From Candidatus Methylomirabilota bacterium (GTDB lineage: Bacteria; Methylomirabilota; Methylomirabilia; Rokubacteriales; DASRDR01): a stretch of 40,347 nucleotides of DNA. The stretch covers positions 1 through 40,347 of the forward strand of contig DASYQW010000030.1 of NCBI GenBank assembly GCA_036005065.1, written 5' to 3'. Under the pieces are notes generated by a model. That model saw only the letters and a program-made list of their open reading frames with translations, searched no databases and had not been told where the DNA came from. How positions within the stretch are numbered: the first letter of the stretch is position 1; each line of letters begins with the position of its first letter. Both the position numbers and the translations under genes were made by a program. Below are positions 1 to 40,347 of this stretch, piece by piece.

Positions 1-4
1 TGAC

Positions 5-1075
5 CTAGCGCGGCGGAGTCGGTCGGAGTCGGCGAAGCTCCTCGAAGAGCTCACGCTCGCGCGGGGTGAGGGTCTGGGGGAGCACGATCTTGACCCGTAC
101 CAGCTCGTCGCCCTGGCCGCCCCCGCGAAGATGCGGGATACCGTACCCGGGGAGCCGGAAGGTCTTCCCACTGGAGGTTTCGGGCGGGATCTTCATGGTG
201 ACCCGCCCGCGGAGAGTCGGGACCTCGACCTCGGCCCCCAGCGCGGCCTCCCAGACCGCGAGGGGAAGCTCCAGGTGGAGGTCGTCACCTCTCCGCTCGA
301 AGAGCGGGTGCGGCATGACCCGCACCTGGAGATAGAGGTCACCGCGCGGGCCTCCGCCTGCGCCGGCGCCACCTTCCCCGGCGGCGCGGACGCGGGAACC
401 GTCCCGCACGCCCGCCGGGATCTTGACCTCTACCCGGCGGGGGCGCGTCACCTCGCCCGCTCCGCCGCAGGTCGGGCAAGGGCTCCCCGCGTGTTGCCCG
501 GCCCCACCGCACGTCGCACACCGCTCGGGCAACTCGAGCTCGACGGTCCGTCGCGTTCCCTGAGCGGCCTCATCCAGGCTGACCTCGATGGGGGTCTCGA
601 GGTCCTGGCCGCGCCGGCTCGGCGAGCCTCGCCCGAAGGGCCGCCCACCGCCGAGGATATCCTCGAAGTCGATGGTCCCCGCTCCGCCCCCCGGGCGAGC
701 CCGCCCCGCGCCGCGAGCGCCGAGGTCGCCGAAGAACGTGCGGAAGAATTCGGAGAAATCATGGAGGTCCCCGCGCTCGACGTGGACCTGGTAGTTGCCG
801 AACCCACCCGGGGCGCCGCCCGCGCCCGGAAAGCCCTCGGCATAACGCTGCCAGTCGCCCCCGAGGGTGTCGTAGCGCCGGCGCTTCGCGGGGTCCGACA
901 GGACCTCGTAGGCTTCGTTGGCCTCCTTGAAGCGCTCGCCGGCGGCCTTGTTCCCGGGGTTCATGTCGGGATGGTGCTTCCGGGCCAGCCGGCGGTAGGC
1001 CTTCTTGATGGCCTTCTCGTCGGCCGTCCGGTCGACCCCGAGGATCTTGTAGTAGTCCTTGTACGCGACAGCCAT
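5..1075 (-). CDS. DnaJ-type J-domain co-chaperone (DnaJ C-terminal domain, half zinc finger)
   Basis: Hsp40 co-chaperone expected to deliver unfolded clients to DnaK and stimulate its ATPase in the cytosol. The N-terminal 70 residues form a J domain with HPD at 35-37. A Gly/Phe-rich linker follows (about 75-155), then a DnaJ C-terminal substrate-binding region. Classical DnaJ has four CxxCxGxG motifs. Only two are visible here (Cys188/191 and Cys202/205), so this is a one-zinc 'half finger' between DnaJ and zinc-free CbpA. At 356 aa the length is normal. The ATG start at 1073-1075 is set by the J-domain N-terminus; a modest AGGGA lies about 12 bases upstream. It is the third gene after ftsH and htrA on the same strand but is separated from htrA by 350 bases of repeats, so it probably has its own promoter. 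The TAG stop is at 5-7. Confidence 0.9.
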
Positions 1076-1097
1076 CTCAGTCAGTCCCTACGCCATT

Positions 1098-1213
1098 TCG
1101 GGGGGTCTCGGAAGACCCCCCGATAATCGGTTGCGGCCGCACAGCCGCCGCTCGGAGCGCTGCCCGACGCGCCGCACGCTCGGAGCGAGCTCCCGGTTAC
1201 TCCGACAGCCTCC
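1098..1213 (+). repeat. Intergenic modular repeat, copy 1a (head at dnaJ start)
   Basis: Full-length copy reading on the plus strand. The head is a perfect 11-bp hairpin (1098-1108 with 1113-1123, loop CGGA). The arm is 1133-1151 (GCGGC paired with GCCGC), followed by CTCGGAGCG. The tail TTACTCCGACAGCCTCC ends at 1213. Bases 1127-1170 match 43 of 44 bases of the reverse complement of 5561-5604, which fixes it as one family. The head lies 22 bases from the dnaJ start codon, so the dnaJ mRNA would carry the element in antisense orientation in its leader. Confidence 0.8.
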
Positions 1214-1238
1214 TGGGCGGTTTCCGGCTCCTCCTTGG

Positions 1239-1247
1239 ATTGTAGCA
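1239..1247 (-). promoter_or_regulatory. Candidate extended -10 promoter for the dnaJ-like gene
   Basis: On the minus strand the sequence reads TTTGCTACAATCC, that is TG-N-TACAAT, an extended -10 element. No convincing -35 lies 17-18 bases upstream. It sits in the non-repeat middle of the 1076-1425 gap. A transcript from it would begin near 1232 and run through repeat copy 1a before reaching the start codon at 1075, giving a leader of roughly 155 bases with two strong hairpins. Confidence 0.4.
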
Positions 1248-1335
1248 AACCCGACAGGGGGGCCGGTCCGGACTGGGGCGGCCCGCTGGGCGCCGTCGGA
1301 ACGACCAGGCGCAACGGACCGCGCAACCGCCAAGG

Positions 1336-1420
1336 ATTGGTGGTCCGCTCCGAGCGGCGGCTGTGCCGCCGCAATTGTCCTGGGGGAGGTCTCGGAGGAG
1401 GCCGTCGAGGCCCCCTCCGA
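1336..1420 (-). repeat. Intergenic modular repeat, copy 1b (head at htrA stop)
   Basis: Copy reading on the minus strand, immediately after htrA. The head hairpin is 1394-1403 with 1409-1418 (one mismatch; loop TCGAC in the htrA sense). The arm hairpin is a perfect 8-bp stem, 1354-1361 with 1365-1372, loop TGT on the plus strand. Next comes CTCGGAGCGGACCACCAAT, which matches the block after the arm in copies 2a and 6. No good tail is seen. The head probably terminates or protects the ftsH-htrA transcript, but there is no T-run. Confidence 0.75.
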
Positions 1421-1425
1421 CTGCC

Positions 1426-2892
1426 TTACCCGCGGCCCACGGTGAAGGCGACGAAGAGCGCGGAAGACCCGCGCTGGAGCAGGAGTGTCACCCGCTCGCC
1501 CTCCTTGAGCCCGCGCGCGAGGCGCTCGAACTCGGCGACGTTCCTGATTTTCTGCCGATTGAGCTCCCGGATGACGTCACCCGGCTGGATCCCGCCGGTG
1601 TCGGCCGGGCTGCCCGACTCGACCGACGCCACCACGACGCCCTCGGCAGCCCGAAGACCGAGCTGGCGCGCCAGGTCCGGCGTGAGCGGCTTCACCTCGA
1701 GCCCGAGCAGGCTCCTGGCCTTGGAGGACCGTCCAGCGATTTCGGCCTCGTCCGGGGCCTCGCCGATCTTCACCTCTACCGTGCGCTCGCCGCGCTCGCG
1801 CAGCAGCTTGACCTTCGCGCTACTGCCGGGCCCGGCGAGGCCGACCGCGCGCTGGAGGTCGCTCGGCGCCGACACGCGCTTGCCGTTGAACTCCACGATG
1901 ATGTCGCCCGACTTGAGGCCGGCCTTCTCGGCCGGACTCCCCTCCACGACGTCGGCGACCAGGACGCCGCTCTCCTCCTTGGCGCCGAAGCTCTTCGAGA
2001 GCTCCGCGGTCAGCGGCTGCACGCTGACCCCGAGCCAGCCCCGGGTCACTTTGCCGCGGGTGGTGAGCTCCCCGTAGATCTTCTTGGCCAGGTTGATCGG
2101 GATGGCGAAGCCGATGCCCAGCGAGCCGCCGGTGCGGCTCACGATGGCCGTGTTGATCCCGATGACCTCGCCCGCCATGTCGACGAGCGGGCCGCCCGAG
2201 TTGCCCGGGTTGATCGCGGCGTCGGTCTGGAGGAAATCATCGAAGGGTCCCTGGCCGAGGACGCGGCCCTTGGCGCTGATGATGCCCGCGGTGACCGTCT
2301 GGGTGAACCCGAACGGGCTGCCGATGGCGAGCACCCAGTCCCCGACCTGTGCCACGTCGGAATCCCCCAGCCGCGCCGCCGGGTAGTTCGCGCCACCCGC
2401 GATCCGGAGCACGGCGAGGTCGGACTTGGCATCGGCGCCGAGGACCTTGGCCTTGTGCTTTTTCCCGTCGGCGGTGACGACCTCGATCTCCGAGGCTCCC
2501 TCGACGACGTGGGCGTTCGTGAGCGCGATCCCCGACGGGTCCACGACGACGCCCGAGCCGAGGCTCTTCTGCGTGTACTCGCGGGGCCCCCCGAAGAAGC
2601 GACGGAAGAACTCCTCCCCGAAGAACTCCTCCATCGGGCTCCGCGGCCCGGCGAAGGGGTTCTTCAGGACGGTCACGGTGTTGATGTTGATGACGGCCGG
2701 CCCGACCGTGGCCGCCACCTGCCGGAACGTGTTCGAGCTCTCCGGCGCCGCGACCCGGACGATCGGGGCCGCCACCAATGCCGACCGCGGAGCCTGGGCG
2801 AAGCTCGTCACGCCGTAGGCGCCCAGCCCGGCCCCGATCGACACCGCCACCACCACCAGCGCGCACAGCGTGCGCCGCCTGAGCTGCATCAT
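1426..2892 (-). CDS. htrA: HtrA/DegP-family periplasmic serine protease with two PDZ domains
   Basis: Envelope quality-control protease that degrades misfolded exported proteins. Residues 1-33 look like an uncleaved anchor or signal peptide (MMQLRRR, then a hydrophobic stretch ending near AQA). The trypsin-like domain carries the full triad His128 (TNAHVV), Asp158 (SDLAVL) and Ser232 (GNSGGPL). Two PDZ domains follow at about 275-365 and 390-485. At 488 aa it is typical of the DegP/MucD group. The start is one of two adjacent ATGs (2890-2892 or 2887-2889) with GAGG just upstream. It begins 22 bases after the ftsH stop, so the two are very likely co-transcribed, joining inner-membrane and periplasmic proteolysis. 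The TAA stop is followed within 7 bases by repeat copy 1b. Confidence 0.95.
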   Translation of the reverse strand: MMQLRRRTLCALVVVAVSIGAGLGAYGVTSFAQAPRSALVAAPIVRVAAPESSNTFRQVAATVGPAVININTVTVLKNPFAGPRSPMEEFFGEEFFRRFFGGPREYTQKSLGSGVVVDPSGIALTNAHVVEGASEIEVVTADGKKHKAKVLGADAKSDLAVLRIAGGANYPAARLGDSDVAQVGDWVLAIGSPFGFTQTVTAGIISAKGRVLGQGPFDDFLQTDAAINPGNSGGPLVDMAGEVIGINTAIVSRTGGSLGIGFAIPINLAKKIYGELTTRGKVTRGWLGVSVQPLTAELSKSFGAKEESGVLVADVVEGSPAEKAGLKSGDIIVEFNGKRVSAPSDLQRAVGLAGPGSSAKVKLLRERGERTVEVKIGEAPDEAEIAGRSSKARSLLGLEVKPLTPDLARQLGLRAAEGVVVASVESGSPADTGGIQPGDVIRELNRQKIRNVAEFERLARGLKEGERVTLLLQRGSSALFVAFTVGRG

Positions 2893-2914
2893 GCCTCGTT
2901 CCTCCGCATCCCGG

Positions 2915-4828
2915 TCACGCGCCGACTCCGGTCGCCCCTCCCGTCAGGACGGCCCGCAGCTCCTCCCCCTCCAGGGTCTCGCGCTGCTTGAGCGCCGCCG
3001 CCCCCTGGAGGAGAGTGTCTTTCTTCGATGCCAGGAGCGCTCGCACGCGGTCGTACGTGCGCTCGACGATTTGCCGGACCTCCTCGTCGATGGCTCGCGC
3101 GGTCTCCTCGCTGTAGTCCCGCTCGCCGCCGCCGGCCCATGGCGGTAACCCGTTTCGGCGCAGGAAGGCCGGACTCCCGCCGTCACTGAAGGCGAGCGGG
3201 CCCAGCCGCTCCGACATGCCGTACTTCATGACCATGAGCCGGGCCAGCTCGGTGGCGCGCTCGAGGTCGTTGTGGGCCCCTGTCGAGAGCTCGCCGTACA
3301 CCATCTCCTCGGCCACATGGCCGCCCAGCAGGACGGCGATGCGGTCCTCGAGCTCGGAGCGCCGGAGGATGTAGCGGTCTTCGGTCGGGAGCTGGTAGGT
3401 CATGCCGAGCGCCGCCACCCCACGCGGAATGATCGTCACCTTGTGGACGGGATCCGCGTGGGGAACCGAGAAGGCGACCAGGGCATGACCCATCTCGTGG
3501 TGCGCCACGATGTCGCGCTCCGTCTCGGAGAGGACCCGGCTCTTCCGCTCGAGCCCCGCCACGACGCGGTCGATCGCCTCCTCGAGATCCGCCATCTCGA
3601 CGGCATCCTTGCCCTTGCGGGCCGCCAGCAAGGCCGCCTCGTTGACGATGTTGGCGAGGTCGGCCCCCGCGAACCCCGGGGTCCGGGCGGCGATCACGCG
3701 GAGGTCCACGCCCGGCGCCAGGCGGACGCTCCGAGCGTGCACGCGCAGGATCGCCTCCCGCCCCCGCACGTCGGGCTTGTCCACCACCACCTGGCGGTCG
3801 AACCGCCCCGGCCGGAGCAAGGCCGGGTCCAGCACCTCCGGCCGGTTGGTGGCCGCCATGATGATGACCCCCTTGGAGGCATCGAACCCGTCCATCTCGA
3901 CCAGGAGCTGGTTGAGGGTCTGCTCGCGCTCGTCGTGGCCTCCGACCATGCCGGCCACGCCCCCCCGCGTCTTCCCGATCGCGTCCAGCTCGTCGATAAA
4001 GACGATGCAGGGGGCCTTCTCCTTCGCCTGCTCGAAGAGGTCGCGGACGCGGGCGGCTCCGACGCCGACGAACATCTCCACGAACTCCGAGGCCGACAGG
4101 AAGAAGAACGGCACGTCGGCTTCGCCCGCCACGGCCCGGGCCAGCAGTGTCTTGCCGCTGCCCGGCGGCCCGATCAGGAGCACGCCCTTCGGGATCCGGC
4201 CGCCGAGCCGCTGGTACTTCTTGGGGTTCTTGAGGAAGTCGACGACCTCCTCGAGCTCGGCCCGCGCCTCGTCGACGCCGGCCACGTCGGCGAAGGTGAC
4301 CCGAAGCTCCTTGCGGTCGTAGATCTTGACCTTGGAACGCCCGAACGTCAGGGCCTGGGTCGGGCCGCCGCCCAGGCGGCGGATGACGAACAGCCAGATC
4401 GCCACCATGACGCCGATGGGAAGGAGCCACCCGAAGACGAGGTCCCGGACCAGGGTGGATTCGATGCGGCCGGCGAACTCGACCCGGTGGGCCTGGAGCT
4501 CCGCGAGCAGGGCCGTGTCCTCGGCCGCCGGGATCCGGATGGTGTAGAAGAGGAGCCGCGCGTCGGATCCGGTGAGACGCTCGAGCCAGTCCGGCCGGCC
4601 CGTGGGCGCCTCCGGCACGGCGTCCTTCTTCAGGACGCCGCGGATCTCCTTCTCCCCGAAGGAGACCCGGGCGACCTTGTCCTCCCGCACCAGCTCGAGG
4701 AGCCGGCTCATGGGAAGCTCCTGGATCCGGGGGGCCAGGAGCCAGCTCTGGAGCACGATGAGCACGACGATGCCCAGCGCGACGTAGATGGCTGAGAACT
4801 GGGCCTGCTGGCGGGCGCGCCGCTTCAT
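2915..4828 (-). CDS. ftsH: ATP-dependent zinc metalloprotease FtsH
   Basis: Membrane-anchored AAA+ protease for unstable cytosolic and membrane proteins. There is a TM helix at about 12-32, a periplasmic domain, and a second TM at about 130-150. The AAA module has Walker A GPPGSGKT (220-227), Walker B VFIDE (276-280) and the SRH arginines in [19 protein letters not shown]. The zinc site HEMGH is at 444-448. At 637 aa it has normal family length. The C-terminus is a short acidic-poor tail. The ATG at 4826-4828 lies about 12 bases after the predicted transcription start of a TTGACA-17-TAGCAT promoter, so the leader is very short, with only a weak GGGGA element. It heads a two-gene unit with htrA. 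Confidence 0.97.
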
Positions 4829-4846
4829 CGGGCAATCCCCGGAAAA

Positions 4847-4875
4847 ATGCTAGCCGAAGGGCTCGGGACTGTCAA
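4847..4875 (-). promoter_or_regulatory. Sigma70-type promoter of ftsH-htrA
   Basis: On the minus strand: -35 TTGACA (plus coordinates 4870-4875), a 17-base spacer, and -10 TAGCAT (4847-4852). The predicted start is near 4840, leaving a leader of about 12 bases. It looks like a housekeeping promoter; no heat-shock sigma32-like or CIRCE-like element was seen. Confidence 0.75.
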
Positions 4876-4904
4876 ACTTCGGCGGATTTCTCCGGGGTTG
4901 CGCG

Positions 4905-4933
4905 TTGACAGCCGGGAGGCGACGGCGTATGGT
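4905..4933 (+). promoter_or_regulatory. Sigma70-type promoter of the small secreted protein gene
   Basis: Perfect -35 TTGACA (4905-4910), 17-base spacer, and -10 TATGGT (4928-4933) on the plus strand. Its -35 is only 29 bases from the divergent ftsH -35. Transcription would start near 4940, which places an in-frame GTG (4941) almost exactly at +1 and an ATG (4947) at about +7. Confidence 0.6.
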
Positions 4934-5336
4934 GAGAGCCGTGAGCATGGCCATCCGAATCCTCTTCGCCGGCGCCGGGTTGCTCGGGACCCTGTTCCTC
5001 GGCGGAGGCGCCCGGGCCGAAGAGTCTGCGCTCCCCGCCAGCCCGGGTCTGGACCTGTCCATGCGGGCCCGCGCCCTGGGCGTCGTGCCGGAGCCCTACT
5101 CGGCGGCGACCCTCGGTCTGGAGCCGATGCAGGCGCCCACCGGGGCCGGCATCACGCGCACGCCGCGCCTCGCGTCCAGCCGCGGGTCCGGCGTATACAT
5201 CAGCGTGATCGTGTGCGATGCCGACGGCGTGGATCGCGTCTACACGGTCCGCCTCGACGACGCCGGGACGCTGCCCGAGGGCACGCTCCGCGGCACCGCC
5301 GGGCCGGGCCACCTCTTCGTCCCCGGCCGCCCGTAG
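4929..5336 (+). CDS. Small secreted protein of unknown function
   Basis: About 135 aa. An N-terminal signal peptide (a basic start, the hydrophobic core ILFAGAGLLGTLFLGGG, then ARA and a cleavage site before EES) indicates export. The mature part is short and has no recognised domain. It contains a hydrophobic beta-like segment GVYISVIVCDADGVDRVYTV near the middle and ends GHLFVPGRP. The start is uncertain. ATG 4929 has GGGAGG nine bases upstream, but that lies inside the spacer of a strong promoter and ATG 4929 overlaps its -10. If that promoter is used, translation must start at GTG 4941 (leaderless) or ATG 4947. It diverges from ftsH. The TAG stop is followed within 6 bases by repeat copy 2a. 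Confidence 0.65.
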   Translation: MVRAVSMAIRILFAGAGLLGTLFLGGGARAEESALPASPGLDLSMRARALGVVPEPYSAATLGLEPMQAPTGAGITRTPRLASSRGSGVYISVIVCDADGVDRVYTVRLDDAGTLPEGTLRGTAGPGHLFVPGRP

Positions 5337-5342
5337 ACAATC

Positions 5343-5476
5343 GGGGCCTCGACGGCCCCCTCCCAGACCTCCCCCCTGGAGATGAAAATTGCGCGGCCGA
5401 AGCCCGCGCTCGGAGTGGAACACCAACCGTCGGCGGCTCGGTGAGCCGTGGCGCGCGGTCACTCCGACAGCCTCCG
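5343..5476 (+). repeat. Intergenic modular repeat, copy 2a (head at secreted-protein stop)
   Basis: Plus-strand copy. The head hairpin GGGGCC (5343-5348), loop TCGAC, GGCCCC (5354-5359) is followed by CAGACCTCCCCCC, as in copy 1b. A degenerate arm lies at 5391-5409. Then comes CTCGGAGTGGAACACCAACC, shared with copy 6, and the tail TCACTCCGACAGCCTCC ending at 5475. It faces copy 2b tail to tail. A further TCGAC-loop hairpin lies between the tails at 5486-5507. Confidence 0.75.
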
Positions 5477-5515
5477 AGGATCGTCGGAGGGGCCTCGACG
5501 GCCCTCCGCGGAGCT

Positions 5516-5640
5516 AGGAGCGTTTCGGAGTAACCCGGAGGTTCGCCCAGAGCGGGCCATGCGTCGGGCAGCGCTCCGAGCGGCGGCTGTGCCGCCGCAA
5601 CCGAGGGGGGGCATCGGGGGGGTCTTCCGAGACCCCCCGA
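5516..5640 (-). repeat. Intergenic modular repeat, copy 2b (head at TPM-gene stop)
   Basis: Minus-strand copy. The head hairpin is 5617-5625 with 5630-5638, loop CGGA in the gene sense. A perfect 8-bp arm follows (5580-5587 with 5591-5598), then CTCGGAGCGCTGCCCGACGC. The degenerate tail GTTACTCCGAAACGCTCC lies near 5516-5533. The head begins 4 bases after the TAG stop of the upstream gene. Together with copy 2a it fills almost all of the 308-base gap between two convergent genes. Confidence 0.8.
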
Positions 5641-5644
5641 AGAA

Positions 5645-6100
5645 CTACCCCAGGCTCACCTCGTCGCTCAGCTCGTCCCGGTCGTCGGGGGCGCGTGGAA
5701 AGTGGCGTCGTAGCGTCTCGCCCACGTCCCGGACCGCGGAGGTGATCCCGTCGCGGGGGCGCCCCTGCCGGAAGTGGGCGACCATCATCTCTTTGAGCGA
5801 CTCCCAGTATTCGTCGCTCACCCGCGCGTGGACGCCCGCGTCCCCGATCACCGCGAGCTTCCGGTCCTCGACGGCCAGGTAGATCAGGACGCCGCTGCGG
5901 TGCGCCGTGCGGGTCATGCCCAGGCGCTCGAACAGCGCCACGGCCCGGGCCATCGGGTCCCCGGGACAGCGGGCGTCCAGGTGGACCCGGATCTCTCCCG
6001 ACGTGGCGGCCTCGGCTTCCACGATGGCGCGCCGCACCGCCTCGAGGTCGCCGTCGCTCATGAAGCCCCGCACCCAGCCGGGAGGCCGCGCCCTGGCCAT
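5645..6100 (-). CDS. TPM-domain protein, soluble (second of a pair)
   Basis: 151 aa. The segment from about residue 18 onward (LEAVRRAIVEAEAATSGEIR) is typical of TPM (DUF477/TPM_phosphatase) domains, which accompany LemA genes. There is no signal peptide, TM segment or glycine-rich tail, unlike the upstream paralogue, so it is probably cytosolic. The biochemical role of the family is not firmly known. The ATG at 6098-6100 has a strong AGGAGGG about 6 bases upstream; a later Met at residue 14 is a weaker alternative. It starts 11 bases after the upstream TPM gene and is the last gene of the lemA-TPM-TPM set. The TAG stop is followed after 4 bases by repeat copy 2b. Confidence 0.85.
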   Translation of the reverse strand: MARARPPGWVRGFMSDGDLEAVRRAIVEAEAATSGEIRVHLDARCPGDPMARAVALFERLGMTRTAHRSGVLIYLAVEDRKLAVIGDAGVHARVSDEYWESLKEMMVAHFRQGRPRDGITSAVRDVGETLRRHFPRAPDDRDELSDEVSLG

Positions 6101-6111
6101 GCCCGCCCTCC

Positions 6112-6846
6112 TCACCACTCCCCGCTGGCGCCGCCGCCGCCGAAGCTCCCGCCACCCCCGCTGAAGCTGTCCGACGACGACGAGCCCGACCCGGAGGAGT
6201 CCGAGCCACCCCACGACCCCGAGACGGGGGCCCAGCCCGCCCCGCGGCCGGTCCAGCCGCCCCGGGCGGCCCGACGGAACTGGGCCATCGCCATGACCAG
6301 CACCACGCCGAAGACCAGCAGCATGACGGCGGGGATCACGTACCAACCCGCCCTTCCCGAGTCGGGCCGCGAGACCGGTCGCTGGTACGTGCCGGCGAGG
6401 GTGGCGGCGATCGCGTCGAGGCCGCCCTCGATCCCCTCGGCGAACCGGCGCTCTCGGAAGCGTGGCGCCACCACATCCCGGATGATCGAGGAGGCGGTGG
6501 CGTCGGTCAGCGTCGCCTCGAGCCCATAGCCCACCTCGAGGCGCATCTTGCGGTCCTCGAGGAAGACGAGAAAGATGACGCCGTTGTCGAGCCCCTTCTG
6601 GCCGATCCGCCAGGCCTGGGCCAGCCGGATGGAGTAGTCCTCGAGGTTCTCGCCCCCCAGTGACCGGAAGATCGCCACCACGACCTGATTCGAGCTGGTG
6701 CGTTCGCGCTCGGCGAGTTTCCGCTCGAGCCGGTCGCGCTCTGCTGCCGTCAGCGCGCCGGCATAGTCGTTGATGCGCCGCGTCGGCGGCGCCGGAACGG
6801 CGAGCTGGGCGGCGGCGGCCAGGAGGATGGCGATGACCAGCGGCAC
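6112..6846 (-). CDS. TPM-domain membrane protein (YgcG-like) with Gly/Ser-rich tail
   Basis: About 244 aa. An N-terminal signal peptide (PLVIAILLAAAAQLAVP) precedes an exported TPM domain (about 25-150; RINDYAGALTAAERDRLERKL, and RLAQAWRIGQKGLDNGVIF, a family hallmark). One TM helix lies at about 170-190 (WYVIPAVMLLVFGVVLVMAM). The C-terminus is a Ser/Gly-rich low-complexity tail ending GGGGSFGGGGASGEW. This layout is standard for the LemA-associated YgcG/DUF477 group. The start is set at a GTG (6844-6846), the only in-frame start that gives a signal peptide, although no good ribosome site precedes it. It lies 65 bases after lemA and 11 bases before the second TPM gene, so it is surely co-transcribed with both. 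Confidence 0.85.
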   Translation of the reverse strand: MPLVIAILLAAAAQLAVPAPPTRRINDYAGALTAAERDRLERKLAERERTSSNQVVVAIFRSLGGENLEDYSIRLAQAWRIGQKGLDNGVIFLVFLEDRKMRLEVGYGLEATLTDATASSIIRDVVAPRFRERRFAEGIEGGLDAIAATLAGTYQRPVSRPDSGRAGWYVIPAVMLLVFGVVLVMAMAQFRRAARGGWTGRGAGWAPVSGSWGGSDSSGSGSSSSDSFSGGGGSFGGGGASGEW

Positions 6847-6911
6847 CGGTGGGGAAGCGGCGCTAGAGCGCCAGTGTCGCCAAACCTGGACACCCGGCGC
6901 AGGCCACGGCG

Positions 6912-7502
6912 CTAGAACTGCACCTTCGGAGCCGCCTCGCTGCCCGGCGCGGCCTCGAAGAATGCCTTCTCTTTGAACCCCCGGACCGAGGCGACCAGGC
7001 TCGCCGGAAAGACGGCGAGTCGCGTGTTGAAGTCGCGCACCGTCTCGTTGTAGCGGCGCCGCTCCACCGCGATGCGGTTCTCCGTGCCCTCGAGCTGGCT
7101 CTGGAGGGCGAGGAAGTTCTGGTTCGACTTGAGGTCGGGGTAGCGCTCCACGGTGACGAGCAGCCGGCCGAGCGCCCCGCTCAACTGGTTCTGGGCTTCC
7201 TGGAACTTCTGGAGGGCCTGGGGATCGTTGACCATCTCCGGCGTCACCCGGATCTGGCTGGCACTGGCCCGGGCCCGGGTGACTTCCTCGAGGACCGTGC
7301 GCTCCTGGGCGGCGAAGCCCTTGACGGTCTCGACGAGATTGGGGATCAGGTCGGCCCGCCGCTGGTAGACGGTCTGGACCTGCGCCCACTGAGCCTTCAC
7401 GGCCTGATCCCGGGTCACCAGGTCGTTGTTGACGCCGACGGCCCAGCCGCCCACGGCCAGCAGGATCAGCGCGAGGACGCCGAGGGCGACCAGGGCTTTC
7501 AC
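6912..7502 (-). CDS. lemA: LemA family protein
   Basis: 196 aa. One N-terminal membrane helix (ALVALGVLALILLAVGGWAV) is followed by a long helical domain with the family signatures NDLVTRDQAVKAQWAQVQ, YQRRADLIPNLVETVKG and NETVRDFNTRLAVFP. LemA proteins are membrane-anchored helical bundles of unsettled function, usually encoded beside TPM proteins as here. GTG start at 7500-7502, 9 bases after the MFS stop, so it is translationally close to the transporter and xanthine-dehydrogenase-type genes upstream. Whether that link is functional or only transcriptional is unknown. Confidence 0.93.
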   Translation of the reverse strand: MKALVALGVLALILLAVGGWAVGVNNDLVTRDQAVKAQWAQVQTVYQRRADLIPNLVETVKGFAAQERTVLEEVTRARASASQIRVTPEMVNDPQALQKFQEAQNQLSGALGRLLVTVERYPDLKSNQNFLALQSQLEGTENRIAVERRRYNETVRDFNTRLAVFPASLVASVRGFKEKAFFEAAPGSEAAPKVQF

Positions 7503-7511
7503 GAGCCGCGA

Positions 7512-8774
7512 TTATATCACCGGCGGCCGGCCGCGCCGCATCAGGATCAGGGCGCCGCCGACCAGGACGAGGCCGGCGGTCCCCACGGCCAGGCGGTCCC
7601 CCGCCAGCTGGGCGATACCCCCCAGGACGAGCGGGCCCAGGATCATCCCGGCGTCCATGGCGATGCGATAGAGGGCGAGATGACCGGCGGGCAGCGGCGT
7701 GCCCACCCGGTCGGCGAGGACCAAGGCCGGAATCATCCAGACGGCGAAACCTCCCCCGACGAGGACGAGCCCGATGACGAAGAGCTCCGGCCGGGTGCCG
7801 ACGGCGAGGAGCCCGCCGCCTGCCACCACCGAGGCAGCCCCGGTGAGGAAGACGGGCTCCCGCCGGAAGCGATCGATCACGAGCCCGACCCCGATCAGCC
7901 CCGCGAGCTCGGCGACGTATCCGGCCCCGAGGGCGAGGCCGAGCGCCGGGGCGCTCAGCCCGTAGCGCGCGTGGCCGAGGAGTGGAATCAGCGTCGCGAC
8001 GAGGCCTGTCCACGTCATGGCCAGCGCCAGCCCGGCGGCGTACACGGGGGCCAGCCGGCGCAGCTCCGCGGCCGGTATTCGCAGCACCCCCGCACTCGGG
8101 GCGACGTGGCGGCCCGCCCACGGCTCGACCGACCGCCCGGCCAGGAAGCCCGCCATCACCGCGAGCCCAGCCCCCACGAAGACCACCCGCCAGCCGGCCG
8201 CGTGCGCCAGCTCGGCGGCGAGGACGCTGCCGGCCGCCATGCTCAGGATCGCGACGGCCTCGAAGGCGTTGGTCAGCCGGCCGCGCCACGCCGCCGGGGC
8301 GGCCTCCAGGAACTCGGCGAAGACGGCCAGGAACGCCGCGGAGGCCCCGAGGCCCATGAGGAGTCGCGCGGCCAGGAAGACCCGGAAGGACGGCGCCAGC
8401 CCGCACGCGACCGAGCCCACGATGAGGCCGACCAGTCCGAGGAAGACCGCGGTCCGCGTCCCCCAGCGGGCGCGGGTCCAGCTCGCCGGATAGCTCCCGC
8501 CGAGCCGGCCCACGGCGTAGACGGTGTTGATGAGCCCGGCCTCGACCGTGGAGAGCGCCCACTCCCCGGCGACCAGCGGGAGGAGCGGCGGGAGCATTCC
8601 GACGTTGAACGCCGTCAGGACACCGAGGCCGTACAGGGGGAGCAGCGGCGCGAGAACCGGGGCGAGCCGCCCCTCCGCCGTCCCTTCCGGCCGGTCGAAC
8701 ACTTCCGGCGGGACGACGCGGCCGGCGGGCTCGCCCCAGACGGGATCCGGCCGGGGGTCCTCGGGCTCCGTCAC
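7512..8774 (-). CDS. Major facilitator superfamily transporter
   Basis: 420 aa, about 12 hydrophobic segments, with a 40-residue N-terminal polar extension. The MFS loop 2-3 region reads VGRLGGSYPASWTRARWGTR, a loose match to the GRLADRxGRR motif, and helix 4 carries ARLLMGLGASAAF. The GTG start (8772-8774) overlaps the TGA of the molybdenum hydroxylase large subunit as GTGA, so the two are translationally coupled. That makes uptake or efflux of the hydroxylase substrate or product the simplest role, but the substrate cannot be read from sequence. The TAA stop is 9 bases before lemA. Confidence 0.85.
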   Translation of the reverse strand: MTEPEDPRPDPVWGEPAGRVVPPEVFDRPEGTAEGRLAPVLAPLLPLYGLGVLTAFNVGMLPPLLPLVAGEWALSTVEAGLINTVYAVGRLGGSYPASWTRARWGTRTAVFLGLVGLIVGSVACGLAPSFRVFLAARLLMGLGASAAFLAVFAEFLEAAPAAWRGRLTNAFEAVAILSMAAGSVLAAELAHAAGWRVVFVGAGLAVMAGFLAGRSVEPWAGRHVAPSAGVLRIPAAELRRLAPVYAAGLALAMTWTGLVATLIPLLGHARYGLSAPALGLALGAGYVAELAGLIGVGLVIDRFRREPVFLTGAASVVAGGGLLAVGTRPELFVIGLVLVGGGFAVWMIPALVLADRVGTPLPAGHLALYRIAMDAGMILGPLVLGGIAQLAGDRLAVGTAGLVLVGGALILMRRGRPPVI

Positions 8775-11080
8775 CGGGCGCGGCGGGCCGGCTGCTCCTG
8801 CCCGGCGCGCCACAGCCGCTCCGGCGTGATCGGCAGCCGGGTCACCCGGACGCCGACCGCATCGAAGACCGCGTTGGCAATCGCCGGCGCCGTCGGCACC
8901 AGCGCGGGCTCGCCGATCCCGCGCGCCCCCCACGGGCCCATCCCCTCTCCCGACTCCAGGATGATCGCCGTCACGTCGGGCACGTCGAGCGCGGTCGGGA
9001 TCAGGTAGGTCATCAGGTTCGGCGTGAGGGTGAGGCCGGCCGCCACCCGATCCTCTTCGAGGAGGGCGTAGCCGATGCCCATCGCCACCCCGCCCTCGAC
9101 CTGACCCTCGACCGAGTTCCGGTTGATCACCTTCCCGACGTCGTAGCAGGCGACTACTCGCAGGACCTGGACCTCGCCCGTGTCCTCGTCGACCTCGACC
9201 TCCACCGCCTGGGAGCCGAACGTGAAGTCCGGAAACACCTTGCCCTGGCCGGTCTCGAAGTCCATCACCTGTCCGGCGGGCGCCTGGTAGATGGCGAACG
9301 CCGAGCGTGGGCGATGGGCGCGGGCACAGGCCGCCGCCAGCTCCTTGAACGAGAGCTTCCTCTGGGGGTTCCCCTCCGCGTACGCCAGCCCGTCGGCCAG
9401 CACGATCGTCTCGGGCGGCACGTTGAGCAGCTCCCCCGTCTGCTGAAGGAGCGTGGCCCGGAGCTCGCTGGCCGCCTTGTGGACGGCCGACCCCGACATG
9501 TAGAGCTGCCGGGTGGCGGTCGTGGTGCCGGCCAGCGGCGTGAGCGCCGAGTCTCCGATGTGGATGGTGATCTCGTCCTGCGCGAGACCGAGGATCTCGG
9601 CGGTGATCTGGACGAGGGAGGCCGCCTGGCCGCCGCCGATGTCGGGCACGCCCGTGCGGACGAGCACGGTGCCGTCCATCTGAAGCTCGACCCACGCGCT
9701 CGACCAGTCGTGGAGCCAGACGATCCGCCCGTACGCGGTCAGCGCCGAAGCGACCCCGCGCCCGATCCGCTTCCCCGGCCCCGACGGCGTCCGCGGCGGG
9801 CCGAGGGCGTGCCAGGCGCGCGCGGCCGTCTCCGGGAGGAGCACCGCGGTCTCCAGCTCCTGACCCGACGCGAGACGCTCCCCCTTCCGGAGGTAGTTCC
9901 GCTCGCGGAAGGCCAGCGGGTCGAGCGCCAGCGCCCGGGCGAGCGCGTCCATCTGGCTCTCGTAGGCGAAGGCCGGCTGAGCCGAGCCGAAGCCGCGGAA
10001 GGCCGAGGTCGGCGGGTTGTTGGTGAGGACGGCGACCCCGTCGACCTTGACGTGCGGGATCCGGTAGGGACCGGCCGCGTGGACCATGGCGTAGAGGAGC
10101 GTGAGGGGGGACAGGTAGGCGTAGCCGCCGGCATCCGCGATGAGCTCGACCTGGAGCGCCACCAGGGTGCCGTCCCGCCTGGCGCCATGCGTGTACTTCA
10201 TGACGAATGGATGCCGCTTGGTCGGGGAGAGAATCGACTCCTCGCGGGAGTAGCAGAGTCGAACCGGACGGCGGGTCTTCCAGACCAGGAGCCCGAGGAA
10301 CACCTCGACCGTCACGTCTTCCTTGCCGCCGAAGCCGCCTCCGATGTAGGGCGCGATGATCCGGACCCGGGAATGCGGGAGGCCCAGGACGTTCGCCACG
10401 TCCCGGAAATGCTCGATGACCTGCGTGGCGACCCGGAGCGTGATGACGCCATTCTCGTCGAGCCAGCCCACCCCGGCCTCGGGCTCGATGAAGGCGTGGT
10501 CGATGAAGCCCGTCCGGTAGGTCTCGGCCACGACGACGTCGGCCTCCCGGAAGCCCGCCTCCACGTCGCCCTTCCGGATCTTCCACCGCGAGATGACGTT
10601 GCCCGTCGGCTCGAGCGGCGGCGCATCCGGGCGCAAGGCTTCCTCGGGATCGAAGACGCCCGGCCGGTCCTCGTATTCGACCACGACCAGGCGGGCCGCC
10701 TCCTCGGCGGCTTCCTCGGTCTCGGCGGCCACCAGGGCCACCGCCTCACCCAGGTAGCGGACAGTGTCGCCGGCCAGCACCTGGGTCCGCGCCCGCAAGG
10801 GACCGATGGCCGTCGTCTGACCGGGCACGTCGCTGAACAGCACGTTGTGCGGCACGTCGCGGGCCGTCAGCACGCAGGTGACGCCCGGGAGCGCCTCGGC
10901 CCGGCTCCCGTCGATCTTCAGGATGCGCGCCGACGGGCGGGTGGCGCGCACCACCTTGGCGTGAAGCATCCCGGCCAGCGCGAAGTCGTCGGCATAGCGC
11001 AGGAGGCCGTAGACCTTGTCCCGGGCGTCCGGCCGCGGAGCGCGGTCGCCGACGATGCGGAACCCGGACGTCGTGCTCAT
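8771..11080 (-). CDS. Xanthine dehydrogenase-family molybdopterin-binding subunit
   Basis: 769 aa catalytic subunit of a molybdenum hydroxylase. The N-terminal a/b hammerhead domain (about 20-135) is followed by Mo-cofactor-binding domains. Motifs seen: GGGFGGK (247-253), SAFRGFGSAQ (359-368), GVPDIGGGQAAS, and RGIGEPALVP near the C-terminus, whose Glu724 corresponds to the conserved catalytic glutamate of the family. The CO-dehydrogenase form I active-site motif (VAYRCSFR) is absent, so this is not a CO oxidiser of that type. A purine, aldehyde or N-heterocycle is more likely, but the substrate is unknown. The ATG (11078-11080) has GAGGAG upstream. It follows the 2Fe-2S gene by 43 bases and overlaps the MFS gene. 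Confidence 0.93.
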   Translation of the reverse strand: MSTTSGFRIVGDRAPRPDARDKVYGLLRYADDFALAGMLHAKVVRATRPSARILKIDGSRAEALPGVTCVLTARDVPHNVLFSDVPGQTTAIGPLRARTQVLAGDTVRYLGEAVALVAAETEEAAEEAARLVVVEYEDRPGVFDPEEALRPDAPPLEPTGNVISRWKIRKGDVEAGFREADVVVAETYRTGFIDHAFIEPEAGVGWLDENGVITLRVATQVIEHFRDVANVLGLPHSRVRIIAPYIGGGFGGKEDVTVEVFLGLLVWKTRRPVRLCYSREESILSPTKRHPFVMKYTHGARRDGTLVALQVELIADAGGYAYLSPLTLLYAMVHAAGPYRIPHVKVDGVAVLTNNPPTSAFRGFGSAQPAFAYESQMDALARALALDPLAFRERNYLRKGERLASGQELETAVLLPETAARAWHALGPPRTPSGPGKRIGRGVASALTAYGRIVWLHDWSSAWVELQMDGTVLVRTGVPDIGGGQAASLVQITAEILGLAQDEITIHIGDSALTPLAGTTTATRQLYMSGSAVHKAASELRATLLQQTGELLNVPPETIVLADGLAYAEGNPQRKLSFKELAAACARAHRPRSAFAIYQAPAGQVMDFETGQGKVFPDFTFGSQAVEVEVDEDTGEVQVLRVVACYDVGKVINRNSVEGQVEGGVAMGIGYALLEEDRVAAGLTLTPNLMTYLIPTALDVPDVTAIILESGEGMGPWGARGIGEPALVPTAPAIANAVFDAVGVRVTRLPITPERLWRAGQEQPARRAR

Positions 11081-11123
11081 CGCTCCTCGCCGAGCCGCCG
11101 GCGTGTCGCGCTGGCCGGAACAC

Positions 11124-11600
11124 TCACTCCGTCGCGCCCACCAGCCGCCGGGCCGCAGCCTCGGCGGCATCCACGATCTTCTGGTACCCCGTGCAGCGGC
11201 ACAGGTTGCCGCCGATCGCCTCGCGGATCTCGCCGCGCGTCGCGCGCGGGTGCTCCTGGAGAAAGGCGTAGAGCGAGACGAGCATCCCCGGGATGCAGAT
11301 GCCGCACTGGGCGGCGCCGAGCTCGACGAAGGTGGCCTGAAGCGGATGCGGCGCCTCCGGACCACCGAGCCCGCGCACGGTCAGCACCGACTTGCCCTCG
11401 GCCTGGACCGCGAGAGCCAGGCAGGAGTTGATGGCCCGGCCGTCCAGCACCACCGCGCAGGCCCCGCAGTCGCCGCGCTCGCACCCGGACTTCACCTCGG
11501 TCGCGGCCAGGCGCTGACGGAGCACCCAGAGCAGGGTCTCGTGGGGCTCCACGGTGACCCGCGCCCGCGCGCCGTTCAGCGTGAACTCGATGGGGCGCAT
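11124..11600 (-). CDS. 2Fe-2S subunit of the molybdenum hydroxylase
   Basis: 158 aa, the usual length for CoxS/XdhC-type small subunits. The plant-type ferredoxin cluster motif SGCERGDCGACAVVLDG, with a fourth Cys at SCLAL, lies in the N-terminal half. The second cluster is bound by AQCGICIPGM and NLCRCTGYQKI in the C-terminal helical domain. It transfers electrons from the Mo site to the FAD subunit. The ATG at 11598-11600 overlaps the TGA of the FAD subunit by one base (TGATG), so translation is coupled. Gene order FAD, 2Fe-2S, Mo is standard for the family. Confidence 0.95.
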   Translation of the reverse strand: MRPIEFTLNGARARVTVEPHETLLWVLRQRLAATEVKSGCERGDCGACAVVLDGRAINSCLALAVQAEGKSVLTVRGLGGPEAPHPLQATFVELGAAQCGICIPGMLVSLYAFLQEHPRATRGEIREAIGGNLCRCTGYQKIVDAAEAAARRLVGATE

Positions 11601-12460
11601 CAGGCCGCCGGTTCGCGAGCCCGGCCGAGGCCGCGCGCCACCAGGGCCCGGACCATGCCGCGGCGGTAGTCGTGGCTGCCCCGGACGTCGGTGATGGGCC
11701 GAGCGGCGGCGGCCGCCAGCTCCGCCGCGCGGGCGATCCGGTCGAGGGCGAGGGGCTGGCCCACCAGCACCGCTTCGGCGTCGGGCACCCGGAACGGCCG
11801 TGGCGCGACCGCGCCGAGCGCGATCGCCGCCGCCGCGCAGCGCCCCTCCGCGTCGAGGGCGACCCGGGTTGCGACGCTCACCACCGCGATGGCGCCACCG
11901 CGCTTCAGCCCGAGCTTGTAGAAGGACTGGTGGCCGCCCGCCACCGGCGTCACGACCGCCCGGACCAGCTCCCCCGTCTGGAGCGCGGTGCGACGGGGGC
12001 CCAGCAGGAATTCCGCGAGGGCGAGGACCCGCTCGCCCCCGGGGCCCGCCAGGACGACCCGGGCGTCGAGGACCAGCAGGGGGACCGCGAGGTCGGCGCC
12101 CGGGCTCGCGTTGGCCAGGTTGCCGCCGAGCGTCGCCTTGTTGCGGGTGAGGAAGTCGGCGAAGTCGTGGGCGGCCTGGCGGAGAGCGGGCAGCCGCTCG
12201 GCCACCAGCGGAGAGGCGAGGAGCTCGCCCACGGTCACGCCACCGCCGAGGCGGAGCCCGTCCTCGCCGCTCGCGACGCCGCGGAGCTCGGGAAGCTCGG
12301 AGACGTCCACGAGCATCCGCGGCATCTGGCGTCGTTCCCGCAGGTCCACCAGCAGGTCGGTCCCGCCGGCCAGCGGGCGCGCCTCGGGGTTTCCCCCGAG
12401 GAGCGTGATCGCCTGGCCGAGCGAGGCCGCCCGGTGGTACTCGAAGCGCGGCAACAGCAT
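11600..12460 (-). CDS. FAD-binding subunit of the molybdenum hydroxylase
   Basis: 286 aa. The FAD-binding motif AGGTDLLVDLRE lies near residue 30 and the second FAD-contact motif TLGGNLANASPGADL near 105. The CO-dehydrogenase flavoprotein C-terminal domain occupies the last 100 residues. The ATG at 12458-12460 (MLLPRFEYHR) matches family N-termini. It is the first gene of the five- or six-gene minus-strand run down to 5645. There is no Shine-Dalgarno: the start is preceded by GACTGAC and, 7 bases away, by an 11-bp hairpin whose 5' arm holds the only GGAGG. No promoter was recognised in the 67 bases upstream. Confidence 0.93.
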   Translation of the reverse strand: MLLPRFEYHRAASLGQAITLLGGNPEARPLAGGTDLLVDLRERRQMPRMLVDVSELPELRGVASGEDGLRLGGGVTVGELLASPLVAERLPALRQAAHDFADFLTRNKATLGGNLANASPGADLAVPLLVLDARVVLAGPGGERVLALAEFLLGPRRTALQTGELVRAVVTPVAGGHQSFYKLGLKRGGAIAVVSVATRVALDAEGRCAAAAIALGAVAPRPFRVPDAEAVLVGQPLALDRIARAAELAAAAARPITDVRGSHDYRRGMVRALVARGLGRAREPAA

Positions 12461-12467
12461 GTCAGTC

Positions 12468-12494
12468 GGAGGGGGGCCTCGACGGCCCCCCTCC
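12468..12494 (+). repeat. Intergenic repeat head hairpin (partial copy)
   Basis: Perfect 11-bp stem: GGAGGGGGGCC (12468-12478), loop TCGAC, GGCCCCCCTCC (12484-12494). This is the head module of the dispersed family. Downstream, CAGACCTTCGCTCGGGAGCAC (12507-12527) looks like a decayed body; arm and tail are missing. It lies between the stop of the repeat protein gene (12528) and the FAD-subunit start (12460), 7 bases from the start codon. It may terminate the upstream transcript and affect initiation of the downstream gene. Confidence 0.7.
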
Positions 12495-12527
12495 GGGACC
12501 TCTGCCCAGACCTTCGCTCGGGAGCAC

Positions 12528-14834
12528 TCAGGGGACGGTGCTGGCGGCGACGAAGACCCCGCCGGTGAAGCGCGAATCGTAGGGGAAGAAGCTCCGGATC
12601 GGCGTCCCCGTCGGACCGTCGAACACCCGCACGTGCGGGCCGCCCCCGGGCCCGGCGCCGGTGATGACGTCGGCCTTGTTGTCGCCGTTGATGAACCCGG
12701 CCGCCACCCGGACGCCGCCGCGGAAGCGCGGATCGTAGGCGAAGAATCCCCGGATTTCCACGCCGGTGCCACCGTCGAAGACTCGCACGTGCGGCCCGCC
12801 GCCGGCCCCGGCGCCCGTGATGATGTCCGCCTTGCCGTCGCCGTTCACGTCGCCGGTCGCGACGAAGACCCCGCCGTTGAAGCGGGGATCGTAGGCGAAG
12901 AACGAGCGGAGCGAGGTCCCACTGACCCCGTCGAAGACCCGCACCTGCGGGGAGCCCGTGGCCGCGCCCGTGACGATGTCGGCTACGCCGTCGCCGTTCA
13001 CATCACCGGCCGCTACCGTGACGCCGCCCGTGAACGTCGTGTCGTAGGCGAAGAAGTTTCGGATCATCGCACCGCTCACCCCGTCGAAGGCGCGGACCTG
13101 CGGGCCCCCGCCCTGACCCGGCCCGGTGACGATGTCGGCCACCCCATCGCCGCTGACGTCGCCCGCCGCCACGAACACTCCACCGGTGAAGCCCTCGGCG
13201 TAGGCCAAGAAATTGCGGATCAGCGCGCTCGTGCGGCCATCGTAGATCCGAACCTCGGGGGTGCCGCCCGGGCCGGCTCCGGTGATGAGGTCCGGGACAC
13301 CATCGCTGTTCAGGTCGGCGGCGGCCACGGTCACCCCGCCCCGGAAGGTCGTGGCGAAGGCAAAGAAGCTCAGATCGCCGGCGCCGGACTCGGCGTGGAA
13401 GCTGCGCACGTGCGGCCCGCCGCCCCGCCCGGCGCCCGTGACGAGGATGTTGTCCACCTGGACCGTCCACAGCTCGATCCCGCTGGTGCCGTCGTTGGCC
13501 TGGAAGACCAGCGTGCCCTGCAGGTTCGTCAGCTCCAGCGGGTTCGAGCTGCCGGACCCGGGGTTGATGTCCGTGACCAGCGCCGTGCCGGCCGTGGTGC
13601 CGGTGCTCCGCCAGAGCTCCCGGCCGCTCTCGTTGGTCGCGGCGAAGTAGAGGACGCCGTCCACGTTCGTGAGGCCGCCCGGCGACGAGCTGCTGGCCCC
13701 GGGGCCGATGTTCCGCACCAGCACCGTCCCGGTATCCGTCCCGTTGCTCTTCCAGAGCTCGTCCCCGTTCGTCGGCTCGGTCGCCCCGAAGAAGAGCGTC
13801 CCGTTCACGTTGACGAGGTCGTGGGGGCTCGAGCTGGCCGCGCCCGGGTTGATGTTCTTCACCAGCGTGGTCCCGGTGTCCGTCCCGTTGCTCTTCCAGA
13901 GCTCATCCCCGTTCGTCGGCTCGGTCGCCCCGAAGAAGAGCGTCCCGTTCACGTCGACGAGGTCGTGGGGGCTCGAGCTGGCCGCGCCGGGGTTGATGTT
14001 CTTCACGATCGTGGTCCCGGTCTCCGACCCGTTGCTCTTCCAGAGCTCGCGGCCATTCACGCTCTCGTCGGCCGTGAAGAAGAGCGTCCCGTTGACGTTG
14101 ACCAGGTTGTCAGGACTGGAGCTCCCGGCTCCGACCACGATGTCCTTCACGACGGCCGTGCCGCCGTCCGACCCGTCGCTCTTCCAGAGCTCGGTCCCGG
14201 TACTCGGGTTGAAGGCCGTGAAGAACAGCGTGCCGTTGACGTTCGTCAGGTGATCGGGGGACGAGTTGCCGCCCAGATTGATGTGCTTGACGATGACCGT
14301 TCCGGTCTCCGTTCCGTCGCTCTTCCAGAGCTCGACGCCGCTCGTCCCGTCGTCGGCGGCGAAGAAGAGCACGCCGTTGACGTTGGTCAGGTTGTGCGGG
14401 CTCGAGCTGGCCGCCCCCGCCTGGATGTTCTTCACCAGGACGGTCCCGGCCTCGGTGCCGTTGCTCTTCCAGAGCTCGAGACCGTTGACCCCGTCGGTGG
14501 CCGCGAAGAACAGGGTGCCGTTGACGTTGGTGAGCTCCTGCGGCACCGAGCTGCCCGGACCGGGGTTGATGTCCCTCACCCGCACGGTTCCCGCCGCCGA
14601 TCCGTCGCTCTTCCAGAGCTCGATGCCCGTCGAGCCGTCGTTGGCCGCGAAGAAGGCCGTGCCCCCGACGGCCGTGATGTCGGTGGGAACAGAGTTGGGC
14701 AGGCCGGGGTTGATGTCTTTGACGAGCACGGCCCGGGGCGGGAGCGCCGCCAGGCCGATCCCCGGCAGGCCGAACTGGGCGACCAGCAGCACCACCAGGA
14801 CCACCGCTTCGAATCGGGTCGGTCGGGACAGCAT
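12528..14834 (-). CDS. Secreted repeat protein with ELWxxxGT and FG-GAP/VCBS-like repeats
   Basis: 768 aa. A signal peptide or TM segment (AVVLVVLLVAQFGLPGIGLAA) is followed by eight units of about 47 residues with ELWKSxGT, then a degenerate ninth ELW. Next come about five units of 52 residues containing calcium-type loops such as DVNGDGVAD plus GGGPHVRVFDG and FFAYDxxF. Both repeat types form beta-propeller blades, so this is probably a large extracellular or surface protein. There is no sortase, autotransporter or type IX sorting tail; it ends GGVFVAASTVP. The ATG start (14832-14834) has a good GGGAGGAGA upstream. It follows the MoaD-like gene by 43 bases. Function unknown. Confidence 0.85.
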   Translation of the reverse strand: MLSRPTRFEAVVLVVLLVAQFGLPGIGLAALPPRAVLVKDINPGLPNSVPTDITAVGGTAFFAANDGSTGIELWKSDGSAAGTVRVRDINPGPGSSVPQELTNVNGTLFFAATDGVNGLELWKSNGTEAGTVLVKNIQAGAASSSPHNLTNVNGVLFFAADDGTSGVELWKSDGTETGTVIVKHINLGGNSSPDHLTNVNGTLFFTAFNPSTGTELWKSDGSDGGTAVVKDIVVGAGSSSPDNLVNVNGTLFFTADESVNGRELWKSNGSETGTTIVKNINPGAASSSPHDLVDVNGTLFFGATEPTNGDELWKSNGTDTGTTLVKNINPGAASSSPHDLVNVNGTLFFGATEPTNGDELWKSNGTDTGTVLVRNIGPGASSSSPGGLTNVDGVLYFAATNESGRELWRSTGTTAGTALVTDINPGSGSSNPLELTNLQGTLVFQANDGTSGIELWTVQVDNILVTGAGRGGGPHVRSFHAESGAGDLSFFAFATTFRGGVTVAAADLNSDGVPDLITGAGPGGTPEVRIYDGRTSALIRNFLAYAEGFTGGVFVAAGDVSGDGVADIVTGPGQGGGPQVRAFDGVSGAMIRNFFAYDTTFTGGVTVAAGDVNGDGVADIVTGAATGSPQVRVFDGVSGTSLRSFFAYDPRFNGGVFVATGDVNGDGKADIITGAGAGGGPHVRVFDGGTGVEIRGFFAYDPRFRGGVRVAAGFINGDNKADVITGAGPGGGPHVRVFDGPTGTPIRSFFPYDSRFTGGVFVAASTVP
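13747..14034. repeat. Near-identical 144-bp tandem duplication inside the repeat protein gene
   Basis: Two adjacent 144-base units (13747-13890 and 13891-14034) each encode one 48-residue ELWKSNGTDTGT... blade. By eye they differ at only about 8 positions, far less than the other blades, which points to recent duplication or gene conversion. A third, more diverged unit follows in phase from 14035. Confidence 0.8.
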
Positions 14835-14877
14835 GTTGGATTCTCCTCCCTGTGTCAGCGCACGTCTTGGGGGGCGG

Positions 14878-15189
14878 TCACCTGGCGCCAGCGTCGCGGC
14901 GAGCAGGAGCGCCCCTGGTGCGAGGCTGTCCGGCGGTCCCCGACCGACCACCCGCCGTACTCGCCCCGCCCTGAATGGCGGGGATCAGCGTAACCTCATC
15001 CCCCTCCCGAAGTACCGTGCCGTCCGCGGCCGACTGTCCGTTGACGGCCGTGTGCAGCTCGAGTTCCGAGACTCCGAGCCGCTGCATCGCGTCGAAGACC
15101 GTGGCGCCGCCAGGCAGCTCGAGCGTGATGGTGTCGCGCCCATCCGCGGCGCGCGCCAGGCCGAAGACGTACTTGACGGTGACCATCAT
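14878..15189 (-). CDS. MoaD/ThiS-family ubiquitin-like sulfur carrier with C-terminal tail
   Basis: 103 aa. Residues 1-75 are a beta-grasp domain of MoaD type (VKYVFGLARAADG, then LREGDEVTLIPAIQGG). In working sulfur carriers the Gly-Gly is the last residue, because its carboxylate is adenylated and thiolated. Here GG is at 74-75 and a Gly/Arg-rich tail of 28 residues follows to the TGA at 14878. The tail must be removed, the protein must act otherwise, or the stop after GG has been lost. A MoaD role would fit the molybdenum hydroxylase nearby. Tandem ATGs at 15187-15189 and 15184-15186; weak ribosome site. No E1-like or JAMM protease gene is in the window. Confidence 0.78.
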   Translation of the reverse strand: MMVTVKYVFGLARAADGRDTITLELPGGATVFDAMQRLGVSELELHTAVNGQSAADGTVLREGDEVTLIPAIQGGASTAGGRSGTAGQPRTRGAPARRDAGAR

Positions 15190-15286
15190 GCTAGCACTTC
15201 GGCCAGCCCGGTCCCTCGGATAATGCGGTGATCCGGCTATGGCGGTCCGACCTCATCGGGGGCTTCTCCCTTCCCATCTCAGGTGG

Positions 15287-15793
15287 TCAGCGCCCACCGC
15301 CCCGGCGGGGCCGCCGGCGGGGAGCGCGCCTCCGGCCGTTCGACCGCCGGCGCGCCCCGCGTGCCAGCCGCTCGCGGGTCGGCCGCCGGCGCCCAGCTCC
15401 GATCATGGCGACGGCTCGGATCTCGATGAGGAACTCGGGCCGCGCCAGCTCCCGCACGCCGATCAGCGACATCGCCGGCAGGGGGTCGGCGAAATACTCC
15501 TGGGCCACCCGACCCATCGGCTCCATCATGCCGACGTCCGTCACGTAGGCCGTCATCTCGACGATGTCCCCGAGGTCACCGCCGGCCTGCCGCAGCAGGG
15601 TGCGCATGTTCTCGATGGCCTGGCGGGTCTGGGCAGCCGGGTCTCCGACGCCGACCAGCTTCCGGTTGGGGCCCTGGCGGTCATAGGCCACCTGGCCGGC
15701 CAGGAAGACCAGGCGGGCCGGCCCGTCGACGACGGTGCCGTGGGAGAACGGCCACGGGTGCGGCGCCTGCTTCGTCAACGCCGTCCGCTTCAT
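15287..15793 (-). CDS. RidA (YjgF/YER057c/UK114) family protein with Arg-rich tail
   Basis: 168 aa. RidA proteins are trimeric enamine/imine deaminases or related hydrolases. Seen: GTVVDGPARLVFLAGQVAYD, a central helix TRQAIENMRTLLRQAG, and GVRELARPEFLIEIRAVAM, which holds the conserved Arg and Glu of the active-site region. The family normally ends about here (near 130 aa). This protein continues with about 35 residues, nearly half of them Arg. The ATG (15791-15793) has AGGAGGGG directly upstream; an upstream in-frame Met adds 10 residues but lacks a site. It lies after the SDR gene, separated by repeat copy 3. Confidence 0.88.
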   Translation of the reverse strand: MKRTALTKQAPHPWPFSHGTVVDGPARLVFLAGQVAYDRQGPNRKLVGVGDPAAQTRQAIENMRTLLRQAGGDLGDIVEMTAYVTDVGMMEPMGRVAQEYFADPLPAMSLIGVRELARPEFLIEIRAVAMIGAGRRRPTRERLARGARRRSNGRRRAPRRRPRRGGGR

Positions 15794-15829
15794 CCGCCCC
15801 TCCTGCGCCCGGCCCCCTCCCATGCTCCA

Positions 15830-15951
15830 GGAGCCTGTCGGACTAATGAGAACTGGAGGCCGGAATTCTTGGCTGCGACAGCTTCCGAGCGGCGGCTTGG
15901 CCGCCGCAACCGACGGGGGGGCATCGGGGGGGTCTTCCGAGACCCCCCCGA
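15830..15951 (-). repeat. Intergenic modular repeat, copy 3 (head at SDR stop)
   Basis: Complete copy on the minus strand. The perfect 12-bp head (15924-15935 with 15940-15951, loop CGGA in the gene sense) starts 4 bases after the SDR stop. The 8-bp arm is 15889-15896 with 15900-15907. CTCGGAAGCTG follows, then less conserved sequence and the tail TTAGTCCGACAGGCTCC ending at 15830. It occupies nearly all of the space between the SDR and RidA genes, and the head would make a strong though T-poor terminator for the long hyu operon. Confidence 0.8.
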
Positions 15952-15955
15952 GGAT

Positions 15956-16735
15956 CTAAACATCCCAGCCGCCGTCGACGGTCAGGCACTGCCCCGTCAT
16001 GTTCCGCGACTCGTCGGTGCACAGGAAGCATACCGCGTTCGCCACGTCGTCAGCGGTCGTGACCCGGCGGAGGGCCATCTCCTGGACGTATTCGGCGTAG
16101 ACCTGCTCGGGTGTCCACCCGCGCTTCCGCGCCTTCTCGCGGCAGAGCCGGTCCATCCGTGGCCCGCCGACGATCCCCGGGGCCACGCAGTTCACGGTGA
16201 TGCCGTGAGGGCCGACCTCGAGCGCGACCGTGCGGGTGAAGCCCCGCACGGCCCACTTCGACGACGAGTAGGCCGCCCGCAGCTTGTAGCCGCGGAGCCC
16301 GGAGGTGCCCGCGATGTTCACGATCTTCCCGCCGCCCTGCCGGAGCATGACGGGTACCACGTGCTTGGTCGGGAGAAAGGTCCCCCGGAGGTTCACCGCG
16401 AGCACCTCGTCCCAGTCCTCCAGCTTGATCTGGTGGACGGGCGTCTCGATGGGGCCCGTCGTCCCGGCACAGTTCACCAGGACGTCGACCCGCCCGAAGG
16501 TGTCGACCGTGGCCTCGACCAGCGCCCGCACCGAGGCCTCGTCGCGCACGTCGGTCGGCACGACCAGTGCCCGGCGCCCGAGCGCGCGGACCTCGGCGGC
16601 CACCACCTCGAGGGGCGGCGCCTCCCGCGCCGCCAGCACCAGGTCGGCGCCCTCGCCGGCGAGGCGCCGGACGATCGCCTCTCCCATGCCCTTGGCGGCG
16701 CCCGTCACGATCGTCACCCGGTCGCGAAGCTTCAT
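15956..16735 (-). CDS. Short-chain dehydrogenase/reductase (SDR)
   Basis: 259 aa classical SDR. The Rossmann nucleotide motif TGAAKGMGE is at 11-19, followed by VNCAGT and the catalytic set Ser (in NIAGTSG) and YSSSK. The end TGQCLTVDGGWDV is typical. It oxidises or reduces a hydroxy/keto group with NAD(P); the Ala-Arg segment after beta-2 does not settle the cofactor. The ATG (16733-16735) overlaps the hyuB stop as ATGA, so it is translationally coupled and likely acts on the same pathway, perhaps on a product of HyuAB. The TAG stop is next to repeat copy 3. Confidence 0.93.
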   Translation of the reverse strand: MKLRDRVTIVTGAAKGMGEAIVRRLAGEGADLVLAAREAPPLEVVAAEVRALGRRALVVPTDVRDEASVRALVEATVDTFGRVDVLVNCAGTTGPIETPVHQIKLEDWDEVLAVNLRGTFLPTKHVVPVMLRQGGGKIVNIAGTSGLRGYKLRAAYSSSKWAVRGFTRTVALEVGPHGITVNCVAPGIVGGPRMDRLCREKARKRGWTPEQVYAEYVQEMALRRVTTADDVANAVCFLCTDESRNMTGQCLTVDGGWDV

Positions 16736-18405
16736 CGCGCGCTCTTCCTCTCGGCCGGCGCGCCCGCGACGCTCGGGGGGCCGGCGGCATCGGGCCCGTA
16801 CCCCTCGCGGCGGTCCTGCGCCAGGAGCGCGGCGGGACGCGCGGCGGTGTCGCCGTATCCGCCGCCGCCGGAGGTCTCGATCAGGACGACGTCCCCCGGC
16901 TCGAGGGCCACGGTCTCCTTGCCCTTGATCTCGCGCCGCCCGCCACCGCGCTCGAGCATGATCCGGTAGGGCAGCCCGTCGGCGCCGCCGAAGATGCCCC
17001 AGGGGGGGATCACGCGGCGCTCGAGCATCGTGGTGAGCGTGGTGGCGGCGAGCACGCGGTAGGCGCGGCGGAGCCCGCACCCGCCCCGGTGGCGACCGGC
17101 GCCCCCGCTCCCGGGACGCAGCGCGTGCTCCAGCACCTCCATCGGATACTCGGTCTCGATCACCTCGGTCGGCGTGTTCATGACGTTCGACATGTGGACC
17201 CGGACGGCGTGGCCCCCGTCGCGGTGGGCCCCGGCGCCCTCGCCGCCCCCATGGACCTCGTAGAGGATGTGCCAGCGTCCATCGCGCCGCGTCCCGAAGA
17301 GCAGGAGGCCGGAGGTCGTCGGGCCGCCCGCGGTGATTCGCTCGGGAATGGCCGTCGCCAGGGCCTTGTAACAGGCGTCGACGACCCGCTGGGACGTCTC
17401 GTGGTTGCCGCCCACGACCGGCGCATCGCGAGGCGGGTTGAGGATCGTCCCCGGCGGCACGTTGACGGCGATCGGCCGGTAGGAGCCGTCGTTCCCCGGG
17501 ACGTCGGGCGCCACCAGCGACTTGAGGCTGTAGTAGACGGCGGAGCACGCCACGAACGGCGTGGTGTTCACCGGACCCTTCACGCTGGGGCCGGTCCCGG
17601 TGAAGTCGAACGTGGCCCGATCGCCGCGAATCGTCACGGTGACCCGGATCGGCACCGGCCGGTCTTCGTGGCCGTCGTCGTCCACCCAGTCCTCCCCCGC
17701 GTAGACTCCGGGCGGGATGGTCTGGATGGCCGCCCGCATCTGCGCCTCGGCGGCCGCCAGGAGCCGCTCGAAGCAGGCCAGGATGGTCCGGACGCCGTAT
17801 CGCTCGAACAGCTCGCCGAGCCGCCGGGCCGCCACTTCGGCCGCGGCGTACTGCGCCAGGCAGTCGCCCTCGCGCTCTTCGCGGCCGCGGACGTTCGACA
17901 GGATGACATCGAGCGCCCGGGTGGGGCCGCGTCGGTCGAACACCTTGATCGGCGCGATCCGGAGCCCCTCCTGGTAGGCGTCGCTGGCGCTCGGCACGTA
18001 GGAGCCCGGCACGGCGCCGCCGATGTCGGCCCAGTGGGCGAGGCTGACGGCGAACGCCGCCAGCCGGCCTCCGGCAAAGACGGGCCGGATCGCCTTGACG
18101 TCGGGCAGATGGTTGCCCCCGACCTCGGGGAGGTTCAGGTAGTAGACGTCGCCGTCACGGAGGTCGCGGCGCGGGACCCGCTTGAGGAACTCTTTCACGG
18201 TGAACGCCATGACGCCGAGGTGGATCGGGATGTCCCGGCCCTGGGCGATCAGGCGTCCGCGCGCGTCGGTGAGCGCGCTCGAGAGGTCGCCGGCCTCCTT
18301 GAGGAGCGGGGACCGGGCGGAGCGCATGACGATGACGCTCATCTCTTCCGCGATCGCGAGGATCGCGTGCCGGACGACCTCGAGCGTCACCGGATTCAGC
18401 GTCAC
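16732..18405 (-). CDS. hyuB: Hydantoinase/oxoprolinase B subunit (N-methylhydantoinase B family)
   Basis: 557 aa, normal for HyuB. It opens with PVTLEVVRHAILAIAEEM, followed by RSPLLKEAGDLSSALTDARG and GDVYYLNLPEVGGNHLPDV, all family hallmarks. A glycine-rich C-terminal half (GSGGAGRHRGGCGLRR, and SGGGGYGD) matches the conserved metal/substrate region. With HyuA it forms an ATP-dependent enzyme that opens cyclic amides (5-oxoproline, N-methylhydantoin) or carboxylates ketones; the family does not distinguish these by sequence alone. GTG start at 18403-18405, preceded by GACTGAC and no Shine-Dalgarno. It lies 70 bases after hyuA and overlaps the SDR gene. Confidence 0.92.
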   Translation of the reverse strand: MTLNPVTLEVVRHAILAIAEEMSVIVMRSARSPLLKEAGDLSSALTDARGRLIAQGRDIPIHLGVMAFTVKEFLKRVPRRDLRDGDVYYLNLPEVGGNHLPDVKAIRPVFAGGRLAAFAVSLAHWADIGGAVPGSYVPSASDAYQEGLRIAPIKVFDRRGPTRALDVILSNVRGREEREGDCLAQYAAAEVAARRLGELFERYGVRTILACFERLLAAAEAQMRAAIQTIPPGVYAGEDWVDDDGHEDRPVPIRVTVTIRGDRATFDFTGTGPSVKGPVNTTPFVACSAVYYSLKSLVAPDVPGNDGSYRPIAVNVPPGTILNPPRDAPVVGGNHETSQRVVDACYKALATAIPERITAGGPTTSGLLLFGTRRDGRWHILYEVHGGGEGAGAHRDGGHAVRVHMSNVMNTPTEVIETEYPMEVLEHALRPGSGGAGRHRGGCGLRRAYRVLAATTLTTMLERRVIPPWGIFGGADGLPYRIMLERGGGRREIKGKETVALEPGDVVLIETSGGGGYGDTAARPAALLAQDRREGYGPDAAGPPSVAGAPAERKSAR

Positions 18406-18475
18406 GTCAGTCGCAGCCCGCTGCGTCCCGTCGTCCTCGCCCGGCCCCGTTCCGCGTCGATTCCTTCACGGGCTC

Positions 18476-20485
18476 TCACTTCGCCGTTTCGATGACGAGA
18501 TTCCCGAAGCGGTCCACCACGCCGGCCTGGCCGGGGTAAATCAGGGTAGTGGCCCACGGGTCCTCGATCAGCGCGGGACCCTTCAGCGGGTGCTCGGCCG
18601 GGAGGTCTCCGCGTCGGTAGACGGGCAGCACGGTCTCGCCGCCCTCCGTGAAGTAGGCGGGCTGCTCGGCGTACGGCGCCGCCGGCCCCGCCCCCGGCCA
18701 CTCGGGGAAGCGCGCGCCCGCCACCGGGACCGCCGCCCGGACGCGGAGGTTCACGCACTCCATGGCGTCCTCCGTGGCGTAGGTGTAGAGGCGCTCGTGG
18801 AGCGCCTGGAAATCGCGCCGGAGCGCCTCCACGTCGCCGCGCCACGGGACGTTCAGCTCGTAGTTCTGGCCCACGTAGCGCACGTCCACGCTCCGGAGCA
18901 GCTGGATGACCTCGGGAGCGTGGCCCTCGGTCAGGAGCGGCCCCCGGACCACGGCCAGGAGCGGCTCGAAGCGGACCTCGAGCTCGGCGGGGTCGAGCCC
19001 GTCGAGGGGCCGGCGAAAGGTCTGGACGTGATCGTAGGCGACCTCGGTCACCGCGCATCCCAGTGCCGAGAAGAGCCCGGCATGGGCCGGCACCACGACC
19101 CGCGGGATGCCGAGCTCGAGCGCGAGCCGGCCCCCGTGGAGCGGTCCGGCCCCGCCATAGGCGATCAGCGTGAAGTCGCGAAGGTCGAACCCGCGCTGCA
19201 CCGAGATGAGACGGATCGCCCGGCGCATGGCCGCGTTGGTGACCTCGAGGACGCCCGCCGCCGCCTCGCGGAGACCGAGCCCGAGCGCCCGCGCCAGCGG
19301 CGTGAGAGCCGCCTCGGCGGGCCCCCGCGCCACGCGGATCGACTCGCCGAGGAGGGCATCCGCCCGAAGCGTGCCCGCGGCCACGTGGGCGTCCGTCACG
19401 GTCGGCGCGTTCCCGCCGAGCCCGTAGCAGGCGGGCCCCGGCCGCGCCCCCGCGCTGGCCGGACCCACCCGGAGCGCGCCACCCGGATCCAGCGCCGCCA
19501 GGGATCCGCCGCCGGCCCCGATCGATTCCACGGCCACCGAGGGCAGGCGCACCGGATGCCCGCCGAGCCGGCGCTGGGGCAGCGTCTGGGCCTGCCCGTC
19601 CGCGATCAGACAGACATCCGTCGTCGTCCCGCCCATGTCGAAGGCGATGGCGTTCCGGAGTCCGAGGGCCCGGACGAGAAAGCGCGCGGCGGCGACGCCC
19701 CCGGCCGGACCCGAGACCGCCATCGCCAGCGGTCGCCGGCGGGCCGCGGCCGCCGACATCATGGCCCCGTTCGACTGGAGGAGGTGCAGCGACCCGGCGA
19801 ATCCGGCGCGGGCGAGCGAGGCCTCCAGGTCCGCGAGGTAGCGGTCAGCCAGCGGCATCACGGCGGCGTTGAGGGCCGTGGTGGCCGTGCGCTCGTACTC
19901 CCGGAACTCGGCGTTGACCTCGTGCGACACCGAGACGTAGGGACAGGCGCCGGCGAGTGCCGTCGCCAGGCGCGCCTCGTGCTCGGGACAGGCGTAGGCG
20001 TGGAGGAGACAGACCGCCACCGCCTCGACGCCGGCCGCGCGGAGACCGGCGACCAGCTCCGACACTTCGCCCTCGGCGAGGGGGACCACCACGCGTCCGT
20101 CGGCGGCGACCCGCTCGGTGACCTCGAACCGGAGATGCCGGGGCACGAGCGGCGGAGGCCGCGGTGGCAGGTCGAGACGGTAGAGATCGAGCCGGCTCTG
20201 TCGCCCGATCTCGAGGACGTCGCGGAAGCCGCGGGTCGTGACGAGGGCGGTGCGTGCCCCCGTCCCTTCCACGACCGCGTTGGTCACGATCGTGGTTCCG
20301 TGGGCGACCGCCGCGGCCCCGACGCCCAGCGCCTGGACGCCGTAGAGCACGCCGCGGGCGGGAGCGTCCGGCGTGGTCAGGACCTTGCGGGAGCGGATGG
20401 CGCCCGAGCCGGCCTCGATGGCGACCAGATCGGTGAAGGTGCCGCCCACGTCGACGCCGACGCGTGCCGTCACGGGGCGGTCCAC
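18476..20485 (-). CDS. hyuA: Hydantoinase/oxoprolinase A subunit (N-methylhydantoinase A family)
   Basis: 669 aa ATP-binding subunit. The N-terminal actin-like phosphate loop is VGVDVGGTFTDLV (about 8-20). The second nucleotide motif DMGGTTTDVCL and GAGGGSLAALD lie centrally, and the hydantoinase A core follows. It partners HyuB in ATP-driven opening of a lactam or hydantoin ring. The start is given as GTG 20483-20485. A second GTG four codons on (20471-20473) has AGGTGG 8 bases upstream and may be the true one. It lies 23 bases after the first binding-protein gene, so it is probably served by the promoter at 23114-23143. Confidence 0.92.
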   Translation of the reverse strand: MDRPVTARVGVDVGGTFTDLVAIEAGSGAIRSRKVLTTPDAPARGVLYGVQALGVGAAAVAHGTTIVTNAVVEGTGARTALVTTRGFRDVLEIGRQSRLDLYRLDLPPRPPPLVPRHLRFEVTERVAADGRVVVPLAEGEVSELVAGLRAAGVEAVAVCLLHAYACPEHEARLATALAGACPYVSVSHEVNAEFREYERTATTALNAAVMPLADRYLADLEASLARAGFAGSLHLLQSNGAMMSAAAARRRPLAMAVSGPAGGVAAARFLVRALGLRNAIAFDMGGTTTDVCLIADGQAQTLPQRRLGGHPVRLPSVAVESIGAGGGSLAALDPGGALRVGPASAGARPGPACYGLGGNAPTVTDAHVAAGTLRADALLGESIRVARGPAEAALTPLARALGLGLREAAAGVLEVTNAAMRRAIRLISVQRGFDLRDFTLIAYGGAGPLHGGRLALELGIPRVVVPAHAGLFSALGCAVTEVAYDHVQTFRRPLDGLDPAELEVRFEPLLAVVRGPLLTEGHAPEVIQLLRSVDVRYVGQNYELNVPWRGDVEALRRDFQALHERLYTYATEDAMECVNLRVRAAVPVAGARFPEWPGAGPAAPYAEQPAYFTEGGETVLPVYRRGDLPAEHPLKGPALIEDPWATTLIYPGQAGVVDRFGNLVIETAK

Positions 20486-20508
20486 CTATCGATCAGCCGG
20501 CCGGCGCG

Positions 20509-21768
20509 TCACTTGCGCTCGGACCATTTCGGAATGGGGTACAGGACCTGGCGGGTCGCCACATCCAAGGGGTAGATCGTGTGGTATTCGCCGCCCACGA
20601 CCTGCTGGAGGATCGCCTTGACCCCGGTATTCTGGCCGGAGTCGTCGAACCGGACGCCGGTCCACGGCATGATGAGCTGATCCGGCGGAAGGTTGGTCTC
20701 GCGAAGGGCCTTCCCGATCGCCTCGGGCCTGGTCGAGCCCGCCCGGTTGATGGCGTCGGCCAGGACCATGAAACCGGTGAAGGCCCGGGCCGGGACATCG
20801 GACAGGTCCCGCCCCCCCGAGTGTCTCCGGAACAGCTCGTTGACGGGCGTCACCAGGGGCTTGGCCTTGGCGAGGTCGAGCGCGAACGGCGCCCGGGTGA
20901 TGTGGCCCTCGGCATCCTTGCCCGCGAGCTTCAGGAAGGTCGGATCGGTCCAGCCGGCGTTCTGGGCGACGAGCAGCCTCGGGTTGTAGTCGAGGTTCCG
21001 GGCCGTCTTGATGAACAGCACGGCGTCCGACGTGTAAGAGGACGGCAGCAGCACCTCGGCGTTCGCCGCCTTCAGCTTGCTGACCTCGGCGTCCAGCGAG
21101 GTGGTCTGGGCCCGATAGGCGATCCGGGCCGCGACCTCGTAGCCGTACTTCTTGGCGAGCTCCTCCTGGACCTTCGCCGAATCGGTGCCGAAGAGCGTGT
21201 CCTCGTGGAGGATGGCGACCGTGCGGAGCTTGATCCCGCGCTTCTTCTCCAGCTCCTGCAGGAAGTCGAACATGACCTGGCTGAAGTGCCCGTCGTGGGG
21301 GCTCGTCCGGAAGAACCACTTGAAGCCGCGCGCGGTGAGCCCCGGCGACGAGGACTCGGCGTTGAGGAAGGGCACGCCCATGCGCTCGGCCACCTGGCTG
21401 GCCGTCGCCGTCACGCTGGAGAAGTAGGCCCCGAAGAGGGCATGGACCTTGTCCTGGGTGATCATGCGCTCGGCGTCGGCCTGGCCCGTCGCCGGCTTCC
21501 CCTGGTGGTCGGCGATGACCAGACGGATCTTGGCGCCGCCCAGATTCGGGAGTCCTCCGCCTTTGGCGAGCGGCAGCGGGAGCGGGGCGCCGCTGTTGAT
21601 GAGGTCGACCGCCGTCTTGACGGCGGCGACGGAATCGAGTCCGACCTGGGCCACCGGGCCCGACATCGGATAGAGCACGCCGATGACGACCTCGTTCTGC
21701 GCGAGGGCCGGGGCCCCGGCGCCCACGACGAGCCCGAGCGCGGCCAGGAGCCGTCCGAGTCGCGCCAT
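20509..21768 (-). CDS. ABC transporter substrate-binding protein, branched-chain amino acid/amide type (second of tandem pair)
   Basis: 419 aa type I periplasmic binding protein (LivK/UrtA-like). A signal peptide (LGRLLAALGLVVGAGAPALA) precedes NEVVIGVLYPMSGPVAQVG, the usual start of the mature family. Later segments KWFFRTSPHDGHFSQ and YPIPKWSERK are shared with the neighbouring paralogue. The ATG (21766-21768) has GGAGGAGG about 9 bases upstream. It lies 26 bases after the paralogue and just before hyuA. No matching permease or ATPase genes are present, so the pair depends on membrane parts encoded elsewhere. Ligand unknown; amide, urea-like or cyclic compounds fit the context. Confidence 0.9.
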   Translation of the reverse strand: MARLGRLLAALGLVVGAGAPALAQNEVVIGVLYPMSGPVAQVGLDSVAAVKTAVDLINSGAPLPLPLAKGGGLPNLGGAKIRLVIADHQGKPATGQADAERMITQDKVHALFGAYFSSVTATASQVAERMGVPFLNAESSSPGLTARGFKWFFRTSPHDGHFSQVMFDFLQELEKKRGIKLRTVAILHEDTLFGTDSAKVQEELAKKYGYEVAARIAYRAQTTSLDAEVSKLKAANAEVLLPSSYTSDAVLFIKTARNLDYNPRLLVAQNAGWTDPTFLKLAGKDAEGHITRAPFALDLAKAKPLVTPVNELFRRHSGGRDLSDVPARAFTGFMVLADAINRAGSTRPEAIGKALRETNLPPDQLIMPWTGVRFDDSGQNTGVKAILQQVVGGEYHTIYPLDVATRQVLYPIPKWSERK

Positions 21769-21794
21769 GACCGACACCTCCTCCGGCCGAGCGC

Positions 21795-23063
21795 TCACCG
21801 GCGCTCGGACCACTTCGGGATCGGATAGATCACATCCCGGGTGGCCATCTCGAACGGCCACACGGTGTAGTACTTGCCGCCCTGGAGCTGCATGATGATC
21901 GCCCGCACCCCCACGTTCTGGCCGGTCTCGTCGAACCGGACGCCGCTCCACGGCATCAGGAGGTCGGCGGGCTTGATGTCGGTCGCGGTCAGCGCCCTCC
22001 GGATCGCCTCCGGCTCCGTGGAGCCGGCTCGGTTGAGGGCGTCGACGAGCGTCACCATCCCGGTGAAGGCGCGGGCGGGCAGGTCATAGAGATCCTTCCC
22101 CGAGCGCGCCCGGTAGGGTCCGTTGAGGGCCTTGGCCACCGGGTTCTTGTCGATCAGATCCGAGGGAAAGGGGGAACGGGACATGTAGCCCTCCGAGTCC
22201 TTCCCCGTCTGCTCGATGAACTTGGGATCGATGTGGCCCGCGTTCTGGGCGATGATCATCTTCGGGTTCCAGTCGAGCTCCTTGGCCGTCCGCACGAACA
22301 GGACGGCGTCCGACTGGTACGAGGTCGGCAGCCAGACGTCCGGATTGGCGGCCTTGAGCTTCTGGACCTCGGCGGTCAGCGAGGTGCTGTTGGCCCGGTA
22401 CGGGAAGTCGGCGACGAGCTTGTAGCCGTACTTCTGGGCGAGCCCCCGCTGCACCTTGCCCGAATCGGTCCCGAACAAGGTGTCCTCGTGCGAGATGGCG
22501 AGCGTCTCCAGCTTGATCCCCTTCTTCTTCTGGAAGTCGGCCATGAAGTCGAACATCGCCTGGCTGAAGTGCTCGTCGTGAGGCGAGGTGCGAAAGAACC
22601 ATTTGAACCCGCGCCGGGTCAGACCCGGCGACGCCGACTCCGCGGTCAGGTGAGGGACGGCGAAGCGCTCGGCCACCTGGCTGGTGGTCATGGTCACGCT
22701 GGACTGCCACGACCCGATCAGCGCGTGGACCTTCTCCTGAGTGATGAGCCGCTCGGCCTCGGCCTGGCCCAGGTCCGGCTTGCCCTGATGATCCACGAAG
22801 ACGAGGCGGAGTCGGGCGCCGCCGCCCACGCCGGGGAGACCCCGGAGCTTCTGGTAGAAGGCGCCGGGGAGCATGGGCTCCTTGCCGTTTACCATGTCGG
22901 CGAACACCTCGTAGACGTGCTTCTCGTCGATCCCGGCGGTCGCCGTCGGCCCGCTGAGCGGATACATGAGGCCGATCACGACCTCCTTCGGCTGGGCGGA
23001 GGCCGGCCGGGCCGTGAGCGCGAGGGCGGCGACGACGAGCGCGAGTGTCACCCGCTTCAGCAT
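21795..23063 (-). CDS. ABC transporter substrate-binding protein, branched-chain amino acid/amide type (first of tandem pair)
   Basis: 422 aa. Signal peptide (LALVVAALALTARPASA) and mature start KEVVIGLMYPLSGPTATAG. It is clearly a paralogue of the next gene, sharing the fold and segments such as KWFFRTSPHDEHFSQAMFDF and VIYPIPKWSERR, so the pair arose by tandem duplication. It includes an extra KEPMLPGAFYQKL insert region near residue 60. The ATG (23061-23063) has GAGGAGG. It is the first gene behind a near-consensus promoter at 23114-23143 and heads the unit SBP-SBP-hyuA-hyuB-SDR. Confidence 0.9.
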   Translation of the reverse strand: MLKRVTLALVVAALALTARPASAQPKEVVIGLMYPLSGPTATAGIDEKHVYEVFADMVNGKEPMLPGAFYQKLRGLPGVGGGARLRLVFVDHQGKPDLGQAEAERLITQEKVHALIGSWQSSVTMTTSQVAERFAVPHLTAESASPGLTRRGFKWFFRTSPHDEHFSQAMFDFMADFQKKKGIKLETLAISHEDTLFGTDSGKVQRGLAQKYGYKLVADFPYRANSTSLTAEVQKLKAANPDVWLPTSYQSDAVLFVRTAKELDWNPKMIIAQNAGHIDPKFIEQTGKDSEGYMSRSPFPSDLIDKNPVAKALNGPYRARSGKDLYDLPARAFTGMVTLVDALNRAGSTEPEAIRRALTATDIKPADLLMPWSGVRFDETGQNVGVRAIIMQLQGGKYYTVWPFEMATRDVIYPIPKWSERR

Positions 23064-23113
23064 GGCTCCTCCTCGGAAGCTGCGGCGAATTCAGGGAAAT
23101 CGGCGGCGGGGGC

Positions 23114-23143
23114 ATCATACGGGGGCTCGGCGAAGCGTGTCAA
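23114..23143 (-). promoter_or_regulatory. Strong sigma70-type promoter of the SBP-SBP-hyuA-hyuB-SDR unit
   Basis: Minus-strand -35 TTGACA (plus 23138-23143), 18-base spacer, -10 TATGAT (23114-23119). The predicted start is near 23107, leaving a leader of about 44 bases. The -35 box sits 3 bases past the stop of the LLM gene, so the hyu part of the 16-kb block can be expressed independently of the pxp part. Confidence 0.75.
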
Positions 23144-23146
23144 GCG

Positions 23147-24181
23147 TCACCGCGCGCTGAGCGCCGGGATCACCTCGGCCATGAACGCGCGGACGGTCGG
23201 CCGCCAGTCCTCGGGCGACGGCGGCCGAATGGTGACGTCCTCGAACCCGAGCTCGCGGATCGTCCGGAGCCGCGCGGCGATCTCCGGGGCGCCGCCCCCC
23301 AGCGCGAAGGCGTGAACGTACGGCGACGGAAGGAAGGCCGCATCGCGCACGGCCTGAGCCCATCGATCGGAATGGACCAGGTCATACCGCGCGTAGTCCG
23401 TCTCGAATCGGGCGAGCGCGCCGCGCAGAGGAACGTCGAGCGGGAGCCCGGCCATCGCGCAGAGGCCGGGAAACCGCAGGCCGAACCAGGAGACGCTCGG
23501 CTTGAGGCGCTCGTGGGCCACCGCCGGGTCGCCGGCGATCACGCAGAAGAAGAACGCCACCACGCTCAGCTCCGCGAGGCTCCGGCCGGCGGCTCGAGCG
23601 CCGGCCTCGACCCGCTCGCGCACCGCCTGCAGGACGGCGGGATGGGAGCCGACGTTGAGCACCACGCCATCCGCCACGCGCCCGGCCAGCTCGGCGGCCC
23701 GGAGGCCCGTAGCGACCACGTAGATCGGCGGCCACCCGGCCGGCCGTGACGGCCGAGCGAAGCGGATCCCGAATGGGCGTCCGTCATACGTCACCGTCTC
23801 GCCTCGCAGCAAGGGGCGCAGCTCGCTGATCGCCCGCTCGAGATCCGCCAGGCGGACGGGTCGGGCCCCGATGCGGCGAACGGCCGAATCGCCGGTGGCG
23901 ATCCCCAGGATGGCGCGGCCGCCCGAGAGCTCGTGGAGGGTGAGGATCGCGTTGGCGGTGACCGCGGGGTGCCGGGTCAGCGGGTTGGTGGCGAGGGTGC
24001 CGAGCCGGACGGAGCGGGTGTCGCGGGCCAGGAGGGCGAGGGTCGCATAGGGGTCGCGGTACAGCATGGGCGAATCCGGGACCCAGAGGGTCTCGAATCC
24101 CCCCGCCTCGGCCTCGGCACCGAGACGGGCCAGGTCGGCCGCCGGAGCGTACAAGGCCCCGAAGGAGACGCCGAAGCGCAC
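23147..24181 (-). CDS. LLM-class flavin-dependent oxidoreductase (luciferase-like)
   Basis: 344 aa TIM-barrel flavoenzyme. Family marks: GFETLWVPDSP near 30-40, the segment LGTLATNPLTRHPAVTANA, and the flavin-phosphate-binding region GRAILGIATGDS. Members use FMN or coenzyme F420 and oxidise or reduce many small molecules, including N-heterocycle ring opening in some pathways; the cofactor cannot be decided here. GTG start at 24179-24181 with no clear ribosome site. It sits between pxpA (142 bases upstream) and the hyu unit. A substrate linked to cyclic amides is suggested by context only. Confidence 0.9.
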   Translation of the reverse strand: MRFGVSFGALYAPAADLARLGAEAEAGGFETLWVPDSPMLYRDPYATLALLARDTRSVRLGTLATNPLTRHPAVTANAILTLHELSGGRAILGIATGDSAVRRIGARPVRLADLERAISELRPLLRGETVTYDGRPFGIRFARPSRPAGWPPIYVVATGLRAAELAGRVADGVVLNVGSHPAVLQAVRERVEAGARAAGRSLAELSVVAFFFCVIAGDPAVAHERLKPSVSWFGLRFPGLCAMAGLPLDVPLRGALARFETDYARYDLVHSDRWAQAVRDAAFLPSPYVHAFALGGGAPEIAARLRTIRELGFEDVTIRPPSPEDWRPTVRAFMAEVIPALSAR

Positions 24182-24323
24182 CGGGCGGTCAGCTCATCTC
24201 GAGCGGGGAGCGCCGGCGGTCACGCCCTCTCAAGGTCTTGCGCCGGGCCGAGAACCGAGCAGCCCTGGGACGCAGGCCGGAGGGCCGAGGACGACGGGAT
24301 GCGACGGGTATCGGCACGGCGCC

Positions 24324-25097
24324 CTAGGGTAGCCAGTCGCGGAGCGGCCTCACCTGGATCCCGGCCTGCTCGAGCCCGTCGCGCACCGCGCGGACGATGC
24401 GCTCGGCCCCCGGCGTGTCGCCGTGGCAGCAGATCGTCTGGATGCTGATGTCGATGTCCACCCCGTCGTGCGTGCGGACCTTCCCTTCGGCGGCCATCCG
24501 GACGGCCTGGGCCGCCGCTCGCGCCGGGTCGGTGATGAGTGCACCCGGCTTCTTCCGGGACACGAGCGTGCCATCGACCTCGTAGCCGCGGTCGGCGAAG
24601 CCCTCGGAGGCGACGCGGACGCCCATCTTGCGGCAGTGGGCGTCGTACTTGCCGGAGGCGAGGGTCATCAGGATGAGCCGCTCGCCGGACTCGCGGGCCG
24701 CCTCGCCGATGGCCTGGGCGATCGCCTCCTGGCTCTCGGCCATGCTATAGAGGATGCCGTGCGGCTTGACGTGCTGGAGGTCGTGGCCGGCCGCCCGGCA
24801 GAACTCGCGGAGCGCGCCCATCTGGTAGCAGAAGTAGTCCTTCAGCTCGGCCGGGGTGACGTCCATCACGCGGCGTCCGAAGCCCATCAGATCCGGCAGC
24901 GACGGGTGCGCCCCGATGGCCACCCCGTGCTGAAGCGCGAGGGCCACGCTCTTGCGCATCACGTGCGGATCGCCCCCGTGGAAGCCGCAGGCGATGTTCG
25001 CCGACGAGATGTACGGCATGATGGCCTCGTCGGCCCCGAGGGTCCACCGTCCGTAGGACTCGCCCATGTCGCAGTTGAGGTCGATCACCGTTGCCAT
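24324..25097 (-). CDS. pxpA: 5-oxoprolinase subunit PxpA (LamB/YcsF family)
   Basis: 257 aa, close to the 244-255 aa usual. Family motifs: DLNCDMGESYG (6-16), SSANIACGFHGGDP (31-44), GAHPSLPDLMGFGRR, VKPHGILYS, and CCHGDTPGA near the C-terminus. With PxpB and PxpC it forms the ATP-dependent 5-oxoprolinase that opens 5-oxo-L-proline to glutamate. The ATG at 25095-25097 has GGAGG 8 bases upstream. It follows pxpC by 71 bases. TAG stop. Confidence 0.95.
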   Translation of the reverse strand: MATVIDLNCDMGESYGRWTLGADEAIMPYISSANIACGFHGGDPHVMRKSVALALQHGVAIGAHPSLPDLMGFGRRVMDVTPAELKDYFCYQMGALREFCRAAGHDLQHVKPHGILYSMAESQEAIAQAIGEAARESGERLILMTLASGKYDAHCRKMGVRVASEGFADRGYEVDGTLVSRKKPGALITDPARAAAQAVRMAAEGKVRTHDGVDIDISIQTICCHGDTPGAERIVRAVRDGLEQAGIQVRPLRDWLP

Positions 25098-25168
25098 CGT
25101 CTCGTCCTCCTGTCCCGCGAGCGGTTACCGGCGTTCCGCGCTCTCCTCAGCTCGGGGATCGCATCCGG

Positions 25169-26110
25169 TCACACCACGGCCTCGGCGAGCCACGCCGCCG
25201 CCTCGCGAAGCGCCGCGTGGGCCTCGGCCAGGGTCACCCCGCGAAACCGCACGCGGTGGCCCGGCCGGGCCTGCCCGAGCCGCCCGATGTCCACGCTGAT
25301 GACGGTGGCGATCTTCGTGTAGCCTCCCGTCGTCTGCCGGTCGACCAGGAGGACGATGGGCTGGCCGTCTCCCGGTACCTGGATGCCGCCGAGCGGGATG
25401 CCGTCCGAGATGATGTCGTGTCCGCGCGCGTGCGCGATGAGCGGCCCCCGGAGGCGATACCCCATCCGGTCCGCCTGAGGCGTGACCTCGTAGGGCCCCG
25501 CGAGGAGGGCGGTGAGCCCCTCGGGGGTGAAGCGATCGTCCTGGGGGCCCAGGATGACGCGGCACTCGACCTCACTCGGGTACGCGGGGCGGCGGGCCGG
25601 CGGCACCGTCCGGCCGTCCAGCCGGTCGGGGTCGATCGGAGGCCGGCCGACCGGGAGGCCATCCCCCTTCTGGAGCGCGCGTCCGTCGACGCCCCCGAGG
25701 CGGCCTCGCAGGTAGGTCGCGCGTGAGCCGAGAGCCGGCGGCAGGTCGAGGCCCCCCGCCACCGCGAGATAGGCGCGGCAGCCGGCCGTGACCATCCGGA
25801 AGGACACGATGTCGCCCGGACGCAGGCGCACGGCGGTCCAGGTGGGGGCGGCCTCCCCGTTGACGGCGAAGCCCATGTCGCCGCCGGTGACGGCGATGCC
25901 GCACGCGCGGCGCACCTCGAGGCGTGGTCCGCGGAGGGTCAGCTCGAGGCCCGCCGCGCCCTCCGGGTTCCCGACCAGGCGATTGGCGAGGACGAAGGCC
26001 GCCCGATCGAGGGGGCCCGACGGCGGGATCCCGACTCGCTGGTAACCCGGGCGTCCGAGGTCCTGCACGGTCGTCAGGAGGCCCGGCTCGACGACGACGA
26101 GGTCGCTCAC
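25169..26110 (-). CDS. pxpC: 5-oxoprolinase subunit PxpC (KipA / carboxyltransferase-like)
   Basis: 313 aa. It begins VVEPGLLTTVQDLGRPGYQRVGIPPSG, the signature of the KipA/urea-amidolyase-related family, and continues with GPLDRAAFVLANRLVGN, RMGYRLRGP, ISDGIPLGGIQVPGDGQPIVLLVDRQTTGGY and a typical C-terminal helix. It is the partner of PxpB in the oxoprolinase. The GTG start (26108-26110) overlaps the pxpB TGA as GTGA, so the two are made in equal amounts by coupling. Confidence 0.95.
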   Translation of the reverse strand: MSDLVVVEPGLLTTVQDLGRPGYQRVGIPPSGPLDRAAFVLANRLVGNPEGAAGLELTLRGPRLEVRRACGIAVTGGDMGFAVNGEAAPTWTAVRLRPGDIVSFRMVTAGCRAYLAVAGGLDLPPALGSRATYLRGRLGGVDGRALQKGDGLPVGRPPIDPDRLDGRTVPPARRPAYPSEVECRVILGPQDDRFTPEGLTALLAGPYEVTPQADRMGYRLRGPLIAHARGHDIISDGIPLGGIQVPGDGQPIVLLVDRQTTGGYTKIATVISVDIGRLGQARPGHRVRFRGVTLAEAHAALREAAAWLAEAVV

Positions 26111-26853
26111 GCGGTGGCCTCGGCGCGCTCGGGCTCGATGCGCGGGCGATAGGTGCCGGCCGCGACCGCGTCGGCGATGGCGCGAAACTCATCGGCATCG
26201 ATGGGGCGGAAGCGGACGCGATCGCCCGCCCGGAGCAGAATCGGCTCGGCACTGGCCGGGGCGTAGAGGGCGAGCGGCGTGCGCCCGAGGACCCAGAAGC
26301 CTCCCGGGCTCTCTACCGAGTAGATCGAGCACTGGCTGCCGCCGATCCCCACGCTCCCGGGCGGCGTCTTCGTCCGCGGCCGGTCCAGGCGCGGGATCGT
26401 GAGCCGCTCGGGCATGCCGGTCATGTAGGGGAGCCCCGGCGTGAAGCCGACGAAATAGACGAAGTACTCGGCGCCGGCGTGGAGCCGCACGACCTCATCC
26501 GGAGCGAGACCGAGTCGCCGCGCCACTTCCTCGAGGTCGGGGCCGTGCTCGCCTCCGTAGGCGCACGGCAGCTCGACCCGCCGCCCGGGCGGCGGCGCTG
26601 CCGCGGCCAGACGCGGGACGAGGGCCTGGAGGTGGCCGAGAAGGTCCTCCCAGCCGAGCACGAGCGGATCGTAGGAGACGAGCAGCGATCGGAACGTCGG
26701 CACCGTCTCGACGATCCCGGGCAGGCGCGCCTCGGCGAGCAGTCGTTCCAGCGTGCGCACCCGGGCGTTCGCCTCGCGGGAGATCTCGTCGGCCAGCTCC
26801 ACGGACACCGCGAGGTCGCCCGCCGGAAGGACGCGCGGTTCGGCGTAGATCAT
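26107..26853 (-). CDS. pxpB: 5-oxoprolinase subunit PxpB (KipI family)
   Basis: 248 aa. Family motifs: GDLAVSVELADEI near the N-terminus, LLVSYDPL, LPCAYGGEHGPDLEEVA, YFVGFTPGLPYMTGMPE, and TKTPPGSVGIGGSQCSIYSVESPGGFWVLGRT. It is one half of the PxpBC pair. The ATG (26851-26853) gives the expected N-terminus but lies directly against repeat copy 6: the base before it is the end of the CCCCCTCCC stem, so there is no free Shine-Dalgarno. An upstream in-frame TTG would add 34 repeat-encoded residues and is unlikely. Confidence 0.92.
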   Translation of the reverse strand: MIYAEPRVLPAGDLAVSVELADEISREANARVRTLERLLAEARLPGIVETVPTFRSLLVSYDPLVLGWEDLLGHLQALVPRLAAAAPPPGRRVELPCAYGGEHGPDLEEVARRLGLAPDEVVRLHAGAEYFVYFVGFTPGLPYMTGMPERLTIPRLDRPRTKTPPGSVGIGGSQCSIYSVESPGGFWVLGRTPLALYAPASAEPILLRAGDRVRFRPIDADEFRAIADAVAAGTYRPRIEPERAEATA

Positions 26854-27007
26854 GGGAGGGGGCCATTGATGCGCGGGCTTCGCCCGTTGGGGCCCCCTCC
26901 CAAACCCGAGGAGAAGGGTGCGCGGGCGAAGCCCGCGCTCGGAGCGGAGCACCAACCGTGGGCGGTTAGGGGATCGCGAAGCGCCTGATTAATCCGACAG
27001 CCTCCTA
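26854..27007 (+). repeat. Intergenic modular repeat, copy 6 (head at pxpB start)
   Basis: Full copy on the plus strand filling the gap between the DUF1445 gene and pxpB. The head is a compound hairpin: an outer 11-bp stem GGGAGGGGGCC (26854-26864) with 26891-26901, and inside it a small CGGGC-TTC-GCCCG hairpin. The arm is an 8-bp stem 26920-26927 with 26931-26938. CTCGGAGCGGAGCACCAACC follows, and the tail TTAATCCGACAGCCTCCTAG ends at the stop of the upstream gene. It reads opposite to the genes around it. Confidence 0.78.
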
Positions 27008-27009
27008 GA

Positions 27010-27795
27010 CTAGAGAACGGCCAGCGCGTGGTCCGGCAGGTCCGTGATGAACATGTGCCCCGGCGCATGCGTGATGACGAGCGGAGGCCGGGCCTCGAGC
27101 GCGACGGCCTGGGGGGTCACGCCGCAGGCCCAGAACACCGGCTCCTCCCCGGGGAGCATGGTCGGCGGATCACCCCAATCCGGCGTGCGGACATCCGCGA
27201 TCCCGATGTGGGCCGGGTTGCCGATGTGAACCGGGGCGCCGTGCGCCATCGGATAGCGGGCGGTGACCGTGACCGCCCGCGGGATCAGCGCTGGCGGGAT
27301 CGGGCGCATCGAGACCACCATGGGTCCGCGGAAGATCCCGGCTGGACGGCAGGCGACGGTGGTCCGCCACATCGGCACGATCCGCTGCTCCTCGATGTGG
27401 CGAACCGGGACGCCGGCCTGCAGGAGCGCGGTCTCGAATGTGAACGAGCAGCCGAGCAGGAAGGCGACGAAATCCTCCCGCCACTCATCCGTGATGTCGG
27501 TGACTTCCGCTGCCAGCCGGCCCTCGCGGTAGATCCGATAACGCGGCACGTCCGTCCGGAGATCCGCTCCGCGGGCCACGCCGGCCGGCTCGGGGTTGCC
27601 GGGGTCCGTCACCTCGACGAGGGGGCACGGCCGCGGATTCCGCTGGCAGAAAACGAGGAAATCGTAGGCCTGAGCCTGGGGGAGGATGACGAGGTTCGCC
27701 TGGACGTGGCCGGGCGCGAGCCCGGCCGTCCCGCCCGTGTAGCGGCCCTGGCGGATGGCCTGGCGGATCTCCTTCGGAGTCTGGCCGAGCTCCAT
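27010..27795 (-). CDS. DUF1445 (YcsI-type) putative hydro-lyase / D-glutamate cyclase-like protein
   Basis: 261 aa, full length for the family. Conserved stretches: GYTGG-like RYTGGTAGLAPGHVQANLVILP, DFLVFCQRNPRPCPLVEVTDPG, DVPRYRIYREG, FLLGCSFTFETALLQAG, and ACGVTPQ. Bacterial YcsI is annotated as a putative hydro-lyase. The mammalian D-glutamate cyclase contains a DUF1445 domain and makes 5-oxo-D-proline from D-glutamate. Lying next to pxpBCA, as ycsI does beside kip/ycs genes in Bacillus, it probably feeds or isomerises oxoproline. The ATG (27793-27795) has AGGAGG 7 bases upstream. The TAG stop abuts the tail of repeat copy 6. Confidence 0.9.
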   Translation of the reverse strand: MELGQTPKEIRQAIRQGRYTGGTAGLAPGHVQANLVILPQAQAYDFLVFCQRNPRPCPLVEVTDPGNPEPAGVARGADLRTDVPRYRIYREGRLAAEVTDITDEWREDFVAFLLGCSFTFETALLQAGVPVRHIEEQRIVPMWRTTVACRPAGIFRGPMVVSMRPIPPALIPRAVTVTARYPMAHGAPVHIGNPAHIGIADVRTPDWGDPPTMLPGEEPVFWACGVTPQAVALEARPPLVITHAPGHMFITDLPDHALAVL

Positions 27796-27877
27796 GGGAT
27801 GGCCTCCTGGTGCGGGGATTCCCGCTCACTATAGACCACGCCCGCGCGGCCCGGCAACTGGCACGCGTGCCGTTCGC

Positions 27878-28972
27878 TCACTCGGGGGGCAGGAGGACGC
27901 AGGCCTCGGCGGGAATTCCGAGCAGTACCGGCTGGCCCACCGCGAGGCCGGTGTCGGGGGCCGTCGCGAGGCGCAGGACCGGCCCGCCATCGTGCAGCGC
28001 GACCTGCACGTCGAGCGCATCGCCGAAGTACACCGCGCGCGCCACCGTGCCCCGCAAGACGTTCCAGCCCCGATCGCGGAGACTCCGGGCCCCCACGTCG
28101 TCGGCGGCGACGACGATCCGGTGGGGGCGCACCGAGACGGCGACCTCGGCCCCCGGCGTTCGCCCGCGGACCTCGCTGACCCGCAGGCGGAGATCCCCGG
28201 CCAGCCGCAGGAGGCCGTCGCGCTCCAGCACGCCGTGGAGCAGGTTGGTGCGGCCGACGAAGCCGGCCACGAAGGCCGTCGCCGGACGCTCGTAGATCTC
28301 CCGTGCCGTGCCGACCTGCTCGATCCGGCCCTCCCGCATCACGGCGATCCGGTCGGAGGTCACCATGGCCTCCGCCTGGTCGTGGGTGACGTAGAGCGTG
28401 GTGATGCTCAGATCTTCGTGGAGGCGGCGGATCTCGAATCGCATCTCCTCCCGGAGGTTCGCGTCGAGGTTACTCAGCGGCTCGTCGAGCAGGAGGATCT
28501 GCGGCTCCACCACGAGCGCCCGGGCCAGCGCCACGCGCTGCTGCTGGCCGCCCGACAGCTCACCCGGGTAGCGCGCGGCGAGGGCCTCCAGCCGGACGAG
28601 GGCCAGCGCGTCCTGGACCCGCTTGGGGATCTCGGCGCGAGGGACGTCGCGGAACTTGAGGCCATAGGCGACGTTCTCCGCCACCGTCCGGTGGGGCCAC
28701 ACCGCGTAGGACTGGAAGATCATGCTCATGCCGCGGCGCTCCGGCGGCACCGCGTGCCCGGGGCCGGACAGCCGCCGGTCGCCGACCCAGATCTCCCCGG
28801 CATCGGGCTCGAGGAACCCGGCCAGCAGGCGGAGGGTGGTGGTCTTCCCGCATCCCGAGGGCCCGAGAAGCGAGACCACCTCGCCGTGCTGCACCTCGAG
28901 GTCGAGATCGCGGACGGCGGCCACATCGGCGCCGAACCGCTTGGTGAGTCCCCGGAGGACGACCGACGCCAA
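27878..28972 (-). CDS. ABC transporter ATP-binding protein (Fe3+/spermidine-type, CUT1-like with TOBE)
   Basis: 364 aa. Walker A GPSGCGKTT (37-45), signature LSGGQ (139-143), Walker B ILLLDE (159-164), and the H-loop in YVTHDQAEAM. A C-terminal TOBE regulatory domain starts near 245. The start is a TTG (28970-28972) with GGGAGG 8 bases upstream; no ATG or GTG nearby gives the same N-terminus. It powers the fused permease 19 bases upstream. Of the FbpC/PotA group, but the substrate cannot be assigned; the following DUF1445 and pxp genes suggest an oxoproline or amino-acid-derived substrate. Confidence 0.93.
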   Translation of the reverse strand: MASVVLRGLTKRFGADVAAVRDLDLEVQHGEVVSLLGPSGCGKTTTLRLLAGFLEPDAGEIWVGDRRLSGPGHAVPPERRGMSMIFQSYAVWPHRTVAENVAYGLKFRDVPRAEIPKRVQDALALVRLEALAARYPGELSGGQQQRVALARALVVEPQILLLDEPLSNLDANLREEMRFEIRRLHEDLSITTLYVTHDQAEAMVTSDRIAVMREGRIEQVGTAREIYERPATAFVAGFVGRTNLLHGVLERDGLLRLAGDLRLRVSEVRGRTPGAEVAVSVRPHRIVVAADDVGARSLRDRGWNVLRGTVARAVYFGDALDVQVALHDGGPVLRLATAPDTGLAVGQPVLLGIPAEACVLLPPE

Positions 28973-28991
28973 CCTGGCTGCCTCCCGGGCG

Positions 28992-30680
28992 CTAGATCTG
29001 GAGGAAACGTCGGCCCAGGAACCGCTGCGCGATAGCCACCAGCACCAGCGTGATGCCGAGGAGCAGGATGCCGAGGCTCGAGACCGCCTCCCACAGCCCC
29101 TCCTCGTAGAGCGTGTAGATCACGACCGAGACCACCCGCGAGCGGGCCGTGAACAGGAGGATCGAGGAGGAAAGCTCGCGGAGGCTGGGCAGGAAGACGA
29201 GGAGCCAGGCCGACAAGAGGCCGACGCCGAGCAGAGGCACGGTCACGTCCTTCATGGCCACCAGCCGGTTCGCGCCCAGGATCCGGGCGGCATCCTCGAG
29301 GTCGGGATGCACCGTCGCCATCGCCGCGTGGCACGCGGTGTAGGCCACGGGCAGGTACTTGGTCAGGTACGCGACGAAGATGATCCAGATCGTCCCGTAG
29401 AGGAGGAGCGGCGGCCGGGAGTAGGCGGTGAAGAGGCCGATGGACAGCACGATCCCCGGCACCGCCAGCGGGGCGGTGGCCAGGAAGGCGAGGAACCGGG
29501 CCCCGCGGAGCAGCCGGCGGTGCGCGACGTAGGCGATCCCGGCCATCAGGAGGGCGGCCAGGGTCGCGGTCACCACGCCCAGCATCAGGGTGTTGAGGAT
29601 CGCCGAGCGGGTGGGGTCGTACTCGAAGACGACGAAGCGGAAATTGCGCAGCGTCAGGTTCTCCCAGCTCCATCCGAGCCCCCAGGCCTTCGCCAGCGCG
29701 GCCCGCAGAAGCGCGACGTAGGGCAGCACGATCGAGCAGGCGAGGACAGCCGCGCAGCCGCCGAACGCGACCCATCGCCAGCGGCCGAGACCTACCGGCC
29801 GGGGCGCGGCCGCCCGGCCTCCCACCGTGGTGAAGCCGCGGCGTCCGACGAGCCGGCGCTGGACCCACAGGAGGCCGGCCGCCACCAGGAGGAGGGGCAT
29901 CGCATAGGCGGCCGCCACCTCCACCTTGGGCGGATAGTGGAAAAACGCCCAGATCTGGGTCGTCATGACGTGGAAGCGCGCCGGGAGCGCCAGCATCGCC
30001 GGGGCGCCGAAGAGCACGATCGTCTCGAGGAAGGCCAGGATGAACCCTCCCGCGATCGCGGGCCACGCCAGCGGCAACGTCACGTCCCGCATCACCGACC
30101 AGGTGCCGGCGCCGGCGATCCGGGCGGCGTCCTCCAGATCGGCGGGCGTCGCGGTCAGGGCGGCGCCGGTCAGGATGAACACGACCGGAAACGTGTAGAG
30201 GCTCGTGACGAAGACGAGGCCCGACAAGGAGAAGATGTTGACCAGCGGCGCCTCGGCCCCGGTCACCCAGCGATAGAGGACGTTGAGGAGGCCGGCGTTG
30301 GGCCCGGCCAGGATGACCCAGGCGGTGGCCCCCAGGAACGACGGGGTGACGAAGGCGGCGACGGTGAGGGTGCGGATCAGCCCTTTCCCCGGCAGGTCGG
30401 TTCGCCCCACCAGCCACGCCATCGGCGCGCCGATCAGCACGCTGAGCACGGCGACGGCACTGGCGTAGACGAAGGAGTTGACGATGGGGCCGCGGTAGAG
30501 CGGCCGGCCGAAGGCGGTGAGAAAGTTCGCGAGGCCGAGCCCTTCGGACGTGCGGAGGCTCGCCGCCACCAGGACGGCGAGCGGCGCCACCACCAGCACC
30601 AGGAGGATCGCGGCGTTCGTGAGCCAGACCAGCGCGATCAGGTCGCCGGCCGGCCGCCGCTCCGACGGTCGCGCGCTCAC
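28992..30680 (-). CDS. Fused (double) ABC transporter permease, FbpB type
   Basis: 562 aa, about 12 TM helices. It is two homologous permease halves in one chain, as in iron(III)-family FbpB. Two EAA-type cytoplasmic loops are visible: DLEDAARIAGAGTWSVMRDVTLPLAWP in the first half and DLEDAARILGANRLVAMKDVTVPLLG in the second. The GTG start (30678-30680) overlaps the binding-protein stop as GTGA. It forms the membrane channel with the ATPase downstream. Confidence 0.93.
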   Translation of the reverse strand: MSARPSERRPAGDLIALVWLTNAAILLVLVVAPLAVLVAASLRTSEGLGLANFLTAFGRPLYRGPIVNSFVYASAVAVLSVLIGAPMAWLVGRTDLPGKGLIRTLTVAAFVTPSFLGATAWVILAGPNAGLLNVLYRWVTGAEAPLVNIFSLSGLVFVTSLYTFPVVFILTGAALTATPADLEDAARIAGAGTWSVMRDVTLPLAWPAIAGGFILAFLETIVLFGAPAMLALPARFHVMTTQIWAFFHYPPKVEVAAAYAMPLLLVAAGLLWVQRRLVGRRGFTTVGGRAAAPRPVGLGRWRWVAFGGCAAVLACSIVLPYVALLRAALAKAWGLGWSWENLTLRNFRFVVFEYDPTRSAILNTLMLGVVTATLAALLMAGIAYVAHRRLLRGARFLAFLATAPLAVPGIVLSIGLFTAYSRPPLLLYGTIWIIFVAYLTKYLPVAYTACHAAMATVHPDLEDAARILGANRLVAMKDVTVPLLGVGLLSAWLLVFLPSLRELSSSILLFTARSRVVSVVIYTLYEEGLWEAVSSLGILLLGITLVLVAIAQRFLGRRFLQI

Positions 30681-31699
30681 ACCCCGAACAGCTCGCGGAA
30701 CTTCGTCTTGATCTCCTCGTTGCGCTTCATGATCTCCTCCGGCGTGGCCGGGAGCAGCTTGAGCTCCCGCAGTGGCCGCTTGTCCTTGGCGTAGGTGACG
30801 TCCTCGTTGGGGACGTAGAGACCGTCATTCACCAGGATCTGCTGCGCCTCCCTGTCGAACAGCCAGTCGGTGAAGATGCGAGCCGCGTTCGGGTGCGGGG
30901 CCTTGGCCAGGATCGCGTTCGCCGACGAGACGAACGGGACACCCTCCTCGGGGAAGACGATCCCGACCGGGTTCCCCTGCTTGGCGGCCCGGTAGAGGTT
31001 GTATTCGCCGGTCGCGCCCACCCACGCCTCCGCGCCGGCCAGCTTCATCGGCGGGTCCTCGGCCGACTGGACGACCAGGGGATCGTTCTTGGCCAGCGCC
31101 GCGAAATAGTCCCAGCCGAAGGCGCCGAGGAGGCCGGTGATCCCGGTGAGCACGACGCCGCTGTATCCGGGATGAGCCTGGACGAGCTTCCCCTTCCAGC
31201 GAGGGTCGAGGAGATCCTTCCAGCGCCGGGGGGCCTCGGCCTTCGCCACCTTCTGGGTGTTGATCCCGATGACGTAGGGGGTGCCGCGGAGCACGGTGTA
31301 GAAGCCATCCTTGTCCTTGAAGTCCGGGCGGAAGCGCTCGGACCCGGCCGGCGCGTGCTTGGCCAGCATCCCTTTCGTCTTGAAGTCCAGGAAGTGGGAG
31401 ATGTCCGAGGTGTGGACGACGTCGGCGATCCACAGGTTGGCCGACGCCTCCTGCATCACCTTCTGGAAGATGCGCTCGGAGCCGTCGCGGTTGAGCTCAC
31501 AGGTGACGCCGAGGCCCTTCTTGGTGAAGGCCTCGCAGACCTTCTGGGCCACCGACAAGCCGAGGGACGAGTACCAGACGACCTTGCCCTCCTTCCGGGC
31601 CAGCTCCCCGGGATTCTGAGCCGCCGCCGGGCCTGCCGCGGCGATCAGGGCCACCCCGACCAGGATTCCTCGCGCCCACCGCTTCTCTGCCCTACTCAT
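30677..31699 (-). CDS. ABC transporter extracellular solute-binding protein (family 1, FbpA-like)
   Basis: 340 aa. A signal peptide (GILVGVALIAAAGPAAA, cleaved near AQN) is followed by GKVVWYSSLGLSVAQKVCEAF, the usual opening of the Fe3+/thiamine/2-aminoethylphosphonate binding-protein group. Tyrosine pairs of iron-binding FbpA are not obvious, so iron is not assumed. Two Cys (CEAF and TCELN) are close and may form a disulfide. The ATG (31697-31699) has GAGGAGG about 9 bases upstream. It is the first gene of the ABC-DUF1445-pxp run. No promoter was recognised in the 29 bases between it and ynfA. Confidence 0.92.
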   Translation of the reverse strand: MSRAEKRWARGILVGVALIAAAGPAAAQNPGELARKEGKVVWYSSLGLSVAQKVCEAFTKKGLGVTCELNRDGSERIFQKVMQEASANLWIADVVHTSDISHFLDFKTKGMLAKHAPAGSERFRPDFKDKDGFYTVLRGTPYVIGINTQKVAKAEAPRRWKDLLDPRWKGKLVQAHPGYSGVVLTGITGLLGAFGWDYFAALAKNDPLVVQSAEDPPMKLAGAEAWVGATGEYNLYRAAKQGNPVGIVFPEEGVPFVSSANAILAKAPHPNAARIFTDWLFDREAQQILVNDGLYVPNEDVTYAKDKRPLRELKLLPATPEEIMKRNEEIKTKFRELFGV

Positions 31700-31728
31700 A
31701 TGCACGCCTCCTCTGTAAGGTTCACCTG

Positions 31729-32076
31729 TCAGCGCGGCCAGTACATGATGACGCCGACTCCGGCGAGGCAGAACGCCGCCCCGACGAGGTCGAACCGATC
31801 GGGAGGGCGGCCGTCCACGAGCGCGCCCCACCCCAGGGCGAGTAGGACAAAGGCGCCCCCGTAGGCGGCGTAGACCCGCCCGAAGTGCGCGGGCTGGAAG
31901 GTGGGCACGACCCCGTACAGTACCAGGACCAGTCCGCCGACGAGCCCGAGCAGCGGGCTCCGGCTCTCGCGGAGCCAGAGCCATACCAGGTAGCCGCCGC
32001 CGATCTCGCAGAGGGCGGCCAGCATGAACAGCCCGACCGACGTGGCGGCGAGTGCGGGCGTCATGCGTGTCAGCAT
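31729..32076 (-). CDS. YnfA/UPF0060 family small membrane protein
   Basis: 115 aa with four TM helices. Family signature: [19 protein letters not shown], then [42 protein letters not shown]. YnfA proteins are small-multidrug-resistance-like membrane proteins; transport of toxic cations or sulfonamide-like compounds has been suggested for relatives. ATG at 32074-32076, with a second in-frame ATG four codons later; neither has a strong ribosome site. It lies 10 bases after the Mrr-like fragment. Confidence 0.9.
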
Positions 32077-32086
32077 CCCAAGCCGG

Positions 32087-32302
32087 TCACTTCCCAGCAG
32101 CCCTGAGATACTTTCTGGCCCACGCCACACGGTTTTCGAATCTCGATTGCCGGCCGCTAGGCAGAAGCTCTTTCCGGTCCTCGATGGTCAGCTTCAAGCG
32201 TCCCGCCGCGTCTTCATAGAGATCTGACGAGCTGTGGACGCGCCCATCCGACAGGGCCTCGAGAACGGGCAGCATGACGGTCTGAAAATCGGGGATGGCC
32301 AT
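32087..32302 (-). CDS. Orphan Mrr-type winged-helix N-terminal domain (truncated restriction protein)
   Basis: 71 aa: [21 protein letters not shown] near the start and [22 protein letters not shown] near the end. This is the Mrr_N domain that normally precedes a PD-(D/E)xK nuclease in a protein of about 300 aa. Here the chain stops (TGA at 32087) right after the domain, and the nuclease part is absent: ynfA follows after 10 bases. The ATG at 32300-32302 has GGGAGGGG 7 bases upstream, so it may be translated as a stand-alone DNA-binding protein. It is either a remnant or a small regulator linked to hicBA. Confidence 0.78.
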
Positions 32303-32317
32303 GAGAGCCCCTCCCTG

Positions 32318-32340
32318 CACGGGACCCGTGTCGGGTTATA
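32318..32340. promoter_or_regulatory. Palindrome with overlapping -10-like element, upstream of the Mrr fragment
   Basis: Perfect inverted repeat CACGGG-A-CCCGTG (32318-32330), followed at 32335-32340 by GTTATA, which is TATAAC on the minus strand. No -35 is evident. It could be an operator or a small hairpin between hicA and the Mrr-like gene. Confidence 0.35.
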
Positions 32341-32560
32341 TCACGCCCTTTCCCACTCCGAACGGCTGACTCCTGCCTGTCGCAGAACACGCAACAAAAG
32401 CCCGACGCCAATGGCTTTTCCGTGAGGGTTCGGAATGGCCACGACCACGTCGCCTCGGACCATGAACTGATGGCGACCCCCCCGACAACGGCCCGTCGAA
32501 TCCCAGAGTGCGTAGACCTCGGATCAGCTCTCGACGGGAGACCGGTCCCCACCGCGGCAT
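32341..32560 (-). pseudogene. hicA: HicA toxin gene, frameshifted at a G7 tract
   Basis: The first 25 codons read MPRWGPVSRRELIRGLRTLGF..., the usual HicA start. After LSGG the frame is lost. Skipping one G of the seven-G run (plus 32477-32483) restores RHQFMVRGDVVVAIPNPHGK, then VLRQAGVSRSEWERA and a TGA at 32341-32343. This gives a 72-aa HicA with the core histidine (GRHQF) and the PNPHGK segment. HicA is an mRNA interferase with a double-stranded-RNA-binding fold. The ATG overlaps the hicB stop by one base (TGATG). It may be a recent inactivation, a phase-variable toxin, or a sequencing indel in a homopolymer. Confidence 0.82.
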
Positions 32561-32799
32561 CAGCCGGCTTGCTTGATCCTGACTCGGACTCTTCCGAGCG
32601 GGGGAACGGAAAGCCCGCGAGCGACTCGAACGAGCACCCATTCCTCGACCACCTCGGCGAGCTGATTCCGACATTTCTCCAGCGTATCGGCCGTCGCCAA
32701 CACCCCTCGCAGGCGCGGGACTTCGCCGTAGAACGCGCCGTCCTCGAGCTTGTCATAACGCGCGATCCGAAGCGCCTGTTCGACATATCCTCGGATCAC
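32560..32799 (-). CDS. hicB: HicB-family antitoxin
   Basis: 79 aa. MIRGYVEQALRIARYDKLED, GAFYGEVPRLRGVLATADTL and CRNQLAEVVEEWVLVRVARG match the HicB partial RNase-H-like fold, with the alternative N-terminus typical of hicB genes that precede hicA. GTG start at 32797-32799 with an excellent AGGAGG 7 bases upstream. The stop overlaps the hicA start. It should neutralise HicA by binding and repress its own promoter. No separate DNA-binding domain is present. Confidence 0.88.
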   Translation of the reverse strand: MIRGYVEQALRIARYDKLEDGAFYGEVPRLRGVLATADTLEKCRNQLAEVVEEWVLVRVARGLSVPPLGRVRVRIKQAG

Positions 32800-32934
32800 C
32801 TCAACACCTCCTGGGGCCCGTAAGTCGCCGGCGTCCGGGAACCGCCGCTGGATCATCTCGACGAGATGCCGGGCTTCGACTGGTCGGCGTTGGCCCCGAA
32901 GTGGCAGGTACGCGGGGCTGCACAGGTAGCTCGC

Positions 32935-32940
32935 ATTGTA
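32935..32940 (-). promoter_or_regulatory. Possible -10 element for hicBA
   Basis: Minus-strand TACAAT about 135 bases upstream of the hicB start, in the 180-base gap after the DUF72 gene. No -35 match at 17 bases (TTTCCC). The rest of the gap (32800-32979) shows no gene or repeat that can be supported. Confidence 0.3.
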
Positions 32941-32979
32941 GCGTGCCAGGCCCGCGCGGGAAAGCCGAACCGGCGGGGT

Positions 32980-33705
32980 TCAGCCCGCTCCGGCGAGCTC
33001 CCGGGCGTAGGCTGGCCCGCGGCCCGCGTCCTCGTGCTTGAAGTAGGCGTAGACGTCCAGCCCCGCGGCGGTCCAGGCGTCGCACCGCCGGCGCCAGGCG
33101 GCCAGATCGGCGGAGGCGTACGCCTCGCGACGGAGGCGGACATAGACGAAGTCGGCCGTCGCCCCGTCGGGAGCGGGGCCCTCGGTGGAGACCGGCTCCT
33201 CGTCGGTCTCGGCCAGGCAGAGCGCGACCCGGTGCTGGCGGAGCACGGCATAGGCCTCCTCGGTCTGCCAGGAGCGGTGGCGGACCTCGACGGCCATGCG
33301 AAACAGCGGCGGGACCAGGCGGAGAAACTCGTCCAGCGCCGCGAGATCGGCGCGGAAGGAGGGCGGCAGCTGGGTCAGGATCGGCCCGAGCTGCCGCGAC
33401 TGGGCCAGCACCGACACCGCGCTCAGGAACCGCTCCAGGAGCTCCTCCGAGTCCCGGAGCCTCTGGACGTGGGTGATCTTCTGGTTGAGCTTCACCGCGA
33501 ACTGGAACCCGGCCGGCACCTGACCGGCCCACTCGCGAAGGGTCCGCTCGGACGGCATGCGGTAGAACGTGTGGTTGATCTCGACCGTGGGGAACCGGGC
33601 CGCATAGTAGGCGAGCATCTCCCGCGCCGGTAGCCGGGCCGGGTAGAACGTGCCCTTCCAGGCTGGATAGGCATAGCCCGAGGTGCCGACGCGCAGATCC
33701 GCCAC
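32980..33705 (-). CDS. DUF72 (YecE-like) domain protein
   Basis: About 241 aa. ADLRVGTSGYAYPAWKGTFYP is the classic family start. EINHTFYRMPSERTLREWA, FQFAVKLNQKITH, PILTQLPPSF and VEVRHRSW follow, and near the C-terminus there is the YAYFKHEDAGRGP stretch. TIM-barrel proteins of unknown function. GTG 33703-33705 is chosen because it gives the family N-terminus and has GAGGGA just upstream. An ATG at 33730-33732 would add nine residues but overlaps the candidate promoter of the divergent GNAT gene. Confidence 0.88.
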   Translation of the reverse strand: MADLRVGTSGYAYPAWKGTFYPARLPAREMLAYYAARFPTVEINHTFYRMPSERTLREWAGQVPAGFQFAVKLNQKITHVQRLRDSEELLERFLSAVSVLAQSRQLGPILTQLPPSFRADLAALDEFLRLVPPLFRMAVEVRHRSWQTEEAYAVLRQHRVALCLAETDEEPVSTEGPAPDGATADFVYVRLRREAYASADLAAWRRRCDAWTAAGLDVYAYFKHEDAGRGPAYARELAGAG

Positions 33706-33723
33706 GGGTCCCTCGCAGGTCTT

Positions 33724-33732
33724 TGCTATCAT
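33724..33732 (+). promoter_or_regulatory. Candidate extended -10 promoter of the GNAT gene
   Basis: Plus-strand TGCTATCAT, an extended -10, with no clear -35. The predicted start is near 33739, giving a leader of about 50 bases that contains GGGAGGAG at 33775-33782. It would rule out translation from the TTG at 33723. Confidence 0.4.
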
Positions 33733-33788
33733 GGGAAGCGCTCCGACGGCGGACTTTCTTTTCGCGCGCCCGACGGGAGGAGACGGCC

Positions 33789-34304
33789 ACGACGATCCGG
33801 GACGCCACCGTGGCCGATGCGGCCGCCATCTGCCGCATCTACAACGAGGGCATCCAGGACCGTGTCGCCACGCTAGAGACCGAGGAGCGCACCGAAGACG
33901 AGCGTCGGGCCTGGCTCGAGGCCCGCGGGCCGCGTCACCCGGTGCTCGTGGTCGAAGTGCCGACCGCCGATGGAGCCCGGGTCGTGGGTTGGGGGAGTCT
34001 CAACGTGTTCAACCCCCGACGCGCCTACGACCACGTCGCCGACTTCTCCCTCTACGTCGACCGGACCTGCCGGGGGCGTGGGATCGGCCGTCGCCTCCTC
34101 GAGGCGCTGATCGCGCGCGCGCGGACGCTCGGCTATCACAAGCTCGTCCTGTCGGCATTCCCCTGGAACGAGGCGGGAACGACGGTGTATCGGCGGGCCG
34201 GCTTCCGGACGGTGGGAATCTACCGCGAGCAGGGACTCCTGGATGGCCGCTGGGTCGACACCATCATCATGGAGAAGATCCTCGACGGCCCCAGCGCCCA
34301 CTAG
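33789..34304 (+). CDS. GNAT N-acetyltransferase, phosphinothricin/arsinothricin acetyltransferase-like, apparent ACG start
   Basis: About 171 aa. IRDATVADAAAICRIYNEGI at the N-terminus, then the acetyl-CoA site RGRGIGRRLLEALIARA and LSAFPWNEAGTTVYRRAGF, VGIYREQGLLDGRWVDTIIMEK: this is the Pat/Bar/YncA branch, which N-acetylates amino-acid-like toxins or related amines. The family normally starts MTTIRDAT or similar. Here a strong GGGAGGAG (33775-33782) is followed after 6 bases by ACG-ACG-ATC with no ATG, GTG or TTG in frame at that place. The only upstream in-frame start (TTG 33723) would add 22 unrelated residues. A T-to-C change in the start codon is the simplest reading. It diverges from the DUF72 gene. 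Confidence 0.85.
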   Translation, partial: TTIRDATVADAAAICRIYNEGIQDRVATLETEERTEDERRAWLEARGPRHPVLVVEVPTADGARVVGWGSLNVFNPRRAYDHVADFSLYVDRTCRGRGIGRRLLEALIARARTLGYHKLVLSAFPWNEAGTTVYRRAGFRTVGIYREQGLLDGRWVDTIIMEKILDGPSAH

Positions 34305-34309
34305 GTTCT

Positions 34310-34337
34310 TCGGGGGGGTCTCGGAAGACCCCCCCGA
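34310..34337 (+). terminator. Bidirectional terminator hairpin; head module of the intergenic repeat family
   Basis: Perfect 12-bp stem TCGGGGGGGTCT (34310-34321) with 34326-34337, loop CGGA. It lies 5 bases after the GNAT stop and 6 bases from the convergent LuxR-type gene stop, with no arm or tail. There is no T-run in either direction, so it may act as a strong RNA-end stabiliser or Rho-assisted terminator. Confidence 0.7.
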
Positions 34338-34343
34338 GGTGGT

Positions 34344-35075
34344 CTAGGGGCGGACGAGGCCCTCCCGGATGGCGTAGCGCACCAACTGGGCGGCGTTCCC
34401 GAGCTCGAGCTTGCGGAAGATGTTCTGGCGGTGGGTCTCGATCGTCTTGAGGCTGGTGCCGAGCTTGTCGGCGATCTCCTTGGACGTCATGCCCTCGGCG
34501 ATGTGCCGGATGATCTCCAGCTCGCGTGGCGTGACGCGGCTGCCCCGGTCGCGGAACCCGCGCGACCCCCGCCGTTCGCCGGCGGGCTCGTACGCCGCGA
34601 GCACCCGCCACAGCGTGTAGTGCTGGATCCGGAGCAGGGCCAGGAGCGTTTGCGACACCGCCGGACTGACCCGCAGCGTGCTCAAGAGGACGTGGGTCAC
34701 GCTCTCCTGGTGGGCCTCCAGGAAGGCCAGCAGCCGCTCGGGTCCGAGGCGGTCCCGCGCGAACTCGAGGGCGACTTCCTCGATGGCGCTCGTGTAGCCG
34801 CGAAAGTCCCGCCGGGCGAGCGCCCGGTGGACGCGCTCGAGCAGCCGCGGAGCCAGGTCCACCTCCCGCGGCGTCCACTCGCGGCCGACGAGATCCCGGT
34901 AGCGCGTCCGCCACTGGCGCGTCACCGCGTCGCGGTGACGCTCGAGGCGGGTGAAGGTGGCCGCCACGGCGTGCTGGGCGGGCCCGGCCAGGGAGAATCC
35001 GGGCGGGAGGGTTCCCGTCCGCTCGGCAATGGCCTCCCGGTCAGACAGGGTTCGCTCGGCGTTCGTCCTGGTCAT
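34344..35075 (-). CDS. LuxR-type HTH transcriptional regulator with helical N-terminal sensor domain
   Basis: 243 aa. The C-terminal 65 residues are a GerE/LuxR HTH: VTPRELEIIRHIAEGMTSKE, IADKLGTSLKTIETHRQNIF, then a RKLELGNAAQLVRYAIREGL tail. The N-terminal 170 residues are all helical (RHRDAVTRQWRTRYRDLVG, RVHRALARRDFRGYTSAIEE), resembling RsbRD-N/RsbT-co-antagonist-type sensor domains. No receiver Asp is seen, so it is not a classical response regulator. It starts 38 bases after the LarA-like gene and may regulate it or the neighbouring ABC operon. TAG stop. Confidence 0.82.
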   Translation of the reverse strand: MTRTNAERTLSDREAIAERTGTLPPGFSLAGPAQHAVAATFTRLERHRDAVTRQWRTRYRDLVGREWTPREVDLAPRLLERVHRALARRDFRGYTSAIEEVALEFARDRLGPERLLAFLEAHQESVTHVLLSTLRVSPAVSQTLLALLRIQHYTLWRVLAAYEPAGERRGSRGFRDRGSRVTPRELEIIRHIAEGMTSKEIADKLGTSLKTIETHRQNIFRKLELGNAAQLVRYAIREGLVRP

Positions 35076-35113
35076 ATGTTCTCGCTATCGCCGAGCCCGC
35101 CCCGCCGCCACCC

Positions 35114-36376
35114 TCAGAAGGGCAACAGCGCCCCGGTCGCATCGAAGGCGAGCGGGGCCGGCTCGCTGACCTGACGGAGGTCTTCGCGTTTGGCGACCTC
35201 GGGAGCGAAGGCCTCCGACACCTCGACCTCGGCGAGGCGCAAAGTATTCTTGATCCGAACCACACGCGCGTCCTCGATCCGCTCGAGGCCGAGGCACGAC
35301 AGCGCCACTGCGACCGCATCCCGGTCCGTGTCGAGCACGGGCGGGAGCTTGGCGCCGGCCGGTGAGCACGCCGTGAGGCAGTTGATGTACGTCGCGTTCC
35401 ACTCGACTTTGTCGGCGAGCCGCCGGGTGGTGAAGTCCGCATTCCCGATCCCGGTGGCGTTCCCGTAGGTGTGAGCCGTGAGGTCACACACGACGATGAA
35501 GGTGATCTTGGGGCTCGGAAACGGCGGCTCGAAGAAGGTGCCGTGACGGCCGATGATGTTGGAGTCCATACCCGCGCCCGAGACGTCCTTCCCCATCTCG
35601 TCCACGATGAGGAGGTCAATCGGGTCGAACGGCAGCCGCGCCATCCATGCCTTCGCTTCCCGGAGCAGCGCGCGCTCGCCGGCTTCGATGTCGGCCGGGA
35701 GGAAGGCCTGGACCTTCGCGGTCTCGTCGTACCCGTTCTCGACGATGCCCAGCCCGAAGGCGATCCGGGCCCGGCGGAGCATTTCGCGCCCGACGCTGGT
35801 CACGACGGTCTCGTACCGGTGACGGATGTTGGCCCGGTGGGCCTGAATGGCCCCCCGGTGCTTGCCGAGTCCGATGGTCATCATCTTGAACAGGCCGGAC
35901 TCGATCTCGCCCTTGAAGTCGGTGTGCGGCTTCACGCGGTTGATGACGCCGATCCAGTCGGCCTGGGAGGCTTCGCGGTCGAGCCATACCGGCAGCCCGA
36001 GGGTTTCACCGACCTGCACGACGTCCATCGTCGCCCGGATCGGGCATCCCATGGTCGCGTCCGTGATCCCATAGTGTTCCAGGACCGAGAGCTGGCCCTC
36101 GGTGGTGCCGCCCCCGTGACTCCCCATGGCCGGGAAGACGAAGGGGTGGGCGCCGAGGCGCTTCAGGTGATCGACGCACGCCCGGGTGACGACGTCGATG
36201 TTGACGATGCCGCGGCTGCCGACCGCCAGCGCGACGGTCTGCCCGGGCTTGATCGGCAGCGGAAGGGCGCCGAGCGTGTCGCGGACCGCGGCGGCCACGT
36301 CGTGCAGCAAGGGGCCGGGGAACTGCTGCTTCAGGCGAACCATGCGCGGGAAGCTGGTGGCGCGAGGGATGCTCAT
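35114..36376 (-). CDS. LarA-like (DUF2088, nickel-dependent lactate racemase N-terminal) protein
   Basis: 420 aa. Seen: PIKPGQTVALAVGSRGI and HPFVFPAMGSHGGGTTEGQL, then a central region GVINRVKPHTDFKGEIESGL and KMMTIGLGKHRGA. These resemble the LarA N-terminal fold. True LarA carries the LysHisHis residues for its nickel-pincer cofactor, and these are not clearly recognisable, so racemase activity should not be assumed. The ATG (36374-36376) has GAGGAGG 8 bases upstream and lies behind a near-consensus promoter. Possibly an isomerase or dehydratase of a hydroxy acid. Confidence 0.75.
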   Translation of the reverse strand: MSIPRATSFPRMVRLKQQFPGPLLHDVAAAVRDTLGALPLPIKPGQTVALAVGSRGIVNIDVVTRACVDHLKRLGAHPFVFPAMGSHGGGTTEGQLSVLEHYGITDATMGCPIRATMDVVQVGETLGLPVWLDREASQADWIGVINRVKPHTDFKGEIESGLFKMMTIGLGKHRGAIQAHRANIRHRYETVVTSVGREMLRRARIAFGLGIVENGYDETAKVQAFLPADIEAGERALLREAKAWMARLPFDPIDLLIVDEMGKDVSGAGMDSNIIGRHGTFFEPPFPSPKITFIVVCDLTAHTYGNATGIGNADFTTRRLADKVEWNATYINCLTACSPAGAKLPPVLDTDRDAVAVALSCLGLERIEDARVVRIKNTLRLAEVEVSEAFAPEVAKREDLRQVSEPAPLAFDATGALLPF

Positions 36377-36397
36377 GGGGTGACCCTCCTCGCCCCG

Positions 36398-36426
36398 AGT
36401 CTAGCCGGCCCCCTGGGGGGTGTCAA
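36398..36426 (-). promoter_or_regulatory. Sigma70-type promoter of the LarA-like and LuxR-type genes
   Basis: Minus-strand -35 TTGACA (plus 36421-36426), 17-base spacer, -10 TAGACT (36398-36403). Predicted start near 36391, leaving about 15 leader bases that hold the GAGGAGG site. The spacer contains CCCCCCAGGGGG, a palindromic run where a regulator could bind. Confidence 0.7.
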
Positions 36427-36694
36427 AGCGCATGTTGTGCCTTCCTACGGCAAATTTTGCACGCCGGCCTCGCACGCCACATTCCCCCTAGGGGTGGAGC
36501 AAACTACATTCCAGGTTTCACCGTAAGGCGGCGGGGTGCCGGTTCGCGCGCCCGGCGGGCGGTTCGGGCCCTGTCGTGGCTGAGCCGCGTGGGAGGGCCG
36601 CTGTTGGGAGCCTGCCGGTCGTTCCCGTTCCGGACAGCCGAGCGGGTGGGCCGGCCGTCGTCCGGCCGCGTCGAGGGAAAGCGGGTGGCCCGCG
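36427..36694. other. Non-coding stretch with operator-like repeats and a hairpin
   Basis: 268 bases with no supportable gene, part of the 318-base gap between the LarA-like gene and the permease. Near the promoter: direct repeats GCACGCC (36459-36465 and 36472-36478) and ACATTCC (36479-36485 and 36506-36512), and the palindrome CCCCTAGGGG (36485-36494), all upstream of the -35. Near the permease stop there is a GGCCGG/CCGGCC hairpin (36649-36654 with 36662-36667, 7-base loop). This gap holds no copy of the dispersed repeat family. Confidence 0.5.
36649..36667 (-). terminator. Weak hairpin after the permease gene
   Basis: 6-bp GC stem with a 7-base loop, about 28 bases past the permease stop (36695). 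No T-run. Possible transcript end for the sugar ABC operon. Confidence 0.3.
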
Positions 36695-37558
36695 CTACAT
36701 CCCCTGGACCGCGCCCGAGACCAGGCCGTGGGTCAGATAACGCCGGAAGACGTAGTAGAAGACGACCGGCGGGATCGCATAGATGGTCGAGAGCGCCATC
36801 AGGAGGTTCCAGGGAGCGTCATCGCCCGTCAGGAAGGTGCCCATGGAGATGGGCAGCGTGAACATGTGCTCGCTCTGGAGGAAGAGCACGGCGTAGAGGT
36901 ACTCGTTCCAGGCGAAGAAGAAGGCGTACGTCCCGATGGCGATCAGCGGCGGAAGCACCAGCGGCAGGTAGATCCGGTAGAAGATGGTCAGCAGCCCCGC
37001 CCCGTCGATGGCGGCCGACTCGTCGATTTCCGGGGGAATCGTCTTGGCGTAGTCCCAGAGCACCCACAGGGCATACGGGGAGGCGAAGGTGGTCATGGCC
37101 GCGATGAGCGCCCAATACGTGTCCAGCAGATCGTAGTCGGCCATGATCTTGAAGAACGGGATGGAGAGGAAGGAGGCCGGGATGATGTAGGTGAAGAGGG
37201 TCATGCCGGAGATGACGCGGCTGAGCCCGAAGTGGAGCCGCCCGAGGGCGAAGCTGCCGAGGGCGCTGATCACGAGGACGGCCCCCATGGTCACGCCCGC
37301 CACCAGGACACTGTTCCCCATCCACCGCCAGAAGTATTTGACGAAGACGCTCTGCTGGAACACGACGAACCGGTACGACTCCAGGGTCGGGTTCCGCACC
37401 CAGTATTCCGGCCGGAACAGCTCGGCAGTGGGAGTGAACGACAGCACGAGCATGTAGTAGATGGGGAAGAGAGTCCACACCGCGACCAGCGCCAGCACCA
37501 CGGCCCTGGCGAGCCTGACCACGATCTGGCGGACGCGCCCGCCGGCCGGCCGGGTCAC
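36695..37558 (-). CDS. Carbohydrate ABC transporter permease (MalG/UgpE type)
   Basis: 287 aa, six TM helices (first at LARAVVLALVAVWTLFPIYYM). The EAA loop EIDESAAIDGAGLLTIFYRI followed by YLPLVLPPL is the site that docks the ATPase. A typical C-terminus RRYLTHGLVSGAVQGM is present, as in sugar permeases. The GTG start (37556-37558) overlaps the stop of the partner permease as GTGA. It is the last gene of the three-gene importer; no ATPase gene follows, so a shared MsmK/UgpC-type ATPase encoded elsewhere is probably used. Confidence 0.93.
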   Translation of the reverse strand: MTRPAGGRVRQIVVRLARAVVLALVAVWTLFPIYYMLVLSFTPTAELFRPEYWVRNPTLESYRFVVFQQSVFVKYFWRWMGNSVLVAGVTMGAVLVISALGSFALGRLHFGLSRVISGMTLFTYIIPASFLSIPFFKIMADYDLLDTYWALIAAMTTFASPYALWVLWDYAKTIPPEIDESAAIDGAGLLTIFYRIYLPLVLPPLIAIGTYAFFFAWNEYLYAVLFLQSEHMFTLPISMGTFLTGDDAPWNLLMALSTIYAIPPVVFYYVFRRYLTHGLVSGAVQGM

Positions 37559-38436
37559 TTGATCTTCTTGATGAGGATGAAGATGAACAGCAGCGTCACC
37601 GGGAGAGCGGTCGCGAAGACCCCCACCCCCCAGTCGATCTTGCCCATGAGAAACGTATAGCGGTAGGCCAGGGTCGCCAGCACGTGGGTGGAGTCTCCGG
37701 GCGCCCCGCCCGTCAGGAGCCACACGTTGGTGAAGTCCCCCAGCGTGAAGACCATGGAGAGGAGGGAGCAGATCAGGTAGATGCCCTTGAGCATCGGGAA
37801 CGTGATGAAGCGGAAGTTCTGGAACGGCCCGGCGCCATCGATGGCGGCCGCTTCGTAGAGCTCCCGGGGGATCCCCCGGCGGGCCGCCAGGAAGATCACG
37901 GTCCAGAAGGGCAGGTACTTCCAGATGTGGAAGGTGATGAGCGCCCCGATGGCCATCCAGCGCGAGGCGAGCCAGTGGACGGTCCCGACGCCGATGTCCT
38001 CCATGATGAGGTTCATGATTCCCCACTGGGACGAGAGCATCCAGCGGATGGAGAGGATGCCGGGCAGGACCGGAATCGCCCAGGGGAGGAGGAAGATCGC
38101 CGACAGAAAGCGCACGCTCCGGCTGTCGGACTGGAGAATGCCCGACAGGAGCAAGGCCAGGATGAGCTTCACGTTGACGGCCACGCCGACGTAGGTCAGC
38201 GTGTTGACGATGGTCTGGACGTAGATGGGGTCGGCGAACAGGACCTCGTAGGTGTACCGGTCGAGGGCCTGGGTGACCTCGAAATAGAGCGGGTAGACGA
38301 CGAAGGCGATGAAGAGGAAGATCAGCGGCAGACAGAAGAGGAGGCCCTGGAGGTTCCGGGCTCGCGGCGCGAATACCGCGGCCGATCGCGCGACGAGCCC
38401 GTTGATCCCCCGGGGGCGCGCTACTGCATTCGCCAT
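37555..38436 (-). CDS. Carbohydrate ABC transporter permease (MalF/UgpA type)
   Basis: 293 aa, six TM helices after a cytosolic N-terminal stretch (NLQGLLFCLPLIFLFIAFVV is the first). The EAA loop reads ELYEAAAIDGAGPFQNFRFI. It ends VTLLFIFILIKKIK. ATG 38434-38436 with a short AGG upstream. It is separated from the binding-protein gene by 145 bases that hold repeat copy 7, which would lower permease expression relative to the binding protein. Confidence 0.93.
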   Translation of the reverse strand: MANAVARPRGINGLVARSAAVFAPRARNLQGLLFCLPLIFLFIAFVVYPLYFEVTQALDRYTYEVLFADPIYVQTIVNTLTYVGVAVNVKLILALLLSGILQSDSRSVRFLSAIFLLPWAIPVLPGILSIRWMLSSQWGIMNLIMEDIGVGTVHWLASRWMAIGALITFHIWKYLPFWTVIFLAARRGIPRELYEAAAIDGAGPFQNFRFITFPMLKGIYLICSLLSMVFTLGDFTNVWLLTGGAPGDSTHVLATLAYRYTFLMGKIDWGVGVFATALPVTLLFIFILIKKIK

Positions 38437-38497
38437 TTCTACCTGAGCCGCGCGGGTAACGCGCTCTCCGCGCGCCGACTCTCCGCGCCCACCAGTC

Positions 38498-38577
38498 CGG
38501 ACCGCTCCGAGCGCGGGCTTCGCCCGCGCAACCCTCCCGGGGGGAGGTCTCGGGGGGGGGCGCTGCCCCCCTCCGAA
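38498..38577 (-). repeat. Intergenic modular repeat, copy 7 (head at binding-protein stop)
   Basis: Minus-strand copy between the binding-protein and permease genes. The head is a variant hairpin GGGGGGC (38555-38561), loop GCT, GCCCCCC (38565-38571), followed in gene sense by CGAGACCTCCCCCC. The arm is a perfect 8-bp stem 38511-38518 with 38522-38529. CTCGGAGCGG follows. The tail is not recognisable. The head starts about 5 bases after the TAG stop. Confidence 0.72.
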
Positions 38578-38581
38578 TGGT

Positions 38582-39994
38582 CTAACGCCACTGCGTGAAG
38601 ATCGTCTTCATCCGGCCGATGGCCTCGTCGGCGGCCTTGTCGGCCGCCCACTTGTCCACGTTCGTCCGGGCCATGGCCTTGCCCCAGATGTTCTCGGCGT
38701 AGACCTGGGAGTTCGCGGGGCTCTTCCAGTGGTCGAAGACCTTGACGTTCCGCTCCAGGTAGAGCTTGGTGGCCAGGGGGATGTGGTAGTCGACCGGACC
38801 GCCCTTGCCCACCTGCCCCTTCGCGAAGAAGGGGTCCTTGGCCACGTCGTTGAACGCCGGGAACCAGCGCCCGTTGGCCCCCTTGATGTACTGGGCGAAG
38901 CGATTCGGCTCCAGGACGAACCGGATGAACTCCTTGCCGAGGTCGGGGGCCTTGGCGTCCTTGGGGACGAGGATGGTCTTGACGGCCACCATGTACGACG
39001 CCTTGCCCCCGCCCGGGTTGTCCGGCCACTCCACGGTCGCCATCTTGAAGAAGTAGTTGTCGGGGGCGTTGAAGAAGTGGTGAGCGGGGATCGACAGCGA
39101 GGGGTTCGGGGTCATGACGATCGACTTCGAGTGGAAGTTCGCGTTGTTGTCCCCGTCCGACCAGTTGATGGCGTCCGGCGGGACGTACCCCGAGTTGTAG
39201 AGGTCGGCGAACCAGTGGAGCGTCTTGACGATGGCCTCGCGGTTCTTGGGCTGGTCGGCGATCACCTTGCCGTCCTGATCGAGAAGCTGGCCGCCGAAGG
39301 ACAGGAGCGCCATCTCGAAGTTGTAAATCGTGTCGGAGCCGCGCGTGGATTCGGTCATGCCGATTCCGTAGAGCTTGCCGTACTTGGCCGGGTCCTTCTT
39401 CCGGAGGGCGTCCTGGGCCTTCTTCCAGTAGTCCCAGTACTCGTCCCACTTGAGCGGGATCTTGTCCGGGTCGTCGGCCATCCCGACCTCCTTGAGGAGG
39501 TCGCGCCAGTAGTGGATGTGCATGATCTGGGCTTCGATGGGCACCCCGTAGTACGCGCGCTTCTTGGCCACGTTGTTGTAGCAGTAGGCGACCTGGACGA
39601 ATTTCTCGTTGTAGCGGGGCTTGAGCTCGGTGATGACGTCGGTGGTCTCGGCCAGTTTGTCCTGCCAGGCGTAGTTGGGCATGACCTCCCAGTCGTTGTA
39701 GAAGCAGAAGGCGACGTCGGGCACCCGCCGCGCCTGGATGGCCGCGATGATCTTCTTGAGGAGGTCCTCCTGGATGGTGAACGAGATGTCCACCTCGACG
39801 TTCTTGGCCTTCTGGAAGTCCTGGGCGATCTTGATCATCGCCTCGTCTTCTTCCTTGTAGTAGCCGCGGTTCCACCAGACCACCAGCTTGCGACCCTGGG
39901 CGCGCGAGACCATGGGGAACCCCAGCGCCCCGGACAGAGCGCCGGCCCCGGCAGCCGAGGTCGTCTTGAGAAAGTCCCGGCGGGTCTGCCCCAT
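38582..39994 (-). CDS. Extracellular solute-binding protein (sugar type) with Tat signal
   Basis: 470 aa. A twin-arginine signal (TRRDFLKTTSAAGAGALSGA, cleaved near SRAQ) means export in folded form. The mature protein starts RKLVVWWNRGYYKEEDEAM and has the general family 1 layout, e.g. VPDVAFCFYNDWEVMPNYAW and KASYMVAVKTILVPKDAKAP. ATG 39992-39994 with AGGAGG 6 bases upstream. The promoter is probably 40065-40093. Ligand unknown; sugars, sugar acids or polyols are likely for the family. Confidence 0.92.
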   Translation of the reverse strand: MGQTRRDFLKTTSAAGAGALSGALGFPMVSRAQGRKLVVWWNRGYYKEEDEAMIKIAQDFQKAKNVEVDISFTIQEDLLKKIIAAIQARRVPDVAFCFYNDWEVMPNYAWQDKLAETTDVITELKPRYNEKFVQVAYCYNNVAKKRAYYGVPIEAQIMHIHYWRDLLKEVGMADDPDKIPLKWDEYWDYWKKAQDALRKKDPAKYGKLYGIGMTESTRGSDTIYNFEMALLSFGGQLLDQDGKVIADQPKNREAIVKTLHWFADLYNSGYVPPDAINWSDGDNNANFHSKSIVMTPNPSLSIPAHHFFNAPDNYFFKMATVEWPDNPGGGKASYMVAVKTILVPKDAKAPDLGKEFIRFVLEPNRFAQYIKGANGRWFPAFNDVAKDPFFAKGQVGKGGPVDYHIPLATKLYLERNVKVFDHWKSPANSQVYAENIWGKAMARTNVDKWAADKAADEAIGRMKTIFTQWR

Positions 39995-40064
39995 CGTCGG
40001 CCTCCTGTGAGGGTTGTGGGTGGGCTCCGGCCTTCTGGGAAGCGGAAATCCGAAGACTGACTCT

Positions 40065-40093
40065 TCTATACCCCAAAGCCCAGGGGGCCGCAA
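40065..40093 (-). promoter_or_regulatory. Candidate promoter of the sugar ABC importer
   Basis: Minus-strand -10 TATAGA (plus 40065-40070), a 17-base spacer, and a TTGCGG -35 (40088-40093). It lies 70 bases upstream of the binding-protein start, with AGGAGG near the start codon. Confidence 0.5.
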
Positions 40094-40158
40094 TAGGGGG
40101 CGGGGCCGCGGGTCGCCCGCCGGCCGGACATCGGCCGGGCAAAATGGGCACTTTCGCC

Positions 40159-40188
40159 TTGACTTGGCGTTCGGGGTGCCCCTAAGAT
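40159..40188 (+). promoter_or_regulatory. Sigma70-type promoter of the lipoprotein gene at the window end
   Basis: Plus-strand TTGACT (40159-40164), 18-base spacer, TAAGAT (40183-40188). The predicted start is near 40195, 20 bases before the GTG start codon. It diverges from the importer promoter about 66 bases away. Confidence 0.6.
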
Positions 40189-40214
40189 AACGCACTCACC
40201 GGACCTGGAGGCCC

Positions 40215-40347
40215 GTGGTCAGCCATAGTCGCTCGTGTCACCCCGGTACCTGGCTGGGCGTCTTCGCCCTCGCCGTTCTCCCTCTCCTCGGCGGCTGCTC
40301 GCTCTTCCGGAGCCGTCCGGACACGCTGCCGCCCGCGGCCAAGCTCT
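40215..40347 (+). CDS. Lipoprotein, 5' end only (cut by the window edge; BamD-like start)
   Basis: The visible 44 codons start at GTG 40215 (GGAGG ends 3 bases upstream) and encode a basic N-terminus, a hydrophobic stretch WLGVFALAVLPLLGG and a lipobox LGGC with Cys at residue 28, then SLFRSRPDTLPPAAKL. So it is a signal-peptidase-II lipoprotein. The short polar region after the Cys (SLFR..., proline-rich, then an AAKL helix start) recalls BamD/YfiO TPR lipoproteins, but too little is present to be sure. It is too short at the window edge to be seen as a full gene. Confidence 0.6.
   Translation, partial: MVSHSRSCHPGTWLGVFALAVLPLLGGCSLFRSRPDTLPPAAKL

Follow-up and report, generated by a model that had tools for sequence, protein, structure and literature searches.

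The two intergenic gaps at 1076–1425 and 5337–5644 of the window (the whole stretch of DNA analyzed, a single 40-kb contig of 40,347 nt) are, on what we regard as the likely reading, made up of individual copies of a noncoding, hairpin-rich miniature element of about 130 nt that inserts at CTAG. The element is probably mobile and REP-like. The genome to which the window belongs totals 5.63 Mb in 419 contigs and is 98% complete, and the family was collected from it with two nhmmer profile searches, seeded with copies 2a and 2b of the second gap. All four gap copies (1a, 1b, 2a, and 2b) were recovered by the searches with both seeds, at 68 to 94 bits and E values of 2e-19 to 2e-27, and the similarity among them is far above chance.

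The second gap is filled from end to end by nhmmer matches and their boundary sequence, bearing out the sequence-only reading, which had described repeated elements as the makeup of such gaps and, in this one, copies 2a and 2b placed tail to tail around a central hairpin. Copy 2a (5337–5478, plus strand, type B; nhmmer match 5343–5477, 68 bits; model hit 5343–5469; alignment A1) consists of hairpin 1 (GGGGCCTCGACGGCCCC), the C-tract CCTCCCCC, hairpin 2, and a tail terminating in CACTCCGACAGCCTCC, and is immediately preceded by the stop TAG of a 143-aa open reading frame (4905–5336, plus strand). Copy 2b (5513–5644, minus strand, a full copy of type A; 94 bits by nhmmer; model hit 5523–5637) lies immediately after the stop TAG of a gene with a TPM domain (5645–6346, minus strand; domain E value, 4e-18) and retains the CTAG of its right end at 5514–5517. 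Between the two copies are 35 nt that include a degenerate hairpin (5485–5508, assigned to no strand; CGGAGGGGCCTC/GACGGCCCTCCG), with 12-nt arms that are 83% complementary and no loop counted; judged by eye from its resemblance to type B, it reads as a stray, shortened copy of hairpin 1. A terminator scan of the gap returned one terminator-like match, on the minus strand at 5409–5391, which is hairpin 2 of copy 2a in antisense.

In the first gap, an inverted tail-to-tail pair was likewise described in advance, and nhmmer located both members; the apparently unique center, put at 120 bases, measures only about 70 nt. Copy 1a (1090–1219, plus strand, type A with the C-tract deleted; nhmmer match 1098–1215, 72 bits; model hit 1101–1207) is inverted, starts some 15 nt upstream of where dnaJ begins, and is bounded by CTAC on the left and by CTGG, a decayed CTAG, on the right. 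Copy 1b (1286–1425, minus strand; nhmmer match 1417–1294, 68 bits; model hit 1295–1415) has a type B front and a divergent tail and lies immediately after the degP stop TAA. The gap separates codirectional genes, degP and dnaJ both being on the minus strand, and is hence not convergent. Inspection of its unique center (1220–1285, minus strand) revealed an extended −10-like sequence, TGCTACAAT, at 1247–1239, which is a possible candidate for the dnaJ promoter; a consensus scan did not pick it up.

Three further copies lie in the window: a single copy at 15826–15957 (minus strand, 70 bits by nhmmer), whose left boundary TTAG follows a coding stop TAG; a single copy at 26846–27008 (plus strand, 57 bits), with an extra hairpin within hairpin 1 and CTAG as its right boundary; and a partial copy at 38499–38566 (minus strand, 37 bits), which holds hairpins 1 and 2 only and has a coding stop TAG 7 nt upstream of its hairpin 1. 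The window also contains two tandem arrays in one long open reading frame (12543–13444 and 13466–14713, repeating about every 156 and 144 nt) and two adjacent segments with 71 to 73% identity (20497–21184 and 21783–22467) that are possibly duplicated genes.

Across the 1.56 Mb of the genome searched there were 161 family matches, which extrapolates, with contigs sampled in number order, to about 470 copies per genome; some copies are 93 to 96% identical to one another. The element carries, in order, hairpin 1, a C-tract, hairpin 2, and a folded tail, and occurs as two main types, A and B, together with mosaics, the tail terminating in TTACTCCGACA...CTCCTAG. A full-length consensus fold recovers hairpins 1 and 2 only; a tail stem, TCGGAG/CTCCGA, appears in single-sequence folds. 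By eye, no T-run follows hairpin 1 or hairpin 2, so that neither has the U-tract of an intrinsic terminator. A scan of Rfam at gathering thresholds matched no family, two exact patterns had no match in IMG/VR, and a literature search on intergenic hairpin repeats in Rokubacteria found nothing. Two copies (L061, 10940–11124, and L040, 18357–18533) have a GC-rich hairpin of about 60 nt inserted between hairpins 1 and 2. In alignment A2, the linker CCTCCCCC that follows hairpin 1 mirrors that hairpin's 3′ arm, CCCCCTCC, so that a triplex, or a pairing that competes, could conceivably form.

Counts of neighboring copies bear on whether the inverted pair is itself the unit, as it is in BIMEs or REPINs. 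When copies within 250 nt of each other were grouped, the same 1.56 Mb yielded 135 clusters: 119 single copies, 12 direct tandems, 4 tail-to-tail pairs, and no head-to-head pairs. The window holds two of the four tail-to-tail clusters, and gap 2 folds strongly as a whole (308 nt as RNA; −174 kcal/mol, z = −3.8), both of which speak for a paired unit. However, direct tandems are three times commoner than tail-to-tail clusters, the members within a pair are unlike and so are the centers, and RAYT was not found in this genome; we therefore consider a paired unit highly improbable and rejected it on the cluster counts. The likeness to BIMEs drawn in the sequence-only reading thus does not hold, the unit being the single element of about 130 nt. 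With only 4 of 135 clusters tail to tail, the inverted arrangement is incidental, and pairs would form when one gap receives two copies. The folding model leaves it possible that gap 2 gives rise to a long bidirectional RNA or a cruciform.

The ends of the element are fixed and asymmetric. CTAG stands at a fixed position at the left end of 49 of 97 copies, at the right end of 33 of 83, and at both ends of 26 of 74; control windows about 100 nt outside the element contained none. Where both are present, the interior spans 115 to 137 nt. The left boundary is conserved as CTAG-RTCAT; at the right end no matching guide is visible of the kind that, in IS200/IS605 elements, stands as a tetranucleotide 5′ of each terminal hairpin and pairs with the cleavage site. 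CTAG is missing from about half of the left ends, those of all four gap copies among them. CTAG itself is depleted about tenfold in this genome: base composition predicts about 1,600 occurrences in 580 kb, and 165 are present. Tandem copies can have one CTAG in common at their junction (L067, 15699/15837).

Many of these boundaries coincide with the ends of genes. Where the left end adjoins a coding stop, the stop lies 7 to 10 nt from the model start in 49 of 56 cases, and TAG is used by 41 of the 56 left-adjoining genes (73%), compared with 110 of 381 genes (29%) genome-wide, a baseline that rests on approximate gene calls (p = 9e-12). CTAG, or another stop, sits 6 to 8 nt before the foot of hairpin 1. 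In some copies, the right-end CTAG contains the stop of a gene that converges on the element (ispG, rpiB, and moxR, identified by reading translations), and the orientation of the element relative to the gene is therefore not fixed. With CTAG avoided in this genome and often made up of a C and a TAG stop, the element would settle outside genes without destroying the stop; the palindromic CTAG would also suit overlapping convergent stops.

The same position could reflect RNA elements selected at gene ends, terminators or 3′-end stabilizers, which were copied by recombination and not by transposition. The frequent placement right behind stop codons and the fixed distance from stop to hairpin fit this explanation, as does a two-hairpin core that is found throughout the order with compensatory changes. 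It is nevertheless improbable in our estimation, as both orientations relative to the gene occur, one copy sits between rplU and rpmA and another precedes the dnaJ start, CTAG also flanks ends that have no gene next to them, and hairpins 1 and 2 are by eye without a U-tract. The two orientations and the rplU-rpmA copy weaken any fixed 3′-end element, and since one copy lies between these two genes, a strong terminator role is unlikely. On the likely reading, insertion at CTAG, G/C hairpins that come to lie next to a stop would probably protect the 3′ end of the transcript, a role reported for REPs.

The order-wide core was compared with the long form in order-level relatives, the search for relatives having returned none from the same genus or family. 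In these relatives, hairpin 1, CCTCCCCC, and hairpin 2 are present and the long tail is absent; core copies often lie immediately after stop codons, and a left-side CTAG was found at 0 of 26. Over 20 core sequences, 97.7% of cells are paired and two-sided changes occur at 5 pairs, and in a control in which the pairing partners were slid, both the pairing and the two-sided changes were abolished. Hairpins 1 and 2 are thus conserved structures. As far as the sequences of the order-level relatives compared indicate, the CTAG-bounded long form is found only in this genome.

The junction of rplU and rpmA was the only empty site obtained, and it was compared by gap length, as divergence is too high for the join to be read base by base. 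In this genome the two genes are 204 nt apart, with a copy immediately after the rplU TAG; in 27 of 29 order-level relatives the spacing is 1 to 8 nt. One of the remaining two has an apparent overlap (L250, −44 nt), which was scored as leaving no room and may be an artefact of frame or stop calling, and the other is an exception with 76 nt (L246, genome G025), which shows that not all relatives have a closed junction. The 76-nt gap appears to repeat the rplU end (ATCGAGGTATAAGGC), with no element evident. The closed or nearly closed junction in relatives supports the insertion of a copy here. Two contig ends (L071, 16498–16946, and L219, 1–469) carry this same junction with 92% identity, the differences lying mostly within the element.

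Mapping the gaps in related genomes had been proposed as a check, and for gap 2 it succeeded only in part: none of 30 relatives has the element behind its TPM orthologue, but gene order there differs and no empty site was gained. Similarly, the element was absent downstream of gcvPB at 29 order-level loci, within the downstream sequence examined. Since relatives' gene order differs at both genes, these results record the absence of the element and not empty sites, and the TPM and gcvPB/glyRS gaps were dropped as base-exact empty sites. A 3.4-kb contig of the assembly (C34, L157) is 82 to 87% identical to the gcvP region of L133 (6488–9634) and is probably derived from a sister population; with 87% identity over gcvPB, it was considered as an empty site and rejected, as it stops just before the 3′ end of the gene.

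For the miniature element inserting at CTAG, we favor a single-strand, hairpin-directed insertion, because its ends are asymmetric, show no visible terminal inverted repeat, and have hairpins nearby. Such a reaction would recognize the hairpins and resemble that of IS200/IS605 or REP elements, and CTAG would be both the flanking target and the right terminal tetranucleotide. A search of this genome for a Y1 transposase or RAYT (PF01797) had no match, with positive controls; the assembly being 98% complete, such a gene may have been lost from it. At the Y1 loci of order-level relatives, the element was present at 0 of the 15 loci fetched, and a RAYT/Y1 partner was rejected as absent from this genome and unlinked to the element at those 15 loci. 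No autonomous copy of the element was seen. These results speak against the reading, as do the left ends without CTAG, the single empty site, the 76-nt gap of L246, and the 25 of 74 full copies that adjoin no gene end. More tentatively, and with less than even confidence, we suggest that it could form a class of its own among the mobile DNA of the order, which would have arisen from the order-wide two-hairpin repeat and, by targeting the otherwise avoided CTAG, would enter at stops without disrupting genes, moved by an as yet unrecognized enzyme.

The main rival explanation takes the element for a MITE whose DDE transposase would duplicate a 4-bp target, CTAG/YTAR; CTAG or TTAG/CTAA at both ends would be the expected remnant. 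A DDE_Tnp_1 insertion sequence of this genome (L294) apparently has CTA(A/G) on its flanks, and its end sequence, CCCGCATTATGCG, lies directly after the right-end CTAG of one copy (L138, 12024; around 12158–12292, the end of contig C26). The L294 copy itself is flanked by CTAA/CTA and is apparently another CTAR-using element. We nonetheless consider movement by a DDE enzyme unlikely, since by eye there is no terminal inverted repeat: the left end reads CTAG-RTCATTTCGGGG and the right end, reversed, CTAG-GAGTGTGTCGGAG, and the consensus ends (alignment A1) have only TCGGRG in common, 6 to 7 nt inside. The ends of both DDE_Tnp_1 elements found are also unrelated to the element, and these two matches were rejected as parents; the search covered DDE_Tnp_1 alone among DDE families.

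If insertion at CTAG is the right explanation, the choice of target alone, a rare tetranucleotide that is often a stop, would be enough to account for a genome that tolerates hundreds of insertions and for copies that look like gene-end elements. The family would then be a concrete case of REP-like repeats spreading without a recognizable RAYT, and it would advise caution in high-GC genomes, where hairpins next to stops are not necessarily terminators.

REP, BIME, and REPIN sequences with their RAYT (TnpA_REP) are high-copy, extragenic, hairpin-forming repeats with a 5′ tetranucleotide that lie mostly downstream of coding regions, the REP being a palindrome of 20 to 50 nt with GTAG directly before it (PMC8266576, PMC3116915, PMC3733652). 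Our element is likewise present in high copy number (about 470 by extrapolation), extragenic, hairpin forming, tetranucleotide flanked, mostly downstream of coding regions, and probably mobile. It differs in being about 130 nt long, two hairpins plus a folded tail taking the place of the 20- to 50-nt palindrome; in having CTAG instead of GTAG, which stands 6 to 8 nt away from the foot of the hairpin and occurs at either end; and in belonging to a genome in which RAYT (Y1_Tnp) was not found. Most REPIN doublets are arranged in inverted orientation (PMC3116915); compared with REPINs (PMC3116915) and BIMEs (PMC8266576), the element is mostly single and inverted pairs are rare. CGTC-tagged REPs are palindromic repeats without a dedicated transposase (PMC3733652), and the element shares the palindromic repeats with them but has another tag and a larger unit. 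Bacterial MITEs that duplicate a 4-bp target are also short, noncoding, and numerous, and their two ends carry identical 4-bp sequences, whereas the element has no visible terminal inverted repeats and the search for DDE_Tnp_1 found no matching insertion sequence. Nonautonomous elements of the IS200/IS605 type have hairpin ends and a target tetranucleotide (PMC6006769); the element shares with them asymmetric ends, subterminal hairpins, the lack of a visible terminal inverted repeat, and a tetranucleotide that flanks the left end and closes the right end, in the proportions given above for left, right, and both ends, but its left and right hairpins are unlike and its genome has no Y1 match. 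In its working the element resembles REPs or miniature derivatives of IS200/IS605; on the features tested it belongs to neither.
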